Shown: positions 1-64,000 of the stretch, piece by piece
How the letters are laid out: each line of letters begins with the position of its first letter
Position numbering within the stretch: the stretch's first letter is position 1
NCBI GenBank assembly: GCA_013298895.1
Contig: JAAFJM010000013.1
Location: 16,170 to 80,169, forward strand
Reading direction: 5' to 3'
From: Bacteroidota bacterium
GTDB lineage: Bacteria > Bacteroidota > Bacteroidia > UKL13-3
Length of the DNA stretch: 64,000 nucleotides
Notes under the pieces: model-generated
Told to the model about the DNA's origin: nothing
What the model saw: the letters and a program-made list of their open reading frames with translations, nothing else
The model's database searches: none
Translations under genes and position numbers: made by a program

Positions 1-373
1 CTTCAAGCACTGAATCGTGACCTCGTTTATACTGCCTTGGGGCAATATCAGCTACAATTAGCTTTTCAACTTTATCGGTATAATCAAAAGCAAATTGCAT
101 AGCTACTTTTCCTCCCATGCTATGGCCTAAAATATTGGCTGAAGCAATGTTTTGTTGCTCCATAAATTCGGCCAAATCGTTCACCATTAGTTTAATATTA
201 TGGCTTTCGGTATGTGGCGATTTCCCATGATTACGCATATCAACCGTGTAAACACTAAAATCTTTCGAGAACTCAGTAGCCAATGTATGCCAATTATCTA
301 ACGAACCTAAAAATCCATGAATAATAATTAAGGTTTCTAGGCCTTCGCCATATTTTTTAAAATTTAAATGCAC
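1..373 (-). CDS. alpha/beta hydrolase, C-terminus cut off by window edge
   Basis: The first 124 codons of an alpha/beta-fold hydrolase are read on the minus strand and run off the left edge. An oxyanion-hole type HGFLGS lies near residues 19-24 and a nucleophile elbow GHSMGG near 83-88, with the predicted catalytic serine at about 85. The layout is that of the small cytosolic esterases of the YbfF type; the acid and histidine of the triad lie outside the window. No ATG is in frame between the upstream stop and the conserved N-terminus, so a GTG start (373..371) is chosen. Substrate cannot be inferred. It lies just downstream of the ftsE-like gene on the same strand, separated by about 100 bases with short CAAT-type repeats. 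Confidence 0.8.
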   Translation of the reverse strand, partial: MHLNFKKYGEGLETLIIIHGFLGSLDNWHTLATEFSKDFSVYTVDMRNHGKSPHTESHNIKLMVNDLAEFMEQQNIASANILGHSMGGKVAMQFAFDYTDKVEKLIVADIAPRQYKRGHDSVLE

Positions 374-470
374 TTTTTTTTGATTGAATTGCTTTATTGT
401 TAAATGGTTAGATTGTCGGATTGTTAAATTACTAATTGTCTATTGCCATTTGCTTATTGCTTATTAAACA

Positions 471-1172
471 CTAGTTTCCCATTAGTTTTTCTTCTAACAT
501 AGCCATTTCAAAAATGGTCCCTTTCTCGCATCTTATTATGCGTCCAGGATATTTGCTTATCAACCTATAATCATGAGTAGCCATCAAAATTGCTGTTCCA
601 TTTTTAGCAATTTGATGTAACAATTCCATAATCCCATTACTGGTTTCAGGGTCTAAATTTCCTGTAGGTTCATCTGCTAATATTACGGCAGGTTTATTTA
701 ATAATGCTCTAGCAATTACCAAACGTTGTTGCTCACCACCACTTAACTCGAATGGCATTTTAAAACTTTTGGTATCAAGCCCAACCATTTCTAAAACTTC
801 ATTGATGCGGCTATCCATTTCAGCTTTGTTTTTCCAATCGGTAGCTTGTAATACAAAATACAAATTTTCATAAACACTTCTATCGGTAAGTAATTGAAAA
901 TCTTGAAATACAATACCAATTTTTCTGCGCAAAAATGGAATTTGATTTGTTTTTAACTGATGTAAATTAAAATTAGCTACTCTGCCATCGCCTTGTGTTA
1001 AGTTTAAATCAGCATACAAGGTTTTTAATAAGGTTGATTTTCCGCTGCCTGTTTGACCTATTAAATATATAAATTCAGATTCGTAAATTTCTAAGTTAAC
1101 ACTTGAAAGTACTAAAGTATTTTGTTGGAAAATACTCACATTATTTAATTGAATTACCGATGATTTATTCAT
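471..1172 (-). CDS. ftsE: FtsE-like ABC transporter ATP-binding protein
   Basis: A 233-residue ABC ATPase with every motif in place: Walker A GQTGSGKST (39-47), Q-loop glutamine near 90, signature LSGGEQQR (143-150), Walker B VILADEP (163-169) and an H-loop MATHD near 199. Length and sequence fit FtsE, the cytoplasmic ATPase that works with the membrane protein FtsX to control cell-wall hydrolases at division. LolD/MacB-type ATPases are close relatives, so the symbol is tentative. No ftsX is in the window, which is common in Bacteroidota where the two genes are often apart. A 67-residue ORF lies 35 bases upstream on the same strand and probably shares the transcript. Confidence 0.82.
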   Translation of the reverse strand: MNKSSVIQLNNVSIFQQNTLVLSSVNLEIYESEFIYLIGQTGSGKSTLLKTLYADLNLTQGDGRVANFNLHQLKTNQIPFLRRKIGIVFQDFQLLTDRSVYENLYFVLQATDWKNKAEMDSRINEVLEMVGLDTKSFKMPFELSGGEQQRLVIARALLNKPAVILADEPTGNLDPETSNGIMELLHQIAKNGTAILMATHDYRLISKYPGRIIRCEKGTIFEMAMLEEKLMGN

Positions 1173-1207
1173 TATTCTGTATTGTTCTTTTTTGTAAATT
1201 TATGTAA

Positions 1208-1411
1208 CTAAAATGCAATTGGTGTTACTTGTCCAAATGGTATTTGGTCCATTAATTCTTTAATTTTTTCAATTTTATCGCCAAGTCCACATTTCTCCAA
1301 TGCCTTTTCAGGCCTATCAGTGCGGGTGTAACAAATTAGAGTAAAGTTATCATCCCTTACTTGTAAATAATCTGGAATTTTTGCAACACCTTTAATTTTA
1401 ACAATATACAT
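1208..1411 (-). CDS. small hypothetical protein upstream of ftsE
   Basis: A 67-residue protein without signal peptide or membrane segment. I do not recognise a named domain. It opens with MYIVKIKGVAKIPDYLQVRD and ends with a short helical part and IPFGQVTPIAF. It starts with ATG and is followed 35 bases later by the ftsE-like gene on the same strand, so co-transcription is likely. The sequence composition looks like real coding sequence rather than chance. No function is proposed. Confidence 0.6.
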   Translation of the reverse strand: MYIVKIKGVAKIPDYLQVRDDNFTLICYTRTDRPEKALEKCGLGDKIEKIKELMDQIPFGQVTPIAF

Positions 1412-1477
1412 AAATAATTTAATTGAGTAATTTTAAACGAAAATAATTATAATTGCGGCACAAAACTAAAAAATAAT

Positions 1478-3205
1478 ATGAGAGATATGAGACAAGTTAT
1501 TTTAGCGGCTTCATGTGTTAGCTTAATTGCTGCATGTAGCGTAAAAAACAACTTTACTAAGAACAATTACACTGTTACTCCGAATCCATTAGAATTAAAA
1601 GGCGACAGCGTTGAAATTACCATTAATGCTACCGTTCCAGCAAAATCAATCAATCCTAAAGCTGTAGTTACTTTTTCACCTTATTTAAAATGTGAAGATG
1701 GAACCATCATAAATTTAAAAAGCAAAACAATTAAAGGAACTAAGGCTAAAGGTGCTGCAGATGAAACAGTAGATACCAAAGTTGGTGGTAATGTTTCATA
1801 TACTGACAAAATAGCATACGTTCCAAGTATGAAACGTGCATCGTTAATGCCTAAATACACAGCATTAAATATTGAAGTTCCAGTTGGAATTGGTGCATTA
1901 GCAGAAGGTACCATCGTTACTCCTTTATTGTTAAATAATTCTGATTTAACAATTTTTTCTAGCGATGATTACAAAGTAGAGTTAGTTAACAAATCGGTAA
2001 ATATTTACTTTCCTTTAGATGTAGATAAATTTAACCCGAACTTCAAAGCTGGGAAAAATTTAAGCAACAAAACTCAAATTGCTGAATTACGTAAATTATT
2101 AAAAGCTGACAAAAACTTTGTAGCTCGTGGTATAGCAATTAACGCTTATGCTTCGCCTGATGGAGAGTTAGATAGAAATACTAACTTATCAAAAGGTAGA
2201 GAAGAATCTACTTTTACATTCTTCAAAAAAGAATTGAAAAAACTAGGTTTTAGTGAAGTAAATGATGAAAACTTTACACGTGGTTACAGCAGTGCTGAAG
2301 ATTGGATGGGGTTTGAAAAAGCTATTGTAAGTAGTGATTTAAAAGAGAAAAATGCAATTTTAGAAATCATAAGAAACAAAAGTATTAGTGATGAAGAAAG
2401 AGAAGGTTTAATTAAACGTAGTTTTCCAAAAGTTTGGGAAAATGCTAAGGCTAATATTTTACCTACTTTGCGCAGAGCAGAATTAGTAATTAAAGGTGCA
2501 AACCCTATGAAAACCGATGCTGAATTGATGACTTATTACGGTAAATACGATACATTAACAGCTAAAGAATTATTTCATTTAGCAGTTATTACAACTGATA
2601 ATGCTAAAAAACAAGAAGTATTAAACGCATATAACGCCAAGAATTCAACTGATTGGAGAAGTTTTAATGATTTAGCCATTGCTAATATGCAAGATAAAAA
2701 CTTTGATGCTGCTAAACAAAATTTAGATAAGGCATTGGCAGTTAGCCCAGAAAATCCAACTGTTTTAGCTAATTATGGTGTTGTTTACAAATTAACCGGT
2801 AACTATAAAGAAGCTATTAAATTTTACAACATGGCCGGAACTAAAGGTGCTGATGTTAGCTACAATTTAGGTTTATTAGCTGTTAAAAACGGAAACTATA
2901 GCGAAGCTGTATCATCATTTAACAAAAGCGGAATCAAAGATTTTAACACTGCTTTAGCTCAATTATTAAATGGAAATGCTGCTGGTTGCAAAGCAATTAT
3001 TGATGGTTTAAACCCTGATGAATTAAAATGGAATCACTATTACTTAAGAGCTGTAGCTGCTGCTCGCTCAGGTAATGCAGATGATGTAGCTGCTAACTTA
3101 ATTAAAGCTATTGGTGCTAACAGTGAAGTTCGTAACTTAGCTAAAAGCGATATGGAATTTGCTAAATTATTTAGCAATCCATTGTTCCAAGGTGCAATAA
3201 GATAA
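1478..3205 (+). CDS. OmpA-like/TPR lipoprotein
   Basis: A 575-residue lipoprotein: the signal peptide ends in LIAAC, giving a predicted lipidated cysteine near residue 20. A beta-rich N-terminal half is followed by an OmpA-C-like segment around residues 180-270 (VNIYFPLDVDKFNP, then NLSKGREES where family members bind peptidoglycan). At least two TPR units occupy about 395-480 (DLAIANMQDKNFDAAKQNLD, then NYGVVYKLTGNYKEAIKFY). It is probably a periplasm-facing outer-membrane lipoprotein acting as scaffold or peptidoglycan anchor; a specific role is not known to me. Another in-frame ATG three codons later could be the start. A strong terminator follows. Confidence 0.8.
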   Translation: MRDMRQVILAASCVSLIAACSVKNNFTKNNYTVTPNPLELKGDSVEITINATVPAKSINPKAVVTFSPYLKCEDGTIINLKSKTIKGTKAKGAADETVDTKVGGNVSYTDKIAYVPSMKRASLMPKYTALNIEVPVGIGALAEGTIVTPLLLNNSDLTIFSSDDYKVELVNKSVNIYFPLDVDKFNPNFKAGKNLSNKTQIAELRKLLKADKNFVARGIAINAYASPDGELDRNTNLSKGREESTFTFFKKELKKLGFSEVNDENFTRGYSSAEDWMGFEKAIVSSDLKEKNAILEIIRNKSISDEEREGLIKRSFPKVWENAKANILPTLRRAELVIKGANPMKTDAELMTYYGKYDTLTAKELFHLAVITTDNAKKQEVLNAYNAKNSTDWRSFNDLAIANMQDKNFDAAKQNLDKALAVSPENPTVLANYGVVYKLTGNYKEAIKFYNMAGTKGADVSYNLGLLAVKNGNYSEAVSSFNKSGIKDFNTALAQLLNGNAAGCKAIIDGLNPDELKWNHYYLRAVAAARSGNADDVAANLIKAIGANSEVRNLAKSDMEFAKLFSNPLFQGAIR

Positions 3206-3244
3206 TATTAAGTTTAAGCAAAATTTAAAGCTTACATTTTTTTA

Positions 3245-3287
3245 AAATACCCTCAAATAGTGATAAATTGTTTGAGGGTATTTTTTT
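3245..3287 (+). terminator. rho-independent terminator after the TPR lipoprotein
   Basis: Arms AAATACCCTCAAA (3245-3257) and TTTGAGGGTATTT (3271-3283) pair perfectly over 13 bases with a 13-base loop and run into a T tract. It lies 40 bases after the lipoprotein stop codon. Confidence 0.85.
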
Positions 3288-3377
3288 ATGGAAACTAATG
3301 AACTAACAAAGCTATTTTGATTTGATTAGAATGCTTTCTTTGTAAACGAAAGCCAAGTATATTTTATCCAATTCTTT

Positions 3378-4316
3378 TTAACTAATTGGGTCTAACCGCT
3401 CTCCTTCTATGTTAATTTGGCTTATTATTGTTGTAATTTTTTTAATAATATCTTCTTTTAAAACCGCTAATAATTTTTTCTTTACAAAATGCCTATGTAC
3501 CACCAAACCTACAGTTCTGTATGGAACAGGTGAAATAAAATTACCTAAATGCATTTTTTCATTGGCCGAAAAGTCAATAGTAGCCAAATGTGGGAGTAAA
3601 GTGGTGGCTTTATTTGCTTTGACAAATCGTAGCAAACTATCAATGGAACCAGCTTTGTATTCAAAATTTAACTTGGAGCCTAATTGGTTTTCATCGTAAT
3701 CGCAAAGCTGTAACACTTGGGTACGCATACAATGGCCTTCTTCCATTAAGCATATATTTTTCATTTTTATATTTTTAAAAGTAATAGGCTCATTCATCTC
3801 ATTTTCTGCATCAAAAAACAAAAATGGTTCATCATATAACTTTATTTCAATAATTTCTTTATCGTTTAATGGAACTGAAAGTATACCAATATCCAATTCC
3901 CTACTTTTTAGTTTTCTTACTATTTCGGAGGTAGTTTCTTCTCTTATCTTAATTTTTAAATTGGGGAATTTAGTAGCAAAATCTTGTAAAAATAATGGCA
4001 ATAAAAATGGCGCTATGGTAGGAATAACCGAAAGTGTTAAGCTGCCAGTAACTTCACCCTTTACTTCGTTGGTTAATTCTTTTAGTTGGTCAATATTGTT
4101 TACTATTATGGTTAACTGTTCTAAAATTATTTTGCCTTCGTTCGTAAGTTGAACAGGCTTTTTTTTTCTATCAAAAATTTTAAAACCTATTTCATCCTCA
4201 AACTTCGAAATCATGGTGCTTAAGGTAGATTGTGTTATGAAGCATTTTTCGGCAGCAATCTCAAAATGCTTGTGTTCAGCAACTGCTAAGATGTATTGAA
4301 ACTGTTGTATGTTCAT
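3378..4316 (-). CDS. oxyR: OxyR-type LysR family transcriptional regulator
   Basis: A 312-residue LysR-type regulator: N-terminal winged helix (about 1-60, with QSTLSTMISKFEDEIG as recognition region) and a C-terminal LysR substrate-binding domain. The segment EEGHCMRTQVLQLC holds two cysteines at 196 and 205, nine residues apart, matching the peroxide-sensing pair Cys199/Cys208 of E. coli OxyR. That makes a peroxide-responsive OxyR the best call. It is divergent from katG with only 95 bases between the start codons, the classical arrangement for a regulator and its catalase target. In the reduced form it would repress or be silent, and when oxidised would activate katG. Confidence 0.9.
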   Translation of the reverse strand: MNIQQFQYILAVAEHKHFEIAAEKCFITQSTLSTMISKFEDEIGFKIFDRKKKPVQLTNEGKIILEQLTIIVNNIDQLKELTNEVKGEVTGSLTLSVIPTIAPFLLPLFLQDFATKFPNLKIKIREETTSEIVRKLKSRELDIGILSVPLNDKEIIEIKLYDEPFLFFDAENEMNEPITFKNIKMKNICLMEEGHCMRTQVLQLCDYDENQLGSKLNFEYKAGSIDSLLRFVKANKATTLLPHLATIDFSANEKMHLGNFISPVPYRTVGLVVHRHFVKKKLLAVLKEDIIKKITTIISQINIEGERLDPIS

Positions 4317-4372
4317 CTATACTATGAATGTTATTATTGAAAATATCGTTTTTATCAAACAAATGTATAGGT

Positions 4373-4380
4373 TATGTTTG
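4373..4380 (+). promoter_or_regulatory. predicted -7 element of katG
   Basis: TATGTTTG matches the Bacteroidota -7 consensus TAnnTTTG, 31 bases before the katG ATG. There is no clear -33 TTG at the usual spacing, as expected for an activator-dependent promoter. The 95-base oxyR/katG gap must also hold the OxyR site and the oxyR promoter. Confidence 0.5.
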
Positions 4381-4408
4381 TATTATAAAAGAAAAATAAA
4401 CTAGATAG

Positions 4409-6688
<2,280 letters not shown>

Positions 6689-6694
6689 TCGAAT

Positions 6695-6732
6695 AAAAAA
6701 AAAGCCTGAATTATTAAATTCAGGCTTTTTTT
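6695..6732. terminator. bidirectional terminator between katG and pdhB
   Basis: An A-run, arm AAGCCTGAATT, a short loop and arm AATTCAGGCTT followed by a T-run. It is symmetric, so it can stop transcripts from both convergent genes (katG on plus, pdhB on minus). Confidence 0.85.
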
Positions 6733-6752
6733 ATTTATTATAATATTCTTGA

Positions 6753-7730
6753 TTATTTGTACATCACACTTTTAACAGCATCCATCACTTGTTTTACACT
6801 AGGTAAAAATGCTTCAACAAAAGTTGGAGCATATCCAAGAGGAGTATCAGCTGTGTTTACTCTAATTATTGGAGCATCTAAATAATCGAAAGCACGTTTT
6901 TGAACCATATAAGTTATTTCTGTACTGATATTGGCTAAAGGCCAAGCTTCTTCTAATATAACTAAGCGGTTAGTTTTTTTAACTGATTCAATAACAGTAT
7001 CGTAATCAATAGGGCGCACAGTACGCAAATCAATTATTTCTACATTTACACCTTCTTTTGCCAATTCTTCAGCAGCAGCATAAGCTACTTTTATAATTTT
7101 ACCAAACGAAACAATGGTAACATCAGTTCCCTCGCGTTTTACAACCGCTTTTCCAATTGGAATTAAATATTCCTCCTCAGGTACTTCACCTTTATCGCCA
7201 TACATTTGCTCACTTTCCATAAAAATAACAGGATCGTTATCTCTAATAGCAGTTTTAAGTAAACCTTTTGCATCGTATGGATTAGATGGTACCACCACTT
7301 TTAAACCAGGGCAGTTTGCATACCAATTTTCAAAAGCTTGGCTATGTTGTGCTCCTAATTGGCCTGCACTTGCAGTTGGACCTCTAAATACCATAGGCAT
7401 ATTAAACTGACCACCACTCATTTGATACATTTTAGCAGCTGAATTAATTACTTGGTCGATAGCAACTAACGAGAAGTTGAAAGTCATAAATTCAACAATT
7501 GGACGCAAACCATTCATGGCAGCACCAACAGCAATACCTGCAAAACCAAGTTCCGCAATTGGGGTATCTATGATGCGTTTTTCGCCAAACTCATCAAGCA
7601 TACCTTGACTAACTTTGTAAGCACCATTGTATTCGGCCACTTCCTCGCCCATTAAAAATATATCTTTATCTCTGCGCATTTCCTCGTTCATTGCTTCGCG
7701 AAGCGCTTCTCTAAATTGAATTACTCTCAT
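6753..7730 (-). CDS. pdhB: pyruvate dehydrogenase E1 component, beta subunit
   Basis: A 325-residue E1 beta subunit of a 2-oxo acid dehydrogenase complex, which forms with E1 alpha the thiamine-diphosphate enzyme that decarboxylates pyruvate. Typical family segments are FREALREAMNEEMRRD at the N-terminus, DTPIAELGFAGIAVGAAMNG (about 55-75), GAQHSQAFENWYANCPGLKV and VEIIDLRTVRPIDYDTV in the C-terminal transketolase domain. Length is normal. The alpha subunit and E2/E3 are not in the window, so the subunits are encoded separately. A branched-chain 2-oxo acid specificity cannot be fully excluded. Confidence 0.92.
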   Translation of the reverse strand: MRVIQFREALREAMNEEMRRDKDIFLMGEEVAEYNGAYKVSQGMLDEFGEKRIIDTPIAELGFAGIAVGAAMNGLRPIVEFMTFNFSLVAIDQVINSAAKMYQMSGGQFNMPMVFRGPTASAGQLGAQHSQAFENWYANCPGLKVVVPSNPYDAKGLLKTAIRDNDPVIFMESEQMYGDKGEVPEEEYLIPIGKAVVKREGTDVTIVSFGKIIKVAYAAAEELAKEGVNVEIIDLRTVRPIDYDTVIESVKKTNRLVILEEAWPLANISTEITYMVQKRAFDYLDAPIIRVNTADTPLGYAPTFVEAFLPSVKQVMDAVKSVMYK

Positions 7731-7982
7731 GTATGTTTTTTAAAAAGTGTTGCAAAAATAATCGGATTACAATGCTTTCAAATAGTTGTTTGAAAGTTTT
7801 TTTTAATAAGTACAAAATAATCCAATTCTAAACCTAAATCTCTGAAAAATAAACCAATTGTTTTGCGTTTATTGTCTCAAAAGTTGTAATCTTTAGTGCG
7901 CAAACTACTAAAAAATGTGTAAAAATTAAGAAAATAAATGAAAGCATGGATGTTTATTTGTAACATAATTTAATTATTAGTT

Positions 7983-8483
7983 GTGGGAAAAATATTTTCA
8001 GTTTTTGTGTTCATTTCATTGGTCTTTGCATGTCAATCGCCTAAAGAAAAATTGTTAAATCAAATAACCGAATTAGAGAATAGCGATAGCGCTTTTAGCA
8101 TTGGTCAAATAACAGATTTATATTGGTCTTACGCATCGTTTGTAGATAAATATCCTGACGATGACCATGCCCCTGAGTTTTTATTTAAGGCTGCACAACG
8201 AAGTAATATTTTAAATAAAGCTAGTGAGGGAATTGGATTTTTTGAAAAACTAATTACCAATTATCCAAACTCAAAATTTTGTGAACAGGCATTGTTTTCA
8301 ATAGCTTTTAGCTATGAAAATAACTTGAATGATTTTGTAAATGCACGAAAATTCTACGACCAATTTTTACAAAAATATCCTAATAGTGAATTGGCTGAAG
8401 ATGCAAAACTTTCAATTGAAAATTTAGGCAAATCTGATGAAGAGTTTTTAGAATCTATTAATAAAGACAGTGTAATTAATTAA
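7983..8483 (+). CDS. BamD/YbgF-like TPR lipoprotein
   Basis: A 166-residue lipoprotein with signal peptide ending in LVFAC. The rest is helical with repeats of the outer-membrane assembly type: FVDKYPDDDHAPEFLFKAA, then LITNYPNSKFCEQALFSIA, then FLQKYPNSELAEDAKLSIE, each carrying the YPxS/D...A..L pattern seen in BamD and YbgF. It may act at the outer membrane, but it is shorter than full BamD, so that name is not assigned. The start is a GTG (7983); no in-frame ATG fits the signal peptide. Its stop overlaps the convergent glycosyltransferase gene by four bases. Confidence 0.75.
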   Translation: MGKIFSVFVFISLVFACQSPKEKLLNQITELENSDSAFSIGQITDLYWSYASFVDKYPDDDHAPEFLFKAAQRSNILNKASEGIGFFEKLITNYPNSKFCEQALFSIAFSYENNLNDFVNARKFYDQFLQKYPNSELAEDAKLSIENLGKSDEEFLESINKDSVIN

Positions 8484-10441
8484 TTACCCCAACTTCTTAG
8501 AGAACGAATCAATATTAAAAAGTCTTTTTCAACCGAATAATCTTTGGCGTATAAAAAGTTTAATTTTTGAATTGTAATTGGATTATAGCTTTTGCCTGTA
8601 AGGTTATCAATTGGATTTAAAACTCCTTGACGTAAAATTGGCAATAGTTTAATATTATCGGCTTTGGCATAACCAACCCAAGTTTTTTCGCCTAAAAGTA
8701 CCTCAACCCAATTTTTGAAAAATTGTGTTTTATTTTTAATTATTAAACTTACAAAGGGAATAAATGGTAGAATAAAAATGGCAAAAAATACATCAAACAA
8801 TCTTTTCTTTTGTTGCTCCCAAGCCTTGCTTAATGATAAGTTCAACTCAATGGTATAAAAATCGCCAGGTGTGTTTCTATTATTACTTCCAATTATAAAT
8901 AAACTTTCTTCAGGTACAATTTTAAACAATAATTCTTGTTGTTTCATACGTCCCATCCATTCAATAATTTGCGATGCGGCTAAATCTTTAGAGCAAAAAA
9001 TTATTTCTTCAATTTTCAGTACATCTACTATTTCGCTCAATTGGTTTACATTACCTAAATATTGGTTATCAGTTACGCTTTTATCGTCAATAGCAATAAA
9101 ACCAAAATAATCGGCTTTAGCTTTTGACTTTATCAATAAATCTTGCACTCGATTTACTTCATTGTAATTACCTACTATGGCAGTGCGCAAGCGGTTACTG
9201 AAGCTAAAACTTAACTTGCCATTTTTTAACCAAAACAATAAAAACCTATCAAAATAGGCCATCACAATGGTGCTTAAAGTTCCTAAAACTATAATGGCGC
9301 GACTAAAACGATAGGAATCGTTTAGGAACGCATAAAAAACTGCTATGGCTAACGAACCAGCTAAAATACCTTTGGTAACACTTAAAAATGTTTTGCGTTT
9401 ATTGTAAGCGCCTGCAAGGTAAAGGCCTGCCATCCAAAGTGCACCATATATGCAACTATTGGCTAAAACCACGTTATTGCTATAAGCCGAATCGGTATCG
9501 TATTTAAAAATGGAGTAACCTTTGCTTATAAAAAGCATACTTACCAATATCAATAAAAAATCAATTATGGGTAAATAAACTGCATTTAAAAAGCGTAAAA
9601 CTATAGCTGCTGTAGCTCTTAAGTAAATGGCAAAATTAATCAGTAAGCCAAATGTGCGAGCATGTTTTTGCGAATAATGTTTTTGTGCAAAAATTATCAT
9701 AGCACGATAAAACGTAAAAACAAAGTTTACACTTGTTTTTTTAGTACTCTCACCTTTGTAATGTATAATGGTTGTATCGTGAAAATAGTAGTTGAAATAG
9801 CCAGCTTTGGTTACTCGATAGCTTAAATCTATGTCTTCGCCATACATAAAATATTCTTCATCGAGCATACCAATTTTTTCGATAACTGTTTTACGTAGCA
9901 TCATAAAAGCACCTGCCAAAACATCCACTTTATGAGTTTCGTTTTTATCTAAAAATCCGAGGTGGTATTTGCCAAATCGTTTTGATTTTGGAAAAAGAGC
10001 AGCTAAGCCAAAAATTTTGTAAAAAGCTACATCAGGAGTAGGTAAACCACGTTTACTTTCGGGTAAAAATTTACCTGAACCATCAATCATTTTTACACCA
10101 ACAGCGCCAGCATCGGGCATTTGGTTCATGAACGAAACTACTTTGTTAAAGCATGCTTCTTCTACTACAGTATCGGGGTTTAATAGTAAAATGTATTCGC
10201 CTTTGGCTATTTTTATAGCTTGGTTATTGGCTTTGCTAAATCCTACATTTTCTTTGTTTTCAATTAAAATTACATCGTTGGCAAACTTGTGTTTTACCAT
10301 CTCGCAGCTACCATCTACAGAGTTGTTATCTACTACTATAATTTCTGCACTCATTCCATTACAAGCCTTTCTAACCGAGTAAAGGGCTTGCTCTAAAAAA
10401 TATTTTACATTATAGTTTACTATTACAACTGAAAGTTTCAA
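8480..10441 (-). CDS. GT2 glycosyltransferase fused to a degenerate phosphoglycosyltransferase
   Basis: A 653-residue fusion. Residues 1-250 are a WbbL/rhamnosyltransferase-like GT2 domain (SVVIVNYNV; DNNSVDGS; NVGFSKANNQAI; LLNPDT as DxD-type site; GEDIDLSYR). About 270-410 hold several membrane spans including LAGAYNKRK, as in the N-terminal part of WcaJ-type enzymes. About 415-530 look like the Rossmann-type domain of that family. The final 110 residues start like a polyprenyl phosphate sugar transferase (KKRLFDVFFAIF) but go straight to LLGEKTWVGYAK; the central stretch with the catalytic Asp-Glu (DELPQ type) is missing. So the GT2 part is probably active and the transferase part structural. 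The start is TTG (10441); no ATG fits the conserved N-terminus. Confidence 0.82.
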   Translation of the reverse strand: MKLSVVIVNYNVKYFLEQALYSVRKACNGMSAEIIVVDNNSVDGSCEMVKHKFANDVILIENKENVGFSKANNQAIKIAKGEYILLLNPDTVVEEACFNKVVSFMNQMPDAGAVGVKMIDGSGKFLPESKRGLPTPDVAFYKIFGLAALFPKSKRFGKYHLGFLDKNETHKVDVLAGAFMMLRKTVIEKIGMLDEEYFMYGEDIDLSYRVTKAGYFNYYFHDTTIIHYKGESTKKTSVNFVFTFYRAMIIFAQKHYSQKHARTFGLLINFAIYLRATAAIVLRFLNAVYLPIIDFLLILVSMLFISKGYSIFKYDTDSAYSNNVVLANSCIYGALWMAGLYLAGAYNKRKTFLSVTKGILAGSLAIAVFYAFLNDSYRFSRAIIVLGTLSTIVMAYFDRFLLFWLKNGKLSFSFSNRLRTAIVGNYNEVNRVQDLLIKSKAKADYFGFIAIDDKSVTDNQYLGNVNQLSEIVDVLKIEEIIFCSKDLAASQIIEWMGRMKQQELLFKIVPEESLFIIGSNNRNTPGDFYTIELNLSLSKAWEQQKKRLFDVFFAIFILPFIPFVSLIIKNKTQFFKNWVEVLLGEKTWVGYAKADNIKLLPILRQGVLNPIDNLTGKSYNPITIQKLNFLYAKDYSVEKDFLILIRSLRSWGN

Positions 10442-10701
10442 ATGGGCAATGAATTAAAGTTAACAAATATATAGGTTTGAAGAATTGTTTTAGTTTTTTT
10501 TTGCCATTATAAATAAGTTTACAATTTTAAATTCAACGTTATGAATTTCAGTTTTAGTATTAAGTGATTGTTATATTATTTATTATCAGCGTCATAGTTA
10601 TTTTTCGAAATAATTAAAGCCCAAATAAGCTCAACGAATTTTTGTAAAAAATAAGTTTAAGAGGAATTAACAATTATAATTATTTTATTTGAAGCATTAT
10701 T

Positions 10702-11787
10702 ATGAAAGTATTTAACAAAATAGTTTTGTTTTTAAATTGGGCGCTAATATTACTTTTATTAGGTGCATATTTAGCAGCTTTTATTAGTCCTGTTCAATTG
10801 TGGTTTGTGGCATTCTTAGGATTGGCATTTCCTATCATTTTTATTGCCAATTCATTTTTTGTGCTGTATTGGTTAATAAATTTGAATTGGAATATTATTT
10901 ATTCATTGGTAGCCTTAATTATTGGAATTAATGTTAGCCAACGTTTTATACAATTTGGCACAAAAAAAGAAAATGTCATTGATAACTATATCAATATTGT
11001 TGACTTTAATACACATGCTTTTGATGCTTTTGAAGACAAAGATTATGTACCGGAATTATTTTTCGAAACATTAAATGATATTAAACCAGATGTAATGTGT
11101 TTTCAAGAATTTGTGTCGTACGATACCAAAAAAGACAAAGCCATGTTTAAACAATTAGTCACTGAATACAAAGATTTTTATACGCATAATATGCAAGCTA
11201 ATGAAGATAAAATTACAGGCTATAGCATTAGTATTTTAAGTAGGTATCCTATTGTAAATTCAGGTTTTGTGGAGCGAGTGAACTCGAATGGAAATGCCAC
11301 TATTTTTGCCGATATAAAATATAAAAACGATACCATCAGGATTATCAATACTCATTTAAAATCAATTGCTTTTGATAAAAAAGATTTTCAAACTGTGGCC
11401 GAAATTGAGACAGATAAAAACGAAAAAGAAGTTGGTTTGCTCGATATAAAAAGTATTGCAGGAAAGTTAAAACGTGCCTTTATCAATCGGTCGAAACAAG
11501 CAGAGGCCATTCAGAAATTTATTGAAAAAAGTAAGCATAAAATTATATTAACTGGCGATTTTAACGACTCACCGGCTAGTTACGCTTATAACATTATTAA
11601 GGGTGATATGAAGGATGCTTTTATTGAAAGTGGTTCAGGTTTTAGCTCTACTTATACAGGTAAAATGCCGTCTTTCAGAATTGATTACATTTTGGCCGAT
11701 AAAGGTTTTGAAATAGTAAATTATAAACCTTACCAATTAAACTTTAGCGATCATAAAATGCTAAGTGCTACCGTAAAAATCAAGTAG
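10702..11787 (+). CDS. membrane-anchored endonuclease/exonuclease/phosphatase family protein
   Basis: 361 residues: two or three N-terminal membrane spans (about 1-80), then an EEP (DNase I-like) catalytic domain. Active-site motifs are all visible: VDFNTHAF, the metal-binding glutamate in CFQEF, NTHLKS, TGDFNDSPAS, IDYILADKG and the terminal SDHKML. Such proteins may be nucleases or phosphodiesterases/phosphatases acting at the membrane; substrate cannot be told from sequence. It is followed 33 bases later by the RNase Z gene on the same strand, so the two may be co-transcribed. Confidence 0.85.
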   Translation: MKVFNKIVLFLNWALILLLLGAYLAAFISPVQLWFVAFLGLAFPIIFIANSFFVLYWLINLNWNIIYSLVALIIGINVSQRFIQFGTKKENVIDNYINIVDFNTHAFDAFEDKDYVPELFFETLNDIKPDVMCFQEFVSYDTKKDKAMFKQLVTEYKDFYTHNMQANEDKITGYSISILSRYPIVNSGFVERVNSNGNATIFADIKYKNDTIRIINTHLKSIAFDKKDFQTVAEIETDKNEKEVGLLDIKSIAGKLKRAFINRSKQAEAIQKFIEKSKHKIILTGDFNDSPASYAYNIIKGDMKDAFIESGSGFSSTYTGKMPSFRIDYILADKGFEIVNYKPYQLNFSDHKMLSATVKIK

Positions 11788-11820
11788 TTTTTTATAATTT
11801 TAATTCTTTATAATTGTAAA

Positions 11821-12738
11821 ATGGCTTTTGAAGTAACAATTTTAGGCAATAGCAGTGCATCGCCAGCACCCAATAGGCATCCAAGTGGTCAGTATTTAAA
11901 TATATTGGATCATCATATTCTTATTGATTGTGGCGAAGGAACTCAAATGCAATTGCAACGCTACAAAATTAAAAAATCGCGCATTAATCAAATATTTATT
12001 AGTCATGTTCATGGCGATCATATTTTAGGCTTACCCGGTTTGTTACTCAGTATGAATTTAATGGGTCGTGAATCGCCTGTTCATATTTATGGTCCAAAAG
12101 AATTGTTCGAAATTTTAAATGTTTTTTTTAAATACAGCGATACGCGTTTTAGCTTTGAATTAAATTATCACACTGTTGACCCCAACAAAACCGAAGTTAT
12201 CTTCGAAAATATTTATTACAAAGTAATATCTTTTCCATTGTTTCATAGGGTTCCAACTGCTGGTTTTTTGTTTCAAGAACGCAGCAAATTACGCAAGTTA
12301 AATGTGGAGGCATGTGAAAAAACGAAAGTTCCATTTACTCATTTTAACGATTTAAAACGTGGACGCGATTATTTAAGTCCTGATGGAAAGACGCACATCA
12401 AAAACGAATTATTGACTTTTGATCCAGGAAAACCAATTACCTACGCTTATTGCAGCGATACTATTTTTGACGAAAGAGTAATTAAATCAGTGCAAGACGC
12501 AGATATTTTATACCATGAAGCTACTTTTATGCATGATAAATTATCAAGAGCCATTGATACCATGCATACTACTGCCAAACAAGCTGGAATAGTAGCTAGC
12601 AAGGCTCATGTAGAAAAATTAATTATTGGCCATTTTAGTGCGCGTTACGATGATTTGCAACCTTTGTTAACTGAGGCTAGAACGGAGTTTGCCAATACCG
12701 ATATTGCTGACGAAGGACGCACTTTTATTATGGAATAA
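11821..12738 (+). CDS. rnz: ribonuclease Z
   Basis: A 305-residue metallo-beta-lactamase-fold endonuclease that trims the 3' end of tRNA precursors. The zinc site HVHGDH (62-67 region: H62, H64, D66, H67) and flanking FISHVHGDHILGLPG are typical, as are the N-terminal LGNSSASPAPNRHPS, YHEATF and the C-terminal GHFSARY. Length is that of the short bacterial RNase Z form. It follows the EEP-family gene closely. Confidence 0.93.
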   Translation: MAFEVTILGNSSASPAPNRHPSGQYLNILDHHILIDCGEGTQMQLQRYKIKKSRINQIFISHVHGDHILGLPGLLLSMNLMGRESPVHIYGPKELFEILNVFFKYSDTRFSFELNYHTVDPNKTEVIFENIYYKVISFPLFHRVPTAGFLFQERSKLRKLNVEACEKTKVPFTHFNDLKRGRDYLSPDGKTHIKNELLTFDPGKPITYAYCSDTIFDERVIKSVQDADILYHEATFMHDKLSRAIDTMHTTAKQAGIVASKAHVEKLIIGHFSARYDDLQPLLTEARTEFANTDIADEGRTFIME

Positions 12739-12878
12739 CTAACTCAGATGAGCTGATTAAATGATTTTCTAATTGTTTAATAGGCATGATTTGAATGCTT
12801 GGATGTAATATTTTTCAAACCTTTTTATTTTTAATTTAATTAAATGGTTTTGTAAAATATACAAAGCAATAAAAAACT

Positions 12879-12886
12879 TATATTTG
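12879..12886 (+). promoter_or_regulatory. predicted -7 element of the methyltransferase gene
   Basis: TATATTTG is an exact match to TAnnTTTG, 17 bases before the ATG at 12904. A TTTG lies further upstream (12849-12852), but the 26-base gap is longer than usual. Confidence 0.4.
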
Positions 12887-12903
12887 CCCTCTTTTATTTA
12901 TAC

Positions 12904-13782
12904 ATGCAAACATTTACACCTACCAATTGGCAACAATACGAACTTTTAGATTGTGGCGATTTTGAAAAGCTAGAAAAATTTGGTTCATTGGTTTTACGCA
13001 GACCTGAACCTCAAGCTTTATGGAGTAAAAAATGGAGCGAACAAGAGTGGCAAAAATTAACCGATATTACTTTTAAACCTCGCACTAGCCATAGTGGCGA
13101 ATGGATAAAAAAGAATAAAGCAGCAGGCGAACGTTGGAAAATGAATTACAAACACTACGATTTGAACCTGAACTTTAATTTAGCACTTACTTCGTTTAAG
13201 CATGTTGGCATTTTTCCAGAACAAGCCGCTAATTGGGATTATATTTTCCAAAACTTGAAAAAAGTAAAAGGCGAGCAACCTAGGTTTTTAAATTTGTTTG
13301 CCTACACAGGTGGCGCAAGCATAGCTGCTAAAGCAGCAGGTGCTGACGTAACCCACGTTGATAGTGTAAAACAAGTAATTACTTGGAGTAAAGAAAACAT
13401 GGAATCTTCAGGATTAAGCGATATACGTTGGGTGGTGGAAGATGCCATGAAATTTGTAAAACGTGAAGTAAAACGTGGTAAAACTTACCATGGAATTATT
13501 TTAGATCCTCCTGCTTACGGAATTGGTGCCAATGGCGAACGTTGGCAGTTAGAAAATAGCATCAACGAATTGCTACAAGATGTGGCCAAAATTTTAGAGC
13601 CCAATAATCACTTTTTGATTTTGAATGTTTACTCATTAGGTTTAAGTGCATTGGTGGTTCAAAATTTAGTGGAAAGTAACTTTAAACAAACCAAAAACCT
13701 AGATTTTGGTGAATTGTACTTACAAGGAAAATCGGGCATTCAATTGCCTTTAGGAATAGTTGGCAGGTATAGTTTGTTGTAA
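12904..13782 (+). CDS. class I SAM-dependent methyltransferase, RlmI-like
   Basis: A 292-residue methyltransferase. The SAM-binding motif I is FLNLFAYTGGASIAAKAAGA (near 136-155), followed by VTHVDSVKQVITW, and the catalytic-site motif ILDPPAYG near 200. These are shared with RlmI/RlmK-type 23S rRNA cytosine-5 methyltransferases, but the PUA domain of RlmI is absent, so an exact rRNA target is not assigned. It stands alone between RNase Z and a minus-strand lipoprotein gene. Confidence 0.82.
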   Translation: MQTFTPTNWQQYELLDCGDFEKLEKFGSLVLRRPEPQALWSKKWSEQEWQKLTDITFKPRTSHSGEWIKKNKAAGERWKMNYKHYDLNLNFNLALTSFKHVGIFPEQAANWDYIFQNLKKVKGEQPRFLNLFAYTGGASIAAKAAGADVTHVDSVKQVITWSKENMESSGLSDIRWVVEDAMKFVKREVKRGKTYHGIILDPPAYGIGANGERWQLENSINELLQDVAKILEPNNHFLILNVYSLGLSALVVQNLVESNFKQTKNLDFGELYLQGKSGIQLPLGIVGRYSLL

Positions 13783-13874
13783 GGATTTAAGCTCTTCTTA
13801 ACTTCAGTTTATTATCCTACAATTAATAGTCGATTATCTAATTGAGTTCGGAAAATATTCTATTCAGTAAATTT

Positions 13875-14462
13875 TTACAATTTTCCAGCCAATCGTAACT
13901 TTTCATTTATGTTGGCAGCATTCAATTGAATTTGAGGCCTAATTTTATTGAACGCATCTAATATTGCATCAGAATAAGATTTTCTCGCTGCATTTGATAG
14001 CGAATAACCATAATACATTGCAGCTTTTACTCTTGATTCACCTATTGCAGAGTATTTACTAACTAATTTATTATCTCTATCCATTATTCTAATTTCTACT
14101 TCTACTTTATAGCTAATATTCGAGCAAGGAAACCCAAATAAAGTGGGAACATATAGTAAAATTGCTGATGGAATAAGATAGCCCATTCCGTGATTCACTT
14201 TAATAATATTTTTCTTTAAAGCTATATATCCATATTTGTCACCATAAGGATCTATAAGGTTATTTTCTACTTCTTTAGTAAATAGTATTAACTCATCTCC
14301 ATTTGCAACTACAGTTGTATTTGATAAATCCTCTATTCTTCTTTCTAATGTAAGAAGTTTGGGAGTTAATGGATCATTTTTGGGCATTAACATTGAAGAA
14401 TCCCATGATTTGCACCCAGTAAAAATAACTAGACTTAATAAATAGAAAATTGTTTTGTTCAT
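13875..14462 (-). CDS. hypothetical lipoprotein
   Basis: A 195-residue predicted lipoprotein: MNKTIFYLLSLVIFTGCKSW has a hydrophobic signal followed by a lipobox cysteine (IFTGC). The mature part has no domain I recognise; it contains a hydrophobic stretch around 95-110 (MGYLIPSAILLYVPTLFG) and a helical C-terminus. The ATG at 14462 is preferred over an in-frame TTG five codons upstream because GAAAGG lies just before it. The neighbour upstream is an orphan ParD-type antitoxin gene on the same strand; a functional link is not evident. Confidence 0.65.
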   Translation of the reverse strand: MNKTIFYLLSLVIFTGCKSWDSSMLMPKNDPLTPKLLTLERRIEDLSNTTVVANGDELILFTKEVENNLIDPYGDKYGYIALKKNIIKVNHGMGYLIPSAILLYVPTLFGFPCSNISYKVEVEIRIMDRDNKLVSKYSAIGESRVKAAMYYGYSLSNAARKSYSDAILDAFNKIRPQIQLNAANINEKLRLAGKL

Positions 14463-14555
14463 TTTATAACCTTTCAATAATAATTCTAATCAACAATAAT
14501 AATAATTTTCATTCAATTTTTTTTAAGTTTATTACCAATTATTAGATTATGATAG

Positions 14556-14807
14556 CTAGGCATTCTTTTTCCGTTTTTTCTTCATCATTTCTATATGATT
14601 TTGAGGTTTAAAATCAGAATTTATTCCACTATTTACACCTTCGTCAATAGCTTTTTTAAGCGCAATTAGTTTGTTTTCCTCTATTTCAAGTAAACGTAAT
14701 CCTGCTCTAATTACTTCACTCGCATTTTGATAACGGCCTAATGAAAGACTTTCTTCTACAAAGTTTTCAAAATGATCCCCAAGTGATATTGATGTATTTT
14801 TGGCCAT
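14556..14807 (-). CDS. ParD-family type II antitoxin without a visible partner
   Basis: An 83-residue protein with the ParD/CopG-like N-terminus (ISLGDHFENFVEESLSLGRY, then NASEVIRAGLRLLE), a ribbon-helix-helix DNA-binding domain, and a basic C-terminal tail that would bind the toxin. ParD normally sits directly upstream of parE. Here only about 90 bases separate its stop from the next gene on the strand, which is a lipoprotein, and no ParE-like ORF is seen on either side. It is therefore a solitary antitoxin or a plain autoregulator. Confidence 0.85.
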   Translation of the reverse strand: MAKNTSISLGDHFENFVEESLSLGRYQNASEVIRAGLRLLEIEENKLIALKKAIDEGVNSGINSDFKPQNHIEMMKKKRKKNA

Positions 14808-14888
14808 AATTATTTTTTATACAAAATTACCAAATTTTGATAGCTTTCAAATTTCTTTTATTTACCCCAAACTAACTTTGTAATTAAA

Positions 14889-15452
14889 CTAAACCTTCAA
14901 CATTCCTCTAAATCCTCTTGCTGCGTAGTAAGATTGTGCGCCATTGTGATACACAAACACATGATTATACCTAAAATCGGCAAATAAGGCTCCACCAAGT
15001 TTTCTTATGGGTGATGGGGTTTCTATCCAACTTGATGTTTTTGCATCAAAATTTCCTAACTGTAATAAGTTTCGGTATTGGGTTTCGTTTAAAATAGTGA
15101 TGCCCATTTCTGCTGCCATTTTTAATGCGCTACCCGCAGGTTTATTTTCTTTTCGGGCTTCTAAAGCTTCGTTGTCAAAACATAAACTCCTGCGTCCACT
15201 TGGGCTTTCGGCTGAACAATCTACAAAAATATATTCGTTGGTTTGAGCATCAAAGTCTGTCACATCAGGCTCGCCTCCGGTAATTTCCATTTGGTTAAGC
15301 GACCAAAGTTTTTGTTTATTCTCACTCAACTCTAGCTTGGCTTGCACCATTTCCCAATCTGTATTTGAGTGACGGTTTACATATTTTTCGAAACGTTTTT
15401 TCAAAGTTTCTATCAACTTTTCAGCATCTGCTGCGGATAATTCCTTTTTCAT
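14889..15452 (-). CDS. DUF4256 domain-containing protein
   Basis: A 187-residue cytosolic protein matching the DUF4256 family over its full length: N-terminal helices, then GGEPDVTDFD, FVDCSAESPSGRRSLCFDNE, a middle part MGITILNETQYRNLLQLG and the C-terminal FVYHNGAQSYYAARGFRG. The family has no established biochemical function. It lies just downstream of a YdeI-type gene on the same strand with a 23-base gap, so the two probably share a transcript. Confidence 0.85.
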   Translation of the reverse strand: MKKELSAADAEKLIETLKKRFEKYVNRHSNTDWEMVQAKLELSENKQKLWSLNQMEITGGEPDVTDFDAQTNEYIFVDCSAESPSGRRSLCFDNEALEARKENKPAGSALKMAAEMGITILNETQYRNLLQLGNFDAKTSSWIETPSPIRKLGGALFADFRYNHVFVYHNGAQSYYAARGFRGMLKV

Positions 15453-15475
15453 AAAATGTACTTAGCGCTAAATGT

Positions 15476-16054
15476 TTAGTCGTTAAATCCTTTGCCTTCA
15501 AAAATTTGGGGAATACATTTTTCAATCCTAGCCTCACGCGTTTTAGCTTGTTTGGGTTGCGCAAAGTGTAATAAATAACCTCGTTGTCTGCCCGGAGTTA
15601 GTGCTTCAAAAGCATTTTTTAATTTAGCGCTTTCATTTAGCTTTAGTTGAAACTCTTCTGGAATTTCGTAATCAGTAGTTTTTTTAAGTGTAACTTTTAA
15701 GCCTGCTTTTTCTATCTCAATGGCTTCAAAAATATATGCTTTGATGATAGCTTCTTGCTCGGTTACTTGGGCTAAATTTGTAAACCTAATTTGGCGTGTA
15801 GCTTGTACATTTTTAGATTGTTGAATTAAAATATCTTGGGTATCATTAAGCAACGCACCTTTAAAAAATAAAAATGCACAATACTCCTTAAAAGTATGAA
15901 TAAGCACTATGTTATTTTCCTGAAAAGTATAACAAGGCGTTCCCCATTTTAACTCTTCGGTTAAATTGCAGCTTAAGGCTATGGCTCGCATTTGGGTAAT
16001 TTCTTGCTGCCATTTTTGTTCTTTGGTAAAATAAAAATCAACCTTTGGGTTCAT
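15476..16054 (-). CDS. YdeI/OmpD-associated family protein
   Basis: A 192-residue protein. The N-terminal part (about 1-110) is a DUF1801-like domain with EELKWGTPCYTF and YCAFLFFKGALL. The C-terminal part has the YdeI signature: TPGRQRGYLLHFAQPKQAKT near 150-170 and RIEKCIPQI. The family is widespread and cytosolic, without a firmly established function; in Bacillus YdeI is linked to antimicrobial peptide resistance. It precedes the DUF4256 gene in a likely two-gene unit. Confidence 0.85.
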   Translation of the reverse strand: MNPKVDFYFTKEQKWQQEITQMRAIALSCNLTEELKWGTPCYTFQENNIVLIHTFKEYCAFLFFKGALLNDTQDILIQQSKNVQATRQIRFTNLAQVTEQEAIIKAYIFEAIEIEKAGLKVTLKKTTDYEIPEEFQLKLNESAKLKNAFEALTPGRQRGYLLHFAQPKQAKTREARIEKCIPQIFEGKGFND

Positions 16055-16113
16055 AGAGGTTATTAATTATTCAAACTTAGGTTTTTTATTAAAAAGATAA
16101 ATATTGTTACCAC

Positions 16114-16146
16114 AAAAAAATCCGAAGTTTTTGGCTTCGGATTTTT
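16114..16146. terminator. terminator downstream of the LytTR regulator
   Basis: Arms AATCCGAAG and CTTCGGATT with a short loop, flanked by an A-run and a T-run, six bases beyond the regulator's stop codon on the minus strand. It would separate that gene from the YdeI gene further along the same strand. Confidence 0.8.
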
Positions 16147-16151
16147 AGTTA

Positions 16152-16889
16152 TTACATTTTGTATTTTTTCTTAATTTGGAAGAAATAACTGCGGCTTATT
16201 TCAAAAGGTTTTTCTACTCCTTTTAAGTGCAAGCGGCCTGTATCGTTGGTCCATTTTTCAATTTTTTGAACATTCAATAAATTAACTATGGTAGAGCGGT
16301 GTATTTGAATAAACACATCAACCGGTAATTTTGCATCCCAATTTTTAATTGAATTATAGGTAATACTTAATTTTCCATCAGTCATATAAACTTTAGTGTA
16401 GTTTCCATAAGCCTCTATGTAGTTAATGTCGCTTATTTTTATAAAATTCATTTTATTATCAAAGTTTAATAAAATGATTTGATCTGATTGGAAAGTTTCA
16501 TCGTTTTCGTTACCATTTTCTGCAGTTTCATCAACTGGAGTTGTAATTCGTTCAATGGCCTTGCTGATACGTTTTGAGCTTACTGGTTTAATGATATAAT
16601 CGACAGCATTTAATTCAAATGCCTTAATGGCAAAGTTTTCGTGAGAAGTAATGAATATGATTTTAGGTGTACAATTAATTTCACCAATTAAATCAATAGA
16701 TGTTAATCCATTTAAATCAATATCTAAAAATAATAAATCGGGTTGTAATAGGTTTATTATATCTTTAGCTTCATCAAAAGTGGAAGCTTCGCCTACTAAT
16801 TCTATATGTGGAAATTGCTCTAAAACTTTCTTTAAAGTAATACGCATTACTTCCACATCATCTACTAAAACTGCTCTAATATTTTTCAT
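16152..16889 (-). CDS. LytTR-family response regulator
   Basis: A 245-residue two-component regulator. The receiver domain (1-125) has the acidic pair D10/D11, phospho-acceptor D56 in LLFLDIDLNG, the switch serine in FITSHE and the lysine in IIKPVSSKRI. A short acidic linker follows, then a LytTR DNA-binding domain (about 145-245: DINYIEAYGNYTKVYMTDG; FIQIHRSTIVNLLNVQKIE). Such proteins are usually paired with an LytS- or HisKA-type membrane kinase, but no kinase gene lies in the window. Target genes cannot be inferred. Confidence 0.92.
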   Translation of the reverse strand: MKNIRAVLVDDVEVMRITLKKVLEQFPHIELVGEASTFDEAKDIINLLQPDLLFLDIDLNGLTSIDLIGEINCTPKIIFITSHENFAIKAFELNAVDYIIKPVSSKRISKAIERITTPVDETAENGNENDETFQSDQIILLNFDNKMNFIKISDINYIEAYGNYTKVYMTDGKLSITYNSIKNWDAKLPVDVFIQIHRSTIVNLLNVQKIEKWTNDTGRLHLKGVEKPFEISRSYFFQIKKKYKM

Positions 16890-17200
16890 TGTAATTCAAA
16901 ATTACATGCAAACAATTTAACTTTTATGTTTTACATGCCTCTAGTTAGCAAATTAAATACTTTCTTTTCACATCTGCATTAAATTCTATCAAAAAAAATT
17001 CACAGGTTAAAGTTATCGAAAAAAATTTATACCTAGTTTTTTTCTTGAGATTTATCAATTTTAAATGAAAGCATAAATCTTAATACATACAAAATCAATA
17101 GATTAATGGAAACAAAAAATATTTAGGAAACTTTTTTTATAAAAAAAGTTTCCTAAGTTCATAAAGTTTCTCACATTTGCAAACGAATTAAGGTAAAATA
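16890..17200. other. divergent intergenic region upstream of the efflux operon
   Basis: 311 bases without a gene between the divergent LytTR and TetR genes. The only structure seen is the palindrome at 17123-17156 and promoter-like sequence after it; the rest is AT-rich and featureless. Confidence 0.6.
17123..17156. promoter_or_regulatory. 34-bp perfect palindrome, likely TetR operator
   Basis: The left half TTAGGAAACTTTTTTTA and its exact reverse complement meet at the centre, giving an uninterrupted 34-bp palindrome that ends 44 bases before the tetR ATG. A one-mismatch -7 element CACATTTG lies at 17172-17179, so the palindrome covers the -33 region. A second AAAGTTTC half-site follows at about 17164-17170. 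This is where an autoregulating TetR protein would bind. The AT-rich centre could also form a hairpin, but the position argues for an operator. Confidence 0.65.
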
Positions 17201-17821
17201 ATGGAACCCAAAGATAAAATATTGTTAGGTGCTAATGGCTTGTTTATGAAATATGGCTTTAAGAGCATTACTATGGACGATATAGCCAGAGAGTTAGGTG
17301 TTTCAAAAAAAACATTGTATCAATTTTTTGAAGATAAAAACGATTTGGTTAATCAAACCATAGATTTTCATATAGAATCAGACATGCAAATTTGTTGTAG
17401 CATTGAAAACGAAGGTCATGACCCAATTGAGTTTATGCTTGAAATGAGTAAGTCAATTACAGAGAAACACCGAAAAGTAAATGTTTCTGTGCTTTTTGAT
17501 TTGAGAAAATATTTTAAAGCTGCTTGGGATAAGTTTGATAATTTCAAATCGAATTTTATTTACACCCAAATGCTAAATAATATAAATAAAGGAAAAGAAC
17601 TTGGTTTATACAGACAAGATATTGCTTCAGAATTAATAGCAAAATTATATGTACATAGCATTGACTTCATGATGAAACCCGAACTTTACCAAGAAATTAG
17701 TACCGATTTTCAGTATATACACCAAGAAATTTTAAGACACCATTTACGAGGAATCTGCACTGAAAAAGGCTTAAAGAGAATTGATAAATTAATAGAAAAC
17801 CAACACAATAACACAAAATAA
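17201..17821 (+). CDS. TetR/AcrR family transcriptional regulator
   Basis: A 206-residue one-component regulator. The N-terminal helix-turn-helix spans about 5-50 (SITMDDIARELGVSKKTLYQFFEDKNDLV); the C-terminal domain is variable, as usual for ligand-binding parts. It is the first gene of an efflux operon: its stop is six bases before the tolC ATG. It most likely represses the operon from the palindrome upstream and is released by a compound exported by the pump. Confidence 0.92.
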   Translation: MEPKDKILLGANGLFMKYGFKSITMDDIARELGVSKKTLYQFFEDKNDLVNQTIDFHIESDMQICCSIENEGHDPIEFMLEMSKSITEKHRKVNVSVLFDLRKYFKAAWDKFDNFKSNFIYTQMLNNINKGKELGLYRQDIASELIAKLYVHSIDFMMKPELYQEISTDFQYIHQEILRHHLRGICTEKGLKRIDKLIENQHNNTK

Positions 17822-17827
17822 ATAAGT

Positions 17828-19168
17828 ATGATTACTAGAAGTATTATCGTAATAGTAAGCGTTTTATTAGGAGTAAATTTGGCTATTGCGCAGCAAAATA
17901 ACGAAACCAAAAAGTTTTCGTTAAATGAGGCAGTAAGCTTTGCTCTTAAAAATAACGACTCACTCAAAAATGCAGTGCTTGATGAACAAATAGCACAAAA
18001 GAAAGTAAAGGAAATTACAGCTAATGGTTTGCCTCAAATTAACGCAACCTCAAGCTTAAATCATTTTATTAAAGTTCCTTCTGTAGAAATTCCAAATCCA
18101 TTTTTGTCTCCATCAAATCCTAGCCCAACCTTGTCATTTCCTCAAGGTATTCCATACTCGTGGAATAATACCATTCAGGCTAGTCAGTTGCTTTTTGATG
18201 GAACTTTCTTTTTAGGTTTAAAAGCCGCAAAGGAGTTTGTAGAAATGAGTAAAATTGATATTAAACGTTCTGAAATTGATGTAGAAAACAATGTAACTAA
18301 AGGTTATTACGCTGCTTTAATTATTGACGAAAACATTCAATTGTTTGAAAACACACTTAAACGTATTGAAAAAACTTATTTTGATATTAACGAACTATAT
18401 AAAAATGGTTTGGTTGAAAAAATTGAAGCAGATAGGTTAAGATTAACTTTAGCCAATACACAAACTCAATTTAGCCAATTAAAAGACCAAAAAGAATTGG
18501 TTTACTATAGTTTAAAAATGCAAATGGGCTTAAGAGTTAACGATAAAATAGAGTTAACCGATAAGTTAAACCAATTAATGGTAACCGATAATGGTACAGC
18601 TGCTAACGAAAAAGCAAGCTACGAAAACCGCATTGAATACCGTAAGTTATTATTAGCCGAAAAACTAAACAACTTAGATAAAAAACGCTACCAATATGGT
18701 TATTTACCAAGTTTAGCTGCTTTTGGAAATTATACTTACAATACATTTGGTGTGGAGTTTAGTAACTTAGGTAACAAGTTTTTTGATGGTAGTTTGGTTG
18801 GCGCACAATTAACCTTACCAATTTTTGATGGTTTACGTAAATCAGCTCAAATTCAGCAGGTAAAGCTTAATGCGCAAAAGTTATCTAATACTAAAAAAAT
18901 GGTAGAAAACTTAATTGACTTAGATAGAACCAATGCACAAAGCCGCTATGAAAGAGCTAAAGAGCAATTAGTAATTCAAAAAGACAACTTTAGTTTAGCT
19001 CAAGATATTTACAATAAATCAAGTCTAAAACTAAAAGAAGGTGTGGGTTCAACTTTAGAGTTAACTAATGCTGATAACGATTTGAAACAAGCACAAACCA
19101 ATTACCTAACTTCTATTTACAATTGGTTAAATGCTCAAATAGAGTTAAAAAGAGCTGTAGGTAAATAA
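17828..19168 (+). CDS. TolC family outer membrane efflux protein
   Basis: A 446-residue outer-membrane channel subunit. A Sec signal peptide (cleavage after AIAQ) is followed by two OEP repeats with the expected FSLNEAVSFALKNNDSLK opening, NLKVAEAQ-type helices and a C-terminal LKEGVGSTLELTNADNDLKQAQTNYL, the typical ending of the second repeat. It forms the exit duct for the adaptor and RND permease encoded next. Gene spacing of 6 bases upstream and 32 downstream supports one operon. Confidence 0.92.
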   Translation: MITRSIIVIVSVLLGVNLAIAQQNNETKKFSLNEAVSFALKNNDSLKNAVLDEQIAQKKVKEITANGLPQINATSSLNHFIKVPSVEIPNPFLSPSNPSPTLSFPQGIPYSWNNTIQASQLLFDGTFFLGLKAAKEFVEMSKIDIKRSEIDVENNVTKGYYAALIIDENIQLFENTLKRIEKTYFDINELYKNGLVEKIEADRLRLTLANTQTQFSQLKDQKELVYYSLKMQMGLRVNDKIELTDKLNQLMVTDNGTAANEKASYENRIEYRKLLLAEKLNNLDKKRYQYGYLPSLAAFGNYTYNTFGVEFSNLGNKFFDGSLVGAQLTLPIFDGLRKSAQIQQVKLNAQKLSNTKKMVENLIDLDRTNAQSRYERAKEQLVIQKDNFSLAQDIYNKSSLKLKEGVGSTLELTNADNDLKQAQTNYLTSIYNWLNAQIELKRAVGK

Positions 19169-19200
19169 AACAAAACATAAAAAATTAAAATATAAACAAA

Positions 19201-20337
19201 ATGAAAAACGGAAAAGTAATAATTGCCATTATTTCAATTATAAGCATCATTTTAACCTCGTGCGGAGGTGGCAATGCAATTGAAAAGAAACAAGCACAGC
19301 TTGAAAAATTAAAGGCTGAACAAGCTGATTTAGCTATTAAAGTTAAAACCCTTGAAGACGAAATAAAAGCTGGTGGTGCAACAATTGAAAAACGCGAAAA
19401 AGTAGTAAATGTAGCAGTAACAAATGTTGAAACTTCAAACTTCAAACATTTTATTGATGTACAAGGAAGAGTTGATGGCGATGAAAACACTACTATCAGT
19501 GCTAAAGTTCCAGGATTGGTTTTAAATGTATTGGCTAAGCCAGGTTCGGTAGTTAAAGCTGGTCAAGTATTAGCAGAGTTGGATGGTAATGCAATTCGTA
19601 AGCAAATTCAATCAATGGAAACTAACTTAAGTTTAGTAACTGAATTGTACAACAAACAAAAAGCTTTATGGGAAAAACAAGTAGGTTCTGAAATTCAGTA
19701 CAAACAAGCAAAAACCAATAAAGAATCGTTAGAGCAACAAATTGCTTCAATGCGCGAACAATTGGCTATGTACAAAATTACTTCTCCAGTTAACGGAACT
19801 ATTGATGTAGTAAATTTAAAAGTAGGTCAAACTGCTGCACCAGGAATGCCATATTTCTCAATAGTGAACTTTAATAAATTAAAAGTAAAAGCTGACGTAG
19901 CTGAAAGTTATGCCAATAAAATTAAGCAAGGAAATGATGTGGTTATTACTTTCCCGGATATTGACAAAACTATTAATACCAAGATTACTTACAGTGGAAA
20001 AGGTATTAGCGCTTTAAACAGAACTTTTGGTGTAGAAGTAGCTTTACCAAGCGATGATAGCTATTTACCAAATATGATTGCAGTAGTTAAAATTATTGAT
20101 TATGCAAAAAACGATGTAATAGTAATTCCTGTAAATTGTATTCAAAATGCAGATGGCGAAAACTTTGTTTACGTTGCAGTTAAAGAAGGTAACAGAACCA
20201 TTGCAAAAAAACGTGTGGTAAATGTTGGTGTTACTTATAATGACAAAGCTGAAATTATTGGTGGTTTAGATAAAGGTGAACAACTAATTACCGAAGGTTA
20301 TAGCGACTTAAACGATGGTGAGCTAATCAAGTTTTAA
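19201..20337 (+). CDS. RND efflux periplasmic adaptor (membrane fusion lipoprotein)
   Basis: A 378-residue membrane fusion protein. The signal peptide ends in ILTSC, giving a lipidated cysteine at 21. A coiled-coil stretch (26-60) is followed by the split lipoyl domain (VLNVLAKPGSVVKAGQVLAELDG, then YKITSPVNGTIDVVNLKVGQ), a hairpin and beta-barrel domains, ending in IIGGLDKGEQLITEGYSDLNDG. It links the inner-membrane pump with TolC. The extra helix between the cysteine and the first beta domain is common in Bacteroidota adaptors. Confidence 0.93.
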   Translation: MKNGKVIIAIISIISIILTSCGGGNAIEKKQAQLEKLKAEQADLAIKVKTLEDEIKAGGATIEKREKVVNVAVTNVETSNFKHFIDVQGRVDGDENTTISAKVPGLVLNVLAKPGSVVKAGQVLAELDGNAIRKQIQSMETNLSLVTELYNKQKALWEKQVGSEIQYKQAKTNKESLEQQIASMREQLAMYKITSPVNGTIDVVNLKVGQTAAPGMPYFSIVNFNKLKVKADVAESYANKIKQGNDVVITFPDIDKTINTKITYSGKGISALNRTFGVEVALPSDDSYLPNMIAVVKIIDYAKNDVIVIPVNCIQNADGENFVYVAVKEGNRTIAKKRVVNVGVTYNDKAEIIGGLDKGEQLITEGYSDLNDGELIKF

Positions 20338-20400
20338 GGATTAGGCAACGCAAAAAGAACTAAATAAAAAATCAAATAATTTTATAAATGCCAGTGGCCA

Positions 20401-20418
20401 TCCCGATAGCTATCGGGA
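20401..20418. repeat. 18-bp perfect palindrome between adaptor and permease genes
   Basis: TCCCGATAGCTATCGGGA is its own reverse complement. It lies in the 104-base gap before the permease start and is far more GC-rich than its surroundings. It resembles dispersed CGATAGCTATCGGG elements that I recall from Bacteroidota genomes; an origin as a REP-like element is inferred. It may act as an mRNA hairpin between the two genes. Confidence 0.7.
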
Positions 20419-20441
20419 GCCAGAGGCTAGAAGCTAAAAAT

Positions 20442-23400
20442 ATGCTAGATAAAATAAAAGAATTTAAGCCCTCGAGTTGGGCTATAGATAACAAAACAAG
20501 TATTTATATTATGACCATTATTATAACCTTAGCTGGTTTAATGAGTTATAATAGCTTGCCAAAAGAACAATTTCCGGAGGTAGTATTTCCGCAAATTATT
20601 GTTAGTACTGTTCAGGCTGGAACATCGCCTAAGGATATGGAAAACATTGTAACTAAACATTTAGAAAAGAGTTTGAAATCTATTTCGGGTGTTAAAAAAA
20701 TTACAAGTAATACCATACAAAATATCAGTTTAATTACTGTTGAATTTAACACCGATGTGCAGATTCCAATTGCAAAGCAAAGGGTAAAAGATCAAGTAGA
20801 TAAAGCACGTAAAGATTTACCTCAAGTGCTTACCAGTGAACCTTCGGTAATGGAAATTGATGTATCGCAAATGCCTATTATGTTTGTGCATTTATCGGGC
20901 GATTATCCATTAGATAAGCTAAAAGTTTATGCCGAAGATTTACAAGATAGAATTGAAGGTTTAAAAGAAATTACACGTGCCGATATAGTTGGAGCATTAG
21001 ATAGAGAGGTTCAAATTAACCTTGATATGTATAAAATGCAATCGGCTGATGTAGCTATGTATGATGTAATGCAGGCTATTGGAAACGAAAACGTTACTAT
21101 TAGTGGTGGTTCTGTAAAAATGGACGGTTTATTACGTGAAATTAATGTGGTGGGTCAATATGCCGATCCTAAAAAAATTGGTGATTTAACGATACGTTCT
21201 GCGAGTGGTGCCGTTGTATACTTACGTGATATTGCTGAAGTGAAAGATGGTTTTAAAGAGCAAGAAAGTTTTGCACGTTTAGAACATAAAAATGTAATTA
21301 CTTTAAATATAGTAAAAAAGAGTGGTCAAAACTTAATTGATGCAAGTGATAAAATCAGGAAATTAACTGAAGAGTTAAAGGAAAGTCACTTTCCTAAAGG
21401 CTTAAAAATTACAATAACAGGAGATCAATCAGAGAAAACACGTGTAACCTTACACGATTTAATAAACACCATTATTATTGGTTTTGTATTGGTAACAATC
21501 ATTTTAATGTTTTTTATGGGTGCTACCAATGCATTGTTTGTGGCTATGTCGGTACCTTTATCAATGGCAGTTGCATTTTTAGTATTACCAAGTTTAGGTT
21601 TTACTTTAAATATGATTGTATTGTTTGCTTTCTTGCTCGCATTGGGTATTGTGGTGGATGATGCCATTGTGGTTATTGAAAATACGCATCGTATTTTTGA
21701 AAATGGAAAAGTGCCAATTAAAAAGGCTGCCAAACTAGCGGCAGGCGAAGTGTTTTTACCTGTACTTTCAGGTACTTTAACTACTTTAGCTCCGTTTATT
21801 CCATTGGCATTTTGGCAAGGTGTAATTGGTAAATTTATGTTCTTTTTACCAGTAACTTTAATTATTACCTTATTGGCTTCATTGGTTGTTGCTTATATTA
21901 TTAATCCTGTGTTTGCGGTTGATTTTATGAAAACCCACGAAGAAGAGGCAGAAGAACGTAAAAACACCAAAGGTTTTAAAATTACTTCTGTTGTATTTGC
22001 AGTAATAGCATTGGTATCTTATTTATCAGGTAATTTTGGTTTAGGCAACTTTACTGTTGTTATTTATTTATTGTATTGTTTCAATCGTTTTGTGCTGTAT
22101 AAAACAATTGGTAAATTCCAAAATAAAACTTGGCCTAGCATTCAAGAAAAATATAAAAAATTAATTACTTGGTGCTTAGCTAAAAATCGTCCTGTTTTTA
22201 TTTTATTAGGAACTATTGGATTATTGTTTTTTAGTTTTTTCCTAGTATCGGTTCGTACTCCTAAAATAGTTTTCTTCCCTCAAGCATCACCCAATTTCGT
22301 TTATACTTATATTCAAATGCCCGTAGGTACCGACCAAGTTAAAACTGATTCAATAACAAAAATTGTAGAAGAAAGAATATACAAAGCAATTGGTGATAGC
22401 AATAAAATTGTAGAGTCGGTTATTTCAAATGTAGCTATTGGGGCAGGCGATCCAAGCCAGTTTGAAGCAGGAGCACAATCGCATTTGGGTAAAGTTACTG
22501 TTGCATTTGTTGAATTTGGCAAGCGTAATGGTGAAGAAACTTTACTTTATTTAGATAAAATTAGAAAAGCGGTAAATAATATTCCTGGCGCACAAATAAC
22601 AGTAGAACAAGAACAAGGTGGACCTCCAACTGGTAAGCCAGTAAATATTGAAATTATTGGTGATAATTTTAATGAATTAACTGCTGTTTCTAAAGATTTA
22701 AAACGCTACTTAGATTCGTTACAAATTCCCGGTATTGAAGAGTTGAAATCAGATTTGATTACCAATAAACCAGAAATATTAATTGAAATTGATAGGGAGC
22801 GTGCTAACCGTGAGGGCATTACTTCGGCTCAAATTGGTCAAGCTTTACGTGGTGCCATTTTTGGTATTGAGGTATCTAAATTTAAAGATGCCAACGATGA
22901 TTATCCAATTCAAGTGCGTTACAACGAAAGCCAACGTAATAATATTGATGCATTGATGAATTTAAAAATTACTTACCGCGATATGAATATGGGTGGTATG
23001 TTACGTTCTGTTCCATTATCATCGGTAGCTAAGTTAAAATACAGCCAAACCTATGGTGGTATTAAGCGTAAAAATCAAAAACGTTTGGTTACTTTAGGTT
23101 CTAATGTACTTACAGGTTACAATGCTAACGAAGTGGTTGATGCAGTTAAAAAAGCCGTTGCTAAATTCAATTTACCTTCTACCGTAACAACTGATATGAC
23201 AGGTGAGCAAGAACAACAAGCTGAAACAGGTGCATTCTTGGTTAACGCTATGATGATATCTCTAGGTTTAATTTTCTTGATTTTGGTAACGCAATTCAAC
23301 TCTATTTCAAAACCAATTATTATTTTAAGTGAAATTATTTTTAGTATCATTGGTGTATTATTAGGTTTTTCTATCTTCAAAATGGATATGTCAATATTAA

Positions 23401-23813
23401 TGACAGGTATTGGAGTTGTTGCGCTGGCGGGAATTGTGGTGCGAAATGGAATTCTCTTGGTTGAGTTTACTGATATATTAATTGAAAATGGAATGGAGGT
23501 AAAAGAAGCAATTATTGAGGCAGGTAAAACCCGTATGACTCCTGTAATTTTAACTGCTTCGGCTACCATGTTAGGTTTAATTCCTTTAGCAGTTGGTTTA
23601 AACATTGATTTTGTAACATTATTTACTCATGGAAATCCTCATATTTTCTTTGGTGGTGATAGTGTTGCTTTCTGGGGTCCTCTATCTTGGACCATGATTT
23701 TTGGATTATTATTTGCCACAGTTTTAACTTTAATTTTGGTTCCTGTAATGTTATTAATCTCAGAATCAATTAAAAAGAAAGTTTTTCCTAAAAGGGCAAA
23801 CAAAGTTCACTAA
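20442..23813 (+). CDS. efflux RND transporter permease
   Basis: A proton-driven inner-membrane RND pump of about 1123 residues. It has the family layout: one N-terminal span, a large periplasmic loop, six spans, a second loop and five or six final spans. The relay motif ALGIVVDDAIVVIEN carries the two conserved aspartates. GGPPTGKPVNIEI opens part of the second porter loop, and GIVVRNGILLVEFTD lies in the C-terminal bundle. It is close to HAE1-type drug pumps; substrates are unknown. An in-frame ATG at 20388 would add 18 residues encoded by the palindromic repeat, so the ATG at 20442 (MLDKIKEFKPSSWAID) is chosen. Confidence 0.94.
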   Translation: MLDKIKEFKPSSWAIDNKTSIYIMTIIITLAGLMSYNSLPKEQFPEVVFPQIIVSTVQAGTSPKDMENIVTKHLEKSLKSISGVKKITSNTIQNISLITVEFNTDVQIPIAKQRVKDQVDKARKDLPQVLTSEPSVMEIDVSQMPIMFVHLSGDYPLDKLKVYAEDLQDRIEGLKEITRADIVGALDREVQINLDMYKMQSADVAMYDVMQAIGNENVTISGGSVKMDGLLREINVVGQYADPKKIGDLTIRSASGAVVYLRDIAEVKDGFKEQESFARLEHKNVITLNIVKKSGQNLIDASDKIRKLTEELKESHFPKGLKITITGDQSEKTRVTLHDLINTIIIGFVLVTIILMFFMGATNALFVAMSVPLSMAVAFLVLPSLGFTLNMIVLFAFLLALGIVVDDAIVVIENTHRIFENGKVPIKKAAKLAAGEVFLPVLSGTLTTLAPFIPLAFWQGVIGKFMFFLPVTLIITLLASLVVAYIINPVFAVDFMKTHEEEAEERKNTKGFKITSVVFAVIALVSYLSGNFGLGNFTVVIYLLYCFNRFVLYKTIGKFQNKTWPSIQEKYKKLITWCLAKNRPVFILLGTIGLLFFSFFLVSVRTPKIVFFPQASPNFVYTYIQMPVGTDQVKTDSITKIVEERIYKAIGDSNKIVESVISNVAIGAGDPSQFEAGAQSHLGKVTVAFVEFGKRNGEETLLYLDKIRKAVNNIPGAQITVEQEQGGPPTGKPVNIEIIGDNFNELTAVSKDLKRYLDSLQIPGIEELKSDLITNKPEILIEIDRERANREGITSAQIGQALRGAIFGIEVSKFKDANDDYPIQVRYNESQRNNIDALMNLKITYRDMNMGGMLRSVPLSSVAKLKYSQTYGGIKRKNQKRLVTLGSNVLTGYNANEVVDAVKKAVAKFNLPSTVTTDMTGEQEQQAETGAFLVNAMMISLGLIFLILVTQFNSISKPIIILSEIIFSIIGVLLGFSIFKMDMSILMTGIGVVALAGIVVRNGILLVEFTDILIENGMEVKEAIIEAGKTRMTPVILTASATMLGLIPLAVGLNIDFVTLFTHGNPHIFFGGDSVAFWGPLSWTMIFGLLFATVLTLILVPVMLLISESIKKKVFPKRANKVH

Positions 23814-23870
23814 TACTACGTTGTATTTTTATTACACTTAGGGGTAGAGGTGTAATTTGTTTCATAGGCT

Positions 23871-23903
23871 AAACGAGGTTTCCGCAAGGAGGCCTCGTTT
23901 TTT
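23871..23903 (+). terminator. terminator of the efflux operon
   Basis: Arms AAACGAGG and CCTCGTTT around a loop, followed by a T-run, 57 bases after the permease stop. Another weaker hairpin, ATTACAC/GTGTAAT at 23831-23856, precedes it. Confidence 0.85.
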
Positions 23904-23950
23904 CATTTTATAATACTTTTAATTATCTTGCCATTACAAAGTTTTTTATA

Positions 23951-24304
23951 ATGATACAGAATAAAGATTTTAAGCAATATCCATTATCGTTTCCTGAAAC
24001 TGTGGAAGCCGAACATTTCGAAAATGTATCGTATAAAGTTAAGAACAAAATATTTGTAACACATAATGCCAAAGAAAACAGGTGTTGCGTAAAGCTAAGT
24101 GCCGAGGAACAATCTTTGTTTTGTATGATTGATAAAGAAATTATTTTTCCTGTACCCAATAAATGGGGGAAACATGGTTGGACATTGGTAAACCTAAAAT
24201 TAGTTAATGAAGAATTATTGATGGAAGTTTTAACCGCAGCTTACTGCAATGTGGCTCCTCCAAAACTTTCAGCACCATTTTTAAAGCAAATTGATTCGTT
24301 TTAA
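23951..24304 (+). CDS. MmcQ/YjbR family protein
   Basis: A 117-residue protein of the MmcQ/YjbR family: N-terminal YPLSFPETVEAEHFENVSYKV, then FVTHN, the central CCVKLSAEEQSLF and the C-terminal GWTLVNLKLVNEELLMEVLT. Members have a CyaY-like fold and are often called DNA-binding, but their function is not settled. It stands alone upstream of dnaX with a 112-base gap. Confidence 0.85.
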   Translation: MIQNKDFKQYPLSFPETVEAEHFENVSYKVKNKIFVTHNAKENRCCVKLSAEEQSLFCMIDKEIIFPVPNKWGKHGWTLVNLKLVNEELLMEVLTAAYCNVAPPKLSAPFLKQIDSF

Positions 24305-24416
24305 AATGTTTAGAAGTTTTTATACAACATGCTTAGGCCTTAAACACAAATTCTCAATTTATCAACAATTAGCAGTTTAATTTTATTATATCGAAAAAAT
24401 CAAATTAATTGCAGGC

Positions 24417-25553
24417 ATGGAAAATTTTGTGGTTTCGGCCCGTAAATACCGTCCGGCTAGTTTCGATACAGTAATTGGCCAGGGCCATGTAGTACAAACT
24501 TTAAAAAATGCCATTAAAAACAAGCATTTGGCGCACGCATTTTTATTTTGCGGACCACGTGGTGTAGGTAAAACTACCTCTGCTCGCTTGTTAGCTAAAA
24601 CTATAAACTGTACCAACTTAACTGCCGATTTAGAGGCTTGTAATAAATGCGATAGCTGCAATGCTTTCAATAACAATGCATCGTTTAATATTTATGAGCT
24701 TGATGCTGCAAGCAATAACTCAGTTGACGATATTAGAGCCTTGGTTGACCAAGTGCGTTACGCGCCACAAGGCGCTACTTATAAAATTTATATTATAGAT
24801 GAGGTACACATGTTAAGTGCGAACGCCTTCAATGCATTTTTAAAAACATTGGAAGAACCACCTCCATATGCCAAATTTATTTTAGCAACTACTGAAAAAC
24901 ATAAAATACTCCCAACTATTATTTCTCGTTGTCAAGTATTCGATTTCCATAGAATTAAAATTGAAGATGCAGTTAAGCAATTAAAAGCCATTTGCGAAAA
25001 AGAAAATATTACTGCCGATGAAGATGCGCTGCATGTAATTGCCCAAAAAGCTGATGGAGCCATGCGTGATGCACTTTCTATTTTTGATAGAATAGTAAGT
25101 TTTAGTGGAACAAACATTAAATACCAAGATGTAATTAATAACCTAAACATTCTTGATTACGATTATTACTTTAAAGCAGTAAACTTACTTTTAAATGAAG
25201 ATTTAGCGGGCTTACTTTTATTGTTTGATGAAATATTGAACAATGGCTTTGATGCATTACATTTTGTTGGCGGATTTAGCGAACATATCCGTAATTTGAT
25301 GGTTTGCAAACATCCTGATACAGTAAAACTATTAGAAGTATCGCAAACGGTAGCTGTTAAATTTAATGAGCAAGCCAAAGCTTGCAATTTAGCGCTTATG
25401 CTGAACGCATTGAATATTTTAAATAAATGCGAATTAGACTACAAAACATCGAAAAATGCTAGGCTGCATGTGGAGCTGTGCTTAATGAAATTAAGCCATA
25501 TCCAATCCTATATCAACCTACAAAATAATGGTGTTGACTTAAAAAAAAAATAG
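24417..25553 (+). CDS. dnaX: DNA polymerase III subunit gamma form (DnaX, zero frame)
   Basis: 378 residues holding the clamp-loader ATPase: Walker A GPRGVGKT (46-53), zinc-finger cysteines C65, C75, C78 and C81, Walker B IIDEVH (126-131), the SRC sensor (170-172) and the following AAA lid and collar helices. Translation ends at TAG directly after a run of ten A bases (25541-25550). Bacteroidota DnaX proteins are usually about 600 residues, and the missing C-terminal part continues in the -1 frame. The zero-frame product ends about where domain III ends, like the gamma protein of E. coli. Either slippage makes both forms, or the A-run is miscounted in the assembly. Confidence 0.9.
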   Translation: MENFVVSARKYRPASFDTVIGQGHVVQTLKNAIKNKHLAHAFLFCGPRGVGKTTSARLLAKTINCTNLTADLEACNKCDSCNAFNNNASFNIYELDAASNNSVDDIRALVDQVRYAPQGATYKIYIIDEVHMLSANAFNAFLKTLEEPPPYAKFILATTEKHKILPTIISRCQVFDFHRIKIEDAVKQLKAICEKENITADEDALHVIAQKADGAMRDALSIFDRIVSFSGTNIKYQDVINNLNILDYDYYFKAVNLLLNEDLAGLLLLFDEILNNGFDALHFVGGFSEHIRNLMVCKHPDTVKLLEVSQTVAVKFNEQAKACNLALMLNALNILNKCELDYKTSKNARLHVELCLMKLSHIQSYINLQNNGVDLKKK

Positions 25554-25573
25554 TTGATTTTTCTGATTCAACT
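25541..25573 (+). promoter_or_regulatory. A10 slippery site with adjacent stop and hairpin in dnaX
   Basis: Zero frame reads TTA AAA AAA AAA TAG. Adding one A (or losing two), or a -1 ribosomal shift, gives AAA ATA GTT GAT and an open frame to 26233. A possible 6-bp stem, AGTTGA (25552-25557) with TCAACT (25568-25573), starts two bases after the run. A homopolymer this long is known from Thermus dnaX as a transcriptional slippage site; E. coli dnaX uses -1 ribosomal shifting at AAAAAAG. Confidence 0.65.
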
Positions 25574-26233
25574 CAAACAGAACCTACTGAAAATAAACCC
25601 ATTGACAATCCATCTATTGTTAATACATCAGTAAACACTGAACCCGCCATTACTCCTACAATAGTTCAGGAACAGCCAATTGCTCTTCCTGAAAATAAAG
25701 TTGTTTCAAATAATCTTCCTCCAATGCCTAAAACTGGAGGTTTGTTTGGCAAAAAATCGGGAGATTCAATTGCTCAATTGAAGGAGCAAATGGCCGAAAA
25801 ACTTAAAAACGAAATCCAAGAAACGCAAAAAGAAACTGAAGAAAAAATTCTCGAAATTGAAGATTTCAGTAAAGATGAATATTATTCAGATTCAGATATG
25901 AACCGTGTTTGGGTTGATTTTGTAGTACAGTTAAATAAAGGTAGTTTAAGTTTTTTAAAAGAGCGTAAGTTAAAAAACGATAGCCACAAAATAACCTTAG
26001 TACTTGCTAGTAACCATGAAAGGAGTTTGTGTGAAGAACATCGATTAAACGCGTTGCAATATTTTAGAATTAATTTAAAAAACACCCAAATAAATTTAGA
26101 TTTTGAGGTGGATACCACATTAATTCCTGAAACAAAATCGCTTTCTGTGGAAGATAAGTTTAACAAAATGGTAGAACAAAATCCCGATTTAGCCACACTT
26201 CGTCAATTGCTTGAATTGGAAATTGAATATTAA
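25550..26233 (+). CDS. dnaX: tau-specific C-terminal part of DnaX (-1 frame)
   Basis: About 227 residues read in the -1 frame from the A-run: IVDFSDSTQTEPTENKPI, a Pro/Thr-rich linker to about 25720, a charged helix (LKEQMAEKLKNEIQE), then the folded C-terminal domain ending VEQNPDLATLRQLLELEIEY. This is the expected tail of Bacteroidota DnaX, where tau contacts the polymerase and helicase. Joined to the zero frame it gives a protein of about 605 residues, the normal family length. The in-frame ATG at 25724 is inside the linker and is not a convincing independent start. Confidence 0.8.
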   Translation: MVDFSDSTQTEPTENKPIDNPSIVNTSVNTEPAITPTIVQEQPIALPENKVVSNNLPPMPKTGGLFGKKSGDSIAQLKEQMAEKLKNEIQETQKETEEKILEIEDFSKDEYYSDSDMNRVWVDFVVQLNKGSLSFLKERKLKNDSHKITLVLASNHERSLCEEHRLNALQYFRINLKNTQINLDFEVDTTLIPETKSLSVEDKFNKMVEQNPDLATLRQLLELEIEY

Positions 26234-26237
26234 TCAA

Positions 26238-26483
26238 ATGAAATTAATACTTGAATTTATTGGTGCTCTCTTCCGTTTTTTATATGGAACTGTTATTAGA
26301 AAATTAAACATTTCCCAAAGTCCATATTATTCTTTTTTTGAATACTTAAATGGTTCTGAAAAAAAGGAAGACGACCATTGGGATAAAAACCAAGGAATAA
26401 TTGCATCAGTAAATATTGTTGTTGGTGCAATTGTACTAGTGATTATTTTTTTTTGTATCAATTATTTGATGTATTATATATAA
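26238..26483 (+). CDS. small membrane protein downstream of dnaX
   Basis: An 81-residue protein starting at the ATG four bases after the dnaX stop; an upstream in-frame TTG inside dnaX is less likely. It has an N-terminal amphipathic or membrane helix (LILEFIGALFRFLYGTVIRK), a polar middle with YYSFFEYLNG and a C-terminal span (VNIVVGAIVLVIIFFCINYL). I do not recognise the family. The tight spacing suggests it is translated from the dnaX transcript. Confidence 0.6.
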   Translation: MKLILEFIGALFRFLYGTVIRKLNISQSPYYSFFEYLNGSEKKEDDHWDKNQGIIASVNIVVGAIVLVIIFFCINYLMYYI

Positions 26484-26619
26484 AAATAAAAATTTCCAAA
26501 GGCGTTTTTCAAATAAACCATCAATCAACTACTATCAACCATCAACTAAATTAACTTCACAAACAATTAACCTTTAGAATATAAAATAATGTTTTATTTT
26601 GCACGGCTTTTATAAAACA

Positions 26620-27624
26620 ATGAAGTTTAAATTCAAATTATTATATATTTTATTAATTACTGCCCCTTTTGCGCAAGCACAAATATTGCCAACCTTTGGT
26701 AATAGCCGCACAGGAGGAAGTGGTATGCAGTTTTTAAAAATTGCTCCTGATGCACGTTCGGCTGCAATGGGCGGTGCTGTGGTAGGGTTAACCAACGATG
26801 CAGCTGCCATGTATTGGAATCCTGCGGGAATTACCGGAATTGATACAGGCAAAGTTACTGCGCAGTTTTCGCATATACGTTGGTTTGGAAATAGCCAAGT
26901 AAATTATGGTGCGGTGGCTTTTAAAGCTGGTAAATTAAGTTATGTAGGCGTTAATGTAATGAGTTTAGGCTTTGGCGATACCAAAGAAACAACAGAGTTT
27001 GAACCAAACGGAACAGGCCGAAATGTATTGATGGGAAGCACTTCTATAGGTGTTAGTTTTGCAAAAATTTTAACCAATAGTTTTAGTTTTGGCTTACAAG
27101 CCAAATTTGCGCAAGAGGTTATAGCTAACGTATCCGTTAATAATGTACTTTTCGATTTAGGTTTAACTTATAATATTGGTATCAAAAACGCTCGTTTTGG
27201 AGTTACGTTTTCTAATTTTGGCGTAAATGTAGCACCAACAGGAAGTGTTACTATTTTAAAATTAAATGGCGAAACTCAAAAAAACGATTTTACACCAGTT
27301 TCGGCACCTGCTGTATTTAGGTTAGGTTTTGCCATTGACCCAATTAGCAATAAAACGCACGTATTAACTACTGCTGCGCAATTAAATCACCCAACTGATA
27401 ACAACGAAACAGTAGGACTAGGAGTGGAGTATAGCTGGAAAAAAATTCTTTATGGCCGCAGTGGTTGGGAGTTTGGCTTAGACGAAGCTAATAATTTTCC
27501 AAGTTTAGGTTTTGGAATTAAATTGCCTCGTAGTTTTGGTAACTTTGGTATTGATTATGGTTTGGTGAGCAAATCGCGCATTGGCAACATCCATAGAATT
27601 GGTTTATTATTTACCATTAAATAA
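26620..27624 (+). CDS. PorV/PorQ family outer membrane protein
   Basis: A 334-residue beta-barrel protein starting MKFKFKLLYILLITAPFAQA (Sec signal; cleavage before QILPTFG). The segment APDARSAAMGGAVVGLTNDAAAMYWNPAG is the hallmark of the PorV/PorQ (FadL-like) family; PorV shuttles cargo from the type IX translocon to the attachment complex. The overall barrel and C-terminal KSRIGNIHRIGLLFTIK fit. Many paralogues exist, so the exact role is open, but T9SS cargo with C-terminal sorting domains is encoded in this window. The ATG at 26620 is chosen over a TTG seven codons upstream. The next gene starts seven bases after its stop. Confidence 0.85.
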   Translation: MKFKFKLLYILLITAPFAQAQILPTFGNSRTGGSGMQFLKIAPDARSAAMGGAVVGLTNDAAAMYWNPAGITGIDTGKVTAQFSHIRWFGNSQVNYGAVAFKAGKLSYVGVNVMSLGFGDTKETTEFEPNGTGRNVLMGSTSIGVSFAKILTNSFSFGLQAKFAQEVIANVSVNNVLFDLGLTYNIGIKNARFGVTFSNFGVNVAPTGSVTILKLNGETQKNDFTPVSAPAVFRLGFAIDPISNKTHVLTTAAQLNHPTDNNETVGLGVEYSWKKILYGRSGWEFGLDEANNFPSLGFGIKLPRSFGNFGIDYGLVSKSRIGNIHRIGLLFTIK

Positions 27625-27631
27625 TTTAAAA

Positions 27632-28870
27632 ATGAAATCAACTTTTATAAAATATATATTTTTAACTGCATCTGTTATTGGTTTAATATCATCGTGTTCG
27701 GTGTTTGGTGGTAAACAAAACGATACTGTTGATCAGGTATTACAACAAGGACAAATTGATCCAAATTTGGTTCCTAAAGCAGTTAGCTATGTTCCGGTGT
27801 TTCCGTTTTTTAAAGGTTTCCAAAATCCGGTAGATGTATATGTAGGTTTTGATGAAATGATATATGTAGTTGATGACAAAGGTCTAAATGTGCTTGATCA
27901 AAAAGGTACGTTAGCATATACCATTGCCATACCAGGCGCAAAAGAAATAACACAAGATAGAAGATTACACACTTATGTAATTGGAAAAGTATTTGATGCT
28001 AAACTAAATGCTACTGTTACTTGTGTATATCACTTAGAAGGAACAGGTCAGGGAAATTATAAATTCATTGATACGATGGCTCATCCGTTTTGCGATGCTT
28101 CACGCCAAAGTACTCAGTTTAGAGGTGCTGCAGATGAAGAAGTAGAATTTACAGGAATAGCTTGCTTGAGCGATAATACGTTGTATGTAAGTAGAAAAGG
28201 TCCTCGTAATCAGGGTAACTCATTTGTAAGACCTGATAATGCAGTTTTATTATTTGACCAAGATGGCGTAAATACTGGATATGCAGCAGGATTAAATGCA
28301 ACAGAATCGGGTTTAAAAACAGCCATAGATATTTCTGGAATTGCTACATTTTCAGCTCCACCACAAAGATTGCAAGGAATGAGTACTTCTAAAAATTTCT
28401 TAATTACTTCTAGTAATCAAACCAATAATTTAGAATATAAGTCGCTACTAATAACCGTTTTTGATGATCCTGATTTAGGTCCTCAATACACAGAAACTTC
28501 AAGTTTGCTAAATTTTGATATTTCGAAGGCTAATAGTTTTATGTATGAGCCATTCAGATTTAAAAAACCAGAAGATTGTTTTATAGCGCCTGATGCCACA
28601 GGTTATTATTTTGTGGTGGATAGTGAAACAGATTCAGTTTATGTATTCACTAACCAAGGTTTTGAAGGAGTAAATCCTCCCGCCAATTCAACCATCAAAA
28701 AGCAAGTAAATGTATCGTTTGGCGGAAGAGCTGCCGATGGAAAACCACTTGATGGTCCGTTTAATTTTAACGACCCAATGGGAATTTGTTATAACCGTAA
28801 AACGATTTATGTAGCCGATAAAGGCAATAACCGCATTTGCCGTTACAAACTGAATACTGATTTAGAATAA
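27632..28870 (+). CDS. NHL-type beta-propeller lipoprotein
   Basis: A 412-residue lipoprotein (MKSTFIKYIFLTASVIGLISSC, lipidated cysteine after ISS). The mature part has propeller-like strands: NPVDVYVGFDEMIYVVDDKG near the N-terminus, repeated CLSDNTLYVSRKG, and DPMGICYNRKTIYVADKGNNRICRYKL at the end, the NHL repeat pattern. It directly follows the PorV-like gene (seven bases), so a surface or outer-membrane role linked to that protein is inferred. An ATG-like alternative start upstream inside the PorV gene is rejected because it destroys the signal peptide. Confidence 0.78.
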   Translation: MKSTFIKYIFLTASVIGLISSCSVFGGKQNDTVDQVLQQGQIDPNLVPKAVSYVPVFPFFKGFQNPVDVYVGFDEMIYVVDDKGLNVLDQKGTLAYTIAIPGAKEITQDRRLHTYVIGKVFDAKLNATVTCVYHLEGTGQGNYKFIDTMAHPFCDASRQSTQFRGAADEEVEFTGIACLSDNTLYVSRKGPRNQGNSFVRPDNAVLLFDQDGVNTGYAAGLNATESGLKTAIDISGIATFSAPPQRLQGMSTSKNFLITSSNQTNNLEYKSLLITVFDDPDLGPQYTETSSLLNFDISKANSFMYEPFRFKKPEDCFIAPDATGYYFVVDSETDSVYVFTNQGFEGVNPPANSTIKKQVNVSFGGRAADGKPLDGPFNFNDPMGICYNRKTIYVADKGNNRICRYKLNTDLE

Positions 28871-28942
28871 AATAAAATTCGAAATTCGAAGTGACAAAAA
28901 TGCGGAGTTGGATGGTACTGAATATTCCTGAATTCTATGCCA

Positions 28943-28974
28943 TTGTTGGTGTTTTAGCGAAGCGACACCAACAA
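28943..28974. repeat. dispersed inverted-repeat element, copy 1
   Basis: Arms TTGTTGGTGT and ACACCAACAA pair perfectly around the 12-base loop TTTAGCGAAGCG. A second copy with the same arms and an almost identical loop is at 47731-47762, and a partial copy (AACGAAGCGACACCAATAA) at about 30237-30255. A small REP-like element is inferred. Confidence 0.75.
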
Positions 28975-29087
28975 AATTTTATCACTAGAATTTCAACACA
29001 CCAACAGTTACATTTCGATGCATTTAAATGTTTGCAAGGACGAAAACATCCACTAAAAGTGAAAGTGACTTGTTTATTTCGCTCTGT

Positions 29088-29444
29088 TTAAACACCAATT
29101 AGGGCGAAAATTTCTTGTTCATTTAAAAATATCAATTCCTCTAAGTAACATGCGCCACTTCCTCCGTTTGGATTTCTATAACCAATGATAACTCCTTGAG
29201 TTGTTGATTCTGCTTGAATTGCAACAATAAGTTGTTGTGTGTTATTTTCTAAATCCAATAAATATGCTAATTGGGGTAAGTCTATTTCATAAACATCATG
29301 GCTAGAATCAGTATCCTTAATACAAAAAATGGCAATACCACTTATGGCTTCTTCTTCATTTGCAATTTTTCCATTGAATGATGGAATATCTTTCCACGAT
29401 TTAATATCAAAAGCTGGCCAATTATCATTAGTTTCTTCAGGCAT
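29088..29444 (-). CDS. hypothetical protein
   Basis: A 118-residue soluble, acidic protein without signal peptide. It begins MPEETNDNWPAFDIKSWKD and has beta-rich segments (AISGIAIFCIKD; QQLIVAIQAESTTQGVIIGY). I do not recognise a family. It starts at ATG, has normal codon use for the window and is flanked by repeat-bearing intergenic DNA. Confidence 0.55.
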   Translation of the reverse strand: MPEETNDNWPAFDIKSWKDIPSFNGKIANEEEAISGIAIFCIKDTDSSHDVYEIDLPQLAYLLDLENNTQQLIVAIQAESTTQGVIIGYRNPNGGSGACYLEELIFLNEQEIFALIGV

Positions 29445-29601
29445 TTTCTTAAAATTTTTATCTCAATTAACTTAATTTATCTCGGTTTATTCCAGACTTT
29501 ACCTATGTTTTGGCAAAGCAACACCAACCTTTTACAATGATTACAAATCGTTTATTAAATAATTTTGAGTTGGAAAACTTGAAAGGCTGGTGTTATAAAT
29601 A

Positions 29602-30189
29602 TTAGTCAAAGTTTAAATTGGTAGGTTCGTTTAATATGGCAGAGCAAACATTGCAGTCTTTATTGGTTGTAGGAATTGAAGCGTCAACTATTTCAAAGTT
29701 AATATTACTGAACCAAACTTGCCCTTGCCCTACAAGCAATGAACCATAAGCAAGGTTACTTGCATTAGCCGGAACATCCATAATAATTTCATATTTTTTC
29801 CAATCAGTAGTTTTTTTAATTGGTCTATTTCCCATGTTGTCAAAACCTAAAGGTTTACTACCGTATGCTGCTTCATCTACTCTTAACCACAAGCCAGCCC
29901 AACCTTTAACATCTTCCGTTTTTACATATCCAGTCATTTTAATTCTTTTACCCAAATATTTTTCAGCATTGCAACTTTGCATTAATGTTCCAAAACCTCC
30001 TTTTGTTTTTTTAGAAATTGATTTTATGGTTGCAGCATTTTTTCCATTAGGTCCTACGCCTTTGTCTAAGCCCATATCATAACATTCTGGACTACTGCCT
30101 GCTTTGTGCCAACCATTTGGTATGTCGAAAGAGAATAATATTGCCGTTAACAAAACGATTACTGCATTTTTTAAAATTTTAGTGTTCAT
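29602..30189 (-). CDS. secreted jelly-roll-like protein
   Basis: A 195-residue exported protein: an N-terminal hydrophobic signal (MNTKILKNAVIVLLTAILFS) and a mature part resembling carbohydrate-binding-module-like beta sandwiches: YLGKRIKMTGYVKTEDVKGW, AGLWLRVDE, then KKYEIIMDVPANASNLAYG and GQGQVWFSNINFEIVD. This strand order is typical of CBM4/9-type jelly rolls; ligand and function are unknown. Two cysteines (CNVC) lie near the C-terminus. Confidence 0.6.
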   Translation of the reverse strand: MNTKILKNAVIVLLTAILFSFDIPNGWHKAGSSPECYDMGLDKGVGPNGKNAATIKSISKKTKGGFGTLMQSCNAEKYLGKRIKMTGYVKTEDVKGWAGLWLRVDEAAYGSKPLGFDNMGNRPIKKTTDWKKYEIIMDVPANASNLAYGSLLVGQGQVWFSNINFEIVDASIPTTNKDCNVCSAILNEPTNLNFD

Positions 30190-30329
30190 TTTTTTTGTTT
30201 AGATTGTTTATGTTTATTTATTGTTGAAAGTGTTATAACGAAGCGACACCAATAATATTATATTTTTTACTATTTCAATACGGCTACAATTATATTTCAA
30301 TACATTTATATGTTAGTTTTTGAGTTAAT

Positions 30330-30788
30330 CTACTCTTCACATATTTCTTTCAACTTTTCTAGTGCCTTGGGGTAGGTTTCGTTCATATAATCTAAAAAAT
30401 CTTCTGTTGTGTCTAAGTCAACAGTTACGGTAGTAGTTTCGTTATTTTCTTCAAACGTGTAGTTTTCAAAACCATTTGCCCATTTTTCTACTTCTGGTCC
30501 TTCTGTTATTTCTTCATTTGCTTTTACAAGTCCGTAATGGCGAATAGAAATAAATTGGTTAGGTATATTTTCCATTATTTCCGAAACCATTCCACCCTTT
30601 TCTCCATTTTCATCAGTTCCTACAAATAACATTTTGCTGCCCTTATTCCAATTCCCTTCGTAGCTAGATGTAGGATTGAACAACGCAGTCCATTGTTCAT
30701 AAGTTAGTTTTTTGCCAATGCCTAGCATTAAATCATATACTTTGTTTGCAGGGGCATTTATTTTTACAATGAATTGTACTCTTTTCAT
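30330..30788 (-). CDS. SRPBCC (START/Bet v1-like) family protein
   Basis: 152 residues with the typical order of the AHSA1/polyketide cyclase-type helix-grip fold: VQFIVKINAPANKVYDLML, EGNWNKGSKMLFVGTDENGE, NPQFISIRHYG-type strand, FENYTFEENNETTTVTVDLD and a long C-terminal helix. Ligand unknown. Its start overlaps the stop of the DUF1801 gene by four bases (ATGA), so the two are translationally coupled. Confidence 0.85.
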   Translation of the reverse strand: MKRVQFIVKINAPANKVYDLMLGIGKKLTYEQWTALFNPTSSYEGNWNKGSKMLFVGTDENGEKGGMVSEIMENIPNQFISIRHYGLVKANEEITEGPEVEKWANGFENYTFEENNETTTVTVDLDTTEDFLDYMNETYPKALEKLKEICEE

Positions 30789-31198
30789 AAGCTTTGATTA
30801 TTTACTAAATTTATTTTTTCTAATTTTCCTTTTCTTTTCACTATGTTTTTATAGTCCCACTGAATTTCCCTTGATTTTTTGAGCCAACGGTTCAAATCAT
30901 TTACGTTAATGTCAGAAATTTTGTTAATGAAAACAGATGCGTCTTTAAATTTTTCGCCTCTTACACTTAATTCTTCTTCTTCAAAGTCTGCACCGCTCCA
31001 AAACATAAGTCTGATACCTGCTTTTTGTTTGCTATATCCCACAATAGGGTTACTATTTAAAAACCAAACCGGATGCCCATGCCAAATTTTATTTTCTGCT
31101 TCGGTTAGTTCATTGCAAATAATTGTTGCAAGATGGTCGCAAATTTCTTTATCGTCCAGTGTTTGTTTGTTATTGTATTCAATAATTTTATCGTTCAT
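30785..31198 (-). CDS. DUF1801 domain-containing protein
   Basis: A 137-residue protein of the DUF1801 (YdhG-like) family: AENKIWHGHPVWFLNSNPIV, GYSKQKAGIRLMFWSGADFE and FINKISDINVNDLNRWLKKS. The family is small, cytosolic and of unknown function, and often sits next to SRPBCC genes, as here where the stop overlaps the next start. Together they form a two-gene unit. Confidence 0.85.
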   Translation of the reverse strand: MNDKIIEYNNKQTLDDKEICDHLATIICNELTEAENKIWHGHPVWFLNSNPIVGYSKQKAGIRLMFWSGADFEEEELSVRGEKFKDASVFINKISDINVNDLNRWLKKSREIQWDYKNIVKRKGKLEKINLVNNQSL

Positions 31199-31539
31199 TT
31201 TTTCAATGTTAAATAACTAATAAAAATTCACCAATTCCAAACATGCAATTTAAATTGCCAAGGCAAAATATTTAACTATCCTTAGCGTTAGTGAAGCGCT
31301 CTAAGGATTCTAAATAAATTGTAGTTTCCGATTGCTATCGAAAACTGATAAGGGCTTTTACAAATGAGCTTTGAAATCTTTTTTCATTTTAATAGCGCTG
31401 TCACTGTTAAGACTGAGGATATTAATTTTAACAATTTTAAAACAAATATTTCAAAATAAAAATAGGCCGATTAAAATGGCTAATTTCCTTACCTTGCTGC
31501 AAATAGATTGTAATTAGTAAGATAGATAAATACCGAAAA
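31199..31539. other. intergenic region with short palindromes
   Basis: 341 bases without a gene. It holds a 14-bp palindrome GCAATTTAAATTGC (31245-31258) and a hairpin with arms ATCCTTAGCG (31278-31287) and CGCTCTAAGGAT (31297-31308). An imperfect CCGATTGCTATCG lies near 31328. No ORF or RNA gene is evident. Confidence 0.5.
31278..31308. repeat. inverted repeat with GAAGCG loop
   Basis: Arms ATCCTTAG (31278-31285) and CTAAGGAT (31301-31308) enclose CGTTAGTGAAGCG, similar in style to the dispersed GCGAAGCG-loop elements at 28.9 and 47.7 kb but with different arms. Confidence 0.5.
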
Positions 31540-31902
31540 ATGAAAAATTTAAAAAAAATATTAACCCTAGTTTTTGGCGTAATCATGATTTTAGCAGGAG
31601 TAATGCATTTTATTAATCCAGCAGTGTATTTGCCTTTTTTCCCAAATCAATGGCCTCAAGAAGCAATCATTTATGGTAGTGGAATTGTAGAAATGGTAGT
31701 TGGTATTTGTACTTTAATTCCTCGTTATAGCAAGTATGGTACTTTAGGAATTTTTATTTTGATGTTGGCGTTTTTACCACTTCATGTAATAGACGTTTTT
31801 AAAGAAAATCCTGTGGTAGGCAGTAAGTTAGTAGCATACATACGCTTACCATTTCAGTTTGTATTAATAGCTTGGGCTTGGTTTATTTTTAAAAAGGAAT
31901 AA
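31540..31902 (+). CDS. DoxX-like membrane protein
   Basis: A 120-residue protein with four membrane spans: [19 protein letters not shown], a second around [15 protein letters not shown], a third [20 protein letters not shown] and a last [13 protein letters not shown]. The HFINPAVY and [11 protein letters not shown] pattern fits the DoxX/DoxX-like family. Function is not defined for this branch. It stands alone between two repeat-bearing gaps. Confidence 0.78.
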
Positions 31903-32010
31903 GCAATGTGCAATTGGCAATGGGCAATAAGCAATTGACAATATGCAATGGGCAATAGGCAATAGGTAATGGGCAATGAGCAATTGGCAATAAGCAATTC
32001 AATAATCCAA
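31903..32010. repeat. degenerate tandem repeat of CAATNGGCAATAAG type
   Basis: After the DoxX stop the DNA is a chain of 8-12 base units such as GCAATTGGCAATGGGCAATA and GGCAATAGGCAATAGGTAAT, not in strict register. It fades near 32000 into CAAC/TCAA-rich sequence up to the next gene. The same type of motif, on the opposite strand, is at about 436-465. I see no coding sequence in 31903-32178. Confidence 0.75.
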
Positions 32011-32178
32011 CAATCTATCAAATTAACAACTCAACCAATCTCAATCACTTAATTAACTCTATCAACATAATTAACTTTATCAACTATTAACTTTTCTTCA
32101 CTAAAACAATTGATTTTTATTTGAGTTTATAATAGTATCTTATAAAATTATATATTCGCAACAAACTAAAATACATAT

Positions 32179-33318
32179 ATGAATTTTCAATTTACCGAAG
32201 AACACTTAAATGTGCAACAAGCAGCTCGCGATTTTGCTCAAACAGAATTATTACCAGGCGTAATTGAGCGCGATGAGCACCAAAAATTCCCAATGGAACA
32301 AGTTAAAAAATTGGGTGAACTTGGATTTTTAGGTATGATGGTTGACCCAAAATACGGTGGAAGCGGAATGGATACCATTAGCTACGTATTGGCAATGGAA
32401 GAATTTTCGAAAGTGGATGCTTCAGCTTCGGTTGTCGTATCAGTAAATAATTCATTGGTGTGCTGGGGTTTAGAAACTTTTGCTAACGAAGAACAAAAAC
32501 AAAAATATTTAGTGCCTATGGCTAGCGGAAAATGTTGGGGTGCTTTTTTACTTTCGGAGCCAGAAGCAGGTAGTGATGCTACAAGCCAAAGAACTACTGC
32601 TGAAGATAAAAGTGATTATTACTTGTTAAATGGTACCAAAAACTGGATTACCAATGGCAGTACAGCTGAGTATTACTTAGTAATTGCTCAAACAGATGTT
32701 GAGAAAAAACACAAAGGTATCAATGCCTTTATAGTTGAAAAAAACTGGCCAGGTGTAACAGTTGGTAAAAAAGAAGATAAAATGGGTATTAGAGGAAGCG
32801 ATACACACTCTATTATGTTTACCGATGTAAAAGTTCCAAAAGAAAACAGAATTGGTGAAGATGGTTTTGGGTTTAAGTTTGCTATGAAAACATTAGCTGG
32901 CGGTCGTATTGGTATTGCTGCGCAAGCACTAGGTATTGCAAGCGGTGCATATGAGTTGGCATTAGCTTATTCAAAACAACGTAAAGCATTTGGAACTGAA
33001 ATTATGAATCACCAAGCTATTCAGTTTAAATTAGCTGATATGGCTACTAATATTGAAGCAGCTCGTTTACTTTGCTTAAAAGCGGCTTATTTAAAAGATA
33101 CACATGGCGATTATGCTTTAGTTAGTTCAATGGCTAAATTATATGCATCGCAAGTAGCTATGGACACTACGGTAGAAGCAGTTCAAATTCATGGTGGTTA
33201 TGGTTTTGTTAAAGAATACCATGTAGAGCGTTTAATGCGTGATGCTAAAATTACCCAAATTTACGAAGGAACTAGCGAGGTTCAAAAAATTGTAATTTCA
33301 AGAGAAATTTTAAAATAA
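32179..33318 (+). CDS. acyl-CoA dehydrogenase
   Basis: A 379-residue FAD-dependent acyl-CoA dehydrogenase catalysing the first oxidation of a fatty-acyl-CoA. Signatures are GAFLLSEPEAGSDATSQRTT (about 122-142), the FAD/substrate loop RKAFGTEIMNHQAIQFKLAD, VQIHGGYGFVKEYHVERLMR and QIYEGTSEVQKIVISREIL at the end, where the catalytic glutamate of the short-chain (butyryl-CoA type) enzymes is expected. Length and spacing match the short/branched-chain group. No electron transfer flavoprotein is adjacent. Confidence 0.93.
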   Translation: MNFQFTEEHLNVQQAARDFAQTELLPGVIERDEHQKFPMEQVKKLGELGFLGMMVDPKYGGSGMDTISYVLAMEEFSKVDASASVVVSVNNSLVCWGLETFANEEQKQKYLVPMASGKCWGAFLLSEPEAGSDATSQRTTAEDKSDYYLLNGTKNWITNGSTAEYYLVIAQTDVEKKHKGINAFIVEKNWPGVTVGKKEDKMGIRGSDTHSIMFTDVKVPKENRIGEDGFGFKFAMKTLAGGRIGIAAQALGIASGAYELALAYSKQRKAFGTEIMNHQAIQFKLADMATNIEAARLLCLKAAYLKDTHGDYALVSSMAKLYASQVAMDTTVEAVQIHGGYGFVKEYHVERLMRDAKITQIYEGTSEVQKIVISREILK

Positions 33319-33334
33319 TTTTTTAAACAGATAT

Positions 33335-33369
33335 AAAAAACCTTGGTCTTTGGACCGAGGTTTTTTTTT
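33335..33369 (+). terminator. terminator after acyl-CoA dehydrogenase
   Basis: AACCTTGGTC and GACCGAGGTT form a stem with one G-T pair and a four-base loop, followed by nine T bases, 17 bases after the stop. Confidence 0.85.
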
Positions 33370-33488
33370 GAGTTCAATTTTTGAATTTAAATATAAAAAA
33401 CTTAAATGTTTGAGGTTTAAATCAGTTCCTAATTTTTAGAAAAAAAATAAAGCACTGAAAGCAACCTTTTTGCAATTAAATATTACTA

Positions 33489-33518
33489 TTTGAATTATTC
33501 AGGCAAAGGTTATATTTG
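33489..33518 (+). promoter_or_regulatory. Bacteroidota-type promoter of the DUF4397 gene
   Basis: TTTG (33489-33492), an 18-base spacer and TATATTTG (33511-33518) give an almost ideal -33/-7 promoter. The expected start of transcription near 33525 leaves a leader of about 57 bases before the ATG. Confidence 0.7.
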
Positions 33519-33581
33519 CCAATATCTAACCTTATTTTTAATAAATAAGTAATTTTAAAAATAAATACTAAAATATAATAG

Positions 33582-36080
33582 ATGAAACACTTTAACATAA
33601 TCAAGAAATCATTATTTGCTGTGATGGCAAGTGCAGTTTTTTATTCTGCCAATGCTCAAACGGCACGTTTTCAATTAATTCATAATGCTGCTGATCCTAT
33701 TTTGGATACTGTTGATATTTATATTGATGGAAATAAGCTAGATAACGTAGCTTTTAGACAAGCTACTGGTATTATGACAGCTGCTTCATCATCGGTAAAA
33801 ATTAATATTAACGATAAAAATAGTGCTGATAGTAGTGATTTAGTTTTGGTTCGTTTTAGCCAAAATGTGGCAGCTAACTCAAATACTGTAATGATGGTAA
33901 CTGGAGTAGCTAATACTGCTAGTTTTGCTGTTAATCCAAACTCGCTAAGCACAGCTGTGCAGTTGGTTACTAAAACAATTACTAATTGGGCTGCTGCAGC
34001 TAACAGAGTTCAAGTAAATGTATTTCACGGTGTAACAGATGCTCCTGGAGTTGATATAGTTTCTCGCCCCGCATTAGCAACTGGTACCTTACCAACTAAT
34101 TTACGTTTTGCTCAAGCTAATGGTGGTGCACAAGCATTGTTTTTTAACAATACTGCTACCTATTTAGAAGCTCGTTTAACAGGAACTCGTTCGGTAATTA
34201 AAGCATACAGCGCTAATTTGGCCTTATTTAACCAAAAATTGATTACAGTTTTTGCTTCAGGTTTTGTAAATCCAACGGCTAATCAAAATGGAAAAGCATT
34301 TGGTATGTTTGCAGTTGATACCAACGGAACAGTAATTGAATTACCAGAAGCTACTAGAATTCAATTTATTCATAATGCTCCAGATGCAGCTTTAGGTAAT
34401 GTAGATATTTATTTTAACCAAGTTAAGGTTGTTTCTAATTTAGCTTATAAAGCAGCAACTCCATTTATCACTGCAAATACAGGTAATACTGAGGTGTTGG
34501 TTTCTAGTGTTGGTCAAAATGATACATTATTCAGAATTCCTGCAGTTAATTTAGTTTCGGGTAAATCATATTTAGCCATGGCTTTAGGTTTAAAAGATAC
34601 CACGAGTTTTGAGAGTAATCCTGAAGGTTTAAACAGAATGTTTAATATTATAGCGAATGATAGTATGCCTGAGGGTTCATTAGTTACAGGCAGTTTTCAA
34701 TATTTAGTAGCTAACGGTTGTACCGATGCTCCGCAACTAAATTTTAATAATGTAGCTAATCAAGCAAGTTTAATTGGTAGTTTGTCTTATTCTTCATTGT
34801 CTTCGTTGAAAACTACTAGTTCTAATGTAATATTTAACATTAGTAACAATGATAAAACAAAATATAACGGTGCATTTTTATTAAATGGTGCTACTTTATC
34901 AAATCAATCAGGTGTTATTTTTACAACTGGATTTTTTAACACAGCATCATTTAAAGTTATGTTAGCTTTAAACAGTGGTTCGGTTATAGAACTTCAACGT
35001 TTAAAAAATAAATTACAAATTATTCATAATTCACCTGATACAACCATTCGCATGGTTGATATTTATGCAAATGGTTCAAAAATAGTAGATGATTTAGGTT
35101 TCAGAAAAACCACAGGAATTGCCTCAACTGATGCTTATGTTCCTGTAAGAATTAATATTGTGAATGGAAATGCAAGTGATACAGTTAATTCACTTTGGTC
35201 TGCAAGCATGTTACCTGATTCTAATTTCAATATTGCTATTGCTCATGGTTTTGTTGGTGCTGCTTATAGAGTAAATCCTGAAGCAATTTCAACTAATTTT
35301 AGTGTAAAACTAATTAGTCCTGCTAAATTGACTTCTTCATTCCCTAACCCAACTAATGAAGTTATTTTCTTCCATGGAGGAACAAACGTTGGTAAATTAA
35401 ATATGCAAGGCGACCAAGAGCCATTATTCGTAGCTAAAAACAATTCTTATGGATCTGTTTATAAGTACATGCCTACAAAAGGAAATGCTGGAGCTGCTTA
35501 TACAGTTACAGATGCAAATACAAATACTGGTTTGTTTACTTATTCTGTTAATTTAGTAGGAAAAAATGGATTAGCAGGAGTATTATTTGCTTCAGGGGTT
35601 AACTTAAATTTGGCTGTAAATTATAAAGATACCACCATCAATATTGGCACTATTCAAAATCCAATAAACAAAACTTATGTAATAGCACGAGCAGCTAATA
35701 AGGCTGATTCTATTTTAAATGCTTTAGATAAAAATTTGAATATAGGTTTTTACATAGCTTGGAGCAATGGAAAAGTTGATACTTTTACAAGAGAACGTGG
35801 AACTAATGTTAAAAATGTTGCCTCAAACGAGAATGGTTTAGTAATTTTCCCAAATCCTGCAAATGATAAAGTTTCGGTTATGGTAAATGCTACTAACAGC
35901 AATAACGCTCAAATAAACATTATTGATATTAAAGGTGCTATTGTAAAATCAATGGATAATAAATTGGTTTCTGGTGTAAATGTAGTGGAACTTTCTGTTG
36001 CTGATTTACCTAAAGGAATGTACTTTGTTCAAGTAACTTCAAACGAAGGAACAAGTACTAAAAAATTAGTGATTGAATAA
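33582..36080 (+). CDS. DUF4397 repeat protein with T9SS sorting domain
   Basis: An 832-residue exported protein: signal peptide (cleavage after SANA), then six units of about 113 residues starting near 28, 142, 259, 372, 477 and 593. Units 1, 3 and 5 are of one type (RFQLIHNAADP, RIQFIHNAPDA, KLQIIHNSPDT, each followed by VDIY) and match DUF4397. Units 2, 4 and 6 are a second, more variable type (VFHGVTDAPGVDI, VANGCTDAPQLNF, VIFFHGGTNVGKL). The final 75 residues are a type A T9SS domain: VIFPNPANDKVSVMV through LPKGMYFVQVTSNEG to KKLVIE. It is therefore expected on the cell surface or secreted. Ligand unknown. Confidence 0.9.
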   Translation: MKHFNIIKKSLFAVMASAVFYSANAQTARFQLIHNAADPILDTVDIYIDGNKLDNVAFRQATGIMTAASSSVKININDKNSADSSDLVLVRFSQNVAANSNTVMMVTGVANTASFAVNPNSLSTAVQLVTKTITNWAAAANRVQVNVFHGVTDAPGVDIVSRPALATGTLPTNLRFAQANGGAQALFFNNTATYLEARLTGTRSVIKAYSANLALFNQKLITVFASGFVNPTANQNGKAFGMFAVDTNGTVIELPEATRIQFIHNAPDAALGNVDIYFNQVKVVSNLAYKAATPFITANTGNTEVLVSSVGQNDTLFRIPAVNLVSGKSYLAMALGLKDTTSFESNPEGLNRMFNIIANDSMPEGSLVTGSFQYLVANGCTDAPQLNFNNVANQASLIGSLSYSSLSSLKTTSSNVIFNISNNDKTKYNGAFLLNGATLSNQSGVIFTTGFFNTASFKVMLALNSGSVIELQRLKNKLQIIHNSPDTTIRMVDIYANGSKIVDDLGFRKTTGIASTDAYVPVRINIVNGNASDTVNSLWSASMLPDSNFNIAIAHGFVGAAYRVNPEAISTNFSVKLISPAKLTSSFPNPTNEVIFFHGGTNVGKLNMQGDQEPLFVAKNNSYGSVYKYMPTKGNAGAAYTVTDANTNTGLFTYSVNLVGKNGLAGVLFASGVNLNLAVNYKDTTINIGTIQNPINKTYVIARAANKADSILNALDKNLNIGFYIAWSNGKVDTFTRERGTNVKNVASNENGLVIFPNPANDKVSVMVNATNSNNAQINIIDIKGAIVKSMDNKLVSGVNVVELSVADLPKGMYFVQVTSNEGTSTKKLVIE

Positions 36081-36101
36081 TTAATCATTTCAAAATAATT
36101 T

Positions 36102-36134
36102 AAAACGAGCTAAGGTTTCTTAGCTCGTTTTTTT
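36102..36134 (+). terminator. terminator after the DUF4397 protein
   Basis: AAACGAGCTAAG and CTTAGCTCGTTT form a 12-bp perfect stem with a four-base loop followed by T bases. Confidence 0.9.
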
Positions 36135-36149
36135 ATGTAATACCATTTG

Positions 36150-36548
36150 ATGTTTATGCAACGCAATAGAAAGATATATTTACTTTTAATTCCCCTTGTA
36201 ATGGCTTTAGGTATACTATCGCGGAAGTTTAGTTACCTATTGCCTGATATAATAAATACATATTTAGGCGATGCCATTTGGGCTGCTATGATTTATGTAA
36301 TGATGGCATTTGTATTTGCCAATAAATTGCCTAAACATATAGCAGTTTTTAGTTTGTTATTTTGCTATGCAATTGAGTTAAGCCAATTATACCAATCACC
36401 TTGGATTAATGACATTAGAAACACTACCCTAGGTGCTTTGGTATTAGGTTCTGGCTTTCTTTGGAGCGATTTATTGGCTTATGCTTTAGGCATTCTGTCA
36501 GTTACTTTATTAGAAATGATTACAATAACTCCCAAAAACAAAAGTTGA
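36150..36548 (+). CDS. DUF2809 domain-containing membrane protein
   Basis: About 132 residues and four membrane spans with the DUF2809 signature: YLGDAIWAAMIYVMMAF, then AVFSLLFCYAIELSQLYQSP, WINDIRNTTLGALVLGSGF and WSDLLAYALGI. The family has no proven function. The start is uncertain: ATG at 36150, another ATG two codons later, and a TTG just before. It is followed 21 bases later by a PagL-like gene. Confidence 0.85.
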   Translation: MFMQRNRKIYLLLIPLVMALGILSRKFSYLLPDIINTYLGDAIWAAMIYVMMAFVFANKLPKHIAVFSLLFCYAIELSQLYQSPWINDIRNTTLGALVLGSGFLWSDLLAYALGILSVTLLEMITITPKNKS

Positions 36549-36569
36549 TGAATAAGTGTTTTAAGGTGA

Positions 36570-37649
36570 ATGAAATGGAAAATTTTATTTGTATTTCTAC
36601 TAACTGTATCTGATTTATGTGCTCAGTTAGATAAGCCGCTTGAACTAAAAGGTTTTACGCTTGGTTCTCATTATGGTTTTATTTTTGCGCATAGCGAAGA
36701 CGTTCAAAATACAGCAGGTGCCAATCCTTTTGGGGCAGAGTTAATTTATACTACTCAAAACCTAACTGAAAAAGCTTGGCAAAATTGCAACTGTTTTTTA
36801 AATACAGGTTTTGGAGTTAATTACTTTAATTTTGATAATGCGGTTCTTGGTAAAGCAGCTTCTGTATTTTACAATTTTGAACCACAATTTAAACTTACTA
36901 AAAAATCTAAATTACTTTTTGATGCCTATGGAGGCCTTTCATTTTTAAGTAATCCTTATGATGCTAACTCAAATCCAAGCAATAGAAGTTATAGTTTGCC
37001 AGTTAGTATTTACGTTGGTTTAGGAGTAGGAATACAATATGCTTTAACCAAACAATTTCAGTTATCACTAATTGGTAACTATTTGCATATTTCAAATGGT
37101 GGGATTAAAGACCCAAACAAAGGCATTAATTGGCCAACGGCTAATATTAGGTTAACTTATAATCCAACTAATAATGAGTTACCTAGTTTTACTAAAAAGA
37201 ATGCGAGTTACTTAAAACAAAAAAGACTGGATGTTGGCACTTTTGTTAGTTCTAAAACCATTGCAATTGGCGAAAAAGAACGGTTTTTAATTTATGGTGT
37301 CAATGCAAATTATAGCCATCAAATTGGACCTATAAATGCATTAACATTGGGTAATGAACTTATTATAGATAATGCATTGAAAGAAAATCTGAGGCGTGAT
37401 GGTTCCAATAAAAGCAATATACGATATGGGTTAACCTTTGGGCACGAATTTTTATTGGGTAATTTTATTTTCTCGCAGCAACTAGGTTATTATGCCTTTA
37501 ACGAATCAACTTATTTTAGTAATATGTACCACAGATGGGGCCTATTATACAAAACTAAAAGCAACCTGAACATGGGTATTAATTTATTAGCCCATGCCCA
37601 AGTTGCTAATTTTATTGATTTTAGAGTGGTTTATTCATTTAGAAAATAG
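36570..37649 (+). CDS. PagL-like lipid A deacylase / acyloxyacyl hydrolase
   Basis: 359 residues. A Sec signal peptide (MKWKILFVFLLTVSDLCAQ) is followed by an outer-membrane barrel. The active-site region NYLHISNGGIKDPNKGIN (170-187) carries H173 and S175, equivalent to the catalytic His-Ser of PagL, and the conserved N-G-N spacing after it. PagL removes the 3-O acyl chain of lipid A. The protein is about twice the length of Pseudomonas PagL, with an added C-terminal barrel-like half (about 205-359), which is usual for Bacteroidota members annotated as acyloxyacyl hydrolase. Activity on lipid A is inferred. Confidence 0.8.
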   Translation: MKWKILFVFLLTVSDLCAQLDKPLELKGFTLGSHYGFIFAHSEDVQNTAGANPFGAELIYTTQNLTEKAWQNCNCFLNTGFGVNYFNFDNAVLGKAASVFYNFEPQFKLTKKSKLLFDAYGGLSFLSNPYDANSNPSNRSYSLPVSIYVGLGVGIQYALTKQFQLSLIGNYLHISNGGIKDPNKGINWPTANIRLTYNPTNNELPSFTKKNASYLKQKRLDVGTFVSSKTIAIGEKERFLIYGVNANYSHQIGPINALTLGNELIIDNALKENLRRDGSNKSNIRYGLTFGHEFLLGNFIFSQQLGYYAFNESTYFSNMYHRWGLLYKTKSNLNMGINLLAHAQVANFIDFRVVYSFRK

Positions 37650-37669
37650 GTTAACTTGGAATCGTTAAT

Positions 37670-38386
37670 TTAAATTTTTTCTTTTTTTAAATGATCACTC
37701 CAAAGCAAATAGCCTCCGTAAGTAATAGTTATAAAACCAATTATAAAAAAACTCCAGTTGTAGTGTGTAGGTTCGTAATGTTTAAATACTACCAACATTT
37801 TTTCAGGTGCTAAATTGTTTTTACCTAAAAATAATAGTTGCAAATAATCAATTACAAAAGTGCCAATTATAATGAGGCAACCTCCGGTTAAAACCAAATG
37901 GTGTTTTACTTTAAAGCGTACTTCATAGTTTTTACTTTCGAGCCACAGTACTAAAAATGTTAAAGCTATCATACTAAGCGATACCAAACAAGGCGCCAAT
38001 ACTGGACCAATCCAAGGCACAGGTAGTAAAAATAAAATATCCCAAGTAAAAACACTTGCCGGCCAGTTTAAAAATATTTTTAAAAATACGTAGTAAAAAA
38101 TATCCCAAACGCCAAAACTAAATAAGAAAAATACAAAGCGTTGTGCTTTGGTTTTTCCTGTTAAATAGCCAATTGCTGCAAGCATAATAATAGTTGCTAA
38201 TTCGCGCCATAGTTCAACAACCACAATATTTCGTTTTATATCAACCAAAGGAAAATTGAATCCTGCCGGGTAATACATTTCGCGGATATAAATTACTACC
38301 GCACTCTCTAAAAAGCCCATGGCAATGCTAAAGGCTGTAAGCCAAACTATAGTTTTGGTCATGTTGGTTTGATGGTTGTTATTCAT
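37670..38386 (-). CDS. polytopic membrane protein of unknown function
   Basis: A 238-residue protein with about seven membrane spans and short loops. Conserved-looking parts are SIAMGFLESAVVIYIREMYY near the N-terminus, WRELATIIMLAAIGYLTGKT, and FLLPVPWIGPVLAPCLVSL. I do not recognise a named domain. It is the last gene of a minus-strand series of membrane proteins and begins six bases after the stop of the DUF4173 gene, so co-transcription is likely. Confidence 0.7.
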   Translation of the reverse strand: MNNNHQTNMTKTIVWLTAFSIAMGFLESAVVIYIREMYYPAGFNFPLVDIKRNIVVVELWRELATIIMLAAIGYLTGKTKAQRFVFFLFSFGVWDIFYYVFLKIFLNWPASVFTWDILFLLPVPWIGPVLAPCLVSLSMIALTFLVLWLESKNYEVRFKVKHHLVLTGGCLIIIGTFVIDYLQLLFLGKNNLAPEKMLVVFKHYEPTHYNWSFFIIGFITITYGGYLLWSDHLKKEKI

Positions 38387-38392
38387 GTTTTT

Positions 38393-39940
38393 TTAAAAGT
38401 TTAAGTTTCTGTATTTGGCATAAATTTTTAAATTGCTGATGGGGTGTATTTGCAATAAATGACTGTATTTGTCAAGCAAAGGCACTATTTCGTCATATGT
38501 TTTGCAGCGAGCCACGTTATATGATTGCCAACCATAACTGTTTTCATTGGTGCTAAAATCAACCAGTTTGTTAAATAACTTTTGCTGCGAAAAAGTTCCG
38601 TTGTTATAATAAGTTATTGCTGGATTGGTAAACGTATCAGGTTGTTTGGTTAATTGGTATTTTAACAACACTGGCAAAGCTTGATAGGAGAGGCTTGACA
38701 AATAATTGACATCGGGTTCTTTACCTTTGCTTTCGGCTTGGTAAATGTTAAATTCAGCTATCATTTTATCCCAACCTATTGGCACTGCCATTACTAAAAT
38801 TACATACCAAACCAATGAGTTGGCTTTTACTAAATAAAAATTGCTTCGCTTGTTTACTATTTTTATAAAAGTAAGAATTAAGCCCGCTATGGTACAAAGT
38901 AAAAAGGCATAAACACCAATACGTTTGTAGGTTAGTGAAAACTCGTTGATGTATAAATTATTTTTGTAAGCTGCGCTCAATAACATGATTAAGTTTTGCG
39001 CAATCCATAAATAAGCCAATGTTTTAAGTGTTTTTTGCTGTGCAAAATTTTGACTTCCTCTAAAATACCAAAGTATAATGGCAATGGCTATTATTATAGA
39101 AAGTATCAAACTAAATATACCTTGATGCACATAATCGGCATACGATATATTGGCAGGTAAAAGCGCGCCCCCAAACATAAACTGTAGGTCAATTATATTT
39201 ACTAAAAGCAATAATCCATTTAATAAGCTGAGCATAACTACTCCTGTTTTAAACTCGGTTTCTTCTTCTACATTATTGCCTAAAAACGAATAACTTTGGT
39301 AACCATCAGAAGTAATGTTTAAAGGAATCATTTTTTCGTAAATGGCCAATACTGCTAAAATACGCGGACGAAAAAATGCATACATTACTATAAAAGATGT
39401 GGCATAAAAAAATATTAACTTGGCAGTTAAAAATTTTAAGCTAAACTGTTGTATAAAACTACTGAAAGCAGCGTTGGAGGCTTGGTATAAAATTACAAAT
39501 AATACAAATACCAAAGTGCTACTTAAGTAAATAACTATGCGTTTGCGTAAGTTTCCGTTTTGTTCATTTTCTGAAAAATACTTTTGTTTGAACCTACGAA
39601 ATATTTGTGCTATGGATGTTATGTAAGAGTAAAAAATATGCAATAAACTGGTTAAAACAGATTGTTGTTTCAAACTTACTGAAATTGATAAAAGCGTAAG
39701 TGACAAAATATTGGCAATTACAGTTAATACATGTCCGTTCACATAAGCAAATACTGAACTTAAAATAGCTCCAGCAGTAAACAGCAACGACAATTTGTTT
39801 TTTAAATAATTAGGGTTTGAAATGAATAAACCTGAGATAAGAATAAGGTTAAGAAGGAGCACGTTAGCACCAATGCCTTGCATGTAAAGTAAATAGGTGT
39901 AAACAATTGACGAAATGAAAATAATAAATCCGTTTTTCAT
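38393..39940 (-). CDS. DUF4173-like membrane protein
   Basis: A 515-residue protein with about twelve membrane spans in the first 400 residues and a polar C-terminal domain (about 400-515). FGGALLPANISYADYVHQGIF near 255-275 is the most conserved part of the DUF4173/DUF4153 families. Function unknown. It lies in a run of minus-strand membrane protein genes with a small winged-helix regulator upstream. Confidence 0.75.
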   Translation of the reverse strand: MKNGFIIFISSIVYTYLLYMQGIGANVLLLNLILISGLFISNPNYLKNKLSLLFTAGAILSSVFAYVNGHVLTVIANILSLTLLSISVSLKQQSVLTSLLHIFYSYITSIAQIFRRFKQKYFSENEQNGNLRKRIVIYLSSTLVFVLFVILYQASNAAFSSFIQQFSLKFLTAKLIFFYATSFIVMYAFFRPRILAVLAIYEKMIPLNITSDGYQSYSFLGNNVEEETEFKTGVVMLSLLNGLLLLVNIIDLQFMFGGALLPANISYADYVHQGIFSLILSIIIAIAIILWYFRGSQNFAQQKTLKTLAYLWIAQNLIMLLSAAYKNNLYINEFSLTYKRIGVYAFLLCTIAGLILTFIKIVNKRSNFYLVKANSLVWYVILVMAVPIGWDKMIAEFNIYQAESKGKEPDVNYLSSLSYQALPVLLKYQLTKQPDTFTNPAITYYNNGTFSQQKLFNKLVDFSTNENSYGWQSYNVARCKTYDEIVPLLDKYSHLLQIHPISNLKIYAKYRNLNF

Positions 39941-39968
39941 GATGTGTTATGGTTTTTATGTTGATGTT

Positions 39969-40664
39969 TTAGTTTTTAATTAATTTAGGAATAAATCCAT
40001 TGTGAGATTCGGTAAAAGCTTTGATTAAGCTATAGTTTTCGGCCTTGAAAAAGGAAAGTGCAAACTGAAAAAGAATGATATAAACCAAAGCTATAAAAGT
40101 ACTTAGCAGCAAACTTGATTTGATACTTATGAATTTATTTGGTGTGTTTTTTAAATAAAACATCAGTATTGCAGTAAACAAGAATATATTGATGATTGGG
40201 GCAATAAGTAGGAAACCTATAAAAGGAATGGCTGTTAGTAATAGCCCGATTGGCCCAAGTTGAATAGAACTAATTATACTTAAAATAATTAAACTGATTA
40301 CTAAACCGTTTCTTAATAACTCAATAAATAGTTGGTTTTTAGAAAAATGAGAACAAATTACCACAATACCTAATGTGGTAAAATAGAAAATAGCGATATC
40401 TGCTAAATATTTAGGGGCAAATAACCTAAATATATCATCTCCACCCCACGATTCTGCACTTTGGTAATTTTCACTGGCATGAAGACTAAAACCCAAGAGT
40501 GGCGCTATAACTGCCATTGCTACAAGCAGCAATAACCAATTATTATTTTTCAAAAATAATGAGTCATTTGATTTTAAATCATTAACAATCGATTTGATTA
40601 ATTTATAGAATAACCAAATAATGAATATTGGTTGAATTAATAAGAATGGTATGGCTAGTATCAT
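39969..40664 (-). CDS. polytopic membrane protein of unknown function
   Basis: A 231-residue protein with five or six predicted spans and no recognised domain. A short periplasmic or cytoplasmic loop carries SENYQSAESWGGDDIF. Its gene lies between the winged-helix regulator and the DUF4173 gene, all on the same strand with gaps of 28-64 bases, so a shared transcript is plausible. Confidence 0.65.
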   Translation of the reverse strand: MILAIPFLLIQPIFIIWLFYKLIKSIVNDLKSNDSLFLKNNNWLLLLVAMAVIAPLLGFSLHASENYQSAESWGGDDIFRLFAPKYLADIAIFYFTTLGIVVICSHFSKNQLFIELLRNGLVISLIILSIISSIQLGPIGLLLTAIPFIGFLLIAPIINIFLFTAILMFYLKNTPNKFISIKSSLLLSTFIALVYIILFQFALSFFKAENYSLIKAFTESHNGFIPKLIKN

Positions 40665-40727
40665 ATAATTATTTTATTTTTTTAAAAGTACTTTTAAATT
40701 CAAAGTGAATAGACAAAAAAATATAGT

Positions 40728-41021
40728 TTATCCTTTTATTAATTTTTCAAGCGCGTCTAAATGAGCTTTAAACGCAGTTTTTCCATCTAAAGTTGCCTCA
40801 AAAGTGGTGTTGGGTTTTTTGCCTACAAATTGTTTATTGATGGCTATATAACCTTGTTTTTCAAGGCCAGTAATATGGCTGGCTAGGTTACCATCAGTTA
40901 AGTTTAGTAACTCTTTCATGGTGTTAAAATCTACTTTATCGTTTACCATTAATACGCTCATAATGCCTAAGCGTATTCGGTTTTCAAAAGCTTTGTTTAA
41001 ATTGTCAATATCAATTTTCAT
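40728..41021 (-). CDS. winged-helix transcriptional regulator
   Basis: A 97-residue DNA-binding protein of the MarR/ArsR-like winged-helix type: NRIRLGIMSVLMVNDKVDFN, then MKELLNLTDGNLASHITGLE as recognition helix region, KQGYIAINKQFVGKKPNTTF as wing. It has no ligand domain. It is sandwiched between membrane protein genes on the same strand (gap 29 bases upstream), a gene order I associate with Bacteroidota membrane-stress type loci, though target genes are not known. Confidence 0.85.
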   Translation of the reverse strand: MKIDIDNLNKAFENRIRLGIMSVLMVNDKVDFNTMKELLNLTDGNLASHITGLEKQGYIAINKQFVGKKPNTTFEATLDGKTAFKAHLDALEKLIKG

Positions 41022-41050
41022 ACTATGGTTGCGTTATAAAAATTGATGAA

Positions 41051-41695
41051 CTAAGCTTGTTTACGTTCGTATTTAAAATACATGCCAATGCCATAAATAA
41101 TGTGCATTAAGCCAAAACCAATGGTCCAAAAAAGGAGTCCGTTGGCTAAAAAAAACATTGCCAATAATCCAATAAGTATTTCAATAATGCCCAATTGGAA
41201 AATATCGTTATAGGTATATTTACTCACGTTTACCAAAGCCAAACCATAAAAAATTAAAGTAGCTGGCGCAATAAAAATACTTTGTCCATGGTAAATTAAT
41301 AACAAACAAAAAATACCGCCAGTTGTCAAAGGAACCATCATGTTTATAAAAACACGTTTGGTTAAACTGTTCCAAATGCTATCTCCTGATTTCTTTGCTT
41401 TTCTGTAACTTAACCAAAAACTAGTACTTAAAGATAAAAAAAGGACTAATAACGCATCTACAAAACAAAACTCTTGAAATTTTAAACCAAATAATTTCAT
41501 GGCAACTCCATCTTCGCCAATGCAACGTGTTATGCCAACCACATTGATAAAAAACCAAACACCAAATGCTCCTAAAAGTGCATAAGTTCCTGCAAAAACT
41601 CCTGAAAGTCCGCTTAACGAAACAAATTTGGTGCTGCGTTCCATTAACTGGCGGATATGTGCTAGGTCGTTTAAATTGTGGTTTGAATTACTCAT
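41051..41695 (-). CDS. membrane protein upstream of the winged-helix regulator
   Basis: About 214 residues and six predicted spans. The N-terminus NDLAHIRQLMERSTKFVSLSGLSGVFAGTYALLGAF is well conserved in Bacteroidota proteins found next to such regulators, as I recall. The ATG at 41695 is chosen over a TTG fourteen codons upstream. The gene starts the minus-strand series that ends at 37670. Function unknown. Confidence 0.75.
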   Translation of the reverse strand: MSNSNHNLNDLAHIRQLMERSTKFVSLSGLSGVFAGTYALLGAFGVWFFINVVGITRCIGEDGVAMKLFGLKFQEFCFVDALLVLFLSLSTSFWLSYRKAKKSGDSIWNSLTKRVFINMMVPLTTGGIFCLLLIYHGQSIFIAPATLIFYGLALVNVSKYTYNDIFQLGIIEILIGLLAMFFLANGLLFWTIGFGLMHIIYGIGMYFKYERKQA

Positions 41696-41756
41696 ATTAA
41701 AAGTACTTTGTATTGCAAAGCTAATTTTAAAATTCAATTTGTCAAGTATTTTTTTA

Positions 41757-41792
41757 AATAAAAAAAGCCTACATTTAAAAAATGCAGGCTTT
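41757..41792 (-). terminator. terminator after the secreted protein gene
   Basis: On the minus strand AAAGCCTGCATT and AATGTAGGCTTT pair with one mismatch and run into seven T bases. It separates the secreted protein gene (41813) from the membrane protein series. Confidence 0.8.
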
Positions 41793-41812
41793 ACTAGGGG
41801 TTGAGGTATAAA

Positions 41813-42427
41813 TTAATATTTTAAAATAGTAAGTGCTCCAGGTTTTGGAAACACGGTAATGTTTCCGCTTCCACTTATATTGGCTGGGCAGCTCCCAAGT
41901 CCAGTAGCTGAGGTTATGGTAAATGTTTTAATACCTGCCGTAGCATAAACTGGAGAGTTGATTAAATATGGACTAGAAGTAATACCATTTACAGTTACTG
42001 GCGTAGTTCCATCAGTGTAGGTTACATTCCAAGGACTTGTTCCCGATAACGTAATGTTTAATTTTGCCAAACTCGAGTTATTAATACAAATTGAATCGGT
42101 ACCACTTATGGTTGCGTTTACAGTTGGTAAAATAACAATACTCATTTTTACAGTATCACCAAAACAACCTGATGGCCCAATTTCAACTAAACGTAAAGTG
42201 TCGATTCCTGCAGTGGTTCCATAATTAATTAAAATACTATCTGTTCTGCCCGCAACAGTATTTATGGTTCCTAATCCATTTTTTAACGACCAACTGTAGG
42301 TTGAACCAAGTGATGGACTCACATCATAAATTTTATTATTTGCGCCCGAACATACTGAATCTGATTGAGCAAAAGCAGTGGTTGTAATTAACAAAACCAA
42401 ACTAAAAAGTGTAAATATTTTTTTCAT
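41813..42427 (-). CDS. secreted PKD/Ig-like protein
   Basis: 204 residues with a Sec signal peptide (cleavage near TTAFAQ). The mature part has two PKD/Ig-like units: GSTYSWSLKNGLGTINTVAG to TLRLVEIGPSGCFGDTVKM, and SGTDSICINNSSLAKLNITL to KTFTITSATGLG. CF/SICI-type cysteines recur. The protein ends KPGALTILKY without a T9SS sorting domain. It is preceded nine bases upstream by a related secreted gene. A surface or extracellular role is inferred. Confidence 0.7.
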   Translation of the reverse strand: MKKIFTLFSLVLLITTTAFAQSDSVCSGANNKIYDVSPSLGSTYSWSLKNGLGTINTVAGRTDSILINYGTTAGIDTLRLVEIGPSGCFGDTVKMSIVILPTVNATISGTDSICINNSSLAKLNITLSGTSPWNVTYTDGTTPVTVNGITSSPYLINSPVYATAGIKTFTITSATGLGSCPANISGSGNITVFPKPGALTILKY

Positions 42428-42436
42428 AATGAATAA

Positions 42437-43201
42437 TTAATAAGCTTGAATGGTAGGTGTAGTAATTGCTGGTCTAACATAAATTAAATAATTAGTAGGA
42501 ATTGCAGCTAAAGTTGCAGCCGCATTTCCACCTGCATAACTTCCGGGAGCAGGGTTTGATGCAGTAGCTGTTAAATTTGATGCAAAGCCTGTAATAACTA
42601 AATAATAGGTTCCTGCTGATAAACTTGAAGTAGGAATAGAGGTTAAAGAAATACTTCCACTTGTGGTAGGCAATGTAACAGCCGTTCCTAGAACATTTGT
42701 TCCTGAGGTTGAACCACTGCGTAATTCGAAAGTAATATTAAACTCGCCTAAATTACTTGCTCCCCCAATGGTTGCATAATTTGAAACCGATAAGGTTTTT
42801 GTACCTAAAACAGCACTTAAACAAATTGTGTCATTTGCTCCAACTGTTACTGTGGGCTTAGGATAAACATCAATAGGTTTATTTACTAAATTACTTGTAC
42901 ATCCAAATAAGGTTTCAAATGCTTTAATAGTATCTCTAATCATAGCTGCAGTGGTATTGCCCCATGTTACGGTTGTTAATCCACTTCTGCCACCACCATC
43001 TAATTTTGAACTAGCACTACCTGCACCTAAAGTTAGGTTCCATGTAACTTGCGAGCCTGCATTTACCGTGGTGTCAATTCTAAATCCACTGGTGTTACCA
43101 TTCCAAGTTTTTTGATTTTGTGCAAATGAGTTAAAGTAAAATATGGTCAATATTGTTAATAGAAATATTGTACTTAAAAAGGATGATTTTTTTTGTATCA
43201 T
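42437..43201 (-). CDS. secreted PKD/Ig-like protein
   Basis: 254 residues with a Sec signal peptide (FYFNSFAQ). Beta-rich units: GSQVTWNLTLGAGSASSKLD, VYPKPTVTVGANDTICLSAV and SLSAGTYYLVITGFASNLTA. The C-terminus ITTPTIQAY resembles the end of the downstream protein (LTILKY), and no T9SS domain is seen. The two genes form a unit of secreted proteins, with nine bases between them. Function unknown. Confidence 0.7.
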   Translation of the reverse strand: MIQKKSSFLSTIFLLTILTIFYFNSFAQNQKTWNGNTSGFRIDTTVNAGSQVTWNLTLGAGSASSKLDGGGRSGLTTVTWGNTTAAMIRDTIKAFETLFGCTSNLVNKPIDVYPKPTVTVGANDTICLSAVLGTKTLSVSNYATIGGASNLGEFNITFELRSGSTSGTNVLGTAVTLPTTSGSISLTSIPTSSLSAGTYYLVITGFASNLTATASNPAPGSYAGGNAAATLAAIPTNYLIYVRPAITTPTIQAY

Positions 43202-43421
43202 AAATTCCTAATTTAAGCATGCAATTTAAACCATAATTCGTTTTTTACAATAGTTATATAAAATAGTACATTTTTATTTTAACCATACCTTTGAATTGAG
43301 CGCAATTCGTACAATTTAACTAACAAAATTTTTAATAGTGTAAAATTAAATATTTTGCTATTTGAGTATTTTCTATATTGCATATACTATTTTGTATTGA
43401 TTAACTTATTTATTGCTTGTA

Positions 43422-43997
43422 ATGAATAGAAAAAAATTTATTGCTACATTATCCATTCTAGGCATTGGGTCGGTGGCAGGTTATTATGGTTTTCAGTTTG
43501 CCAAAACCAAAGGCACGCCCGATTTAAATTTTTTGGATAACAACAAAGATTTATTAGCCGACTTATGCGAAACCATTATTCCTAAAACCAATACGCCAGG
43601 CGCTAAAGAAGCCATGGCGCATGAGTTTGTAATTTATTCATTAAAGCATTCAAAAGAGGAGGCTTTGGTAAATAATTTTATCAATGGACTTAAAGATGTG
43701 CAATCGTACTCGTTGAGCAAATACGATAAGCCTTTTACACAATTGGCCAAAAACGAGCAAATACAAGTAGTAGCCCATTTTCAAGAAATTGGCAAAAACT
43801 TTAGTGGTGGTTTGGGCAAAGTGCGCAATAAAATTTTAGGCAAATCATTCTTTTCTATACTAAAAGAAAAAACCAGCGTAGGTTATTGCACCTCTATGCT
43901 TGGCGCAAAACAAGGTTTGGCATACGAGTATGTTCCTACTCGTTTTATAGGCTGTACCGATTTATTACCGGGACAAAAATCGTGGGCTACTAAATAA
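43422..43997 (+). CDS. gluconate 2-dehydrogenase subunit 3 family protein
   Basis: About 191 residues: MNRKKFIATLSILGIGSVAGYYGF is a signal-like N-terminus, then LADLCETIIPKTNTPGAKEAMAHEFVIYSL, the small-subunit pattern of membrane-linked GMC dehydrogenases. The following gene encodes the GMC flavoprotein, nine bases downstream, the usual pairing; the small subunit is thought to export or stabilise the large one. The ATG at 43422 is chosen over a TTG three codons upstream. Confidence 0.88.
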   Translation: MNRKKFIATLSILGIGSVAGYYGFQFAKTKGTPDLNFLDNNKDLLADLCETIIPKTNTPGAKEAMAHEFVIYSLKHSKEEALVNNFINGLKDVQSYSLSKYDKPFTQLAKNEQIQVVAHFQEIGKNFSGGLGKVRNKILGKSFFSILKEKTSVGYCTSMLGAKQGLAYEYVPTRFIGCTDLLPGQKSWATK

Positions 43998-44006
43998 AAA
44001 AAACAC

Positions 44007-45722
44007 ATGAGCGATTCATTAAACGTAAACTTAAATATAAAAGCTGAGGCACAAATTACTTACGATGCCATAGTAGTTGGAAGCGGAATTACAGGCGGTT
44101 TGGCTGCTAAAGAATTATGCGAAAAAGGGCTAAAAACTTTGGTTTTGGAGCGTGGCCGCAATGTAGAACACATTAAAGATTATACCACAGCCATGAAACA
44201 TCCGTGGGAGTTTGAAAATAGGTTAGAAATAACCGATGAAGATAGAACTACCAATCCGGTACAAAGCATGAGCTACGACCCTGGAAACAAACACTTTTAT
44301 GTAAACGATCAAGACCATCCATACATTCAACAAAAGCCTTATAACTGGATTAGAGGTTACCAAGTAGGTGGCCGTTCTTTAACTTGGGGCCGTCAAGTTT
44401 ATCGCTTTAGTGATTTAGATTTTGAAGCCAATTTAAAAGATGGACATGGAGTTGATTGGCCAATTAGATACAAAGATTTAGAACCTTGGTATAATTATGT
44501 AGAGCAATTTATTGGGGTGAGCGGCTGTGCCGATGCCATTCCTCACTTACCTCATGGCGATTATTTACCTGCCATGGATATGAATTGTATTGAAAAACAT
44601 TTGGCCGAATCAATTAAGAAAAATTACGACCAACGTTGGCTAATTAGCTCGCGAGTAGCTAATTTAACCAAAGGTTTTAAAGATAGAGGTCCTTGTAATT
44701 TTAGGAATTTATGTAGCCGTGGTTGCCCTTATGGTGGTTATTTTAGCAGTAATTCGGCTTCATTGCCTGCAGCAAATGCTACAGGAAATTTAACCATTAG
44801 GCCACATGCTATTGTACAAGAAATAATTTACGACCCACAAACCAAAAAGGCCAAAGGTGTTCGTATTATTGATGAATTGACCAAAGAAACCATGGAGTTT
44901 TATGCTAAAATTATTTTCTTAAATGCATCAACCATTGCTACTGCATCTATTTTATTAAATTCAAAATCGAGTTATTTTCCAAATGGATTTGGCAATAGTA
45001 GCGGACAGGTGGGTTTAAATTTAATGGACCATCACAAAGGGGTAGGTGCAACGGGTATGTACGAAGGTTTTAAAGATAAATATTACGCAGGCCGCAGACC
45101 CGCAGGAGTTTATATACCAAGGTTTAGAAACTTAAATGAACAAACCAAACATCCTGATTTTGTGCGTGGTTATGGTTATCAAGCTGATGGCGAACGCAGC
45201 GAATGGCCTGATGTAATGAAAGATGATGATAGTTTTGGTGAAGGTTATAAACAAAAATTGAGTACTCCAGGCCCGTGGACTATGTGGATGGGTGCTTGGG
45301 GCGAATGTTTACCAAACAGCGAAAATAAAATTTGGCTCGATGCGGAGAAAAAAGACAAATGGGGAATGCCATTGGTAAATGTAAACTTTGAGCATGGTGC
45401 AAATGATATGGCCATGCGTAAAGATGCCAAAGAAAGTGCGCAGGAAATGTTAGAAAAAGCAAACTTCAAAAATATTAAGCCTTTTGAGTTTTTGTTTCCG
45501 GGAACAGCCATACACGAAATGGGAACAGCCCGCATGGGACGAGACCCTAAAACTTCGGTTTTAAATGCACATAACCAAATGCATGATGTAAAAAATGTAT
45601 TTATAACCGATGGTAGCGCCATGGCTTCAAGTGGCTGTCAAAATCCATCATTAACATATATGGCATTAACTGCTCGTGCGTGCGATTATGCTGTAAGCGA
45701 ATTGAAAAAAGGGAATATTTAG
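44007..45722 (+). CDS. GMC family oxidoreductase
   Basis: A 571-residue FAD enzyme of the glucose-methanol-choline group. The dinucleotide motif is DAIVVGSGITGGLAAKELCE (about 21-40). ERGRNVEHI follows, and conserved C-terminal parts are HEMGTARMG (likely catalytic His region near 505-512) and ITDGSAMASSGCQNPSLTYM (near 535-555). It probably oxidises a sugar or polyol together with the subunit 3 encoded just before. The usual cytochrome c subunit is not adjacent. No signal peptide is seen on this subunit. Confidence 0.92.
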   Translation: MSDSLNVNLNIKAEAQITYDAIVVGSGITGGLAAKELCEKGLKTLVLERGRNVEHIKDYTTAMKHPWEFENRLEITDEDRTTNPVQSMSYDPGNKHFYVNDQDHPYIQQKPYNWIRGYQVGGRSLTWGRQVYRFSDLDFEANLKDGHGVDWPIRYKDLEPWYNYVEQFIGVSGCADAIPHLPHGDYLPAMDMNCIEKHLAESIKKNYDQRWLISSRVANLTKGFKDRGPCNFRNLCSRGCPYGGYFSSNSASLPAANATGNLTIRPHAIVQEIIYDPQTKKAKGVRIIDELTKETMEFYAKIIFLNASTIATASILLNSKSSYFPNGFGNSSGQVGLNLMDHHKGVGATGMYEGFKDKYYAGRRPAGVYIPRFRNLNEQTKHPDFVRGYGYQADGERSEWPDVMKDDDSFGEGYKQKLSTPGPWTMWMGAWGECLPNSENKIWLDAEKKDKWGMPLVNVNFEHGANDMAMRKDAKESAQEMLEKANFKNIKPFEFLFPGTAIHEMGTARMGRDPKTSVLNAHNQMHDVKNVFITDGSAMASSGCQNPSLTYMALTARACDYAVSELKKGNI

Positions 45723-45898
45723 TTGCTAGTTCTTAGTACTTAGTTCGAAGTTTACAGTTCGAAGTACTAAGTTTGGTTACTGAGCGCGGTCACTGAGCGT
45801 AAGTAGCCGAAGTGAATTATTTTAAGAATACTTTATTAACAACCAAAGCCGCGCGGTAACCATTCCCCCTTGTGTTAAGCCAAAGCAAGGCCGAAGGA

Positions 45899-45916
45899 TG
45901 CCGAAAGCTTTCGGCA
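45899..45916. repeat. 18-bp perfect palindrome
   Basis: TGCCGAAAGCTTTCGGCA equals its reverse complement and lies in GC-richer DNA than its surroundings, like the palindrome at 20401. REP-like origin is inferred. Confidence 0.7.
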
Positions 45917-46044
45917 AGGGGGATGTAAATATCGAACAACAAAGTAAGAATAACTGAAGTTTTAGATGTGTGTTTTTCTGAAGCGGTTAGAAATAAACTT
46001 TGTATTTGATGATTTGTAGTTAAATAATACAATTGAAAAAAGCC

Positions 46045-46091
46045 TTTTATGAGACCTATCTAACCAAATATAGGAGATAGGTCTTATAAAA
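46045..46091. repeat. imperfect hairpin upstream of the LRR gene
   Basis: A 16-bp stem with one mismatch and a 15-base loop (46061-46075), ending 17 bases before GTTAGGT. It may be a terminator-like or recombination-related structure; a long T-run is absent on the plus strand. Confidence 0.55.
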
Positions 46092-46122
46092 TGAGACATA
46101 TATATAAGTTAGGTGTAATTAT

Positions 46123-46683
46123 ATGAAAGCATTAATTATTTTTTTATTTCCACTTTTAACTTTTGGTCAGACAAATGACAGATGGTGTATTGAGGACTTT
46201 TGGAAAGGAATAGATACTACTAAACTTAATACGATTACCATTTATGAAAGATATAGCATGTGCATTAAGCAATTGCCAGACAATTTTTATCAAATGAAAA
46301 ATTTAAAGACAATTTATATGGACACAGAAACTCAACTTTTATTATTGTCTCCAAAAATTAAAAACTTTTCAAAACTTGAGACATTATTAATTCATAAATC
46401 AAAGATTAAAACTTTACCTAGAGAAATAGGTGACCTAAAAACACTTAAAAGTCTTAGTATAGCTTGGGGTGGAGGATTGACAGAAATTCCGAAAGAAATA
46501 GGTAAACTAGAAAAATTAGAATACCTAGATTTGTGGAGAAATAAGCTGACCACATTACCAGAAGAAATAAAGAACTTAAAAAAATTGAAAACGCTTAGAC
46601 TGGGTGAAAATCAGTTTAGCAACTCAGAAAAAGAAAGAATCAAGAAACTACTACCAAATTGCAAAATACAGTTTGACTATTAG
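46123..46683 (+). CDS. secreted leucine-rich repeat protein
   Basis: 186 residues: a short Sec signal (MKALIIFLFPLLTFGQ), then about five leucine-rich repeats: LKTIYMDTETQLLLL, LETLLIHKSKIKTLPREIGD, LKSLSIAWGGGLTEIPKEIG, LEYLDLWRNKLTTLPEEIKN and LKTLRLGENQFSN. These are typical of the bacterial LRR type, a protein-binding fold. It has no neighbours of obvious related function. GTTAGGT upstream and ACCTAAC downstream mark it as a possible gene cassette. Confidence 0.85.
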   Translation: MKALIIFLFPLLTFGQTNDRWCIEDFWKGIDTTKLNTITIYERYSMCIKQLPDNFYQMKNLKTIYMDTETQLLLLSPKIKNFSKLETLLIHKSKIKTLPREIGDLKTLKSLSIAWGGGLTEIPKEIGKLEKLEYLDLWRNKLTTLPEEIKNLKKLKTLRLGENQFSNSEKERIKKLLPNCKIQFDY

Positions 46684-46692
46684 AATAACTAC

Positions 46693-46817
46693 ACCTAACA
46701 GCACCTACAATAAATTGGCGATTTTGTGTTACGTAGAAACATTTGGGTTTTATGGAAATTTGGTTCTTCGCAACTATATTCGTGCTGAAAGCCGCCAACT
46801 TCTTGTAGCTGCGGAAC
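46693..46817. repeat. attC-like imperfect inverted repeat after the LRR gene
   Basis: ACCTAAC (46693-46699) fits the integron core RYYYAAC. It is followed by GCACCTACAA (46702-46711 region) and AAATTGGCG, which pair with mismatches to CGCCAACTT (46793-46801) and TTGTAGCTGC (46803-46812). The right end, GGAACATTAT, lacks a clean GTTRRRY. The size (about 125 bases), bulges and mirrored blocks are like an attC site; the call is tentative. Confidence 0.45.
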
Positions 46818-46887
46818 ATTATAAAATATTTTTGTATTAAAAACGAACAACGAATATCGAACAACGAAATAAATAATTTGATAAACT

Positions 46888-47376
46888 ATGAAACTAATAA
46901 TTATAATTTTAGGGGTGTTGTTTTTTATTGCATGTAATCCTGATGTGGTTAGAAATAAAGTTCCTGTTTATGTGGTAAACGATGTTCCTTGCAAAGAAGA
47001 ATGGAATAATGCTGTTTGCTTTGATACTTTATTGCTGAATAATATCCAATTTAAAATGACTTCTCATTGCCAATCGAAAATAGATTATATTGATACCACG
47101 GAGATTAATACTGATACCTTTTCAATCAATAAATTGCATAATTTGGAGTTTAGAATTAGGTGCAGTTTGTTCAATAATGAATTAATTATTACAAAAAATA
47201 ATTTCAAAGATTCCCTAGCATCAGATTTAATTAAAGATGGCTTTTTAACTCCTCCTTATGAAATGATTTTTAACGAAAAAGACTCTTCTTTTGTTTTTAA
47301 AACCTTTATAGGTCATGCAGATTCTGATGTTGGAGATATTTATGTATTGAAAGTAAATAAAAATGCTTTTACCTAA
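46888..47376 (+). CDS. hypothetical lipoprotein
   Basis: A 162-residue predicted lipoprotein (MKLIIIILGVLFFIAC). The mature part has three cysteines early (CKEEW, CFDTL, CQSKI) and beta-type strands later (FRIRCSLFNNELIITKN, FVFKTFIGHADSDVGDIYVL). I do not recognise a domain. It lies in a patch of small genes without relatives nearby and is followed after 39 bases by a small membrane protein gene. Confidence 0.6.
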   Translation: MKLIIIILGVLFFIACNPDVVRNKVPVYVVNDVPCKEEWNNAVCFDTLLLNNIQFKMTSHCQSKIDYIDTTEINTDTFSINKLHNLEFRIRCSLFNNELIITKNNFKDSLASDLIKDGFLTPPYEMIFNEKDSSFVFKTFIGHADSDVGDIYVLKVNKNAFT

Positions 47377-47415
47377 GTTATAGCTGTAGAAGATTTAGAA
47401 ATGGGAGAATAAAAA

Positions 47416-47700
47416 TTGAACTACATTAAGTTTGCTATCAATAGTTTGGTAATAATGCTTTGCATTTTAGGCTTATGTTTTATAGATTTTTATATGATAA
47501 CTCCTTTGCTACCAATGCCTCAGGATATTTGTTATTGCCATTCTCACGAGCCATCGTTTTTTATAAAACACTTTTATTTAGATAGTTCAGGTCATATAGA
47601 GCCACCTTTTAGTGCTATTCATATGTTGTTTTTATTTGTATTAGGATGTTGGCTTGGTTATTTTGTCAATTTAAAATGGAAAAAATTTCTAAAAAAATAA
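47416..47700 (+). CDS. small two-span membrane protein
   Basis: 94 residues if the TTG at 47416 is used; GGGAGAA lies just upstream. Spans: FAINSLVIMLCILGLCFIDF and AIHMLFLFVLGCWLGYFVNL. The loop has CYCHSHEPSF. No family recognised. A later in-frame ATG (47458) would remove half of the first span, so TTG is favoured but unsure. It may share a transcript with the lipoprotein gene before it. Confidence 0.45.
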   Translation: MNYIKFAINSLVIMLCILGLCFIDFYMITPLLPMPQDICYCHSHEPSFFIKHFYLDSSGHIEPPFSAIHMLFLFVLGCWLGYFVNLKWKKFLKK

Positions 47701-47730
47701 TGGTTTTGTATGAAGTTAGTATTTTCGCCA

Positions 47731-47762
47731 TTGTTGGTGTTAAAGCGAAGCGACACCAACAA
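47731..47762. repeat. dispersed inverted-repeat element, copy 2
   Basis: Arms TTGTTGGTGT and ACACCAACAA with loop TAAAGCGAAGCG, matching the copy at 28943-28974 in both arms and most of the loop, including the GCCA just before it. The rest of the 47701-47954 gap contains a CCTATAAGTATAGG palindrome near 47875 and nothing else I can name. Confidence 0.75.
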
Positions 47763-47954
47763 GAAATTCCATAAACTACTAATAATTTACACTTTGTTTT
47801 TTATGCTTTTATCTGCATGTTTGAATACAGTTTGTGAATATTCCTGATGAATTGAGTTTCACACTCTGACGTTACCTATAAGTATAGGCAGACCGCTGCC
47901 GACAATTAAACCTATTTACATTTTATTAGTCTAACCGTTTCAAAACGTAAAAAA

Positions 47955-48800
47955 ATGCGAATATTATTTTTACTATTGTTTTTGACAATTTTATCTTGTT
48001 CGAAACATAATACCATAACAACAGAACCTAAGCCACAAGCTTTTGTGGGAACAAAATCTGTAACATATAATGGAGTTAATTTTAACTTGGTAATAGACAA
48101 ACCTGCTTTGAAGGAAGTGGATGTTTTAGTAGTGTATCACGGAACTGTAATGTATGACAGTTTGATTTTAGATGCTTCTACCTCACTGATAGACAAAGTA
48201 AAAACAATTTTAGACAGGGAAGACATGATGATAGTGAGTGTTGCCTATCCTGAACAAAATTTACTAATGGGCGACAATATTCGCGAAGCAGAAGCAGGAT
48301 TACTTTGGGTGAAAAATAAAGCAAACGAAGAACTAGGCGTAACTGTCAAAAAAGTATTTTTACTCGGGCATTCGCAAGGTGGATATTTAGTAACACGGCT
48401 AAACACCATGCACCAAACGAACGGAGTAATTGCCAATGGACCAGGACCATTAAATCTTGTGTATCGTTGTCAATTAAAAGAAAACGGAACAATTCCAAAC
48501 GGAATAACTTGTTCGTTGCTAAAAAACACCTACGGTACAACAACAGCAAATCCAACTGCTTATTTTCAACGTTCTTTGTTGAACTTTACCACAGGTTTTA
48601 AGTCAGACATTTTATTTGTACAAGGACTTAACGATACTCCTATTCAAATGTATTCTTGGCCAACTTTTAAACAAGATGTAATGAACTGTACTACTTGCCA
48701 AAATAGTCAATTTTTAGAGTTGGCAGGTGAAGGTCATGGTGCTTTGTTTACAAGTTCAACGGCAAAAACAGAGTTTAATAATTTTATAAATACTCGATGA
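47955..48800 (+). CDS. alpha/beta hydrolase lipoprotein (peptidase S9-like)
   Basis: A 281-residue lipoprotein: signal peptide with lipidated C15 (TILSC). The hydrolase triad is readable: nucleophile S140 in LLGHSQGGYL, acid D227 in FVQGLNDTPIQ and base H261 in AGEGHGAL. VVYHGTVM near 59-66 fits the oxyanion loop. This is the short prolyl-oligopeptidase/dienelactone-type layout without a propeller. Substrate unknown. It lies in the accessory patch and is followed by an attC-like structure. Confidence 0.85.
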   Translation: MRILFLLLFLTILSCSKHNTITTEPKPQAFVGTKSVTYNGVNFNLVIDKPALKEVDVLVVYHGTVMYDSLILDASTSLIDKVKTILDREDMMIVSVAYPEQNLLMGDNIREAEAGLLWVKNKANEELGVTVKKVFLLGHSQGGYLVTRLNTMHQTNGVIANGPGPLNLVYRCQLKENGTIPNGITCSLLKNTYGTTTANPTAYFQRSLLNFTTGFKSDILFVQGLNDTPIQMYSWPTFKQDVMNCTTCQNSQFLELAGEGHGALFTSSTAKTEFNNFINTR

Positions 48801-48818
48801 TAAAACAGAAAACCTACA

Positions 48819-48924
48819 GCCAAAATGGGTTTGGCAAAAGTGGGGCTTTATTGCTAGGTTGAACATTTGTACTTTCTAAACCCGACCTTAGCTAAGTTCC
48901 AAACTGTTGGCGGTAATGTTGGAC
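48819..48924. repeat. attC-like imperfect inverted repeat after the hydrolase gene
   Basis: GCCAAAATGGGTTTGG (48819-48834) pairs, with bulges, to CCAAACTGTTGGC (48899-48911). The right end GTTGGAC (48918-48924) fits the integron core GTTRRRY and is followed by a small ORF starting 20 bases later, as in gene cassettes. A matching RYYYAAC core on the left is not evident, so the assignment is tentative. Confidence 0.4.
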
Positions 48925-48943
48925 GACCCAAACAAAACAAACA

Positions 48944-49192
48944 ATGACAAAAATAATTTTGATAGTAACGACAACCCTTTTAACAATTCTAACAATTGTT
49001 TTCGTTATGATATTAATAGAAAGATTGACTTTGCCATATAATTCAGAGGGAAACTACTTTGACGAAAAGGATTTTTTAGTTTACAACCAACAATCTATTA
49101 TTGCTTATGGTCTTTTGACGTTTATATTTTTAACAACAACAGTTATTGCAATATATTTTACAATAAAAAAAATAAAGACTACTTTAAGATAA
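48944..49192 (+). CDS. small two-span membrane protein
   Basis: 82 residues with two membrane spans (ILIVTTTLLTILTIVFVMIL and SIIAYGLLTFIFLTTTVIAI) and a short polar loop (YNSEGNYFDEKDFLVYNQ). The C-terminus is basic. No family recognised. It starts 20 bases after a GTTRRRY-type sequence and has no functional neighbour, which fits a solitary cassette-like gene. Confidence 0.55.
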   Translation: MTKIILIVTTTLLTILTIVFVMILIERLTLPYNSEGNYFDEKDFLVYNQQSIIAYGLLTFIFLTTTVIAIYFTIKKIKTTLR

Positions 49193-49288
49193 TTGCATCT
49201 ATAAGAAAGTGGCCGTTCATTGCTTAAATTATCTCGAAAGTTTGTGGTAAGGGGAACGTAAAAACGAACATCGAAAACAATTTAAAAC

Positions 49289-49316
49289 AAAAAACTGCCC
49301 TTGTGAGGCAGTTTTT
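49289..49316. terminator. terminator between convergent genes
   Basis: AAAACTGCC and GGCAGTTTT around a seven-base loop, with A- and T-runs outside; it sits just downstream of the minus-strand Spy-like gene and can serve both strands. Confidence 0.85.
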
Positions 49317-49336
49317 CTAATAAAATAATTGGTTTA

Positions 49337-49783
49337 TTAAAAAGCTTCATCGTCTAAATGGTTTTCCATTTCAGGGTCCATTGCAGGTGTGTTTTTGCCA
49401 CCCTTGCTGCCTCTTCCTTTTCCAGCTCTTTTGTTTTTCATACTTTGGCGTAATTCTTTTTTAGCGGCTTCGTATTTTACTTTTTGGTCATCGGATAAAA
49501 TGCTTGTAAAGCGGTTGTCGGTTTTTTTGCGTTGTTCCTTAATTGCCGTTTTAGCTTGGTCGCTATTCGATTTTTTTAACTCAGTCTTTAACCCAACCAT
49601 GCTATTAAAATGTTCGGTAAAAATTACAGTAGCTTTTTGTTGTTGGTCGGCTGTTAAAGCTAACTTTTCGGTTAACTTAGTAACCATCATTTTGGCTTTT
49701 TCGTCAGCTCCTTTTTGAGCAAATAATAGGTTAACACCCATGGTTAACACTATGGCAAGGCTTAATTTAATTAACTTATTCAT
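49337..49783 (-). CDS. Spy/CpxP-like periplasmic protein
   Basis: 148 residues: Sec signal (cleavage after LLFAQ) and a mostly helical mature part with KLALTADQQQKATVIFTEHF and SILSDDQKVKYEAAKKELRQ, two LTxxQ-like segments as in Spy and CpxP periplasmic chaperones. A basic, glycine-rich linker (KNKRAGKGRGSKGGK) and an acidic tail follow. A chaperone or envelope-stress role is inferred from the fold only. Confidence 0.7.
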   Translation of the reverse strand: MNKLIKLSLAIVLTMGVNLLFAQKGADEKAKMMVTKLTEKLALTADQQQKATVIFTEHFNSMVGLKTELKKSNSDQAKTAIKEQRKKTDNRFTSILSDDQKVKYEAAKKELRQSMKNKRAGKGRGSKGGKNTPAMDPEMENHLDDEAF

Positions 49784-49997
49784 GGTCGTATTTATTTAAT
49801 GTTTGTTATGGATGTTTATTGTATTGAATAGTTTAATTAGGCTGAAATTTATTTTTATTTTTTTATGTTAATGTCTGTATTTCACAAAATTAAACAAAAC
49901 ACAAAAAAATGTTTATTATATCATTCCTTAAAACTTGCATCATTATTAATAAAATTGCTATTTTGAAAGTCCATTAAACCGTTTAGTTTGTATTAAA

Positions 49998-50837
49998 ATG
50001 TTTGTCAAAATAAAGTTTGTTTCCATTTTTGCCATTTGCTTGTTATTGTTTTTCAGTAACAAGGAACTATCAGCGCAAGTAGGTTTTGATAAAGTAGATA
50101 GCTTAAAACAAAAAATGGCAAGCCCCGCTTCAAACCTTAATGTAAACAAAGTTGACACTTCTATTTTTGACATAAACCGAGACTTAGAAGATCAGCTAAT
50201 GCCACTAGATTCGATACTGTTGCTTGCTACAGAAAATTCGGCAAACATAAAAATGGCTATTGCCGAAACAATGAAATTTAAGTATAATCGAGAATACATT
50301 AAATGGATTTGGCTGAACTCTGTTCAATTATTTTATAATTATGGTTATGGAAATCAAGTAACAAATCAAATAGCCAGTAACCAACAGGTAGATGTGGCCA
50401 CACAAAGTTTGGGAATTGGCTATAGAGTAGGTGTTAATGTTGTTTTGCCTTTAGGCGATTTGATTGGAAGAGCAGCAAGATTAAAGTCGTTAAAATACGA
50501 AACGGATTTGGCTATGCACAAACAAGATGAAGCCAGAAGAATATACAAAAGATTAATTATTGATGATTATTTTGCATTGATAGCCAATCAAAAGTTATTA
50601 ATTGTGAAAAGCCAAGATTTAGAGACTAGCCGTATCACTGCTGAATTAGCATTCATTGAAATGCGCAGAGGTAAAACCCAACCTGCAGAATTAAGTAGAT
50701 TAAGAAATATAATGGCAGTAGCCGAAGTTGGCTATGAACAAGCCAAACGCGATTTTTTATCATCCTACTATAGATTAGAATCTACCTTAACTCAACCATT
50801 GATAAATTTTAGAAAAAGAGAGGTTAATAAGCCATAA
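49998..50837 (+). CDS. short TolC-like outer membrane protein of the polysaccharide locus
   Basis: 279 residues: N-terminal signal (cleavage near ELSAQ), then one set of OEP-type helices (MPLDSILLLATENSANIKMA; MHKQDEARRIYKRLIIDDYF; AELAFIEMRRGKTQPAELSR) with barrel strands between (LGIGYRVGVNVVLPLGDLIG). TolC proteins have two such halves and about 450 residues; this has about one. It is translationally coupled to the chain-length regulator gene: its TAA overlaps the next ATG by one base. An export role for polysaccharide is inferred from context. Confidence 0.75.
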   Translation: MFVKIKFVSIFAICLLLFFSNKELSAQVGFDKVDSLKQKMASPASNLNVNKVDTSIFDINRDLEDQLMPLDSILLLATENSANIKMAIAETMKFKYNREYIKWIWLNSVQLFYNYGYGNQVTNQIASNQQVDVATQSLGIGYRVGVNVVLPLGDLIGRAARLKSLKYETDLAMHKQDEARRIYKRLIIDDYFALIANQKLLIVKSQDLETSRITAELAFIEMRRGKTQPAELSRLRNIMAVAEVGYEQAKRDFLSSYYRLESTLTQPLINFRKREVNKP

Positions 50838-53050
50838 TGAATATCATTTCATTTTTAAGAATAATTGCACTCAAGTGGAAATGGTTAATGCTATTTCCGC
50901 TTTTATTAGCAGCAACAGTTTTTCTGTTAACGCGTGATCAAGTGCGAGAATACCAAACTAATGCTACAGTTTATACAGGTTTAGCATCTGGTTATAGCAT
51001 CACCGATGATGATAAAACCAAAATAGATTTATTTGAAGTTAACAATGCATTTGATAATTTATTAATTACTGTAAAAAGCCGCGAAACGCTTGAAGAAGTG
51101 GGCATGAAGCTTTTGGCACAACATTTACTTTTGGCACAACCAAGCGATGATGTTTTAGGTGAAAGGGCATTTAGTAAATTGAAGGAGTTAATTTCTGAGG
51201 AAGATAGAGCCAAGTTAATTGTACCCGGAAGTTTTGAACGAACATTTAAACGAATTCAAGGTATAAAAGATAGTACCTCTAAAAATGCTGTCCGCAGTAT
51301 CTTAAATGTCAAAGAGGTTTATTACAGTCCAGAGTATATTCTTTCTTGTTTAACTGCTAATAGAAAAGCAAGTTCGGATATGGTTGAAATGAGTATTAAA
51401 ACAACTGATCCAGGTGTTGCGGTTAATATGCTAACTTTTTTAATACAAACTTTTAGTGAAAGATTTAAATCTATAAAAGGATCTGAAACCCAAAATGTAG
51501 TTAGGTATTTTGAAAACCAATTAAAGCTATCATCTAATTCACTTCAAAATTCAGAAGGTAAATTGCGTGAATTTGGTATCAATAATAAAATTATTAATTA
51601 TTACGAACAAGCCAAGTTTGTGGCGGAAAGTAAGGAAGATTTATCTACCGATTACTACAAAGAGAAAATGCGCTTTGAGGCTGCTAATTCTGCCATTACA
51701 CGTATTGAAGAAAAAATGTCTAAGTACACAGATGTTTTAAAAAACAATGATGAAATGATGAAAGTTCGTCAAGAAATTTCACAGTTGAATATCAATATAG
51801 CTAACGCCAAAGCCTATAAAATGAATGTTGGTCAAATTGATAATATGGAAAGTCAATTAGAACAACTGAAGGAAAAAATAAAGGATAAAGCTCGCGATTA
51901 TTATAATTTTAACAACAATATTGAATGGATTCCTCAAGAAGCATTATTAAATGAGTGGTTAGCCAAATTAGTTGAACTTGAAGAAAGTAGAGGGCGATTA
52001 ATGGTTTATGATTCACGTTTAAAACAATACGATGGAATTTATGCACAGTTTGCGCCTATGGGCTCTACTATGAGTCAATTAGATAGAGAAATAGGAATTA
52101 GTGAAAAGGAATACCTTTCTATTTTGCATGGATTAAATTTAGCCAAATTACGCCAGCAAAATATTGAAATGAGTAATAATCTTAAAACAATTGATGCTCC
52201 TAATTTGCCATTATCTCCTCTTCCTTCTAAAAGAGGTTTGTTAATTATAGTAGCATTTATTGGTGGTTTTGTGGTGTTATTATCTTATTACATAGCGGGT
52301 GAGTTAATGAATAACTCAGTAAGAACACCAGAAAAAGTAGAAGAGTTAATAGGTATTCCTTTATTGAGTGCCTTACCTGATTTGTCGGTAGGTTCAAGTA
52401 AAATAGTAAATATCGATGAAATGAATGCAGCCTTGGTACAAAGGGTTATCAATTCTATTTTTATTGAGTTAAAAAGAAATAAGCCCCATGCTGAGCGTCA
52501 TGTAATTACAGTTTTGAGTACTAAAACGGGTGAAGGAAAGTCGTATTTTTCGCAATTAATTGCCTCTAAATTAGCTCAAATTAAAAATGATGTAATATTA
52601 TTATATCCTGAAACGTCATCAAAAAGTGACAACATGCAAGGTGTCAAAACACATCACGATTTACAATTAAAAGAATATAAAGTTATAGATAAATTGGTAG
52701 ATGCAGATGGTATCACCGATTTGATTGAAGCTAATAATAATAAACCTTTAGAAGAAGGAAAACATAGTTTTGTAATTATAGAGTTACCAAGTTTAAATAA
52801 ATATCCAGTTCCTATCCAAATTTTAGATCAATCTGATGTTTCAATATTGATTGTACACGCTAACAAAAGTTGGACAAGCAGTGATAAACGAATTTTAAAA
52901 GAATTTGAAACTGTTCGTCAAAATCAAACCAAGGTATTATTGAATAGAGTTGTTCCTGATTTGTTGGAAGGTATCTATGGTGAAATTCCTAAACAACGTT
53001 CAAAATTGCGCAAAAAAATGAAGTTAATGTTTGGAGGCCAAAAGTACTAA
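50837..53050 (+). CDS. Wzc/GumC-like chain-length protein with degenerate kinase domain
   Basis: A 737-residue inner-membrane protein: first span about 12-32, a long periplasmic part with Wzz fold and coiled coil (about 190-440), a second span near 472-492 (LLIIVAFIGGFVVLLSYYIA) after the PLSPLPSKRG proline motif, and a cytoplasmic tyrosine-kinase-like domain. Walker A is present (STKTGEGKS, about 558-567). Walker A' (VILLYPETSS, near 585) has no aspartates, and Walker B (VIIELPS, near 645) has Glu-Leu where Asp-Thr is usual. There is no tyrosine cluster at the C-terminus. It probably controls polymer length or export without kinase activity. Confidence 0.87.
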   Translation: MNIISFLRIIALKWKWLMLFPLLLAATVFLLTRDQVREYQTNATVYTGLASGYSITDDDKTKIDLFEVNNAFDNLLITVKSRETLEEVGMKLLAQHLLLAQPSDDVLGERAFSKLKELISEEDRAKLIVPGSFERTFKRIQGIKDSTSKNAVRSILNVKEVYYSPEYILSCLTANRKASSDMVEMSIKTTDPGVAVNMLTFLIQTFSERFKSIKGSETQNVVRYFENQLKLSSNSLQNSEGKLREFGINNKIINYYEQAKFVAESKEDLSTDYYKEKMRFEAANSAITRIEEKMSKYTDVLKNNDEMMKVRQEISQLNINIANAKAYKMNVGQIDNMESQLEQLKEKIKDKARDYYNFNNNIEWIPQEALLNEWLAKLVELEESRGRLMVYDSRLKQYDGIYAQFAPMGSTMSQLDREIGISEKEYLSILHGLNLAKLRQQNIEMSNNLKTIDAPNLPLSPLPSKRGLLIIVAFIGGFVVLLSYYIAGELMNNSVRTPEKVEELIGIPLLSALPDLSVGSSKIVNIDEMNAALVQRVINSIFIELKRNKPHAERHVITVLSTKTGEGKSYFSQLIASKLAQIKNDVILLYPETSSKSDNMQGVKTHHDLQLKEYKVIDKLVDADGITDLIEANNNKPLEEGKHSFVIIELPSLNKYPVPIQILDQSDVSILIVHANKSWTSSDKRILKEFETVRQNQTKVLLNRVVPDLLEGIYGEIPKQRSKLRKKMKLMFGGQKY

Positions 53051-53053
53051 CCT

Positions 53054-54517
53054 ATGCAGTTTGCACCACATAAAAAAGGTTTGCAATTAAATGAATTGCT
53101 ACAATCATTTTTAGTAGCTGCAATTGCTGTAACATTGGGAATTATGGTGGCTAAGCTAGGCATTGGCATAGCTGGTGCCATGATTGGTTTGCCTTTGGTT
53201 ATAGCCTACTTAGTTTATATTTTTAAAAATCCTCGTATTGGGGTAATCACCGTTTTTCATTATAGTTTCATAGTAAATGGATTGAGCAGGTATTTACCGC
53301 CTTCAGTTCCATATGGTTTGGTAGTAGATGCTGTTTTTATTATAACAGTAATTGCCTGCGTTTTTACCATCAAAAAAGAGCAAGCTGCTCGTATAAATAA
53401 TCCAGCATTTTGGCTTTCGTTTGCTTGGATGATGTGGATAATGTTTGAATTGTTTAATCCGGAAGCAACTAGTAAAGAGGCTTGGTTTTATGCCATGCGT
53501 GGAATTGGTTTATACCCGGTTCTGCAAATCCCACTTATGCTTATACTAATGCCTGATAGAAAAGATTTAACTTTTTTATTTAAATTGGTACTTGGATGGG
53601 CTTTAATAGCATCACTTTATGCATTTAAGCAACATTATATTGGTATAGATTCGTTTGAACAAAAATGGTTAGACGATGGCGGAAAAGTAACCCATTGTAT
53701 TCAAGGCCGGATGCGCATTTGGTCGTTTTACTCTGATGCTGGTCAATTTGGTGCTGGTATGGCCCATATGGCCGTTTTTTGTATCATTTTAGCACTTTCG
53801 CCTATTAATACCAAGAAACAAAAAATTGGATATTGGATTGCATTTGCCATGGTGTTTTGGGGTTATGCTTTATCAGGAAGCAGAGGTCCATTATTTGTAA
53901 TAATTGGTGGTTTATTTATTTACCTATTAATGATTGGCAATATTAAAATTTTAGTAATTGGCGGTTTAGTAGGAGGGTTGTTTTTTGGATTACTCAAATT
54001 TACCTCTGTTGGAAGTAGTAATTATCAAATTCAGCGAATGCGCTCCGGTTTAGATCCAAACGACCCTTCGCTATTGGTACGTTTGGAAAATCAAAAAAAT
54101 TTAAAAACTTATTTAGCCTCAAGGCCAATTGGAGCTGGAATAGGAACAGGTGGAAGTTGGGGAGATAGGTTTTATAAAGGTCGTTGGTTAAGTACGGTGC
54201 AGCTCGATAGTTGGTATGTGCGTATTTGGGTTGAAATGGGTGTAGTAGGTTTAACTTTGCATTTATTACATTTATTTATATGTTTGGGGGTTGGAATGTA
54301 TAACATTACCAAAATTAAAGATCCTCATTTGCGAACGCAAATTATAGCTTTGGCTGCGGGTTTTTTTGGGATTATGTTTGCCAGCTATGGAAATCAAATA
54401 TTAGGACAAAACCCTACAGCTGTAGTAATGTATATGAGCATGGTTTATTTCTTTATATGCAGAAATTGGGTTGATAAAGATGGCAATATATTGCCCGAAC
54501 ACGACATTGATAAGTAA
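53054..54517 (+). CDS. O-antigen polymerase/ligase-like membrane protein
   Basis: A 487-residue protein with about twelve spans and the large periplasmic loop of Wzy/WaaL-type proteins (about 310-365, with SGLDPNDPSLLVRLENQKNL). GYALSGSRGPLFVIIGGLFI is the typical conserved stretch before it, and DSWYVRIWVEMGVVGLTLHL the one after. It would polymerise or ligate polysaccharide repeat units in the periplasm. It begins three bases after the Wzc-like gene. Confidence 0.85.
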   Translation: MQFAPHKKGLQLNELLQSFLVAAIAVTLGIMVAKLGIGIAGAMIGLPLVIAYLVYIFKNPRIGVITVFHYSFIVNGLSRYLPPSVPYGLVVDAVFIITVIACVFTIKKEQAARINNPAFWLSFAWMMWIMFELFNPEATSKEAWFYAMRGIGLYPVLQIPLMLILMPDRKDLTFLFKLVLGWALIASLYAFKQHYIGIDSFEQKWLDDGGKVTHCIQGRMRIWSFYSDAGQFGAGMAHMAVFCIILALSPINTKKQKIGYWIAFAMVFWGYALSGSRGPLFVIIGGLFIYLLMIGNIKILVIGGLVGGLFFGLLKFTSVGSSNYQIQRMRSGLDPNDPSLLVRLENQKNLKTYLASRPIGAGIGTGGSWGDRFYKGRWLSTVQLDSWYVRIWVEMGVVGLTLHLLHLFICLGVGMYNITKIKDPHLRTQIIALAAGFFGIMFASYGNQILGQNPTAVVMYMSMVYFFICRNWVDKDGNILPEHDIDK

Positions 54518-55829
54518 GGAAAAACTTAAGTTAACTAAATATAACTCGCTGCAAATTTATCAGTTTTTGCGTTATGGAAGTTTCTTTTTAATTTCCATTG
54601 TGCTGGCAAAAATTGCATTTTATCGCTTTAATCCTGGTTATGGAACCAGTATTATTGGACGCTATGAGTTTTTAATGGTGGTAAGTTCTAGCTTAACTTT
54701 TTTTTGGGTTTCGAGTATTTGTAACACTTTAGTTCCTTTTTTTAATGCGAGTAATGAAGATAAACAGAGGCGGATTTTATTCAATGCATTTGCATTAATG
54801 GTAGCATTTTCTTTATTAGCAGGTATCATTACTTTTTGTTTTGGATTTTATAAAAAGGATGATGCATACCTTTTTCATATGTTTTCGTTAGTGGTTTTTT
54901 TAAACACACCCACTTTTATAGTTGATTACATTTTTTTTCTAAAAGGTAAGTATCGGTCGCTTATTATTTGGGGCATAGTTACTTTTACAGCTCATACATT
55001 GATGCTTTGTTTGCCTTTGTTTTTTAGGCAAACCTTAAACCTAGCGGTAAACTTATTGGTAATTTTGGCTTTGTTAAAGTTTAATTACACCATTATATTA
55101 TTAATGAAATACTCTACCATAACCATTAATACTAGGCTTATTCAAGAGTTTATGATTAAAGTAATGCCATTTATGTTTTCTATACTTTTAGCCGGAAGTA
55201 TGGATTATATAAACAGTTTTATTGTAGTACATTACTTTACCGAAGCCGATTTTGCAGTTTTTAGATACGGAGCGAAAGAATTACCTATATTTTTAATTAT
55301 GGCCAATTCATTGAGTAATATATACAGTGGGGAGATTGCCAATTTAAATAAACAAGGCCTTTTAAACCAAGGGTTAACTAAGCTAAAAAATAGCAGTCGA
55401 AGACTCATGTATTGGTTATTTCCTTTGGCCATTATTCTGTTATTTGTTAGTAAACCAATGTATATTGCTTTATATAATAATGATTTAGTTGAAGGTTATA
55501 AAATTTTCAATATTTCATTATTACTCATCATTAGCAGGTTAATTTTCCCTCAAACCGTGCTTACTGGTTTAATTAAAACACGTGCATTTTATTTGGTTTC
55601 TACCAATGTATTAATTGTGAATGTAATACTTGCTATTTGGTTTATTCAATTATTTGGTATTTCAGGAATTGCATACGCTACTGCTATTTCGTTCTTAGTA
55701 GAAAAAATTCAATTGGTAATTTATTGTAAAATAGAAGGAATCAGATTTAAAGAATATACGCCTGTGGTAGAATATTTTGTGTTTAGTTTCTTAATGCTTG
55801 CAGCTTTTGTTATTTCTATAACTATTTAA
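54480..55829 (+). CDS. polysaccharide flippase-like membrane protein (Wzx-type)
   Basis: About 450 residues and twelve or more spans of the MATE/MVF-type flippase fold: LQIYQFLRYGSFFLISIVLA, then FADFAVFRYGAKELPIFLIM-type loop and LLLIISRLIFPQTVLTGLIK. It would move lipid-linked repeat units across the inner membrane for the Wzy-like protein. The ATG at 54480 overlaps the preceding gene by 38 bases; a TTG at 54507 would shorten this, so the exact start is unsure. Confidence 0.82.
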   Translation: MAIYCPNTTLISKEKLKLTKYNSLQIYQFLRYGSFFLISIVLAKIAFYRFNPGYGTSIIGRYEFLMVVSSSLTFFWVSSICNTLVPFFNASNEDKQRRILFNAFALMVAFSLLAGIITFCFGFYKKDDAYLFHMFSLVVFLNTPTFIVDYIFFLKGKYRSLIIWGIVTFTAHTLMLCLPLFFRQTLNLAVNLLVILALLKFNYTIILLMKYSTITINTRLIQEFMIKVMPFMFSILLAGSMDYINSFIVVHYFTEADFAVFRYGAKELPIFLIMANSLSNIYSGEIANLNKQGLLNQGLTKLKNSSRRLMYWLFPLAIILLFVSKPMYIALYNNDLVEGYKIFNISLLLIISRLIFPQTVLTGLIKTRAFYLVSTNVLIVNVILAIWFIQLFGISGIAYATAISFLVEKIQLVIYCKIEGIRFKEYTPVVEYFVFSFLMLAAFVISITI

Positions 55830-55843
55830 TTTTTTCAAAAACA

Positions 55844-56347
55844 ATGCAATACACAGCCGATTACTTTATTAATAAATTGGGTTTGACCAAACATATAGAA
55901 GGAGGTTCGTTTAAAGAAACGTATCGGTCCAATTTTGAAATAAATAAGCAAAATTTACCAGTCTATTTTAAAGGAAATAGAAATATAAGTACAGGAATTT
56001 ATTTTTTATTGGAGCATGGTCAGTTTTCGGCTTTTCATAAAATAGCAAGCGATGAAATGTGGCATTTTTACTATGGAAAAGCCCTTACTGTTTACGAAAT
56101 TGAACCTGACGGAAACTTAATTACACATAAATTAGGAACCAATTTAGAAAATGGAGAAACTTTTCAATGTGTAATAAAATCAGGTAATTGGTTTGGTTCT
56201 CGGTGCGAAGTAAGTAATGGCTTTAGTTTAGTGGGTTGCACCGTATCTCCAGGTTTTGATTTTGCCGATTTTGAATTAGCAAATAGAGAAAGTTTAACCA
56301 ATCGATATCCTCATTTGACTGAACTAATTGGACAAATGTGTTATTAG
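55844..56347 (+). CDS. cupin domain-containing protein (DUF985)
   Basis: 167 residues of the DUF985 cupin family: YFINKLGLTKHIEGGSFKET, then TGIYFLLEHGQFSAFHKIAS, DEMWHFYYGKALTVYEIEPD and the C-terminal SLVGCTVSPGFDFADFELAN. The fold is a small beta barrel; some relatives bind sugars or metals. It follows the flippase gene by 14 bases, so it may belong to the polysaccharide operon, possibly as a sugar-modifying enzyme, but this is unproven. Confidence 0.88.
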   Translation: MQYTADYFINKLGLTKHIEGGSFKETYRSNFEINKQNLPVYFKGNRNISTGIYFLLEHGQFSAFHKIASDEMWHFYYGKALTVYEIEPDGNLITHKLGTNLENGETFQCVIKSGNWFGSRCEVSNGFSLVGCTVSPGFDFADFELANRESLTNRYPHLTELIGQMCY

Positions 56348-56434
56348 TAAATACTTAATAAACCGTTCATATAAATGGTTTGGGTGTTATTGTTTTAAAA
56401 TTTATTATTTGTAACAAATATTCATTTTAGTTTT

Positions 56435-57811
56435 ATGAAAAAAATATACTCTTTAAGTTTTCTTTGTCTTTTAGGTGCCAATACTTTATGGGCTCAAGTA
56501 CCTGCTAATATTGCTAATAAACTCGATAGAACTTACGATAGTTTATGTGCTAAATTAAATATTAAAGGTTCGGCTGCGGCAGTGTTAATTCCTAATATGG
56601 GCGTTTGGAAACGCAGTTATGGCGTATCGCATGAGGGTGTGCCTGCTACAAACGAAATGCTTTTTACACTTGGCAGCAATACCAAAACTTATACCAGTTC
56701 AGTAGTTTTAAAATTACATGAGTTAAAGTTATTAAGTTTAAGCGATACTATAGGCAAATGGTTTACAAATAATCCAAACATAAACGGAAAAATAACCATT
56801 ACGCAGTTATTGAATCACACCAGTGGAGTTGCTAGTTATACCGAAAATGCTGCGTTTTGGGAACTTGTAAATGCTGATTTAACCAAAAAATGGACTCCAG
56901 AAGAAATTGTACCATACATTCCTGCACCTTCTTTTGCCTTGGGAACTAGATGGGAATATTCAAACTCCAATTTTTTATTGGCAGGATTAATTATTAAACA
57001 AGTTACTGGTAAATCTTTAGCAAATGCTTATCAAACCTATATTTATACACCTTTAAACATAACCAATACCAAACTTTTAAGCGAAGAAACAACCAATGCT
57101 GAAGTAGCTCATCATTGGAGCGTAGGTATTGGTTTTCCTAGGTTAACCGATTGGGAACAATTGGGTTTAAGTTACGATGCCATGAACAGTGTAGCTTGGG
57201 CAGCCGGAGGTTTATATGCCACAGCCGATGATAACGTGCAGTATTTAAATGGATTATTCAATACCAATAAAATTATTTCAGATAGTATGTTGGTTAAATT
57301 AAAAACTACTGGAAGTATTGGAAGCGGTGCCGGTTATGGATTGGGTATATTTTCATACAATAACTTTAACGGACGCACCGTATACGGACATGGAGGAACC
57401 AATGTAGGAGGTATAAATGAAAACATTTTTGACCCTGTTACCAAAGTAAGTATTTCGGTTTTAACCAACCAAGATAGCATTGATAACAATACTATATTAA
57501 CCCGAGTAGTTTTTAATTTACACAAAGATTTAGTAGCATTAAAAGTAGGTGTTAACAAGTTAAATAATACGGCTAAAACACTAGTTGATGTATTTCCAAA
57601 TCCTAGCCAAGGTTTGGTTAATATTCAAAGCAATGAGCATATTGTTAATTTAACAGTTACTAACTTAAATGGAAAAACAGTATTAGAGTTAAATAATTTA
57701 AATACCAATAATTTACCAATAGATATTAGCCATTTAAACCAAGGCATTTATTTTATAAATGGAGTTACCAATCAAGGTACGTTTGTACAAAAAATTGTAT
57801 TGAGTAAATAG
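56435..57811 (+). CDS. serine hydrolase (beta-lactamase class C fold) with T9SS sorting domain
   Basis: 458 residues: Sec signal (cleavage after LWAQ), then a class C beta-lactamase/DD-peptidase-like domain. Catalytic motifs are SNTK (81-84), YSN (175-177) and an HGG motif (YGHGGTNVGG) near 315. The last 75 residues are a type A T9SS domain (DVFPNPSQGLVNIQS; HLNQGIYFINGVTNQG; QKIVLSK). It is predicted to be a surface or secreted esterase or peptidase rather than a resistance enzyme. Confidence 0.92.
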   Translation: MKKIYSLSFLCLLGANTLWAQVPANIANKLDRTYDSLCAKLNIKGSAAAVLIPNMGVWKRSYGVSHEGVPATNEMLFTLGSNTKTYTSSVVLKLHELKLLSLSDTIGKWFTNNPNINGKITITQLLNHTSGVASYTENAAFWELVNADLTKKWTPEEIVPYIPAPSFALGTRWEYSNSNFLLAGLIIKQVTGKSLANAYQTYIYTPLNITNTKLLSEETTNAEVAHHWSVGIGFPRLTDWEQLGLSYDAMNSVAWAAGGLYATADDNVQYLNGLFNTNKIISDSMLVKLKTTGSIGSGAGYGLGIFSYNNFNGRTVYGHGGTNVGGINENIFDPVTKVSISVLTNQDSIDNNTILTRVVFNLHKDLVALKVGVNKLNNTAKTLVDVFPNPSQGLVNIQSNEHIVNLTVTNLNGKTVLELNNLNTNNLPIDISHLNQGIYFINGVTNQGTFVQKIVLSK

Positions 57812-57837
57812 TTGAAATTTAAATAATAGTGAAACTT

Positions 57838-57872
57838 AAAAAGGCTGCTTAATCAATTAAGCAGCCTTTTTT
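57838..57872 (+). terminator. terminator after the serine hydrolase
   Basis: AAAAGGCTGCTTAAT and ATTAAGCAGCCTTTT form a 15-bp stem with a two-base loop and a T-run. Confidence 0.9.
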
Positions 57873-58100
57873 ATTGGGCTGATAATTATAATTTTACAAT
57901 TAATTGTTTGTCTGGAAAACATAACTGTAAAAATTGACGACTTGTTAAATTAGCCTTGTTCAAGGGTTATATAAAATATGTTTGTAATTGAGTAAATAAC
58001 GGCAATGCTTAATTTTGATATCAGTTAGTTTTACTAGCTATTTATGAAGTATTAAGCATATTTACTTTTGAACTAAAAACCAGTGATTGAATAAACCACA

Positions 58101-58297
58101 ACATTATATGCTGATTTGGAAACATTATTTGAGTTTCAAACCAATAAAGATGGCATTTGGATGGCGGCTTTTACACAAGTATTTGTCTTAAAAACCTTGA
58201 TAAGGCAATTATACTTTTTGCCAATGCTCAAACCGATGATGCCGAAGAAGGTTTAAATGTGTTGTTAGAGGAGTTAAAAACGAAGTATTTAAAATAA
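58101..58297 (+). pseudogene. remnant of a serine hydrolase C-terminus
   Basis: In the 550-base gap after the hydrolase, TLYADLETLFEFQTNKDG is read near 58101-58150. One frame over, WHLDGGFYTSICLKNLDKAI and ILFANAQTDDAEEGLNVLLE lead to a stop at 58295-58297. The pattern resembles the C-terminal part of beta-lactamase-fold hydrolases (trp-his-x-x-gly-gly-phe, then ILFAN). A frame change and missing N-terminus mark it as decayed. The remaining bases of the gap (57873-58100) show no gene. Confidence 0.5.
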
Positions 58298-58330
58298 TCT
58301 TAACCTTAATTGTTTGATTTGTGTGGTTAT

Positions 58331-58380
58331 AAAAAAAGTCCAACCAAAGAGTCATTTCAACTATTCGATTGGACTTTTTT
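58331..58380. terminator. long-loop hairpin between the remnant and the OmpA gene
   Basis: AAAAAAGTCCAA and TTGGACTTTTTT pair perfectly around a loop of about 25 bases; both ends can act as A- or T-runs, so it can stop the minus-strand OmpA transcript. Confidence 0.7.
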
Positions 58381-58421
58381 ATAATCTTTTTTACAAAATT
58401 GTTTTTAGTTTTTACTTAAAA

Positions 58422-59792
58422 TTATTCAACAATTTCAAATTCAACTCTTCTGTTTAAGTAATTATTTCTTGGCAATTTGCTTTGAGTTCCCATTGGTTTA
58501 ATGTTAACTCTGTTAGCTTCAATACCATTTTGTGTTACGTAATCAGCAACTGCTTTTGCACGTTCTTCAGATAAAGCCAAATTGCTTACATTATTTCCAA
58601 TATAATCAGCATAACCTAAAACATTTATTTTTAGGTTAGGATATTTTTTCAATACTGTAATTGACTTATTTAAAATCTTTTTGCTGTCTGTATTGATTGT
58701 TTTACTGTTTAGCTCAAAATAAATTTTGTTTAGTTCAAGTTGTAAAATTTGAGCTATTTCTTTTATAGAGGCCGTATTTACATTATTATTAGATGGAGTT
58801 ACTGAACTGGCTACTGGAATAGGAGTTGTACCAATAGGGCATCCATCTTTTGTATTAGCAGCTTCATTTGGACAATAGTCTTTAATATCGGGAACGCCAT
58901 CACCATCAGTATCTTTGGTAATCAAATTGCGTAATTCCAAAATATCATTATTAGCGGCAATTAACTTTTGTTTTTCAAGAGAAATAGTATCATGTAATTT
59001 GGCTATTTCCTTATCATAGTTATTATCAATAAATGAGCTATTACCCGCACCAAATTGCCAAGCTGCTGCCATATCTTGATGCGGATTTTTACCAAAAGTA
59101 TAACGAAGACCAACACTAGTTTTGGCCATATGGTCTTTACCAGATCCATAATTATAGCCATCCCAAGCATCGGTATAGGTGGTAACAAATTCACTCTGTA
59201 AATTAATATGCCAATTTTTATTTAAATGATAACGTAAGCCTAAGCCTAAGCCCACTTGCATGGCAGTTCCTTTTTCTGTGTTAAAGATTTTATCATCTTC
59301 AATAAATTTTAGTTTGGTATCGTAGTTAGCTGAAGCTATGCTAGCTCTTAAAAAAGGAACAAGTTTATGAGGTTTACGTCTATTTCTTCCTTTGAGATCA
59401 AAGTTTACTCCAAGTGCTAAAAAATCAACATCCGACTCGTAGTAATTAAGTTTATTTGCAGCTGTCATTGTTCCCATATCATACGATGCATCAATGCTCA
59501 CCAAAGGGCTAATGAAGTAAATTAAATCAAATCCAAAAGCTAAATCAAATTTGGTTTTGCTGCCATTTAATCCATTGGCATCTTCGCCCAAATAACCATT
59601 ACTTAATTTGTCGTAGGCAGTAAATTTTACATCATATAAATGGTTTAACTTAATGCCTAAACCGAATTTATTCAGTTTAGGCTTTGAGTTAGTTGCAGTG
59701 TTGACATCATTTTGCGCCTCAATAGTATTTGTACTTAATAAAAAGCAGGTTATAACTAATGCCTTTAATATATTTAAACAATTATGTTTCAT
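58422..59792 (-). CDS. OmpA family protein with TSP3 calcium-binding repeat
   Basis: 456 residues: Sec signal (cleavage near TIEAQ), an eight-stranded type outer-membrane barrel (about 40-235), a short coiled linker with KLHDTISLEKQKLIAANNDI, one thrombospondin type 3-like repeat (DTDGDGVPDIKDYCPNEAAN near 293-312, with DGCP) and a C-terminal OmpA domain (about 345-456: YFELNSKTINTDSKKILNKS; NLALSEERAKAVADYV; NRRVEFEIVE) that binds peptidoglycan. It lies 33 bases downstream of the giant adhesin gene on the same strand and may be co-expressed. Confidence 0.93.
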   Translation of the reverse strand: MKHNCLNILKALVITCFLLSTNTIEAQNDVNTATNSKPKLNKFGLGIKLNHLYDVKFTAYDKLSNGYLGEDANGLNGSKTKFDLAFGFDLIYFISPLVSIDASYDMGTMTAANKLNYYESDVDFLALGVNFDLKGRNRRKPHKLVPFLRASIASANYDTKLKFIEDDKIFNTEKGTAMQVGLGLGLRYHLNKNWHINLQSEFVTTYTDAWDGYNYGSGKDHMAKTSVGLRYTFGKNPHQDMAAAWQFGAGNSSFIDNNYDKEIAKLHDTISLEKQKLIAANNDILELRNLITKDTDGDGVPDIKDYCPNEAANTKDGCPIGTTPIPVASSVTPSNNNVNTASIKEIAQILQLELNKIYFELNSKTINTDSKKILNKSITVLKKYPNLKINVLGYADYIGNNVSNLALSEERAKAVADYVTQNGIEANRVNIKPMGTQSKLPRNNYLNRRVEFEIVE

Positions 59793-59825
59793 TTGTTCTG
59801 TTTGTTTAAGAGTTTTTTATAATAA

Positions 59826-62800
59826 TTACTTAGTTAAAACCATTGGTTTAATGGTGGTTTTGTCACCTTGATTTAATCGTACAAAATAATTTCCATCAGC
59901 TAGATTACTTAAATCTAATTGAGTAATAAAACTATTTGTAGTTGATTCATAAACCAATTTTCCAAGTGCATCATAAATAATTATTGCAGTTGTTTGTTCG
60001 GTTGCATTTTCAATTTCAAAATACAATGTACCGTTTGAAGGATTTGGATACATTTTAAATGCTACTTGATTTTTTCCTTCATTAACTCCAACGTTAACAC
60101 CAACAGGCAATGCATCGCTTTCATTAAAACAACCTTGTGCTGTACCTACTCTTACACTGTATAAACCAGCTATAACCATAGTATATGATTTTTGGCTTCC
60201 GTTAGCAAGTGGCTGTCCGTATCTTAACCATTGGTATGAATTAAATTGTTGGAATACCTCTAATACGTTGGCATTTTGACGAGAAATAATTGGTTTTTCA
60301 GGTGAGCGATTAACTGTTACAAAGAAATTACTTTTGGTTTCACACTGCAAACTATCGGTAAAAGTTAACGTTACATTATAGTTACCTGAACCTGATAATG
60401 CAGGGTCAAATGATTTTCCATCTAATGTAACTCCACTTCCAGTAAATACGATATTACCTTTTCCTTTGGTTAAATCAAATGGTTGAACATCACTACAAAC
60501 CACAATATTTGAGTAATTATCTGGCAAGTAAGATGGTAAAATAGTTACAGTAAAACTTCTGGTTACTTTATTGCCCGATTTATCGGTAAACGTAAATACA
60601 TTGGTAGTAGTACCAACTGGATAAGTATTTCCTAATGCAATACCATCTGTTTGAACAATTTTTACATCACCACAATTGTCGGTTGCGATTGGCATAGTAT
60701 AACGATAGCCAACACCACAATGTCCTAATCTAATATTAGATGGCATAAAAGTAACTACTGGTAAAATGGTATCAACCACACTAATATTTACCAAAGTACT
60801 ACTGCTGTTTCCACTTAAGTCTGTTGCTGTAAATTGAACTGAGTTATCTCCAACATCATTGCAGTTAAATGTAGTTTTGTTAATTGAAATACTACCAATA
60901 GCTACATTATCAGTTGAACCATTGTTTAATTCAGATGCAGTTAAGGTTGCGCTTCCAGAGTTATTTAAATAAATGGTTTTACCATTTGCATTCACTATTG
61001 GTTTAACAGTATCAATTACAATAACATTTAATGTTACACTTTGGCTATTAGTACTAGCATCGGTTGCTGTAAAGGTTATGGTGTTTAAGCCTAAGTTAGT
61101 TCCATTAAAACTTGTTTTGCTTAATGATAAGTTGGTAATACCACAATTATCGGTAGAACCATTATTAACTTGAGCAGTTGTTAAACTTACTGTTCCACTT
61201 GCATTTAAGTATAAATTCAAGTTGTTGTTAACTACAATATTTGGTTTAATAGTATCAATAATGGTAACGGTAACATTGGCAGTAGTAAAGTTTCCGCTAG
61301 CATCGGTAGCTGTAAAGGTGATATTATTTGCACCTCTATCGCTACAACCAAAATTGGTTTTGCTTAACGATAAATTACTAATTGCACAATTATCTGTAGA
61401 ACCATTATTTACTTGTTGTGGAGTAATAGTAGCCAATCCTAATCCGTTTAGGTAAACGTTTAGGTTTTGTGCCAACACTGTAGGTTTAATGGTATCTAAT
61501 ACTGTAATTGTTGCACTTGCCGATGTGCTATTATTGCTTCCGTCCGAAACAGTTAATAAAACTTGATTTGTACCTAAATCAGAACAAGTAAATGCAGTTT
61601 TGCTTAATTGTAAAGTAGTGCTAACAGAATTATCAGTTGATCCATTGTTTACTTGATTTGCCGTAACTGTGGCGTTACCAGTTGTATTTAAGTAAATAGT
61701 TCTGTTTTGAGTTATAGCAATTGGGCGAACTGTGTCTATAACGGTAATTAGCACATTGCTAGTTTGACTATTTCCACTTGCGTCTGTGGCGGTAAATGAA
61801 ATAGTGTTCAAACCTAAATCAGTTGCTAAAAAGTTTGTTTTGCTTATTGTTGTTGTTTGAATACCACAATTATCAGTACTACCATTATTTACTTGTGTTG
61901 CTGTTAAACTTGCTGTTCCACTTGCATTTAAGTAAATAGTTCTGTTTTGAACATTTAAAATTGGCTTAATGCTATCAATTACAGTAACAGTGGTAGGTAT
62001 AGTTCTAAAATTACCACTTGCATCTGTTGCAGTTATGTTTACTGTATTACTGCCTAAATTAGCACAAGTAAAGTTGGTTTGGCTTAATGAAATTGATGCA
62101 CTAGAGCAATTATCACTGCTACTTGTCACCACTTGCGAAGTAGACAAGCTTGCAACTCCATTTGAGTTTAAATAAATATTTGCTGCTTGAGCTGTAATTA
62201 AAGGTTTAATAGTATCAATAACTGTTACATTAAAGTTTCGGCTTCCCTCATTTCCGGTTACATCCAGTGCAGTCAAGGTTACAATGTTGTTGCCTAAATT
62301 AGCACAAGTAAAATTAGTTTGACTCAATGTTCTACTTGCGATGCCACAATTATCGCTACTAGCACTATCCACATTTGATAAGGTTATACTTCCAGTTCCT
62401 GTCGAATTTAAGTAAACCAACACATTTGTTCTTGGCCTTACTATTGGACGGATACTATCAAATACATTTACGTTTACATTTGCAGTTCTAATGTTTCCAT
62501 TAATATCTGTAGCTGTAAATAGGATATTGCTACTTCCTAAGTCTGCACATGAAAAAGTGTTTTTATTTATAGCAACTGATGCAACACCACAATTATCAGT
62601 ACTATTATTATTTACTTGTGCTGCAGTGATACTTGCCGTACCAGTGCTATTTAAGTAAATATTTTGGTTTGAAATGGTAGCTATCGGTCTTACTGTATCA
62701 AACACAGTTACGATAATATTTGCTGAGTTTGCATTACCACTTTGATCTTGAACAGTGAATAAAACATTATTGGCTCCAATATTTGAACAGTTAAATACCG

Positions 62801-64000
62801 ATTGACTTAGTAAACGTGCTGTAATGCTACAATTATCAATACTTGCGCTGTCCATTAAGCTTGGATTGATTACGGCTTGTCCGTTAGCAGATAAGTATAC
62901 ACTTACTGATTGTTTTGGTCTGGCTATCGGTGCTATAGGATCTAATACAACTGCTGTTGTTGTTCCTATTTGCACATTACCTGAATTATCGGTTACGGTT
63001 AATGTAATTGTTTTAATTCCAATGTCAGCGCATGAAATGGTATTTGGACTAATACTAACAGTTTTAATACCACAGTTATCAGTACTTCCATTATTGAATT
63101 GATTTGGCGTAATATTTATTGATCCAGTTTGATTCAAATACAATACAATTCCATTTTGCACATTTACTACTGGTTTAATGGTATCAAGAACTGTAATGGT
63201 AGCATTAGCGGTTTGGCTATTATTATTAACATCTGTAACTGTTAAGGTTACTAAATTAGCACCTGTATCATTACAATTGAAAGAAGTTTTAGATAAACTC
63301 AAACTAGCCACACCACACGCATCGCTCGAACCATTATTAACTTGAAGTGCAGAAACTGAAGCAGTTCCAGCCGCATTTAAGTAAATCGTTCTGTTTTGGG
63401 TTACTACTACTGGTTTAATTGTATCGAATACTATAATTGTAAAGTTCCTTGTAGCTGTACATCCGTTAGCATCGGTTACCGTTACCGTATAAGTTCCCGC
63501 ACTTAATCCTGTTGCGGTAGCTGCCGCTCCACCCGAAGGAGACCAAGAATAAGTATATCCACCAGCACCACCCGAAGGAGTCACGGAAGCAGAACCGTTA
63601 GATCCTCCATTACAAGATACATTTGTTTGCGCAGCAGTTGCCGTACTAATAGCAGTTGGCTGTGTAATTGTAAAGTTTCTTGTGGCTGTACATCCGTTAG
63701 CATCGGTTACCGTTACGGTATAAGTTCCCGCACTTAATCCTGTTGCAGTAGCTGCCGCTCCACCCGAAGGAGACCAAGAATAAGTATATCCACCAGCACC
63801 ACCCGAAGGAGTTACGGAAGCAGAACCGTTAGATCCTCCATTACAAGATACATTTGTTTGCGCAGCAGTTGCTGTACTGATAGCAGTTGGCTGTGTAATT
63901 GTAAAGTTGCGAGTAGCTGTACATCCGTTAGCATCGGTTACCGTTACGGTATAAGTTCCCGCACTTAATCCTGTTGCAGTAGCTGTCGCTCCACCAGAAG
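59826..64000 (-). CDS. giant repeat adhesin with SprB repeats and T9SS sorting domain (5' end outside window)
   Basis: An open frame of at least 1391 codons runs from the right edge to a stop at 59826. In order: three SprB-type repeats of 77 residues (GLSAGTYTVTVTDANGCTAT, NVSCNGGSNGSASVTPSGGA; the first partial), then eleven Ig-like units of about 80 residues beginning D[TS][IV]KP, with YLN, VNNGSTDNCG and FTATDxSGN as repeated cores. One HYR-like unit (near 60.6-60.8 kb), a beta domain and a type A T9SS domain (FKMYPNPSNGTLYFEIENAT through MVLTK) follow. Apparent GTG or ATG starts inside are not real starts. It is a predicted surface adhesin, related in repeats to gliding protein SprB. Confidence 0.93.
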   Translation of the reverse strand, partial: SGGATATATGLSAGTYTVTVTDANGCTATRNFTITQPTAISTATAAQTNVSCNGGSNGSASVTPSGGAGGYTYSWSPSGGAAATATGLSAGTYTVTVTDANGCTATRNFTITQPTAISTATAAQTNVSCNGGSNGSASVTPSGGAGGYTYSWSPSGGAAATATGLSAGTYTVTVTDANGCTATRNFTIIVFDTIKPVVVTQNRTIYLNAAGTASVSALQVNNGSSDACGVASLSLSKTSFNCNDTGANLVTLTVTDVNNNSQTANATITVLDTIKPVVNVQNGIVLYLNQTGSINITPNQFNNGSTDNCGIKTVSISPNTISCADIGIKTITLTVTDNSGNVQIGTTTAVVLDPIAPIARPKQSVSVYLSANGQAVINPSLMDSASIDNCSITARLLSQSVFNCSNIGANNVLFTVQDQSGNANSANIIVTVFDTVRPIATISNQNIYLNSTGTASITAAQVNNNSTDNCGVASVAINKNTFSCADLGSSNILFTATDINGNIRTANVNVNVFDSIRPIVRPRTNVLVYLNSTGTGSITLSNVDSASSDNCGIASRTLSQTNFTCANLGNNIVTLTALDVTGNEGSRNFNVTVIDTIKPLITAQAANIYLNSNGVASLSTSQVVTSSSDNCSSASISLSQTNFTCANLGSNTVNITATDASGNFRTIPTTVTVIDSIKPILNVQNRTIYLNASGTASLTATQVNNGSTDNCGIQTTTISKTNFLATDLGLNTISFTATDASGNSQTSNVLITVIDTVRPIAITQNRTIYLNTTGNATVTANQVNNGSTDNSVSTTLQLSKTAFTCSDLGTNQVLLTVSDGSNNSTSASATITVLDTIKPTVLAQNLNVYLNGLGLATITPQQVNNGSTDNCAISNLSLSKTNFGCSDRGANNITFTATDASGNFTTANVTVTIIDTIKPNIVVNNNLNLYLNASGTVSLTTAQVNNGSTDNCGITNLSLSKTSFNGTNLGLNTITFTATDASTNSQSVTLNVIVIDTVKPIVNANGKTIYLNNSGSATLTASELNNGSTDNVAIGSISINKTTFNCNDVGDNSVQFTATDLSGNSSSTLVNISVVDTILPVVTFMPSNIRLGHCGVGYRYTMPIATDNCGDVKIVQTDGIALGNTYPVGTTTNVFTFTDKSGNKVTRSFTVTILPSYLPDNYSNIVVCSDVQPFDLTKGKGNIVFTGSGVTLDGKSFDPALSGSGNYNVTLTFTDSLQCETKSNFFVTVNRSPEKPIISRQNANVLEVFQQFNSYQWLRYGQPLANGSQKSYTMVIAGLYSVRVGTAQGCFNESDALPVGVNVGVNEGKNQVAFKMYPNPSNGTLYFEIENATEQTTAIIIYDALGKLVYESTTNSFITQLDLSNLADGNYFVRLNQGDKTTIKPMVLTK
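63430..64000 (-). repeat. tandem SprB repeats, 231-bp period
   Basis: The same minus-strand sequence recurs with a period of 231 bp (77 codons): for example the plus-strand string CTGTGTAATTGTAAAG starts at 63660 and again at 63891. Copies differ by only a few bases per unit, in contrast to the divergent Ig-like units next to them. The array continues beyond the window. Confidence 0.9.

Follow-up and report, generated by a model that had tools for sequence, protein, structure and literature searches.

The dnaX gene in the window, a stretch of 64,000 nucleotides from a 3.6 Mb genome assembled to draft level in 90 contigs, raises the question of whether a gene interrupted by a stop codon is an artifact or encodes two proteins and, if the latter, which machine makes the switch. 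The zero frame, 378 codons long, passes through TTA AAA AAA AAA TAG at 25539-25553 and stops directly after ten A residues. The -1 frame, taken from the ATA at 25550-25552, is open for 227 codons and ends at the TAA at 26231-26233; joined to the first part it would give a predicted tau of 605 aa. The initial annotation had described this arrangement, with a tau C-terminus in the -1 frame up to 26233 and a joined length of about 605 residues, and on both points our reading agrees with it.

Table. Features of the window's dnaX locus (coordinates of the zero-frame ORF include its stop)
Feature	Position	Strand	Remarks
Predicted gamma: dnaX zero-frame ORF, ATPase + lid + domain III	24417..25553	+	Pfam PF13177, PF22608, PF12169; TIGR02397 dnaX_nterm, 439 bits
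Predicted nascent-RNA stem-loop UCAAC-CUA ... UGG-U-GUUGA	25513..25537	+	Fold -4.9 kcal/mol; 3 nt 5′ of the run
Candidate slippage run A10	25541..25550	+	A9-A12 at the same junction in 206/251 phylum genes
TAG, zero-frame stop ending gamma, abutting the run	25551..25553	+	In the genus: TAG 9, TAA 1 (10 genomes)
TGA, stop of the third frame (used by neither gamma nor tau), 2 codons off	25555..25557	+	Frame shut within 10 codons in 195/201 genes
Tau-specific part, shifted frame, 227 codons + stop	25550..26233	+	NF011531 match 414-613; dN/dS (see text); first start 58 codons in

The two pieces fall on successive stretches of a single DnaX model, NCBIfam NF011531 (614 positions, DNA polymerase III gamma/tau): the N-terminal part covers positions 1-366 and the shifted-frame part positions 414-613 (E 1.4e-12), each partial score falling under the model's whole-protein cut-off. 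The shifted-frame part, which has no Pfam match, looks to be under constraint in the genus: its dN/dS is 0.13-0.31 in the eight of nine comparisons that yielded a value, against 0.02-0.05 for the ATPase part, the figures for the shifted part being rough because dS exceeds 1 in six of the eight. The A10 run followed by an immediate stop is found in all ten genomes of the window's genus; conservation of the run and of an early zero-frame stop was a check that the initial annotation had suggested. The named relatives are mostly metagenome-assembled genomes, some from ponds or lakes to judge by their isolate names.

To place the site in the phylum we read dnaX in 251 genomes, drawn from two overlapping sets: 153 of the 196 genomes of the first set (the window's included), leaving out those with no listed position or with the gene cut by a contig end, and 115 of the 118 of the second, an even draw over the phylum from which G210, G232, and G277 were omitted. 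The DnaX query had matched in 195 of the 196, in a few weakly. The first 235 genomes underlie the control, tree, stem, and Shine-Dalgarno (SD) counts given here, and the last 16 enter only the 251-genome frame and start-codon counts. A run of A9 to A12 occupies the gamma/tau junction in 206 of the 251 genes (A10 in 150, A9 in 39, A11 in 16, and A12 in 1). In the even sample the run is present in 85 of 115 genes, 35 of them split, and within the window's class in 28 of 29, 14 of them split. Among the first 235 genomes, runs of at least nine A residues stand at the junction in 194, whereas the rest of these genes, which add up to 137,966 codons, has five. The junction site is real and conserved, and a chance origin of the run is excluded. 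An independent two-product invention by this lineage, as first proposed, is not supported, the run being present in most of the phylum's genes.

Nor is the run peculiar to split genes. The frame could be classified in 204 of the 206 run-bearing genes (G041 and G086, which run off their contigs, were left out); 135 of them have tau in frame, 66 have it displaced by one base, which is the state of the window, and three have it in the +2/-1 relation. The 69 split genes are spread over 18 families, and the split state occurs only with the run, all 45 genes that lack it being continuous. It was correctly anticipated that most Bacteroidota dnaX genes form one continuous frame (180, compared with 69 split), but they are not ordinary for that, as 135 of the 180 carry the same type of run. 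Since this is so, and since the off-frames behind the run are nearly always shut, the site itself looks inherited and it is the phase that differs. UKL13-3 (Bacteroidetes bacterium, CP012155, L056) is an example of a continuous dnaX whose junction holds an A10 behind which each off-frame stops within three codons; because the gene is continuous and looks ordinary while the site is present, a gamma product there would be missed by annotation.

Several further observations concern the distribution of such runs. Families f23, f32, f45, f63, f64, f69, f71, and f75, in each of which two to six members were examined, have no junction run and a continuous dnaX. G127 (L173) has no run at the junction and an A10 at dnaX residue 457, about 80 codons further on, which may be a displaced site. 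Four other dnaX genes have a second run of A9-A10 at residues 448-575. A selected Lys-Lys-Lys in the protein can be ruled out as the cause of the run: among 12 genes whose ATPase part has a GC content of at least 0.60, six retain it, and of the 19 Lys triplets that these 12 genes have at other places none is AAA throughout.

The phase appears to have changed repeatedly. On a FastTree phylogeny built from 235 sequences of the ATPase part, with the junction excluded, the run-bearing genes must have passed between the in-frame and the split state about 26 times; 75 of the 229 inner branches of this tree are open, and if only its starred branches are trusted the split-by-one label still changes at least 14 times. 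Both counts are blind to gain versus loss. Both phases occur within genera g54, g100, g115, and g120. Two Sporocytophaga metagenome-assembled genomes (L077 and L080), with similar junctions, differ in that one has A10 with tau in frame and the other A11 with tau two bases out, and this pair is a natural one-base change of phase.

What accompanies the run through these changes is closure of the frames that do not lead to tau. Both are shut within 10 codons past the run in 198 of 204 genes (188 of 192 in the 235-genome set), and in the window they stop after zero and two codons. The same closure is found at 29-32% of control codons of the same genes, after 27% of other A5-A8 runs, and at 28% at the equivalent place in dnaX genes without the run. 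The third frame, for which a simple -1 ribosomal shift has no use, is shut within six codons in 168 of 189 genes, compared with 34-41% at control codons; its genus median lies within 10 codons in 90 of 94 genera. Such closure is what would be expected if mRNAs of several lengths were made, as in Thermus (PMC1088944, in the portion available to us).

A second companion of the run is a predicted RNA stem just 5′ of it. When the best hairpin with its 3′ arm ending at each position was scored in 192 genes, the mean was -3.60 kcal/mol for arms that touch the run and between -2.6 and -3.0 for those ending one to four bases before it, compared with -0.91 in the ATPase part, -0.7 to -1.0 at nine to twenty bases upstream, and up to -1.5 further 5′. 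Stems of -5 kcal/mol or better are found at the run start in 34% of genes versus 5% at control places. At the genus level, taking the best of five offsets, the score is -4.81 versus -2.02, with -5 or better in 50% of 96 genera versus 12%; comparison of the 96 genera with same-gene controls gives p 1.3e-11, genera being non-independent samples. Dinucleotide shuffles make composition a weaker explanation for the stem but do not dispose of it: the real mean is -5.75 versus -2.89, and 74 of 192 stems beat 95% of their shuffles. These 74 comprise 69 of 146 genes in the window's class and five of 46 in other classes; of the stems at A9 runs, two of 28 go beyond 95% of shuffles. Predicted stems ending 0-4 nt 5′ of the run are thus much more frequent than chance would give, chiefly among genes of the window's class. 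A second measure, folding of the 40 nt upstream relative to shuffles, shows the excess too (per-genus z -0.71 versus -0.18 for control sequence, p 0.00016).

Within the window's genus (g1), all ten stems beat at least 97% of shuffles. In the alignment of the genus stem, 96.8% of cells are paired over seven distinct rows, two pairs are changed on both sides (C-G/U-A and A-U/G-C), and there is one U-G/U-A exchange. Covariation score and paired share are matched by two of 500 shuffles, and slid partners pair far worse; the count of doubly changed pairs was matched by 57 of 500 shuffles and the count of pair types by all 500, and neither of these two counts in g1 rises above shuffles. Across genera, 96 of 593 stem differences within a genus are compensatory (16%, versus 6% in stems elsewhere in the gene) and 49% keep the pair, versus 33% for controls, with the pair broken in 300 of the 593, these comparisons being ordered pairs and not independent. 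Covariation in genus g3 was uninformative, 187 of 500 shuffles scoring as high (16 of 17 run-bearing genes, the A12 gene being excluded), and in the alignment of genus g2 the stem fails by eye in two of seven rows.

The helper hairpin originally envisaged lay downstream of the run, and it has not fared well. It folds weakly (z -0.6 to -1.5) and is retained in three of the ten genomes of the genus, and over the 192 genes the downstream offsets listed in the stem scan score near or weaker than control, reaching -1.16, with no set place. The poor conservation in the genus and the lack of a positional peak rule it out as the stimulator; the conserved predicted stem is the upstream one. There is a slight excess of folding over the 45 nt downstream (per-genus z -0.51 versus -0.18, p 0.025), with z at -1.25 or lower in four of the ten genomes of the genus, and comparison with same-gene downstream windows gave no folding difference (mean z -0.09).

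The window's genome has 19 distinct tracts of A10 or more. Six lie on the sense strand in other open frames of at least 200 codons, and their upstream stems are weaker (best -3.0, versus -4.3 for dnaX), which argues against regarding the dnaX site as one more instance of a genome-wide A10 habit. These six tracts (L324, L325, L326, L329, L330, and L342), of which three lie no more than 12 codons from where their frame begins, are possible incidental slippage sites; one frame of L324 has nucleotidyltransferase and CBS domains, and one of L326 a Reg_prop repeat.

Taken together, the run, the off-frame stops, and the stem make transcriptional slippage the likely event at the window's dnaX site. 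We think it quite probable that RNA polymerase, helped by the hairpin, slips on the A10 and makes mRNAs of more than one length, the unslipped mRNA giving the short gamma and the mRNA with one added A giving the long tau. The RNA-DNA hybrid of RNA polymerase is 9-10 bp long (PMC5009743); when the run has just been copied, the whole hybrid would consist of rA:dT, and a stem forming in the exit channel at its upstream edge would loosen it and favor re-pairing one base out, an effect already proposed for a Roseiflexus insertion sequence (PMC5009743). A one-base insertion would be the usual slip, to judge from the 66 split genes that need one extra base and the three that do not. Programmed slippage yielding gamma from the zero frame and tau from the shifted one, the reading with which the initial annotation began, is on present evidence still the best account of the data.

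For the phylum, we lean toward a broader proposal: that Bacteroidota dnaX carries an ancient, frame-indifferent slippage cassette, composed of a hybrid-length A run, stops in both off-frames and, in Bacteroidia, an exit-channel hairpin, whose frame has toggled some two dozen times with neither product lost. With both kinds of mRNA, slipped and unslipped, present together, selection would hold the tau phase only weakly, and dnaX would be free to toggle because the polymerase would supply every frame. The phase could then flip many times between tau in frame and gamma in frame while the run, the off-frame stops, and in the window's class the stem persist.

The principal competitor is slippage by the ribosome, mostly through a -1 shift on A_AAA_AAA, which would yield tau from a single mRNA species much as E. 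coli makes gamma; we consider it unlikely, with a modest chance of being right. Ribosomes are also able to slide on A runs, potentially using all frames. The window's run contains A_AAA_AAA, and 66 of the 69 split genes have tau in the -1 frame. SD-like motifs are enriched 5′ of the run, occurring within 20 nt upstream in 30% of the 96 genera versus 15% at control places (22% versus 15% in split genera), and the slight downstream folding excess points the same way. A -1 shift, however, makes the closure of the third frame superfluous, and that closure is far above control; three split genes require +2/-1, the run is found in all three codon phases, and no downstream stem stands at a fixed position. 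Moreover, a ribosome standing on the run is expected to have melted a stem that ends 0-4 nt upstream. It is for three of these reasons, the shut third frame, the expected melting of the stem, and the want of a fixed downstream stem, that we rank transcription above translation. Taken alone, the position of the stem is no proof against ribosomal slippage, because stem-loops 5′ of shift sites, one only 4 nt away, are known to change ribosomal shifting (PMC5009743, in the sections seen).

The three remaining explanations dispense with programmed slippage. DNA-level phase variation, in which replication slippage alters the length of the run and cells toggle tau on and off, draws on the differences in run length among species and on the genera that contain both phases, but we regard it as very improbable: the length is A10 in all ten genomes of the window's genus, the off-frame stops better fit simultaneous use of the frames, and off cells would be lost, dnaX being taken as essential. 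Still less probable is reinitiation past the stop, with the second ORF translated separately as a tau tail; the stop and the downstream open frame do adjoin, but in the window the first ATG, GTG, or TTG of the tau frame lies 58 codons past the run, and within 10 codons there is an ATG in none of the 69 split genes and any start in four, compared with three and 15 of the 135 in-frame genes, so there is no excess. The least probable of all is an assembly or homopolymer-length error within one continuous gene, for which the 90-contig draft gives some occasion and which the initial annotation had itself doubted; it is refuted at the level of the genus by ten genomes of ten with A10 and an immediate stop, and split genes occur in 18 families.

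If transcriptional slippage is indeed the mechanism, a large part of one of the major bacterial phyla relies on a stuttering polymerase for its clamp-loader subunits, and gamma, the short form, has been under long-term selection, which is relevant to its disputed role. Split dnaX genes that look truncated would be intact, and continuous ones would conceal a second product. The roughly two dozen frame changes offer a natural series on how a split essential gene stays functional, and an RNA stem 5′ of an A run would be a slippage signal worth scanning for.

Among the open-access matches listed, we found no paper describing for Bacteroidota a dnaX slippage site that extends through the phylum or is assisted by a hairpin, and none reporting a site common to continuous and split genes, recurrent switches of phase, or a stem abutting the run on its upstream side. 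Tau as the shifted product has been noted in a minority of bacteria, a Chlorobium being named, in a 2016 review (PMC5009743, as far as the text available to us goes). The E. coli dnaX gene resembles the window's in that two DnaX forms come (in the window, by prediction) from a single gene; there, a -1 ribosomal frameshift at an A_AAA_AAG heptamer with a downstream stem makes gamma (PMC5009743; PMC3711429, both in part), whereas the window has neither A_AAA_AAG nor a conserved downstream stem. In Blochmannia a poly(A)-tract frameshift in dnaX has been proposed to be corrected by transcriptional slippage (PMC3017870); from the portion of that report at hand, the genome is that of a symbiont and is reduced, and the tract lies within the region found in tau alone, whereas the window's lies at the gamma/tau junction.

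Thermus thermophilus provides a close parallel to the proposed transcriptional slippage. Its dnaX has A9 with tau in frame, nearby off-frame stops, and mRNAs of mixed length that give both products (Larsen 2000, as summarized in PMC1088944 and PMC5009743, from the parts available), and the window shares with it a run of at least nine A residues at the gamma/tau junction and stops close behind in both non-tau frames. The window differs in having A10 and a split gene; in the phylum at large, tau occupies the zero frame in 135 of 204 genes, as it does in Thermus. An upstream stem is predicted in the window, and those parts of the Thermus reports mention none. For the stem, a precedent is the transposase of a Roseiflexus insertion sequence, in which an inverted repeat directly 5′ of U5C5 forms a nascent-RNA stem and one base is deleted (Penno 2015, as summarized in the accessible text of PMC5009743). 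There, too, the inverted repeat abuts the slippery run on its 5′ side, the window's predicted stem being 3 nt from its run; the Roseiflexus site, U5C5 with a one-base deletion, belongs to a mobile element, whereas ours, A10 with what we infer to be mainly a one-base insertion, belongs to a housekeeping gene.

A split dnaX has been described before. In 2013, Antonov et al. (PMC3711429) reported 17 two-ORF dnaX genes from 12 genera, nine of the 17 with 10 A's, and proposed slippage; some of these genes may be from Bacteroidota. The window's gene is of that type, its gamma ORF ending at a poly(A) run and tau continuing in the -1 frame. As far as that part of the article goes, it defines a structural type, whereas in Bacteroidota being split is just one of the phases taken by a site that continuous genes have as well, with a predicted stem abutting its 5′ side.
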